21,066 nt of DNA from a virus. The notes under the pieces were generated by a model. The model was given only the letters and a program-made list of their open reading frames with translations. It searched no databases and had not been told where the DNA came from. Position 1 is the stretch's first letter. The number at the start of each line of letters is the position of its first letter. The position numbers were made by a program, and so were the translations under genes. Positions 1 to 21,066 of the stretch are shown in pieces. The stretch is taken from positions 1 to 21,066 of the IMG/VR virus record IMGVR_UViG_3300028188_000034; one strand, given 5' to 3'.

Positions 1-148
1 CAATCTTTAGGTGTGCATTAAGTGCTACATCAGATACAGATACGTTCAGTCCCTCAGCACACTGAGATAACATAGTATGAATCTTATCATAGTCCAGTAG
101 CTCCAGCTCACCACTACGTTTCTTAACATATACTTCCTTAGTCTTCAT
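1..148 (-). CDS. nrdA: Ribonucleotide reductase alpha subunit, N-terminal fragment (cut by window edge)
   Basis: Class I ribonucleotide reductase large subunit reduces ribonucleotides to deoxynucleotides for phage DNA synthesis. Only the first 49 codons are inside the window; the frame is open to the left edge. The N-terminus matches the ATP-cone of NrdA: VKKRSGELELLDYDKIH at about residues 8-24, then AEGLNVSVSDVALNAHL, which parallels the E. coli NrdA segment AEGLHNVSVSQVELRSH. The ATP-cone is the allosteric activity site. The start ATG overlaps the end of the preceding small gene by 11 nt, with an AAGG/AGGT Shine-Dalgarno-like stretch just upstream. It is the most distal gene seen in the leftward replication block. 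nrdB would be expected further left. Confidence rests on the N-terminal signature only; catalytic cysteines are outside the window. Confidence 0.85.
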   Translation of the reverse strand, partial: MKTKEVYVKKRSGELELLDYDKIHTMLSQCAEGLNVSVSDVALNAHLKI

Positions 149-338
149 AAGGACCTACCTTAAATTCAACCACCAACTCACCTGACTCATTAACAAATGA
201 TTCGTAAGTTAGTTGTCCTCTGTTGTGCATAATAACTGCATCAATCATACCTTCTTTGTATGCTCTCTTGTCACTGTAGTATATCCACAGTGCACCCACT
301 ACCAACCACACTATACTTAATGTTATTAAATCATTCAT
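138..338 (-). CDS. Small single-pass membrane protein, unknown function
   Basis: A 66-aa protein. Residues 3-21 (LITLSIVWLVVGALWIYY) form one clear transmembrane helix, followed by a basic patch (SDKRAYKEG), so an N-out/C-in topology in the inner membrane is likely. I place the start at the ATG at 338 because GAGGAG lies 6 nt upstream. A longer frame up to 392 has no good ribosome site and would overlap the neighbouring gene more. It overlaps the 51-aa gene upstream by 8 nt and nrdA downstream by 11 nt, so coupled translation is likely. The soluble tail ends in an acidic sequence. No family recognised. Confidence 0.7.
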   Translation of the reverse strand: MNDLITLSIVWLVVGALWIYYSDKRAYKEGMIDAVIMHNRGQLTYESFVNESGELVVEFKVGPYED

Positions 339-486
339 AAAACTCCTCAAACCTATCACGCTTTTCCCATAGTTTATTCCCGAAGACCTCAAGTATGTCT
401 TCAGGTTCTAACTCTAACTCATCACATATCAGGCACACATCATAGTTCTGTGATACCCTGTCTTTAAGTTCTTCAAGTGTTATCAT
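331..486 (-). CDS. Small acidic protein, unknown function (51 aa)
   Basis: A complete 51-codon frame beginning MITLEELKDRVSQNYDV and ending in a charged tail (KRDRFEEFYE). It starts one base after the stop of the Cas4-like nuclease gene (TGA-T-ATG) and its stop overlaps the start of the membrane protein by 8 nt. Tail-to-head packing on both sides is what real genes in this operon do. The middle, DELELEPEDILEVFG, reads like a short helix-turn-helix-type segment of the kind seen in small phage proteins, but I cannot assign a fold. Predicted cytoplasmic, acidic, mostly helical. The Shine-Dalgarno is weak (AGGG about 10 nt upstream), so expression may depend on re-initiation. Confidence 0.7.
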   Translation of the reverse strand: MITLEELKDRVSQNYDVCLICDELELEPEDILEVFGNKLWEKRDRFEEFYE

Positions 487-487
487 A

Positions 488-1300
488 TCAGAAGTTCCCT
501 GCCACTGGGTCTACATAATAAGAAGTAATCTTTCCCGTTGGTCTGCTTGTAAGTGAATTGTTATAGCATTCATCTTTGAAGCCACAGAAGGCACAGTTCA
601 TACACAATCTCTCTTCACCTGTCTTCTTACTAACAGTGGTAGCATTAGCTATACGCATAGGTGGTGTGTCTAGTTCCATCTTAACACTGAGTTGCTTGAT
701 GTGTTTGTCAATGTCTGTCTCTAACTCCTGCTTACATAACTTAAGTGTTGATTTGTTTTTATTAAATGCTAAGAAGTAACCAGTATCTCTACCTTTTGTC
801 TTACCATAGCCTGATAGTTGTTTGATGTAACCAAAGGCATCATCTTTAATACCATCATCTTTAAACTTATTGTCATATGACCAAGCACTTGCAGTCTTAA
901 CATCCACTAGTTCACCATCAATCTCACAATCCTGTGAGCCATTGACACCCTCTACTATATGTTTACCTTGCTTACCTGTTACCTTGTGTCCTGATAGTTC
1001 AACCAGCCCTAGTAGTACAGCTTCTAGTAGGTGTCCTTGTAAGAAGGTAAGGTATACACTGCCCTCAATAGGCTCTTCAGCCACACCTTTATACTTATAC
1101 CACTGTGCTCTCTCACATCTACCTATACCTGACATACGTAGCCCTGTGCTATGCTCTCTTGCAGTAAGGGCATCAACTAAGGCATCACTTACTTCCTTAC
1201 CTACTGTATCAGCTATCTTCTTAAGGTCACCTGTGTGTACCTTATCTTCCATCATCTTATATACATCTTGTACTACTGTGTTAATTGTTTTCACTGTCAT
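488..1300 (-). CDS. Cas4/RecB-like PD-(D/E)XK exonuclease with cysteine cluster
   Basis: 270 aa. The nuclease core is visible: GHLLEA (residues 89-94, His in the usual pre-motif helix), IDG with Asp128, DVK at 133-135, and QLSGY at 161-165, the QxxxY element typical of the RecB/Cas4 branch. One cysteine lies N-terminal (Cys62 in GIGRCERAQ) and four are clustered near the C-terminus (Cys233, 236, 239, 245). This one-plus-three arrangement is what holds the 4Fe-4S cluster in Cas4 and AddB nucleases. It probably degrades or resects DNA during phage replication and recombination, the job done by gp6 exonuclease in T7. GAGGAG precedes the ATG. It overlaps the DUF3310 gene by 20 nt. Nuclease call is firm; Fe-S binding and polarity are inferred. 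Confidence 0.8.
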   Translation of the reverse strand: MTVKTINTVVQDVYKMMEDKVHTGDLKKIADTVGKEVSDALVDALTAREHSTGLRMSGIGRCERAQWYKYKGVAEEPIEGSVYLTFLQGHLLEAVLLGLVELSGHKVTGKQGKHIVEGVNGSQDCEIDGELVDVKTASAWSYDNKFKDDGIKDDAFGYIKQLSGYGKTKGRDTGYFLAFNKNKSTLKLCKQELETDIDKHIKQLSVKMELDTPPMRIANATTVSKKTGEERLCMNCAFCGFKDECYNNSLTSRPTGKITSYYVDPVAGNF

Positions 1301-1487
1301 ACTCCTCTGTTAGTAAATCTAAATACCACCTTGCTTTGTTTAAGTCTTCAATACCGTTCTTGAATTTGTATCTACTTAGATATTTTACCACATTTCCTTC
1401 GAGGTAATTAAACTTTTGGTCTAAAATAAATTCAATTACTTCTATCTTCCCTTGCTTGTAGTGGCTGGGGTTAATGTTATCCTTCAT
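1281..1487 (-). CDS. DUF3310 family protein
   Basis: 68 aa. The family signature is complete: NPSHYKQG at residues 6-13, then IEVIEFI, then FNYLEGNVVKYLSRYKFK, then GIEDLNKARWYLDLL. DUF3310 proteins are common in phages beside replication genes. The T7 member, gp1.7, is linked to nucleotide phosphorylation, so a role in nucleotide metabolism is a reasonable guess, not shown here. The length is close to the minimal domain with no extra regions. GAGGAG lies about 8 nt upstream of the ATG. It overlaps the upstream gene by 11 nt and the downstream nuclease gene by 20 nt, so it is translated as part of the coupled replication operon. Confidence 0.9.
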   Translation of the reverse strand: MKDNINPSHYKQGKIEVIEFILDQKFNYLEGNVVKYLSRYKFKNGIEDLNKARWYLDLLTEEYDSENN

Positions 1488-1896
1488 TAGTCTTCTCCTC
1501 TGTTATTTTTGATATGAGTTCTTCAATCTTTAATAGATATATACTGCTTGCGTTGTTGTCACCACCTGAAACCTTACGCCCTTCTTTATACACCTTCTTT
1601 AGTTTATCTGTTGGAAGTATAAAGCCCATAATAAATTCACCTTTGTGTGTTAGATTATGTATCCACAAATCAGACTCGGTTGCTTCAATACCACTAGGTT
1701 TTCCGTAGCTCTGATACTCAATACATATATTTCCAGTTCTCTTCCACATATCCTTCTCGGTTTTAACTTCAGCAGTTCTAAGTGCGTTGGCTGTAAAATC
1801 TTCCCATTTCTCCCCAAATTTTAAATCCAAATCAAACTTACTAAACTTCTTACCTCTATTGTTAGCCTCAACTGTTGTGTCTTTAGTGTGTGTCAT
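1477..1896 (-). CDS. Putative PD-(D/E)XK-type nuclease-like protein
   Basis: 139 aa with GGAGG upstream of the ATG and a 14-nt overlap with the end of the polymerase gene. The pattern suggests a small nuclease fold: GEKWED (28-33), EVK at 43-45 as a candidate (D/E)XK motif, WKRTGNICIEYQS (51-63) and GKPSGIEATESDLWI (65-79). An acidic residue, then ExK, then a TGN-x-x-I-E strand and a PSG-x-x-x-T-x-x-D-x-W segment recur in small phage proteins next to polymerase genes. Position beside the polymerase and the Cas4-like nuclease fits a Holliday-junction or repair nuclease, in the way gp3 serves T7, but sequence similarity to gp3 is not evident. The fold assignment is tentative; the gene itself is secure. 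Confidence 0.55.
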   Translation of the reverse strand: MTHTKDTTVEANNRGKKFSKFDLDLKFGEKWEDFTANALRTAEVKTEKDMWKRTGNICIEYQSYGKPSGIEATESDLWIHNLTHKGEFIMGFILPTDKLKKVYKEGRKVSGGDNNASSIYLLKIEELISKITEEKTNEG

Positions 1897-3604
1897 TCCA
1901 ACTTCCTCCTATTGAATACTCCCCGTCCATCGGGCAGCGTAAGTTATAATATTGTGTGGTGTCTCTCATTGCCTGCACTACCTGCTTACCTATCTCATCA
2001 GCATCCTCTGGTGCACACTCAATCTGTATCTCATCGTGTATCACACCTAGCTGGTGGTAAGGTAGGTTACATTTCTCGTGAAAGATAACCCAAGCTCTCT
2101 TAGCTATGATACTACCTGCTGATTGTAGTAAGAAGTTAAGTGCTGAGTGTGGAGACCTAGTCTTAATATGTCTCTTGTCTATTGCCTTAATCCACCCCTT
2201 GTTACTAGCATTCTCTATCTGTTCTCTCAGTTTAGCGAGTGATGGTGTGTTAGATAAGAAGTCAGACTTGATTTGCTTACCTTCCTTTTTACCACCACCT
2301 ACAATCTTACCAATCAAGTCATCACCACCACCATACAAGTAGGCGTAGATAAACCTCTTTGCTTCGTTCCTAGTGCCTAGTCCTGCTGACTCTTGGTTCT
2401 TAGTATGAATGTCACCCGTTAGGATAGTGTTAGTGTAGTCACTATCATTCATATAGTGTGCTAGACATCTTAACTCTAGTCCACTAAGGTCAGCACCAAC
2501 CAACACCTTACCAGGATGTACTGTAAATAGGCTACGCATATCAGAACCAAACTCTTTGTTGCTGGCAGTCACCTGCTGTAGGTTAGGGTTACTACTACTC
2601 ATACGGTTAGTTACTGTACCAATAGTATGCACCCTGCTGTGTATTGAGTGTGTGTCTTCATTAAACTCCTTCAACCAACTGTCTAGCTGTGACTTACGTT
2701 TCTGTAACATAAGATACCTAGCTATCACCTTAGCCTCAGGTATATCCACACCCTCTAGTGTTGACTCATCTACCTTAGGCTTACCTGTCTCAGTAAACAC
2801 AGTAGGCTTCCAACCATAGTGCATAAGGTGGTGTGCTACCTGCTGTCTACTGCCTAGGTTAAGTGGAGGATAAGCAAAGTAACCATACTCACCATCATCA
2901 TTAGTATGACATTGAAGCTTAACCTGCTTGGTATATGCCAGTGTTCTAGTGTTATCCTTTTTGAATTTACTCTTAAGCTCGGTAGCTCTCTTCCAAACAG
3001 GTAGTGGTTTAAATACTGAGTGAACCTCTTGCTCAGCCTTTCTAAGTTCTTCATTAACATCATACAACACCTCCAGTGCCTTACGTTTATCAAAGTACCA
3101 CCCATACTTCTCTTGTCTAGAGCAGTGCTTCTTAGTAGCATACTCTAACTCCAGTGCATCACGACCTTGGTCTCTTACTGCATCAGCTAAGTGTAGGTAT
3201 AGTTTAGTTGTGACTTCCACATCCCTTACACAATACTCTAACATCTCATCAGTGTAATGTGTCCAATCATCGTAGTCACCCTTATCAAAGTTCAACCTAT
3301 CACCCCAACTAGCCAGTGAATGACCACCTTCTCTCCTAGGGTCAGTGAGCTGTGACATAATGATAGTGTCCTCAACCTGTATGCCTGATAGGTCAACACC
3401 CATCAACCTCTCCAACACTGGCACATCAAAGGCTATACCATTATGAAACACCAGCACAGTTGCACAACTAAGCCAGTCATTGAACTGATTGAGTGTATCA
3501 GGTGTGAATGTTACGACCTCTTTAGTCTCTATGTTCTGACACGCAATACACCATATGACAGTGGGGTCTAGCCCATCAGTCTCTATGTCACAACTAAAAA
3601 TCAT
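1883..3604 (-). CDS. PolA-family (T7-type) DNA polymerase with 3'-5' exonuclease
   Basis: Replicative DNA polymerase, 573 aa from the ATG at 3604. I prefer that ATG to the GTG at 3613 because AGGTG sits 7 nt before it. Exonuclease motifs: D6/E8 in DIETDGL, N55 and D60 in FHNGIAFDVP, Y124/D128 in YCVRD. Polymerase motifs: A with D372 in GADLSGLELR; B with R412, K416 and Y420 in RNEAKRFIYAYLYGG; C with H523-D524-E525 in GVIHDEIQIE. All catalytic residues are present, so both activities should work. No 5'-3' exonuclease domain, as in T7 gp5. The nucleotide-selecting residue of motif B is Tyr, as in T7. The start overlaps the primase-helicase stop by 11 nt; the two proteins would form the replisome core. 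Confidence 0.96.
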   Translation of the reverse strand: MIFSCDIETDGLDPTVIWCIACQNIETKEVVTFTPDTLNQFNDWLSCATVLVFHNGIAFDVPVLERLMGVDLSGIQVEDTIIMSQLTDPRREGGHSLASWGDRLNFDKGDYDDWTHYTDEMLEYCVRDVEVTTKLYLHLADAVRDQGRDALELEYATKKHCSRQEKYGWYFDKRKALEVLYDVNEELRKAEQEVHSVFKPLPVWKRATELKSKFKKDNTRTLAYTKQVKLQCHTNDDGEYGYFAYPPLNLGSRQQVAHHLMHYGWKPTVFTETGKPKVDESTLEGVDIPEAKVIARYLMLQKRKSQLDSWLKEFNEDTHSIHSRVHTIGTVTNRMSSSNPNLQQVTASNKEFGSDMRSLFTVHPGKVLVGADLSGLELRCLAHYMNDSDYTNTILTGDIHTKNQESAGLGTRNEAKRFIYAYLYGGGDDLIGKIVGGGKKEGKQIKSDFLSNTPSLAKLREQIENASNKGWIKAIDKRHIKTRSPHSALNFLLQSAGSIIAKRAWVIFHEKCNLPYHQLGVIHDEIQIECAPEDADEIGKQVVQAMRDTTQYYNLRCPMDGEYSIGGSWNDTH

Positions 3605-5231
3605 TATTAGCACCTGATGCTGGGTCGTGCCCCTTCTCTAGCCTACCACTAATGGTATCAAAGTGTGACCAACCTGCTTCACCTGTCTGTCCTGTCCTGC
3701 GTAGCTTGGGTACTCTGATACGTATGGCGTTACGTTCATACTCATCCTCTGCTAGTTTGTTACGACTAAATAGTATGTTGTTGTGACAAGCCTGTGGTAT
3801 AGCACCACTACCTTTAACATCATACTCACTTATTTTGTGTGGACTACTACCATCATCAGGCTTACGAGTATGTGTACTTAGTATTACACACGCCTTAGTT
3901 TCTTTACACAACTTAATAAACCTATCCATCACCTCTTCAATATTCTCATTGGATAAATTCTTAATAGCAGTATGTAGTGGGTCAAGTAGTATGACAGTAC
4001 ACCCTAGTCCTTTGACAAAGTATCTAATCTTAGAGAACATCTCATCAATATCAATACTACCACCACCATCATCGTGTAGTTGAATGGTAGAGCCAAATCC
4101 AATATCAATAGCGTTACTCATTATGTTATCAACGTCTAACTCTTTAGGCTTTAACAATTGCAAGTTAGTTTCTGTGTGTACACTGACTACCTTACGTACT
4201 GTCTCATCAATAGTATCTTCAACCATAAAGCAACCAATCTTTTCATTAGTCTCAGTAGCAAAGTGATATATTAATTCATTAAGAATTGTTGTCTTACCAA
4301 TAGATGTGTGTGCAATGATAGATGTAAGCTCACCTCGTGCTAACCCACCTCTAGTCATATGTTGTAGGTCACCAAAGCTATCGGGCAAAGGTATTAACTC
4401 TGTTGATTGATAGTCCATCAAAGCTAACCTCATATCCTCCACACTAGCAACACCTGATACGGTATAAGGCTTAGCATCCCACCACTCCTGCTGAAATAAC
4501 TTACCATCACCTGCCATAAGGTACTCACTTGCATCCTTATGCTTACCTAACGTCAGTATCTTACATTTGTTTGGACCTAAGATAGGTGCTACCTTTTTGG
4601 ATGCTTCCCTACCTGCTTCATCACTATCAAAGCATAGCACTACTATCTCAAAACTATCTAGGAATTCTAAGTTAGCCTTAATATTGTCAACACAATTAAC
4701 ACCGTTAGCAACAGATACAAAGTTATAGTTACCAAAGATATCATATGCTGATAGTGCATCCAGCTCACCCTCTAGTATAGTAATGAGTTTACCACCTGCT
4801 TTGATTAGATGTTGACCAAACAGTTGGTTGGTTTTACTAGTGTCACCACTACCAAAGAACCTCTTGCCTGACACCAACCTAGTTTTCATACCAACTAGCT
4901 CACCCTTCTGATTGTAGTAAGGGTAGTGGTGCTTGATTGGCTTACCATTCTTATCCACCTCAACCTTAACACCATACCTCTCCACTGTCTCAGCTCTAAT
5001 CTTACGCTCAGTCAGCGGGTAGTATTCACCTATGTATTTGTGTATCCAGTCATCATCATTTTGTTTAGACAGAATAGGGGGTACTTTTGTACCATCTCCC
5101 TTGGTGTGGTAGTCACACTTGAAACAGTGTGTATGACCATCATCATATACACCTAGGTTATCTCTATTCCTGTCCTCTCCTTTATCTGCACACGCAGGAC
5201 ACTGTGCCTTATTTACTAAACTGCTATCCAT
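3594..5231 (-). CDS. Bifunctional primase-helicase (T7 gp4-like)
   Basis: 545 aa. N-terminal zinc ribbon with Cys11/Cys14 and Cys36/Cys39 for template recognition. TOPRIM primase domain with E154 (LEGELDAL) and D202/D204 (CFDSDEAG). C-terminal RecA-like hexameric helicase: Walker A AHTSIGKTT at 307-315 (Lys313), Walker B VILLDPL at 413-419, motif H3 LSTHTRKP at 451-458, and VKGSGAIPQ...NNILFSR near 472-490 resembling motif H4. It unwinds the fork and primes the lagging strand with the polymerase encoded next to it. The first Walker A residue is Ala instead of Gly. GGAGAG precedes the ATG by 6 nt. The short gap to the ssDNA-binding gene upstream (5232-5299) contains a weak GGCTC/GAGCC inverted repeat and no clear promoter. 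Confidence 0.95.
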   Translation of the reverse strand: MDSSLVNKAQCPACADKGEDRNRDNLGVYDDGHTHCFKCDYHTKGDGTKVPPILSKQNDDDWIHKYIGEYYPLTERKIRAETVERYGVKVEVDKNGKPIKHHYPYYNQKGELVGMKTRLVSGKRFFGSGDTSKTNQLFGQHLIKAGGKLITILEGELDALSAYDIFGNYNFVSVANGVNCVDNIKANLEFLDSFEIVVLCFDSDEAGREASKKVAPILGPNKCKILTLGKHKDASEYLMAGDGKLFQQEWWDAKPYTVSGVASVEDMRLALMDYQSTELIPLPDSFGDLQHMTRGGLARGELTSIIAHTSIGKTTILNELIYHFATETNEKIGCFMVEDTIDETVRKVVSVHTETNLQLLKPKELDVDNIMSNAIDIGFGSTIQLHDDGGGSIDIDEMFSKIRYFVKGLGCTVILLDPLHTAIKNLSNENIEEVMDRFIKLCKETKACVILSTHTRKPDDGSSPHKISEYDVKGSGAIPQACHNNILFSRNKLAEDEYERNAIRIRVPKLRRTGQTGEAGWSHFDTISGRLEKGHDPASGANNDF

Positions 5232-5299
5232 TTATCTCTCCATTATTATAATTAGGTGGCTCGTTTATGGGGGACAGGTGAGCCAAGCCTGTTACTTAT

Positions 5300-5686
5300 T
5301 TAAAACTCAGCTGGGTCGTAGTCTCCTGCACCTTCAGCCTTCTCTTCTACTCGTACCTTCTCGATGTATGTGTATGCATCATAAGGTGCTTTACCTTTCT
5401 TAACTACAATCGTTACCTTATCACCGAACAAGGACAGGTGTGATGACCCTACCAATTCCTTATCCGCATTGTAAACCTGTGGCTCACCGAAGTCCACCTT
5501 TCTTTTGGCAGTGATTTGTTGTAGACCTTTGTACTCTTTGAGTGCTAAGCCCTCTTTCTCTGCTGTCTTAAGACTATCCTTATCTAAGGCTACAGTAATC
5601 TTATAATTAGTAGCACCCATATAGTTATCTGGATTTGTGATATGATTGAAGACAACTTCACCTGTTAATGTTATATACTCTGACAT
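5300..5686 (-). CDS. Probable ssDNA-binding protein
   Basis: 128 aa, beta-rich, beginning with ITLTGEVVFNHITNP, with KVTIVVKKGKAPYDAYTYIEKVRVEEKAEG near the end spread over several strands, consistent with an OB fold. The C-terminus is acidic and ends in an aromatic residue (GAGDYDPAEF). The T7 gp2.5 protein likewise ends in an acidic tail with a terminal Phe that contacts the polymerase and primase-helicase. It is the first gene after the 5747-5864 promoter and repeat region and sits directly upstream of the primase-helicase, where phages of this type keep their ssDNA-binding protein. AAGGAG lies 8 nt upstream of the ATG. The role is inferred from tail, size and position, not from a full family match. 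Confidence 0.65.
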   Translation of the reverse strand: MSEYITLTGEVVFNHITNPDNYMGATNYKITVALDKDSLKTAEKEGLALKEYKGLQQITAKRKVDFGEPQVYNADKELVGSSHLSLFGDKVTIVVKKGKAPYDAYTYIEKVRVEEKAEGAGDYDPAEF

Positions 5687-5746
5687 CTTTATTACTCCTT
5701 TTATTATTTAACTTTCTTATGACCACCAAACCTATGGTGACCACAC

Positions 5747-5852
5747 CTAACTAAGTTAGCATACTTAGGTACTATCCTTACTGACTATCCAACTTAGTAG
5801 TTTATAACTAAGTAGTAATTAGTAAAGTGTTTATCTAAGTAACTAACTAAGT
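5747..5852. repeat. Iteron-like cluster of six CTAAGT hexamers
   Basis: Six copies of CTAAGT or its complement ACTTAG lie in about 105 bp of non-coding DNA: 5751-5756, 5763-5768 (inverted), 5792-5797 (inverted), 5808-5813, 5835-5840 and 5847-5852. The first is the centre of a 13-nt perfect dyad, CTAACT-A-AGTTAG at 5747-5759. The cluster lies downstream of the extended -10 promoter that reads toward the ssDNA-binding gene, so it would also be transcribed as its 5' leader. It could be a protein-binding array (operator or replication origin) or an RNA structure. Nothing here is coding. Confidence 0.5.
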
Positions 5853-5855
5853 GTT

Positions 5856-5864
5856 ATTATAGCA
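5856..5864 (-). promoter_or_regulatory. Extended -10 promoter (TGC-TATAAT) for the replication genes
   Basis: On the minus strand 5864-5856 reads TGCTATAAT: a perfect TATAAT hexamer preceded by TGn, the extended -10 element that lets sigma-70 polymerase work without a good -35. No TTGACA is found 17 nt upstream. Transcription would start near 5849 and give a leader of about 160 nt before the ssDNA-binding gene at 5686. This is the only gap over 150 nt in the leftward block before 8985, a sensible place for an internal promoter that boosts the replication genes. Confidence 0.6.
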
Positions 5865-5874
5865 TACTTTTATG

Positions 5875-6069
5875 TCACACTATATCTTTTTTATTATTTA
5901 TTTTACATCTTAATTGCTTCCAGTTAGTCAGTGCTAAATCAAGTTCAAACTCAGCCCTCTCAAATTGGTCAAACAAATCCTCACCTTGTGTGCTGATGTA
6001 AGCAGTACCATCAAAGTACAACCTACCTGCATCCACTTCATCTAATATATAGTCTGTTGTTCTACTCAT
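5875..6069 (-). CDS. Small acidic protein, unknown function
   Basis: 64 aa (MSRTTDYILDEVDAGRLYFD at the start, basic end CKINNKKDIV). I choose the ATG at 6069 over the GTG at 6072 because AGGAG is 6 nt before it. Mixed helix and strand, no transmembrane segment, no recognised domain. It is the last gene of the small-protein cluster before the promoter and repeat region at 5747-5864. Its start lies inside the end of the upstream 58-aa gene (8-nt overlap), so translation is probably coupled. Confidence 0.7.
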   Translation of the reverse strand: MSRTTDYILDEVDAGRLYFDGTAYISTQGEDLFDQFERAEFELDLALTNWKQLRCKINNKKDIV

Positions 6070-6238
6070 CACACTCTCCTAAACATTTACTAAGTATGTT
6101 CTCTCTTTCCTTCTCAAGTATCCTTAGTTGGTCAATACCTACATCAACTTGGTGTCTTATACCGTGTATTGATTTGTTAATCCTGATTAAATCTTCCTTT
6201 AGTTTGTTTGTCCAGTTAATCATTGTGTTATCCTTCAT
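6062..6238 (-). CDS. Small coiled-coil-like protein, unknown function (58 aa)
   Basis: A complete 58-codon frame (MKDNTMINWTNKLKEDL at the start) from the ATG at 6238 to the TAG at 6062. AGGAG lies 7 nt upstream. The ATG overlaps the previous gene's stop as ATGA, and its own end overlaps the next gene by 8 nt. The sequence is almost entirely helical and charged (INKSIHGIRHQVDVGIDQL then LRILEKERENILSK), consistent with a short coiled coil or helical bundle. Two cysteines near the end (CLGEC) could bind metal or form a disulfide. No family recognised. Confidence 0.75.
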   Translation of the reverse strand: MKDNTMINWTNKLKEDLIRINKSIHGIRHQVDVGIDQLRILEKERENILSKCLGECDE

Positions 6239-6468
6239 ACCCTTTCTCCTATTATGTTGTCATTATTGTTACGCCACTCTGTTCTCTGCACCCTACGATA
6301 AGACTCGAGTGCTGTCTGTTGTGGTATTGTTAGTTCGTTGCCCTCTCTATCAGTGTCCACACCATCTAAGTATGCAGGATTAAGTTGTATGCCCCACACT
6401 ACTTTGACAGGTGTGTCAACCCACCTACTTGCTGACTTATTAAGCCACACCTTCTCATACCCACTCAT
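6235..6468 (-). CDS. Hypothetical phage protein (77 aa)
   Basis: Begins MSGYEKVWLNKSASRWVDTP and ends with an Arg/Asn-rich tail (RTEWRNNNDNIIGERV). Two tryptophans in the first 25 residues and a central acidic stretch (YLDGVDTDREGNEL) suggest a small folded domain; no membrane segment or known motif. It shares 4-nt ATGA overlaps with both neighbours, a strong sign of coupled translation in the small-protein cluster between 5875 and 8304. Function unknown. Confidence 0.7.
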   Translation of the reverse strand: MSGYEKVWLNKSASRWVDTPVKVVWGIQLNPAYLDGVDTDREGNELTIPQQTALESYRRVQRTEWRNNNDNIIGERV

Positions 6469-6650
6469 AATTTACCTCTGATTCTTTTATTATCCTCAAC
6501 TAATTGCATAATCCTATTCATATTATCTACAATAGTACCCGAACCATACAACTTCTTTAGTTCTTCTATGCGTATGTTACCCTCATCGTTACGAGGATTC
6601 GATTGTCGGGTACTTCTGTGTGTACCCCTACCGTTGGTATCATTATTCAT
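6465..6650 (-). CDS. Hypothetical phage protein (61 aa), hydrophilic N-terminus
   Basis: The first 25 residues are polar and probably disordered (NNDTNGRGTHRSTRQSNPRN). The remainder looks helical and charged (IRIEELKKLYGSGTIVDNM, then RIMQLVEDNKRIRGKL). GGAGG lies just upstream of the ATG, which abuts the preceding stop (TAA-ATG), and its own stop overlaps the next start by 4 nt. No recognised domain. The disordered basic head followed by a helix would suit a nucleic-acid or protein-binding peptide, but that is a guess. Confidence 0.65.
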   Translation of the reverse strand: MNNDTNGRGTHRSTRQSNPRNDEGNIRIEELKKLYGSGTIVDNMNRIMQLVEDNKRIRGKL

Positions 6651-6884
6651 TTAATCCTCCTTTAAATAGGTTATATCAACACCTCTGTTTTCTAGTTCAA
6701 CAACAACCTCAGAGGGTAGTTCAGGTACACCATCATAGTCATATATTGCACCATCCTTGAACCACAAACCACCACCAAGCATATCACCTAATTCATTGTG
6801 TTCAAAATACCCGTACTCTCCATCATTAGCAAGTGCCACCTCATAGTTACCCGTATTTGTTACCTTGTAAGTTCTTGTATTCAT
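6651..6884 (-). CDS. Hypothetical acidic phage protein (77 aa)
   Basis: Begins MNTRTYKVTNTGNYEVALAN; contains YGYFEHNELGDMLGGGLWF and ends VDITYLKED. Strongly acidic and aromatic, with likely beta strands and no membrane segment. The start overlaps the preceding stop by one base (TAATG) with GGAGGT upstream. The C-terminal DYDGVPELPSEVVVELENRG segment reads like a conserved phage motif, but I cannot name the family. Part of the coupled small-gene cluster. Confidence 0.7.
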   Translation of the reverse strand: MNTRTYKVTNTGNYEVALANDGEYGYFEHNELGDMLGGGLWFKDGAIYDYDGVPELPSEVVVELENRGVDITYLKED

Positions 6885-7129
6885 TATCCTACTACCTCCC
6901 AGTCAAGTTCATCACCATCTTCATCTAACTCGGTTATATACTGCCTCTCAGGTGAACTATAATCACATTCACCTGCACTTGAAGATTGGTAAGATTTCCA
7001 ATCTTCACCTTTGTTGTGTACAACATTAAGTACATCATATTTAATGTACCAACTCGTTACATTTCTCAGGTCAAAGTCAATCTCAAACCAAGTGGGTGCT
7101 ACATATAGTGCCTCTACTTTATATTTCAT
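6884..7129 (-). CDS. Hypothetical phage protein sharing an N-terminus with its neighbour (81 aa)
   Basis: I set the start at the ATG at 7129: AAGGAGG lies 4 nt before it, whereas a longer frame up to 7198 has no ribosome site and would run deep into the upstream gene. The protein begins MKYKVEALYVAPTWFEIDF, and the upstream gene begins MKYKVEGTYRLE, so the two share a start block. It is acidic at the C-terminus (ELDEDGDELDWEVVG). The 4-nt ATGA overlap with the upstream stop implies coupled translation. No known domain; probably a small beta-rich protein. Confidence 0.7.
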   Translation of the reverse strand: MKYKVEALYVAPTWFEIDFDLRNVTSWYIKYDVLNVVHNKGEDWKSYQSSSAGECDYSSPERQYITELDEDGDELDWEVVG

Positions 7130-7512
7130 ACTTCCTCCTTTAGTTTCCTTATTAGGGCATCTTCCGCTATTGTCGGCAAACTCTTGATAGTTGCCCATAA
7201 CTCTTTATTAGTAGATGTTAACTCATTAACCTCTATTACTAATGAGTCCCTTTCCTCTTGTAGTTCTAAGGCTTTGTCCTCTGCTATATGGCAGTCTAAT
7301 AGGTATTGCCTTGCTTTATCTTCGCTCTCCGTTCTTAGTTTATCCACTAGTGGGGATTCAGGCATATAGTTCTCACTAAACCACCCAGCATCTCCATTCT
7401 CAAAAGCCTCTACATCTTCCTGAAGTTCATCTAAAGCCTCATCTTTTGTGCCTTTAAAGTTTCTAAAGATTATCATCTCCAGTCTGTATGTACCCTCTAC
7501 TTTATATTTCAT
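7126..7512 (-). CDS. Hypothetical phage protein with coiled coil (128 aa)
   Basis: The N-terminal strand MKYKVEGTYRLEMIIFR matches the start of the next gene, then an acidic helix-rich part (EALDELQEDVEAFENGD), then a likely coiled coil from about residue 60 to 125 (RTESEDKARQYLLDCHIAED and EERDSLVIEVNELTSTNKEL). AGGAG lies 6-7 nt upstream of the ATG. It starts two bases after the preceding stop and ends overlapping the next start as ATGA. The head-plus-coiled-coil layout suggests an oligomeric accessory protein. Function unknown. Confidence 0.7.
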   Translation of the reverse strand: MKYKVEGTYRLEMIIFRNFKGTKDEALDELQEDVEAFENGDAGWFSENYMPESPLVDKLRTESEDKARQYLLDCHIAEDKALELQEERDSLVIEVNELTSTNKELWATIKSLPTIAEDALIRKLKEEV

Positions 7513-7514
7513 AA

Positions 7515-7778
7515 TTATCTCCTGTCTGTTCCAATTTCTTCACTGATAATATCATCAATATTATCTCCATAACTATCCCATAATGACCTAGTCATATGCT
7601 CTACTACTGCACTTACACCATCAATGTAGTCGTTATCACCTATCTCATCATCAAGATACAGTCCTCTGTCAGTAATATCATCCTCTACCATCTTATAAAG
7701 GACACGTTCCATTCTACTGACAAATTGTTGATAACGTGCTTCGTTAATCTCCACCTGCCACTCTGTTAATTTACTCAT
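7515..7778 (-). CDS. Hypothetical acidic phage protein (87 aa)
   Basis: Begins MSKLTEWQVEINEARYQQFV. The first half is helical; the second is very acidic (DEIGDNDYIDG, SYGDNIDDIISEEIG). A highly acidic small protein can be a DNA mimic or a host-interaction protein, but nothing specific supports that here. AAGGAG precedes the ATG. Gap of 12 nt to the upstream gene and 2 nt to the downstream one, in line with the operon. Confidence 0.7.
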   Translation of the reverse strand: MSKLTEWQVEINEARYQQFVSRMERVLYKMVEDDITDRGLYLDDEIGDNDYIDGVSAVVEHMTRSLWDSYGDNIDDIISEEIGTDRR

Positions 7779-7790
7779 ATTATTCTCCTT

Positions 7791-8015
7791 TTAATCTAAT
7801 AAAATCATATATTCTTCAGGGTGGTTTTGTCTAAACCAATCAATCCCTTTCTGCATCTCACTATATAGTCCCATAACCTCAGCACCTTGTATTACATCAT
7901 ACACTGCCACTGCTTCGGGGTCAAGAGTACACTCTCCAAATCCAAACTTATTCTTAATTAGTTCAGGCTCTTTACCTATCATCATACCTTTGTATGGTAG
8001 TTTATTTTCACTCAT
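7791..8015 (-). CDS. Hypothetical phage protein (74 aa)
   Basis: Begins MSENKLPYKGMMIGKEPELI and ends EMQKGIDWFRQNHPEEYMILLD. The C-terminal half is likely helical with regularly spaced aromatics. AGGAGG lies upstream of the ATG with normal spacing, one base after the preceding stop. No membrane segment, metal-binding cysteines or known motif. A secure gene of unknown function in the small-protein cluster. Confidence 0.7.
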   Translation of the reverse strand: MSENKLPYKGMMIGKEPELIKNKFGFGECTLDPEAVAVYDVIQGAEVMGLYSEMQKGIDWFRQNHPEEYMILLD

Positions 8016-8016
8016 A

Positions 8017-8304
8017 TTATCCTCCTATTACTGTATATTCTGCCTTATTGGCTCTAACAGACACGATTGTGTGTAAATTAATCGTTCTATATCCCATTAC
8101 CTTAACATCAAAGGTCGTATCATAGGTATTATCGTACCTAGTTACCTTATTTACACCACCTTTTAGGTACTTTTTGACACCAAATCTACCATTACACTGT
8201 CTAAGTGTGCCATCTTGTTTAACAAATTTGACTGAAAAGAACTTGCCTTTTTGGTCTGTTAATAGTTTGTCTAGTTTCTCTCTAGTTACATTCAACTTTA
8301 TCAT
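8017..8304 (-). CDS. DUF2693-like (WYL_2) SH3 beta-barrel protein
   Basis: 95 aa from the ATG at 8304; GGAG is 8 nt upstream, whereas the GTG at 8313 would overlap that site. The pattern KGKFFSVKFVKQDGTLRQCN, then RFGVKKYLKGG, then VMGYRTINLHTIVSVRAN fits the small phage and bacterial beta-barrel family DUF2693. There the FFsVxFxKxDGTxRxmxxRxGVxK core is followed by a YRtInLdtI strand. These domains are thought to bind nucleic acid or regulate transcription, though the function is not established. It lies just after the gp88-like gene in the leftward operon. Confidence 0.75.
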   Translation of the reverse strand: MIKLNVTREKLDKLLTDQKGKFFSVKFVKQDGTLRQCNGRFGVKKYLKGGVNKVTRYDNTYDTTFDVKVMGYRTINLHTIVSVRANKAEYTVIGG

Positions 8305-8331
8305 ATGTATCACTCCATCTTATTATTATTA

Positions 8332-8985
8332 TTAATGTGCTAGATAAGAGATATTCTTTATCCCTTTATCCCAGCACTTCCTACACTCACCACACTCACC
8401 ATTGTTATCGAATGACTTACAAGTTGCCTTGCTTTTATCCGTAACAACGGTGCTTGTGTTGCTATATAAAGGTGCTTTACCGTCCACCATACTACCACTA
8501 AGGCGTATGACAATATTATTAGGTAAATCCCCTTTATAATTCTTTATAATCCTACTTTCTTTAGTAGGTAACCAATGTTTAATAGTTGGTGTTTGTCTTA
8601 CTACTGACAATATCTTATCAAAATGTTCTACACTTTGCAAATCACCACTATCGTGCCATCTAAAAACACCTTTATCCCTTATATCCTTTTTATTAGATAT
8701 GAGATATACCATAGCACTAACCCATTCAGGCTTATTTATTGACAATAATCTACGTTCTTGTGCTTCTACAATAGCAGGGTATCGCTTATAATTACCCTTT
8801 AAAGCATAACAACTTGAACATACACTATTTTTAATTAATCTTAATCTACTCCCTTTAATACACTTATTAGCGGGTATTGAATAACTACTCGATGGCATTT
8901 TACTTGTGGTGGTTAATCCTTCCACCACTGATAATGCTTGTTTAATTGTATTTATAGGCGTAAATAAATTGTTTGTTATATCCAT
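8332..8985 (-). CDS. Phage gp88-family protein
   Basis: 217 aa with the hallmark order of the mycobacteriophage gene product 88 family: SIPANKCIKGSRLR (36-49), SVCSSCYALKGNY (54-66), FRWHDSGDLQS (108-118) and HWLPTKESR (137-145). The conserved cysteines (42, 56, 59) plus a C-terminal cluster (189, 198, 201, 204 in GECGECRKCWD) suggest Zn or Fe-S binding. The biochemical role of the family is not known to me. It is among the first genes transcribed from the strong leftward promoter near 9400, which suggests early expression. AAAGGA lies 8 nt upstream of the ATG, one base after the stop of the 59-aa gene. Confidence 0.85.
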   Translation of the reverse strand: MDITNNLFTPINTIKQALSVVEGLTTTSKMPSSSYSIPANKCIKGSRLRLIKNSVCSSCYALKGNYKRYPAIVEAQERRLLSINKPEWVSAMVYLISNKKDIRDKGVFRWHDSGDLQSVEHFDKILSVVRQTPTIKHWLPTKESRIIKNYKGDLPNNIVIRLSGSMVDGKAPLYSNTSTVVTDKSKATCKSFDNNGECGECRKCWDKGIKNISYLAH

Positions 8986-8986
8986 T

Positions 8987-9166
8987 TTATTTATCCTTTA
9001 TTTTTGTTAATCCGTTATATTTAAAATCTTTATCAATCATAAAATAAACAATCTTATTATCTGTTTCTAATATCTTATAAAATTGCTCATTCTTTTTTTG
9101 TAACACGTTATAAAAACTGTATATCTTTTTCACTTTATCCCCTATCTTTATTTGGAATAATTCCAT
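8987..9166 (-). CDS. Small basic protein at head of leftward operon (59 aa)
   Basis: A complete 59-codon frame (MELFQIKIGDKVKKIYSFYN at the start, ending LTKIKDK), Lys-rich and likely beta-strand-rich. It ends one base before the gp88-like gene and has AAGGG just upstream of the ATG. It would be the first gene of the transcript from the 9396-9424 promoter. The KIGDKVKKIYSFYN opening looks like a small SH3/KOW-type barrel, which is only a guess. One copy of the 22-bp dyad repeat (9095-9116) lies inside its coding sequence. The AT-rich context and short length lower confidence. Confidence 0.6.
   Translation of the reverse strand: MELFQIKIGDKVKKIYSFYNVLQKKNEQFYKILETDNKIVYFMIDKDFKYNGLTKIKDK
9095..9116. 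repeat. 22-bp dyad repeat, copy A
   Basis: An exact 22-nt match to 9318-9339. On the minus strand it reads TTTTT-A-TAAC-GT-GTTA-C-AAAAA, that is, nearly perfect two-fold symmetry with one mismatched pair. This copy lies inside the 59-aa gene. Exact duplication plus dyad symmetry suggests a protein-binding site. Confidence 0.6.
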
Positions 9167-9317
9167 TATCCCTTATTAACAGTTATTTGTCAAATCTAAA
9201 TAACCTTATTAAATAATCATAATTTAAATATATAATTATCAATAATAATAATATGCAATAAATAAATAATAAAAAACCAAATACGCTATAAAATAAAATC
9301 ATAATTAAAACCCTTTG

Positions 9318-9339
9318 TTTTTGTAACACGTTATAAAAA
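9318..9339. repeat. 22-bp dyad repeat, copy B
   Basis: Identical to 9095-9116 over 22 nt, same orientation, 223 bp away. It lies about 50 nt downstream of the predicted start of the leftward transcript. A partial match (TTGTAACA, 9426-9433) abuts the -35 element of that promoter. This is consistent with an operator set, not proven. Confidence 0.6.
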
Positions 9340-9395
9340 TATACATATAAGAGAAAACAAAACGCGTTTAATTAGTTTCTCAATTTATACTTATA

Positions 9396-9424
9396 ATTAT
9401 ACGCTTATGATGTTATTTTGTCAA
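9396..9424 (-). promoter_or_regulatory. Perfect consensus sigma-70 promoter for the leftward operon
   Basis: On the minus strand, TTGACA (9424-9419), a 17-nt spacer, then TATAAT (9401-9396): both hexamers and the spacing are exactly the sigma-70 consensus. Transcription would begin near 9389, about 220 nt before the 59-aa gene at 9166, and read through the gp88-like and small-protein cluster. It indicates that host RNA polymerase drives the early leftward genes. Confidence 0.85.
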
Positions 9425-9494
9425 ATTGTAACAAGGTGCAAAGGCATAACACAAAAGGGATTAAACATATTACAAGAATTATTTTAATAAATAG

Positions 9495-9523
9495 TTACCT
9501 TTTTAAATTCAAAGGCGTATAAT
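9495..9523 (+). promoter_or_regulatory. Sigma-70-like promoter for the solitary rightward gene
   Basis: TTACCT (9495-9500), 17 nt, TATAAT (9518-9523). The -10 is perfect and the -35 matches 3 of 6. GCG before TATAAT is shared with the divergent leftward promoter. Predicted start near 9530, giving a leader of about 60 nt before the ATG at 9593. Confidence 0.6.
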
Positions 9524-9592
9524 GATAACTATCTACTGAGAGGTTAAGCCCTCAAAGGGATATTATAATAAATAAAAAGAGAGTTAAATAAA

Positions 9593-10177
9593 ATGACAAA
9601 TAAAAAAGAAAATAAAAATATAACTGTTGACTTGGTTAATAACACAAAAAACAAAGATATAAGTAAAATCAACCTTTCAACTAATGAAAAACATCTATAC
9701 AATAAAGTGGTCGGACATAATAAAGAGGGTGCGAGTATAAATAAAGATGTTTCTATGCTATTAAAAACGGGCAAGAAAGGCATTGAGTCAGTTGAACGTA
9801 TCGCCAAAGCCCTTAAAGATAATAACGAGCCTTTAAATGCTTATAAAATGGCGGTATCAAGGTTTTATAAAGATATGCCAAAAGAGAATAAGTTATCATT
9901 GCAGGGATTAGGTGCTAACGGCGTGCCATTTATCGGTAAACTATCTAACAGTGGCGGGAATAGCGAAAAGAAAAAGGCGGTCAATATGAATATAAATAGT
10001 ATTGATTTGTTTTTCGATGAAATGAGTGTTAATGAAGAAGACGCCTTTAATGAGTATGTATTTGACTTCGCCGATAAACTCAGCATTGAGTTACAACAGG
10101 CGTTAGTTAATCACTTACAAGATAATATAAAAAACGGTGCTATTTATGACCCTCATAAGAGTAAGAAAGTCGCATAA
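9593..10177 (+). CDS. Solitary rightward gene of unknown function (194 aa)
   Basis: 194 aa, no recognised family. The N-terminal 40 residues are Lys/Asn-rich and probably disordered (TNKKENKNITVDLVNN). The middle is helical and basic (KTGKKGIESVERIAKALKDN, YKMAVSRFYKDMPKENKLSL). A Gly-rich linker (GLGANGVPFIGKLSNSGGN) leads to an acidic helical C-terminal part (FFDEMSVNEEDAFNEYVFDF). No signal peptide, membrane segment or cysteine. It has its own promoter (9495-9523) and terminator (10197-10225), and stands alone between the leftward and late blocks, like a moron or an early host-control gene. It uses CG-containing codons (GCG, GCC, GGC, CGC) more freely than the flanking phage genes, which hints at a separate origin. 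The ribosome site is weak (AGAGAG). Confidence 0.75.
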   Translation: MTNKKENKNITVDLVNNTKNKDISKINLSTNEKHLYNKVVGHNKEGASINKDVSMLLKTGKKGIESVERIAKALKDNNEPLNAYKMAVSRFYKDMPKENKLSLQGLGANGVPFIGKLSNSGGNSEKKKAVNMNINSIDLFFDEMSVNEEDAFNEYVFDFADKLSIELQQALVNHLQDNIKNGAIYDPHKSKKVA

Positions 10178-10196
10178 TTAGTTAATAACTAATATT

Positions 10197-10225
10197 AAAC
10201 CCTGCTTTTATAGCGGGGTTTTTTT
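10197..10225 (+). terminator. Rho-independent terminator after the solitary gene
   Basis: The stem AAACCCTGC / GCGGGGTTT (10197-10205 with 10213-10221, one G-T pair) has a 7-nt loop, TTTTATA, and runs into seven T. It lies 20 nt after the stop codon at 10177. A classic strong intrinsic terminator that isolates this gene from the late operon. Confidence 0.9.
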
Positions 10226-10244
10226 ACGCCCAGCATAATCTAAA

Positions 10245-10264
10245 TGAGAATGATTATCATTAGC
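10245..10264. promoter_or_regulatory. Fur-box-like palindrome
   Basis: TGAGAAT-G-ATTATCA at 10245-10259 matches the 7-1-7 Fur consensus TGATAAT-N-ATTATCA at 13 of 14 positions. Over 19 nt (10246-10264) it matches GATAATGATAATCATTATC at 16 positions. No phage fur gene is visible, so a host Fur protein would be the reader. No clear promoter overlaps it; a TTGACA on the minus strand (10291-10286) lacks a matching -10. The site is clear by eye; function is inferred. Confidence 0.55.
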
Positions 10265-10385
10265 ATTACTCAGTTGGTGGTGGTTTGTCAATAGAATAAT
10301 AAAGAAGTGTTACTATTATAGAAGTGTAAATTAAAGCATTAACACAAGCCCCACGCGTATCATAAATTAAACGATTGTTAGTCAA

Positions 10386-10435
10386 CCAAGGGCAATACCA
10401 AGGGCAATATTAAACGTGGCAATACGGGGCAGTAT
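10386..10435 (+). repeat. Short tandem repeats (GGCAATA units)
   Basis: CCAAGGGCAATA occurs twice in perfect tandem (10386-10397, 10398-10409). Diverged units follow: GTGGCAATA ending at 10424 and CGGGGCAGTAT at 10425-10435. Four G-rich GGCA(A/G)TA cores in 50 nt look like a binding-site array or packaging element. Not coding. Confidence 0.6.
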
Positions 10436-10441
10436 CAAGCC

Positions 10442-10492
10442 TTATATGATGTCCACGCCTTTGTGGTATATAACCCTGTTAACCATAGGGGT
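10442..10492 (+). other. Tandem hairpins in GC-richer non-coding block
   Basis: First hairpin: TTATAT (10442-10447) and CCAC (10453-10456) pair with GTGG (10463-10466) and ATATAA (10468-10473) around a GCCTTT loop. A second weaker stem follows directly, ACCC/GGGT (10473-10476 with 10489-10492). Further on, CCCC near 10517 can pair with GGGG near 10547. This could be a structured RNA or a DNA recognition site. No T run follows, so it is not a normal terminator. Confidence 0.4.
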
Positions 10493-10660
10493 ATTATCCT
10501 GTATATACGCCCCGCCCCACCCCTTTTCGCGAGAAGAAATTATTTGGGGAAACCCACCTCCAAGTAAAATTCAAGGTTTTCCATTCTACATTAGTATTCT
10601 CTAATATCGGGCTAAGTGTGTACTCTTCACCAGGATGCGTATAGGAGGTTTGTCAATCTA

Positions 10661-10680
10661 TATATCTCTAAAGAGATATA
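10661..10680. promoter_or_regulatory. 20-bp palindrome upstream of the first late promoter
   Basis: TATATCTCT-AA-AGAGATATA is a perfect inverted repeat of 9-bp arms with a 2-nt centre. It lies about 35 bp upstream of the extended -10 of promoter P1 (10715-10723), next to where the -35 contacts would fall. This is a natural operator or activator position. Confidence 0.5.
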
Positions 10681-10714
10681 CACTATGAAATAGTTACTTA
10701 TTGGTCTAATTTTA

Positions 10715-10723
10715 TGGTATAAT
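10715..10723 (+). promoter_or_regulatory. Extended -10 promoter P1 toward the late genes
   Basis: TGG-TATAAT, within a 15-nt block (TTTTATGGTATAATA, 10710-10724) repeated exactly at P2. No convincing -35. The transcript would carry a leader of about 280 nt before terS. Confidence 0.65.
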
Positions 10724-10967
10724 AAGTATATTATTTATACAGCATACTACGTTAACAACTTCTGCATAACAATCATTATATCAGATGCGATATCGGGGTA
10801 CAGTGTCCACACATAGTTACATTAAGAATGTGCATTAGTAACACTTTACTTTACAAACTAACATCAATAACAACTAATGAATAAACAATCAGAATTATAA
10901 CTAACGTAGTAGAGATATAGTTAATATAATATTTATTGTCATAAAGGTTAATGTCAATCTGGTTTTA

Positions 10968-10976
10968 TGGTATAAT
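10968..10976 (+). promoter_or_regulatory. Extended -10 promoter P2 for the late operon
   Basis: TGG-TATAAT again, in the same 15-nt block (10963-10977). A weak TTAATG sits 17 nt upstream. The start would be near 10983, only about 27 nt before the terS ATG, so the leader is short and A/T-rich. Likely the main promoter for terminase, portal and capsid genes. Confidence 0.7.
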
Positions 10977-11009
10977 ACTACTATTGAAATATATTATTTT
11001 TAATAAATT

Positions 11010-11555
11010 ATGAGTAAGCCTAATCCTCCTAAAGTGTCAAAAGAAATAATTGCCAAAGCTCAGTACAAAGCTGCTGCTAAGACTGGCAAACTTCCTAGTG
11101 ATATTATTATTGAAGTAGAAAGGAAGAGAGGTCCTGCTACTAGAGGCAACTCTATATTGTCACAAGCTAAGGGTGGCAAGAAATCAAGACTAGGTAAGAA
11201 TAAGTATAATCCTACTGATGATGATTATGGTAAGGTAGAGGAAATGGTCACAATAGGATTGGACCAACACACTATTGCTAAGATAATGGGTGTCTCTATA
11301 GCCACCTTAGTAAAGTATTATAGACATACCTTGGATACAGCTAGAGAGAAACGTACTGCTAGTGTAGCAGGTGTGGCTTATAAGATGGCTATGTCTGGTG
11401 ACTCAGCTAGTATGACTACATTCTGGCTTAAGACACAGGGTGGTTGGACACCTAAGCAACATATTGTACACGAAGATAGAAACTTTGATATTAGTTGGTC
11501 TGAGGATGAAGATGATATAGCTGATGCTAACAGAAGAGAACCTACTATCCAGTAA
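11010..11555 (+). CDS. terS: Terminase small subunit
   Basis: 181 aa. A basic disordered N-terminus (about 1-65) precedes a helix-turn-helix at about 75-105 (EEMVTIGLDQHTIAKIMGVS then IATLVKYYRHTL). After that come the VAYKMAMSGDSASMTTFWLK and TQGGWTP segments typical of small terminase oligomerisation regions, and an acidic C-terminal tail. It recognises the phage packaging site and hands DNA to the large subunit. Gene order (terS, then terL with TAATG overlap) supports the call. There is no Shine-Dalgarno ahead of the ATG, only A/T; with P2 about 27 nt away the mRNA leader is short, and initiation may rely on its lack of structure. Confidence 0.85.
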   Translation: MSKPNPPKVSKEIIAKAQYKAAAKTGKLPSDIIIEVERKRGPATRGNSILSQAKGGKKSRLGKNKYNPTDDDYGKVEEMVTIGLDQHTIAKIMGVSIATLVKYYRHTLDTAREKRTASVAGVAYKMAMSGDSASMTTFWLKTQGGWTPKQHIVHEDRNFDISWSEDEDDIADANRREPTIQ

Positions 11556-12856
11556 TGCAGGATAAGAGGGAGGAGAAACGTAAAGGGATTGTAATACCTT
11601 ATACGCCCAGAGTATTACAAGCAAAGCTACACAATGAGTTAGCTAGATTTAATGTTGTAGTTTGTCACAGAAGATTTGGTAAGACTGTATTTGCTATTAA
11701 TCAGATGATTAAGTCAGCTATACAAGACTTACAGTTAGGTAAGAAAGCACCAAGATATGCATACTTAGCACCGCTATTTAAGCAAGCTAAGACTGTAGCT
11801 TGGGATGAATTAAAGAGATTGTTGTATGATTTCCCAGATGTTAAGTTTAATGAGGCTGAGCTAAGGGCTGACTTTATGGGTGCTAGGATACAGTTATATG
11901 GTGCTGACAATCCAGATACTTTAAGAGGTATATACCTTGATGGTGTCATCTTAGATGAGTATGCCCAGATGAACCCTAAGATGTATAGCGAGGTTATAAG
12001 ACCTGCACTATCAGATAGGAAAGGTTGGGGTATCTTTATTGGTACACCTAAGGGTAAGAATGAATTCTATGATATTTACCACACAGCTAAAGAGAAGAAG
12101 GGCTGGAAGAGATTCTTATTCAAAGCATCTGAGACTGGTATATTAGATGATGAAGAATTAGAGATGGCTCAGCAAGATATGGCTGAGTCTGAGTTTGAAC
12201 AAGAGTATGAGTGTAGTTGGTCTGCAGCACTGAGAGGTGCATATTATGCCAAAGAGCTGGAAGCTGCTTATGATGAGCAACGTATAGGTAAAGTACCTTA
12301 TGACCCATCTAAGCAGGTTATCACAGCCTGGGACTTAGGCGTATCTGATAGTACCTCTATATGGTTTGCACAATATGATGGTAAGGCAATTAACTTAATT
12401 GATTATTATGAGAACTCAGGTGAGGGACTACCCCACTATATTGATTTATTAAATCAGAAAGGTTATAATTATGGTGCACATATTGCACCTCACGATATTG
12501 TAGTAAGAGAATTTAGTACAGGTAAAAGCAGGAAAGACTTAGCATATAACCTAGGTATTGAATTTCAAGTTGCACCTAAGTTAAAGGTTATGGATGGTAT
12601 TGATACTGTCAGAACTACCCTTAATAGATGTTGGTTTGATGAGACTAAGTGTCAGAAAGGTATAGATGCTTTATTACAGTACCGTAGCTCTTATGATGAT
12701 AAGAAGAAGATTTGGAGTCAGAAACCAGTACACGACTGGACTTCACACGCAAGTGACAGTTTCAGATATTTATGTAATACAGAGGTAGTGTTCACAGGGA
12801 ACGACTCTGCTTGGAGTAAGGAATTACCTAAGCAGGATTTAAGTTGGGTAATATAA
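11555..12856 (+). CDS. terL: Terminase large subunit (packaging ATPase/nuclease)
   Basis: 433 aa. ATPase: Walker A CHRRFGKT at 37-44, Walker B VILDEY at 131-136 with D134/E135, coupling motif FIGTPKG at 161-167. RNase H-like nuclease: D260 in ITAWDLGVSDS, a second acidic site around D314 in APHDIVVREF, and D401 in HASDSFRY. It pumps DNA into the procapsid and cuts the concatemer, docking on the portal encoded downstream. The ATG overlaps the terS stop by one base (TAATG) and has no strong ribosome site, so translation is coupled. Length is normal for a full two-domain terminase. Arginine is almost always AGA/AGG (19 of 22). Confidence 0.96.
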   Translation: MQDKREEKRKGIVIPYTPRVLQAKLHNELARFNVVVCHRRFGKTVFAINQMIKSAIQDLQLGKKAPRYAYLAPLFKQAKTVAWDELKRLLYDFPDVKFNEAELRADFMGARIQLYGADNPDTLRGIYLDGVILDEYAQMNPKMYSEVIRPALSDRKGWGIFIGTPKGKNEFYDIYHTAKEKKGWKRFLFKASETGILDDEELEMAQQDMAESEFEQEYECSWSAALRGAYYAKELEAAYDEQRIGKVPYDPSKQVITAWDLGVSDSTSIWFAQYDGKAINLIDYYENSGEGLPHYIDLLNQKGYNYGAHIAPHDIVVREFSTGKSRKDLAYNLGIEFQVAPKLKVMDGIDTVRTTLNRCWFDETKCQKGIDALLQYRSSYDDKKKIWSQKPVHDWTSHASDSFRYLCNTEVVFTGNDSAWSKELPKQDLSWVI

Positions 12857-12868
12857 TAGGAGAAGGGA

Positions 12869-13252
12869 ATGAATTCAGTTGAGAAGAAAGCATATGATAA
12901 AGAATACTATGCAAAGAACAAGGAAAAGATAAACGCTCAGAATAGGGATTGGAAGAAGAACAACCCAGGATATGCAAGAGAGAAGGCACTTCTTGATAAA
13001 TATAATTTAACACTTTCACAATATGATGAAATGTTTGAGTCACAAGGTGGTGATTGTGCCATATGTAAAGAACCAGAACATAAAGCACCTAGCGGTAGAT
13101 TTCACGTAGACCACTGTCATAGCACTGGTGAGGTGAGAGGTCTGTTGTGTCACCACTGTAATACTGCTCTTGGTGGGTTTAAGGATGATGTTTATACACT
13201 AGCATCAGCAATTAAATATCTAAGTGAATATAATTTTGAGGAAGTATTATGA
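12869..13252 (+). CDS. HNH endonuclease, endonuclease VII family
   Basis: 127 aa. The N-terminal basic helical region (VEKKAYDKEYYAKNKEKINA) precedes the endonuclease VII core: Cys63/Cys66 (CAIC), VDHCHSTGEVRG at 80-91 with catalytic D81-H82, and LLCHHCNTALGGF at 92-104 supplying Cys94, Cys97 and Asn98. T4 endonuclease VII resolves Holliday junctions; stand-alone members in phages are often mobile HNH enzymes inserted between genes. This one sits between terL and the portal with a GGAGAAGG ribosome site, and it shares an ATGA overlap with the following 38-aa ORF. It may act in packaging-linked branch resolution or be a selfish homing gene; the sequence does not decide. Confidence 0.92.
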   Translation: MNSVEKKAYDKEYYAKNKEKINAQNRDWKKNNPGYAREKALLDKYNLTLSQYDEMFESQGGDCAICKEPEHKAPSGRFHVDHCHSTGEVRGLLCHHCNTALGGFKDDVYTLASAIKYLSEYNFEEVL

Positions 13253-13365
13253 GTTTAAATCCCCGCTGGCTAGAAAATAAGATTATTGAGATGTCAGAAG
13301 ACATTAGAGAACTAAAGGAATTGCTGAGAGCAGTAGCTAAAGCACCAACTAAAGGTACAAAGTAA
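13249..13365 (+). CDS. Tiny coiled-coil protein upstream of portal (38 aa)
   Basis: A 38-codon frame, MSLNPRWLENKIIEMSEDIR then ELKELLRAVAKAPTKGTK. Its ATG overlaps the HNH stop as ATGA, GAGG lies 7 nt upstream, and it ends two bases before the portal ATG. The central helix has heptad-like Leu/Ile spacing. Small helical peptides are common at this position in phage late operons, but none can be named. The good ribosome site and exact tiling between two genes make it likely real. Confidence 0.6.
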   Translation: MSLNPRWLENKIIEMSEDIRELKELLRAVAKAPTKGTK

Positions 13366-13367
13366 AT

Positions 13368-15410
13368 ATGAAGATGACCAAGAGAGAACTAGCCGCCCAC
13401 GTAGAACAAGAGATTCAAGGTGCTCTTGGCTATGGTGATGGTAAACTAACTCGTCAGCGTACTGATGCTATGGATAGATACTATGGTAAGAAGTATGGTA
13501 ATGAGCAAGAAGGTCGTTCTCAAATTGTCACACGAGATGTTGCTGATGTAATCGAATGGATTATGCCAAGCCTAATGAAGATATTCACAGGTGGTGATAA
13601 GGTAGTACAGTTTGAACCTCAAGGTCCTGAAGATGTAGAGATGGCTAAGCAAGCTACTGACTACACTAATTATGTTATTATGAAACAGAACCCAGGCTTT
13701 AGTATTATCTATAGCTGGTTCAAAGATGCACTACTACAGAAGAACGGAATTGTCAAGCACTTCTGGGATGACACTACCGAAGTAACAAGAGAGGAATATA
13801 AGAACCTCACAGAAGAAGAATTTACTTCACTACTTATTGATGATGATATCGAAATAGTAGAGCATACAGCAAACGGTACAGAGGAATTAGTTGAGGGTCA
13901 ATTACCACAACCTATTACTCACGATGCTGTAGTTAAAAGAACAAGAGAGAGTGGTCAGGTTTGTATTGAGCCTGTACCACCAGAAGAATTCCTAATTAAT
14001 AAGTACGCAAAGGGAATCGAAGATGCAAGATTTGTTGGGCATAGAGTCAAGAAAACTAAGTCTGAGCTATTAGCACAGGGCTATCCTAAAGCCAAGTTGG
14101 AGAGAGCATTCTCTGCACAAGAAGCTGAATGGAAGTCTGAGAGATTAGCCAGGTTTGATTATGATGGTGACTCTAGTTATCCTAATGGAGATATTGATGA
14201 TGGTGTTTGGGTAACTGAATGTTATATCAGGGTAGACTTTGACAACGATGGTATAGACGAATTAAGAAAGATAACGAAGGTCGGAGATGAACTATTAGAT
14301 AATGAGGCTGTGGACAGTGTTCCCTTCTCCTCCCTTACACCTGTTCCAATGCCTCATAAGTTTTATGGTTTGAGTATTTATGACTTAATCTCTGACCTTC
14401 AACTAATTAAGACTACCTTAATGCGTAACTTGTTAGACAATATGTATCTAACAAATAATGGGCGTTATGAAGTAGTCGAAGGTCAAGCCAACTTGGATGA
14501 CCTTATGACCAGCAGACCTGGAGGTATTGTAAGAGTACGTACACCAGGTGCTGTGTCACCACTAGCTACTCCACAGCTAGACCAGAACTCCTTTAATATG
14601 CTGGGCTATTTAGATAGTATTAGAGAAGAGAGAACGGGTGTTAACAAGAACAGTATGGGGATTGGAGATGGTGGCTTAAAGTCACACCAAACTGCTACTG
14701 GTGTAGCACAAGTAATGACTGCAGCACAACAGAAGATTGAATTGATTGCTAGAGTATTCGCAGAGACAGGTATGAAGGACCTTGCCAATAGTGTGTACCA
14801 ACTTATACAGAAGTTTGAATCGCCTGAGAAGATTGTCAGACTAAATAATAAGTGGACTACTTTATATCCTGCTGAATGGAAAGAGAAGATGGACTGTACT
14901 GCACAGGTAGGTCTAGGCTTTGGTAACAAGGATATGAACCTTATGCACTTAGGTCAACTAGCTCAAACTATACAGATGGTTGCACAACACCCAGCTGCAG
15001 GTATGATGATTAAACCTAAGAACGTATATAACTTAATTGCTGAACAGATTAAAGCTATGGGTATGAAGAACGTAGAGGACTTCATTACAGACCCAGGAGA
15101 CCAAGAACCACAACAACAAGGTCCTAGTCCAGAAGAACAAGCTAAGCAAGCAGAGATGCAACTTAAGGCAGAAGAACTTAAGATTAAGATGCAGAAACTA
15201 CAAACTGAGTCAACTCTTAAACAGAGAGAGATGGAACTAGATGCACAACTAGCACAGCAAGAGCTTGAACTTAAAGCATCAGAAGCCCAAGTTGATATGC
15301 AAATCAAAGCACAAGAATTAGAAATTAAGAAAGCAGACTTAGCTCTTAAACAACAAGAGTTAATATTAGAGAGGGAGCAAGGAAGACCAGTTCGAATAGG
15401 AGATGATTAA
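13368..15410 (+). CDS. Portal protein with long C-terminal coiled coil
   Basis: 680 aa, large for a portal, resembling P22/SU10-type portals of podoviruses. The N-terminal third has RSQIVTRDVADVIEWIMPSL and MKIFTGGDKVVQFEP, typical of portals (a conserved arginine/aspartate patch then the clip/wing region). The middle has VPFSSLTPVPMPHKFYGLSI and LIKTTLMRNLLDNMYLTNNG, the stem-helix region. From about residue 579 on, Gln/Glu/Lys heptads (AKQAEMQLKAEELKIKMQKL and on) form a long coiled coil, matching the barrel of P22-like portals. It forms the dodecameric vertex through which DNA is packaged. There is no strong ribosome site at 13368; an ATG at 13374 is an alternative. It is flanked on both sides by HNH genes. 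Confidence 0.9.
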   Translation: MKMTKRELAAHVEQEIQGALGYGDGKLTRQRTDAMDRYYGKKYGNEQEGRSQIVTRDVADVIEWIMPSLMKIFTGGDKVVQFEPQGPEDVEMAKQATDYTNYVIMKQNPGFSIIYSWFKDALLQKNGIVKHFWDDTTEVTREEYKNLTEEEFTSLLIDDDIEIVEHTANGTEELVEGQLPQPITHDAVVKRTRESGQVCIEPVPPEEFLINKYAKGIEDARFVGHRVKKTKSELLAQGYPKAKLERAFSAQEAEWKSERLARFDYDGDSSYPNGDIDDGVWVTECYIRVDFDNDGIDELRKITKVGDELLDNEAVDSVPFSSLTPVPMPHKFYGLSIYDLISDLQLIKTTLMRNLLDNMYLTNNGRYEVVEGQANLDDLMTSRPGGIVRVRTPGAVSPLATPQLDQNSFNMLGYLDSIREERTGVNKNSMGIGDGGLKSHQTATGVAQVMTAAQQKIELIARVFAETGMKDLANSVYQLIQKFESPEKIVRLNNKWTTLYPAEWKEKMDCTAQVGLGFGNKDMNLMHLGQLAQTIQMVAQHPAAGMMIKPKNVYNLIAEQIKAMGMKNVEDFITDPGDQEPQQQGPSPEEQAKQAEMQLKAEELKIKMQKLQTESTLKQREMELDAQLAQQELELKASEAQVDMQIKAQELEIKKADLALKQQELILEREQGRPVRIGDD

Positions 15411-15764
15411 ATGGAGTGTTGTAAGGACTGTGGTGATTTATTAGAGCTAGGTGATAACTGGCGTGAATCCTCTAAGAAGATACAGCACTATGTATGTAGC
15501 CCTTGTGTTACTAAAAGAACTACACAGAACAGAAGAAACAAGAAGTTAGAAGCAATACAGTATTTAGGTGGTAAGTGTTTAGATTGTGATGGTGTATTCC
15601 ACTCATCAGTTTATGACTTTCACCACTTAAATCCAAAGGAGAAGGAGTCCAAACCGTCAGCCCTATTTGGGAATAAGTTTGAGACATTAAGGAAGGAGTT
15701 AGACAAGTGTGTATTACTATGCAGTAACTGCCATAGGATTAGACACAGCGGTAGCTTAGTATAA
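15411..15764 (+). CDS. HNH endonuclease with N-terminal zinc finger
   Basis: 117 aa starting on the base after the portal stop, with GGAG 8 nt upstream. N-terminal zinc finger Cys4/Cys7 and Cys29/Cys32 (CKDC, CSPC), a basic linker (KRTTQNRRNKK), then the HNH core: CLDC (56-59), YDFHHLNPKEKE (68-79, catalytic His pair 71-72) and CVLLCSNCHRIRH (100-112). This is the small stand-alone phage HNH type often mobile between genes, and it is not closely related to the endonuclease VII-type gene at 12869. It lies between portal and the capsid-assembly genes. It may be selfish or take part in packaging cleavage, as HNH proteins next to terminases do. Confidence 0.9.
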   Translation: MECCKDCGDLLELGDNWRESSKKIQHYVCSPCVTKRTTQNRRNKKLEAIQYLGGKCLDCDGVFHSSVYDFHHLNPKEKESKPSALFGNKFETLRKELDKCVLLCSNCHRIRHSGSLV

Positions 15765-15794
15765 GCTATTGGTCCAACATAAGAAGGAGAAGTA

Positions 15795-16046
15795 ATGGGA
15801 AAGAAAGGGAAGGATATACAAAGAGGTCAAGATGCAAAGAGATTAGTGGAAGACCCACTATATAAGGAAGCATTTGAAGATACAAAGAACCACTTGATTG
15901 AAATGTTATTACAAACTAAAATCAGTGAAGAGACAGAAAGAGATAGAATTTATATTACCATCAAGAGTCTAGGTCTAGTGGATGAACACATTAGGTCTGT
16001 ACTAACTACTGGTAAGCTGGCTGAAGGACAGGACGAATTCTATTAA
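15795..16046 (+). CDS. Small helical head-module protein, unknown function
   Basis: 83 aa with AAGGAG before the ATG. Highly charged and helical throughout (AKRLVEDPLYKEAFEDTKNH and LIEMLLQTKISEETERDRIY), with no membrane segment or cysteine. Short helical proteins between portal and scaffold are common in phages of this type and may aid assembly. I do not recognise a named family. It starts 30 nt after the HNH gene and lies 27 nt before the scaffold gene. Confidence 0.7.
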   Translation: MGKKGKDIQRGQDAKRLVEDPLYKEAFEDTKNHLIEMLLQTKISEETERDRIYITIKSLGLVDEHIRSVLTTGKLAEGQDEFY

Positions 16047-16073
16047 TACAAATTAAAAACAAGGGAGATAACT

Positions 16074-17114
16074 ATGGATTCTGCAGAGAATAACCAAGCA
16101 GTTGCACAGGCTTTTGAGAAAGCCAAAGAAGGGTCGTCAGAAGAGGCGGCAAATAATATCCTTAATATGTGGGAATCAGAAAATGACCAACCTACAGGCG
16201 AGGAAACCGAAGTTACTACAGAAGACGAGGTAGTGGCTGAGGACCAACAGGAAGATGAAGTCGAAACAGAAGAGGTCTCAGAAGAAGAGGAAGCCTCTGA
16301 AGAAGTAGAGACAGAAGATACAGGTGAAGAGGAAGCCGAAGAGGAAACTGAAGACCCTAGCTATACTATTAAGGTAGATGGTGAAGAGTACGAAGTTAAC
16401 TTAGAGGAACTCAAAGCTGGTTATCAAAGACAATCTGACTATACTCGTAAGTCTCAAGCACTAGCTGAAGGACGTAAAGAAAACGAAGCAATTCAATCTG
16501 AGCGTATTAGATTAGAGCAAGAGAGACAGATGTACGCAAATGGTTTGCAAATGCTGAAAGAACAGCAGTCAGCCAAGCTTCAAGAGTTTAAAGATGTAGA
16601 CTGGGAAAACCTTAAAGAGGAAGACCCATATGCATATATGCTTAAGAAGGATGAGTACCGAGATGCTCAGGATAAAGCAAGGAATGCTGCACAACAACAA
16701 CAGATTGTACAGCAACAACAGCAACAACAAGAGGCACAGTCAAGAGCAACCTTTGTTCAAGACCAATACTCTCAGTTAGTTAATGCTTTACCTGAGTGGG
16801 ACAACAAAGAGTCTACCGTTAAGGAAGACATTAGAAAGTTTGCAATATCTTCAGGGTATGCACCAGAAGAAGTTGACCAACTAGCAGACCACCGTAGTGT
16901 TCTTATACTTAAGAAAGCTATGGAGTTTGATAAGTTAACTAAGAAGGTAGCACCTAAGAAGAAGGCAATCAAGAAAGTTCCCAAGGTACAGAAGTCTGGA
17001 AGAGGTAAAGTTAAGTCTGAAGCAGCCGATGATAAAACCAAGAAAAAGCGTGCAAGGTTAAGGAAGTCTGGTCATCAAGATGATGCCGCTTCCGTATTTT
17101 ATGATATGTTATAA
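16074..17114 (+). CDS. Scaffolding protein
   Basis: 346 aa, GGGAG upstream. Layout fits a podovirus scaffold: residues about 32-94 are extremely acidic Glu/Asp runs, then TIKVDGEEYEVNLEELKAGY and QRQSDYTRKSQ (98-128), a segment seen in many phage scaffold proteins. A long coiled coil follows, then a glutamine tract (about 207-219) and a strongly basic tail (KKVAPKKKAIKKVPK near 287-301). It guides assembly of the capsid protein encoded next and leaves the head before or during packaging. The basic C-terminal helix is where scaffolds usually contact the capsid. No protease motif is seen. Confidence 0.85.
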   Translation: MDSAENNQAVAQAFEKAKEGSSEEAANNILNMWESENDQPTGEETEVTTEDEVVAEDQQEDEVETEEVSEEEEASEEVETEDTGEEEAEEETEDPSYTIKVDGEEYEVNLEELKAGYQRQSDYTRKSQALAEGRKENEAIQSERIRLEQERQMYANGLQMLKEQQSAKLQEFKDVDWENLKEEDPYAYMLKKDEYRDAQDKARNAAQQQQIVQQQQQQQEAQSRATFVQDQYSQLVNALPEWDNKESTVKEDIRKFAISSGYAPEEVDQLADHRSVLILKKAMEFDKLTKKVAPKKKAIKKVPKVQKSGRGKVKSEAADDKTKKKRARLRKSGHQDDAASVFYDML

Positions 17115-17147
17115 CAAGGGTTATAACTACAATATAAGGAAATAGTA

Positions 17148-18050
17148 ATGGCTACTAATTTTAATACTTATGATGCACAAGCAATTCGTGAAGATTTGTC
17201 TGATGTAATCTATGATATCAGCCCAACAGAAACTCCGTTTCTATCTGGTATCGCAAAGAAAGGCAGTGTTTCTAACACTTACTTTGAATGGCAGACTGAT
17301 GCACTAGCAGCAGCTTCTGGCACTAACGCAGCAGTTGAAGGAGCAGCAGCAGGTACTGCAGCAACTACAGCTACAACTCGTCTAGGCAACTACACACAAA
17401 TCTCTAAGAAGGTTGTTGAAGTTACTGGTACTCAAGACAAGGTTAACAACGCTGGTAAGAAGTCTGAGCTTGCTCACCAACTTGCTAAAGCTTCTAAAGA
17501 GCTTAAGCGTGATATGGAAACTTCACTATTAGCTACTAACGCATCTGTTTCAGGTGGTGCTTCTACAGCTCGTGAGACTAGAGGTGCTGCAACTTTCATC
17601 ACTACTAACGTAACTGATGCAGGTACTACTGGTACTCACGCAGCAATCGTTGAAGCTGATGTAACTGCAGTAGCAGAGTCTACTTGGAATGCTGGTGGTA
17701 ACCCATCAACTATCCTATTAGGTGCTACTAATAAGAAGTTAATCACTGCTATGACTGGTCGTGCTAGTGCGACTCGTTCAGTTGTTGATGACAACAATAC
17801 TGTTTACAACGCAGTTGATGTATATGTTTCTGACTTCGGTACTTTCAACATTCAGTTGGATAGATACTGTGACCAGGACATCGTATACTTCTTAGACCAC
17901 GATATGTGGTCTGTTGACTACTTACGTGATTTCCAGACTATCGACATCGATAAGACTGGTGACTCTGAGAAGAAGATGCTTTTAGTTGAGTATGGCTTAC
18001 GCTGTGGCAACGAAGCAGCTAACGGTAAGATTCAGTACACAACTGGTTAA
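17148..18050 (+). CDS. Major capsid protein, SU10/DUF5309 type
   Basis: 300 aa. The opening TYDAQAIREDLSDVIYDISP and TETPFLSGIAKKGSVSNTYF with EWQTD fits DUF5309 (SU10-type HK97-fold) capsid proteins, as does the Ala/Thr-rich region after it. Late LDHDMWSVDYLRDFQTIDID and EYGLRCGNEAANGKI match the family's C-terminal part. It forms the icosahedral head. AAGGA lies 7 nt before the ATG. Arginine codons are CGT/CGC in 8 of 10 cases, unlike neighbouring genes that use AGA/AGG, the pattern of a very highly translated gene. A leaky terminator-like hairpin follows at 18065-18088, consistent with the capsid gene being favoured in dosage. Confidence 0.9.
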   Translation: MATNFNTYDAQAIREDLSDVIYDISPTETPFLSGIAKKGSVSNTYFEWQTDALAAASGTNAAVEGAAAGTAATTATTRLGNYTQISKKVVEVTGTQDKVNNAGKKSELAHQLAKASKELKRDMETSLLATNASVSGGASTARETRGAATFITTNVTDAGTTGTHAAIVEADVTAVAESTWNAGGNPSTILLGATNKKLITAMTGRASATRSVVDDNNTVYNAVDVYVSDFGTFNIQLDRYCDQDIVYFLDHDMWSVDYLRDFQTIDIDKTGDSEKKMLLVEYGLRCGNEAANGKIQYTTG

Positions 18051-18064
18051 TAGCTAGTTGACTT

Positions 18065-18088
18065 AACCCCTTCTTAATTGAGGGGGTT
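18065..18088 (+). terminator. Hairpin terminator, probably leaky, after the capsid gene
   Basis: AACCCC (18065-18070) pairs with GGGGTT (18083-18088) around a TTCTTAATTGAG loop. Only two T follow before ATCATATT, so no full U-tract exists. It lies 15 nt after the capsid stop. It probably lets some polymerase through to the tail genes, or protects the capsid mRNA end. Confidence 0.6.
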
Positions 18089-18110
18089 ATCATATTAGAG
18101 GAAGATACAG

Positions 18111-18413
18111 ATGGGAATACAAACACAATTAGTAGAGAACCTAGACGGTTCTATAACCAATGTATCAACTCAAGATAACAAAGAAATAAAGAAGATTGCA
18201 GAAGATAATGCTATGCTTCGATTTGACTCAGCCCGTAGTGGCAGAGCACAGTATGATGGTGACTCACAATTCTCACACAGAGTAGCTCGTATACCTATTA
18301 TTATGGTAGAGCAGATGATGAGAGAAGGTGTGTGGAATAACCAAGAACGTATGAAGGAATGGATGAATGACCCAGTCAACGCACCATTCAGAACAACAAA
18401 AGGTAAACTATAG
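18111..18413 (+). CDS. Hypothetical phage structural-module protein (100 aa)
   Basis: Begins MGIQTQLVENLDGSITNVST. The middle, FDSARSGRAQYDGDSQFSHR then VARIPIIMVEQMMREGVW, and the C-terminal NNQERMKEWMNDPVNAPFRT suggest a small head-completion or neck protein. GAGG precedes the ATG, 22 nt after the hairpin. It is followed on the next base by the adaptor gene (TAG-ATG). Proteins of this shape between capsid and adaptor genes are frequent in marine podovirus genomes, but I cannot assign a role. Confidence 0.65.
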   Translation: MGIQTQLVENLDGSITNVSTQDNKEIKKIAEDNAMLRFDSARSGRAQYDGDSQFSHRVARIPIIMVEQMMREGVWNNQERMKEWMNDPVNAPFRTTKGKL

Positions 18414-19058
18414 ATGGCACTAAGTACGTATACAAATATTAAAGATGCAGTAGCTGACTGGTTAGACCGTAGTGACTTAACTACTAGGATACCAGACTTT
18501 ATAGCATTAGCTGAAACTAGAATCAATAGAGACTTGCGTATTAGACCTATGGAAGTACGTTCTACTATGACAACCACAGCAGATAAGAGATACTTTAACT
18601 TACCTGGTGGTTACTTACAGATGCGTAACATCCAACTGAATACTAACCCTATCAGAGCACTGGAGTATATTACTCCTGAGATGTTAGATAGATTGTATGG
18701 CAGTAGTTCAACAGGTGTACCAAGAGCATACACTATGATTGGTGATGAGATTCAATTAGCACCAGTACCAGACTCAGCATACACATTAGAGGTTGCCTTC
18801 TACGAGAAGTTTACATCACTAGGTGATGGTACTTCAGGTACTGTAACATCTAACTGGCTAACTAGTAATGCACCTGACTTATTATTATATGGTTCTCTAT
18901 TAGAGGCAGAGCCTTTTATTAAGAATGATGAGCGTATACCAGTATGGTTAAATGCATACAGTTCAGCTATTGATAAGCTACAGAAGGCAGATGCAAGAGA
19001 TAGACACTCAGGCTCACAGATGAGAGTACGTACTATCTACTCTGGAGTTGAGGGCTAA
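18414..19058 (+). CDS. Head-tail adaptor protein
   Basis: 214 aa. It opens with the adaptor pattern TNIKDAVADWLDRSDLTTRI, PDFIALAETRINRDLRIRPM, followed by FNLPGGYLQMRNIQLNT, and later PRAYTMIGDEIQLAPVPDSA with YTLEVAFYEKF and NAPDLLLYGSLLEAEPF. This order is typical of SU10/T7 gp11-like adaptors that join the portal to the tail nozzle. The N-terminal helical part would bind the portal; the beta part contacts the tail. It starts on the base after the previous stop and its stop overlaps the next start (TAATG), so it belongs to the same translational chain. Confidence 0.85.
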   Translation: MALSTYTNIKDAVADWLDRSDLTTRIPDFIALAETRINRDLRIRPMEVRSTMTTTADKRYFNLPGGYLQMRNIQLNTNPIRALEYITPEMLDRLYGSSSTGVPRAYTMIGDEIQLAPVPDSAYTLEVAFYEKFTSLGDGTSGTVTSNWLTSNAPDLLLYGSLLEAEPFIKNDERIPVWLNAYSSAIDKLQKADARDRHSGSQMRVRTIYSGVEG

Positions 19059-19798
19059 TGGCTCAGACTACCTGGGCAGCTGATACTAATACTTGGGCAT
19101 CTACTACTAACGTATGGGCTAATCAGACATTCTCTGACTCAGTAACATTAGCCTCAACACAAGATTCAAGTAATGTTGGTTATGGTATATACCCAGCTAC
19201 TGCAGCATTAGATGCTACTAGCACAACATCAATACTAGGTGGCTTTGCCTTTGCAAGGACAGCAACCTTTGGGACTACTGCAGACTTATCAGCATCTAAT
19301 AATGCTGTATATGTAGCCACTGCAACTCTTGCAACAACAGGTGCAATAAGTGGTACGGTAGGAAAGTTATACACAGACTCAGTAACACTAGGAACAACAG
19401 TAGATATTCCTTTACCTGGACTATCTGAAGGCTGGTCTTCAAAGACTACAACCTGGGCTAGTGATACAACATCTTGGGGTTACACACCTAATATAGCAAT
19501 CCCTGTTACTGCTACTATTACTCAGTTAAACCTAACAGAGTTGAATGAAGAGGATGCAATCAAATTAGTATCTACTACTTTAGGTACTACAGTAGGGGCT
19601 ACTGCAACAGCAAGTGTATCAATACCAGCAAGTATAACATTCAGCCACACTGGTAATTTAACAACAAACATTAACTTTGAAGAGAGTATAACCTTGAGTG
19701 CAACAGGTAATATAACTTCAACTAATAACTTCCTGTGGAATGACATCACAGAAGACACTTCAACTACCTGGACTAAGGTAGCTGACCCAGACGAATAA
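19058..19798 (+). CDS. Repetitive Thr/Ser/Ala-rich virion protein
   Basis: 246 aa, almost free of charge until the last 20 residues, rich in Thr, Ala and Ser, with repeated short beta units of the form ATLxTTxxIS. Tryptophans occur in regular sets: TTWAADTNTWASTTNVWANQ near the start, WSSKTTTWASDTTSWGY in the middle and WNDITEDTSTTWTKVADPDE at the end. The first two sets share TTWAS(D/T)T, which indicates an internal duplication. Repeated beta units suggest a tail or surface fibre-like protein. It starts at a TAATG overlap with the adaptor gene. No named family recognised; nozzle or tail decoration are both possible. Confidence 0.65.
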   Translation: MAQTTWAADTNTWASTTNVWANQTFSDSVTLASTQDSSNVGYGIYPATAALDATSTTSILGGFAFARTATFGTTADLSASNNAVYVATATLATTGAISGTVGKLYTDSVTLGTTVDIPLPGLSEGWSSKTTTWASDTTSWGYTPNIAIPVTATITQLNLTELNEEDAIKLVSTTLGTTVGATATASVSIPASITFSHTGNLTTNINFEESITLSATGNITSTNNFLWNDITEDTSTTWTKVADPDE

Positions 19799-19818
19799 CA
19801 ACAACAACGGAGTAAATA

Positions 19819-20304
19819 ATGAAAGACGTAGGAATTGAATTAACAAACATATGGAAAGTTACTTGTCTTGATAAAGACGGTAATGTAAAGTGGGAAGAAG
19901 ATAAGAAGAACTTAATTACGACAGTAGGTCTTAATCATATCCTCGACACACAATTTCACGCCAGTACACAAGTAACAACTTGGTATATTGGACTTAAAGG
20001 TGCTGGTACTCCAGTAGCTGGTGACACTATGGCATCACACTCAAGCTGGACAGAGAACACTGATTACTCAGGTAATCGTAAAGAGTGGACTGAAGGTGCA
20101 GCTAGTTCAGGCAGTATGACTAACTCTTCTAGTGTAGACTTTAGTGTAACAGGAACAGCAACTATTGCAGGTGCATTCTTAAACACAGCAGCAACAGGAA
20201 CAGCAGGTACGTTGTATGGTGTAGTGGACTTTAGTTCTAGCCGTTCAGTAATTTCAGGTGACACACTACAGGTAACGGTAACAGTAACAGCTGCTTCAGC
20301 ATAA
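19819..20304 (+). CDS. Conserved phage tail-fibre-associated protein
   Basis: 161 aa with GGAG before the ATG. The pattern is one I recognise from many marine phage structural modules: NLITTVGLNHILDTQF, TTWYIGLKGAGTPVAGDTMA, SHSSWTENTDYS, RKEWTEGAASSGSM, then FSVTGTATIAGAFL, GTAGTLYGVVDF and GDTLQVTVTVTAAS. It is commonly annotated as a tail fibre or hypothetical structural protein. It is beta-rich, secreted only as part of the virion, and sits between the repetitive protein and the fibre gene. The exact position in the particle is unknown. Confidence 0.7.
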   Translation: MKDVGIELTNIWKVTCLDKDGNVKWEEDKKNLITTVGLNHILDTQFHASTQVTTWYIGLKGAGTPVAGDTMASHSSWTENTDYSGNRKEWTEGAASSGSMTNSSSVDFSVTGTATIAGAFLNTAATGTAGTLYGVVDFSSSRSVISGDTLQVTVTVTAASA

Positions 20305-20318
20305 CTAGGAGGTCTTAG

Positions 20319-21066
20319 ATGGCTATTGAAACTTTTGAATTTATTGACGACTTAAATGCCGCCAATCCTACAGCAACAGATAATGTATCTGAAGGTGATG
20401 ACCATCTTAGAGGTTTAAAGACTACCCTTAAGAATACATTTCCTAATGTAACTGGTGCTATTAATGCAACAGAAACTGAACTTAATTATGTTGATGGTGT
20501 AACCTCAGATATTCAAACACAGTTAGATACCAAATTATCTAGTGTAGCAGATAACTCAGTAACCCTTGCTAAAATGGCAGGTGGTACTGACGGTAACTTA
20601 ATAACTTATGACGCAAGTGGCGACCCTGCTTATGTAACTACTGGTACTAGTGGACAAGTATTAACCTCTGGTGGTGTTGGTGTAGCACCTACGTTTCAGA
20701 CTGCTGCTAGTGGAGGCTTCACATCTTCAACCTTCTTAGACCAAGGCACTCTATTTAGTAGAGACTCAGCTAATACACTTAGCATCCCTGATTTAGGTGG
20801 TGTGGTAGATGGCACATTAGTCGAAGTAACAGCAACTACCAAAGCACTTAATACCTCTGGTAATTGGGATGGTGTTGGCTCTTATGAGACAGCAAGCAAT
20901 AGAGCGGGTAAGGACTTTTATGTTTACTTGTTAAGTGCTGGTGGCGTTATTCTTAGTAATAGTTCTACTTACCCCTCTGGTTATACAGCAGCAAACTCTC
21001 GTAAGATTGCAGGCTTCCATTGTTTAGCTGTAGCGGTAGGGACAATCTCAGGTCATAGTCTGACTG
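20319..21066 (+). CDS. Tail fibre protein, N-terminal part (cut by window edge)
   Basis: AGGAGGT lies 5-6 nt before the ATG. The frame is open for 249 codons to the edge. The start, FIDDLNAANPTATDNVSEGD then DHLRGLKTTLKNTFPNV, is the usual virion-attachment region of marine phage tail fibres. A TELNYVDGVTSDIQTQLDTK shaft segment and GTSGQVLTSGGVGVAPTFQ repeat follow, then a globular part (GKDFYVYLLSAGGVILSNSS, AGFHCLAVAVGTISGHSL). It should bind the host surface; the receptor-binding tip probably lies beyond the window. Confidence 0.88.
   Translation, partial: MAIETFEFIDDLNAANPTATDNVSEGDDHLRGLKTTLKNTFPNVTGAINATETELNYVDGVTSDIQTQLDTKLSSVADNSVTLAKMAGGTDGNLITYDASGDPAYVTTGTSGQVLTSGGVGVAPTFQTAASGGFTSSTFLDQGTLFSRDSANTLSIPDLGGVVDGTLVEVTATTKALNTSGNWDGVGSYETASNRAGKDFYVYLLSAGGVILSNSSTYPSGYTAANSRKIAGFHCLAVAVGTISGHSLT

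Follow-up and report, generated by a model that had tools for sequence, protein, structure and literature searches.

The window, which is the whole stretch of DNA analysed, is a 21,066-bp linear viral record. Its plus strand encodes SU10-type portal, capsid and adaptor proteins, which place it in a marine SU10-like podovirus, and its minus strand encodes a Cas4-domain exonuclease, a DNA polymerase and a primase-helicase. A gene for a protein of 194 residues lies at the divergent boundary between the early and late genes, with roughly 600 bp on its left that are non-coding or hold short frames, 832 bp on its right and no overlapping neighbour. Neither the window nor 15 related records, each of which may be incomplete, yielded an integrase or resolvase (PF00589, PF00239), and to that extent there is no indication of classical lysogeny. 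No tRNA was found, and Rfam gave nothing above the gathering threshold. The gene and its signals are as follows.

9495–9500, plus strand: weak −35 element (TTACCT) of the gene's promoter, with a 17-nt spacer to the −10 box
9518–9523, plus strand: −10 box (TATAAT) of the gene's own promoter, kept in seven homologous loci
9579–9583, plus strand: ribosome-binding site (GAGAG), assigned from the sequence
9593–10177, plus strand: gene of 194 residues with an ATG start, a proposed early transcription regulator
10197–10221, plus strand: intrinsic terminator with stem AAACCCTGC/GCGGGGTTT and a T run after it, supported by RNA folding and kept in homologues

The terminator has a folding energy of −14.8 kcal/mol (z score of −3.9) and had been overlooked by a simple terminator scanner. 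With the reading frame, −10 box, ribosome-binding site and terminator all present, the isolated transcription unit described in the original prediction is confirmed. All seven aligned loci have kept the −10 box and the leader, the box reading GCGTATAATG but GTGTATAATG in L016 (loci are numbered with the prefix L). Both are also kept in L004, although the gene there has the opposite orientation relative to the terminase, which indicates that promoter and gene move as one cassette. The promoter–gene–terminator cassette is inverted with respect to the terminase in both L004 and L015, with the orientation of the flanking late control DNA unchanged. A separate observation concerns L001 (5730–5921) and L003 (2360–2551), which carry an additional gene of 63 residues between the boundary gene and the late region. 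This gene is missing from the window, and the same terminator is copied on both of its sides, as in an insertion by terminator duplication.

The protein consists of a helical N-terminal domain (residues 30–91), a hairpin motif LSLQGLG..P.IG (residues 101–116), a basic linker and acidic C-terminal helices; residues 134–194 include 12 acidic and five basic residues, in agreement with the basic middle and acidic C-terminus noted previously. No family was recognised in Pfam, PHROG, NCBIfam or PADLOC, as had also been claimed, and weak matches such as Flu_B_M2 (E = 0.027) were dropped as below the cut-off. Model confidence is low outside residues 31–100. A first model contains a β-hairpin at residues 101–116, and a second model, built with remote homologues, is mostly helical with a pLDDT of 77–82 over residues 51–90. 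Three fold searches with two AlphaFold models, which were of low confidence, gave no match better than chance, and a sequence search of the PDB gave none. Winged-helix membership was considered from the helix–helix–hairpin order, with no match in its support, and since no known fold was matched, a helix-plus-wing DNA-binding arrangement is a guess only.

The DNA upstream of the gene contains a repeated palindrome and two leftward promoter elements.

9095–9116, no strand assigned: candidate operator copy 1, TTTTTGTAACACGTTATAAAAA, in the vicinity of the 5′ end of a short frame read leftward (59 residues in L001)
9165–9193, minus strand: leftward promoter-like site P2, TTGACA-17-GATAAT, matching the consensus at 11/12 positions
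9318–9339, no strand assigned: candidate operator copy 2, a repeat of the 22-bp palindrome identical to copy 1
9396–9424, minus strand: leftward early promoter P1, TTGACA-17-TATAAT, matching the consensus at 12/12 positions and conserved in close homologues

The two copies of TTTTTGTAACACGTTATAAAAA are exact and 223 bp apart; the window contains no further copy with up to three mismatches, and none was obtained in 100 shuffles. Judging from the spacing, they are located approximately 40–70 bp downstream of the predicted P1 and P2 starts, and an element similar to P2 lies between the operators of L100. All homologous loci with intact upstream DNA contain 2–4 copies of the palindrome. The other homologous loci have a copy about 120 bp before the start codon, between the divergent promoters; the window has lost this nearest copy by a small deletion. 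The inverted gene of L004 is likewise preceded by its promoter and by an operator close by. A scan of 2.9 million viral contigs with TTTTRTAACRYGTTAYAAAA matched 14 contigs. Those with at least two copies all encode the boundary gene's family (7/7), among them L100, which is 42% identical, had escaped the earlier protein scans and was found by the palindrome alone; the single-copy contigs comprise three from the related L034 group and four that are unrelated. No RNA fold of the palindrome was obtained in the leftward transcript. This favours a site acting as DNA, and a role as an RNA hairpin was rejected on this ground.

Homologues of the gene were found in seven other viral contigs. A tblastn search of 50,697 phage records, run with the protein as well as with two more from other subfamilies, gave no match, and a scan of bacterial and archaeal genomes found none. 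The literature searched contained no report of the locus, which is weak evidence as subscription papers were mostly outside its coverage. The suggestion of an undescribed function stands. For a comparison of the boundary, 80 loci were gathered via TerS. Most of those with enough upstream DNA have a gene of 140–250 residues on either strand approximately 0.5–1.5 kb before TerS, and in many marine SU10-like relatives it is a direct or remote homologue of the 194-residue gene. Profile comparison identified remote homologues in L029 (E = 7e-6), L022 (E = 0.005) and L046/L085 (E = 2e-4 to 1e-3) and weak ones in L034/L040 (E of about 0.005). Their common core, in an alignment that is uncertain, ends in LSLQGLGKKGxPxIG, followed by the basic linker and acidic helices.

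Comparison with the homologues gives a dN/dS of about 0.23–0.25 where synonymous change is unsaturated, corresponding to purifying selection. Between phages with flanks (GP88, left intergenic DNA, late control region, TerS and TerL) that are mostly 94–99.6% identical, the DNA identity of the gene is 57–90% by segment, and its C-terminal part has been swapped between close phages. On these alignments, the pattern is one of diversification or exchange at the locus, rather than that expected of a neutral passenger.

Other versions of the boundary gene are accompanied by other palindromes, likewise repeated around the gene.

L046: palindrome TCTGTAACRCGTTACAAA
L085: palindrome CTCGTAACGCGTTACGAA
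L029: palindrome GCGTACTCAGTACGC
L023: palindrome TGCGAACTGGTTCGCT
L034: palindrome CAGGACAGTGTCTTG
L040: palindrome CAAGACAATGTCTTG
L087: palindrome CAAGCAATTAAATGCTTG
L072: palindrome TACGCATTTAAATGCGTG
L086: palindrome ACACTTCACGAAGTGT
L041: palindrome TGTAACAGTGTTACG
L050 and L053: palindrome ATTAGCGCGCGCCAAT

Most of these had no equal in 30 to 100 shuffles, and palindrome scores were low in control DNA taken downstream of TerS. The set consists of few and partly redundant contigs, and the same loci served both to discover the palindromes and to test them. The corrected palindrome statistic allows a mismatched centre and omits sites less than 600 bp from TerS, as in L046 and L085, the palindromes of which were taken from the first statistic. 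In most subfamilies the nearest upstream copy is located 99–166 bp before the start codon, with the gene on either strand; L034, L040 and L086 have extra copies closer to the start codon, and the copies of L050/L053 are at about 265. There are no copies inside the boundary genes and few elsewhere. No repeated palindrome stood out clearly in L056–L061 and L066–L081, lineages with boundary genes that look different.

On its right-hand side the gene is adjoined by the control region of the late genes.

10421–11009, plus strand: late control region upstream of TerS, a neighbour outside the gene
10712–10723 and 10965–10976, plus strand: extended −10 promoters TTATGGTATAAT, conserved across relatives

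A short distance before TerS, nearly all relatives carry TTATGGTATAAT, in many cases twice, and this recurrence suggests that it is the late promoter common to the group. The protein might then be a late-gene activator or an early-to-late switch acting mainly on the promoters upstream of TerS, as the adjoining pair of conserved promoters and a palindrome copy on the TerS side of the gene in several subfamilies would suggest. We consider this unlikely, since the window's own family has no operator copy in the late control region and the copies in the window cluster at the leftward early promoters.

Two further palindromes were observed in the DNA between the gene and TerS. A second palindrome, TATATCTCTAAAGAGATATA/TATATCTCTWWAGRGATATA, is located at 10661–10680, upstream of the first late promoter, and also occurs in L007, L016, L015, L017, L022 and L029, with two copies in some relatives; it may serve as a further operator or form an RNA hairpin (−7.2 kcal/mol). 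Palindromes resembling Fur boxes (TGAKAATNATTMTCA, up to one mismatch) are present at 10245–10259 of the window and in L017, L033–L037, L073 and L078, with arrays of 3–4 in L034 and L073. Within 662 kb of partly redundant loci, 40/45 such matches lie within 1 kb upstream of TerS, and by their sequence they may be sites for a host Fur protein within the late control region.

Operator similarity follows boundary-gene similarity (partial r = 0.64, p = 0.0002) and not TerS (partial r = 0.04, p = 0.27). The TerS proteins of L087 and L086 are 97% identical, with entirely different palindromes and boundary genes that are hardly similar, whereas the window and L008 share a palindrome and have related boundary genes at a TerS identity of 67%. 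These comparisons bear on a second alternative, in which the palindromes are bound by another protein, either a host regulator or a different phage protein, for example TerS at pac sites, and the boundary gene is unrelated to them. In its favour, the link between protein and site is indirect, and the operators lie in a promoter-dense region. We nevertheless regard this explanation as improbable: palindromes differ at TerS identities of 92–97% where the boundary genes differ (L087/L086 and L046/L050), the partial correlation with TerS is nil, and L004 and L100 keep the operator although their leftward neighbour is a DUF7178-type frame and not GP88. A role as TerS pac sites was rejected because the palindromes track the boundary gene rather than TerS.

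The observed/expected CpG ratio is 1.31 in the gene compared with 0.34 in the rest of the window, so the difference from the flanking genes that had been noted is real. The phage genome is otherwise strongly depleted of CpG. The ratio exceeds 1 from about 8750 to 10500, however, non-coding DNA included (genome median 0.35), and the excess is therefore a property of the whole boundary region and not of the reading frame alone; it is present in many relatives but not all. A moron, or a gene for host takeover or anti-defence, with its own transcription unit, in line with the original prediction of a moron or host-takeover gene inserted between modules, would fit the separate promoter and terminator, the distinct composition and the fast divergence with C-terminal swapping, but is decidedly improbable given that presence is not sporadic (most relatives examined have the gene or a counterpart at the same boundary), that the CpG anomaly extends over non-coding flanks and that repeated operators tracking the gene are unexpected for a moron.

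The conserved operator system that accompanies the gene points instead to control of the phage's own early transcription, and a part in host takeover, though possible, is not needed to explain the locus. The earlier suggestion of binding to nucleic acid or to a host complex finds strong, if indirect, support in its nucleic-acid half from the repeated palindromes that track the gene. We think it likely that the gene encodes an autoregulating DNA-binding regulator of an undescribed, fast-diverging family, controlling its own and the early promoters via co-diversifying operators. This assignment draws on sequence comparison, namely the conservation of gene, promoter, terminator and operators, the near-constant placement of the operators and their co-variation with the gene; we infer from it that the boundary protein binds the operators, that the N-terminal domain does the binding and that the effect is repression. 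Bound at TTTTTGTAACACGTTATAAAAA-type palindromes, which lie both between the divergent early promoters and a little way downstream of them, the regulator would control its own promoter and the leftward early/replication operon. In its simplest form it would be a repressor that limits early transcription, each allele having its own operator.

The locus may be immunity-like, in phages without known lysogeny genes. More tentatively, and with less confidence than in the regulator itself, it could be a fast-evolving, recombining locus through which a resident phage silences the early genes of a co-infecting phage of the same type, selecting new operator specificities. If true, the assignment as a regulator would give a first handle on gene control in an uncultured group of marine podoviruses and a new family of DNA-binding proteins with many ready-made protein/operator pairs, and it would make mutual exclusion by immunity-type repression testable in phages without lysogeny genes.

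In the lambdoid immunity regions, CI and Cro act with OL and OR through allele-specific operators at their own and the early promoters. The present locus is similar in having a regulator gene between divergent promoters, with repeated candidate operators at its own and early promoters that vary in sequence with the regulator allele. It differs in that there is a single regulator gene, no helix-turn-helix family or other DNA-binding domain was recognised by family, sequence or fold search, and no integrase was detected.

The phiEco32-like phages are podoviruses too, and their virion genes are related to those here (SU10-type portal and capsid). Their middle and late promoters are served by a phage sigma factor (phiEco32 gp36 sigma and gp79; 7-11 gp47; PMC8948821). 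In contrast, the late promoters here resemble host extended −10 promoters, and no match to a sigma family was found among the 20 proteins scanned.

Cluster A mycobacteriophages (L5, Bxb1 and Trixie) have an immunity repressor with operators and stoperators (PMC6550527, PMC9283540). Their sites are asymmetric, 13 bp long and spread out in tens per genome, whereas those described here are palindromes in 2–4 copies at the boundary only. Cluster A phages are temperate, whereas no integrase was found here in the window and the 15 related, possibly incomplete records. Their repressors diverge in step with the genome, whereas the boundary gene diverges out of step with TerS. In both, several sites surround the gene of a phage regulator and the early left promoter, and site and protein co-diverge among phages. 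By this analogy, repressor/operator co-divergence in Cluster A is the closest parallel known (PMC6550527).
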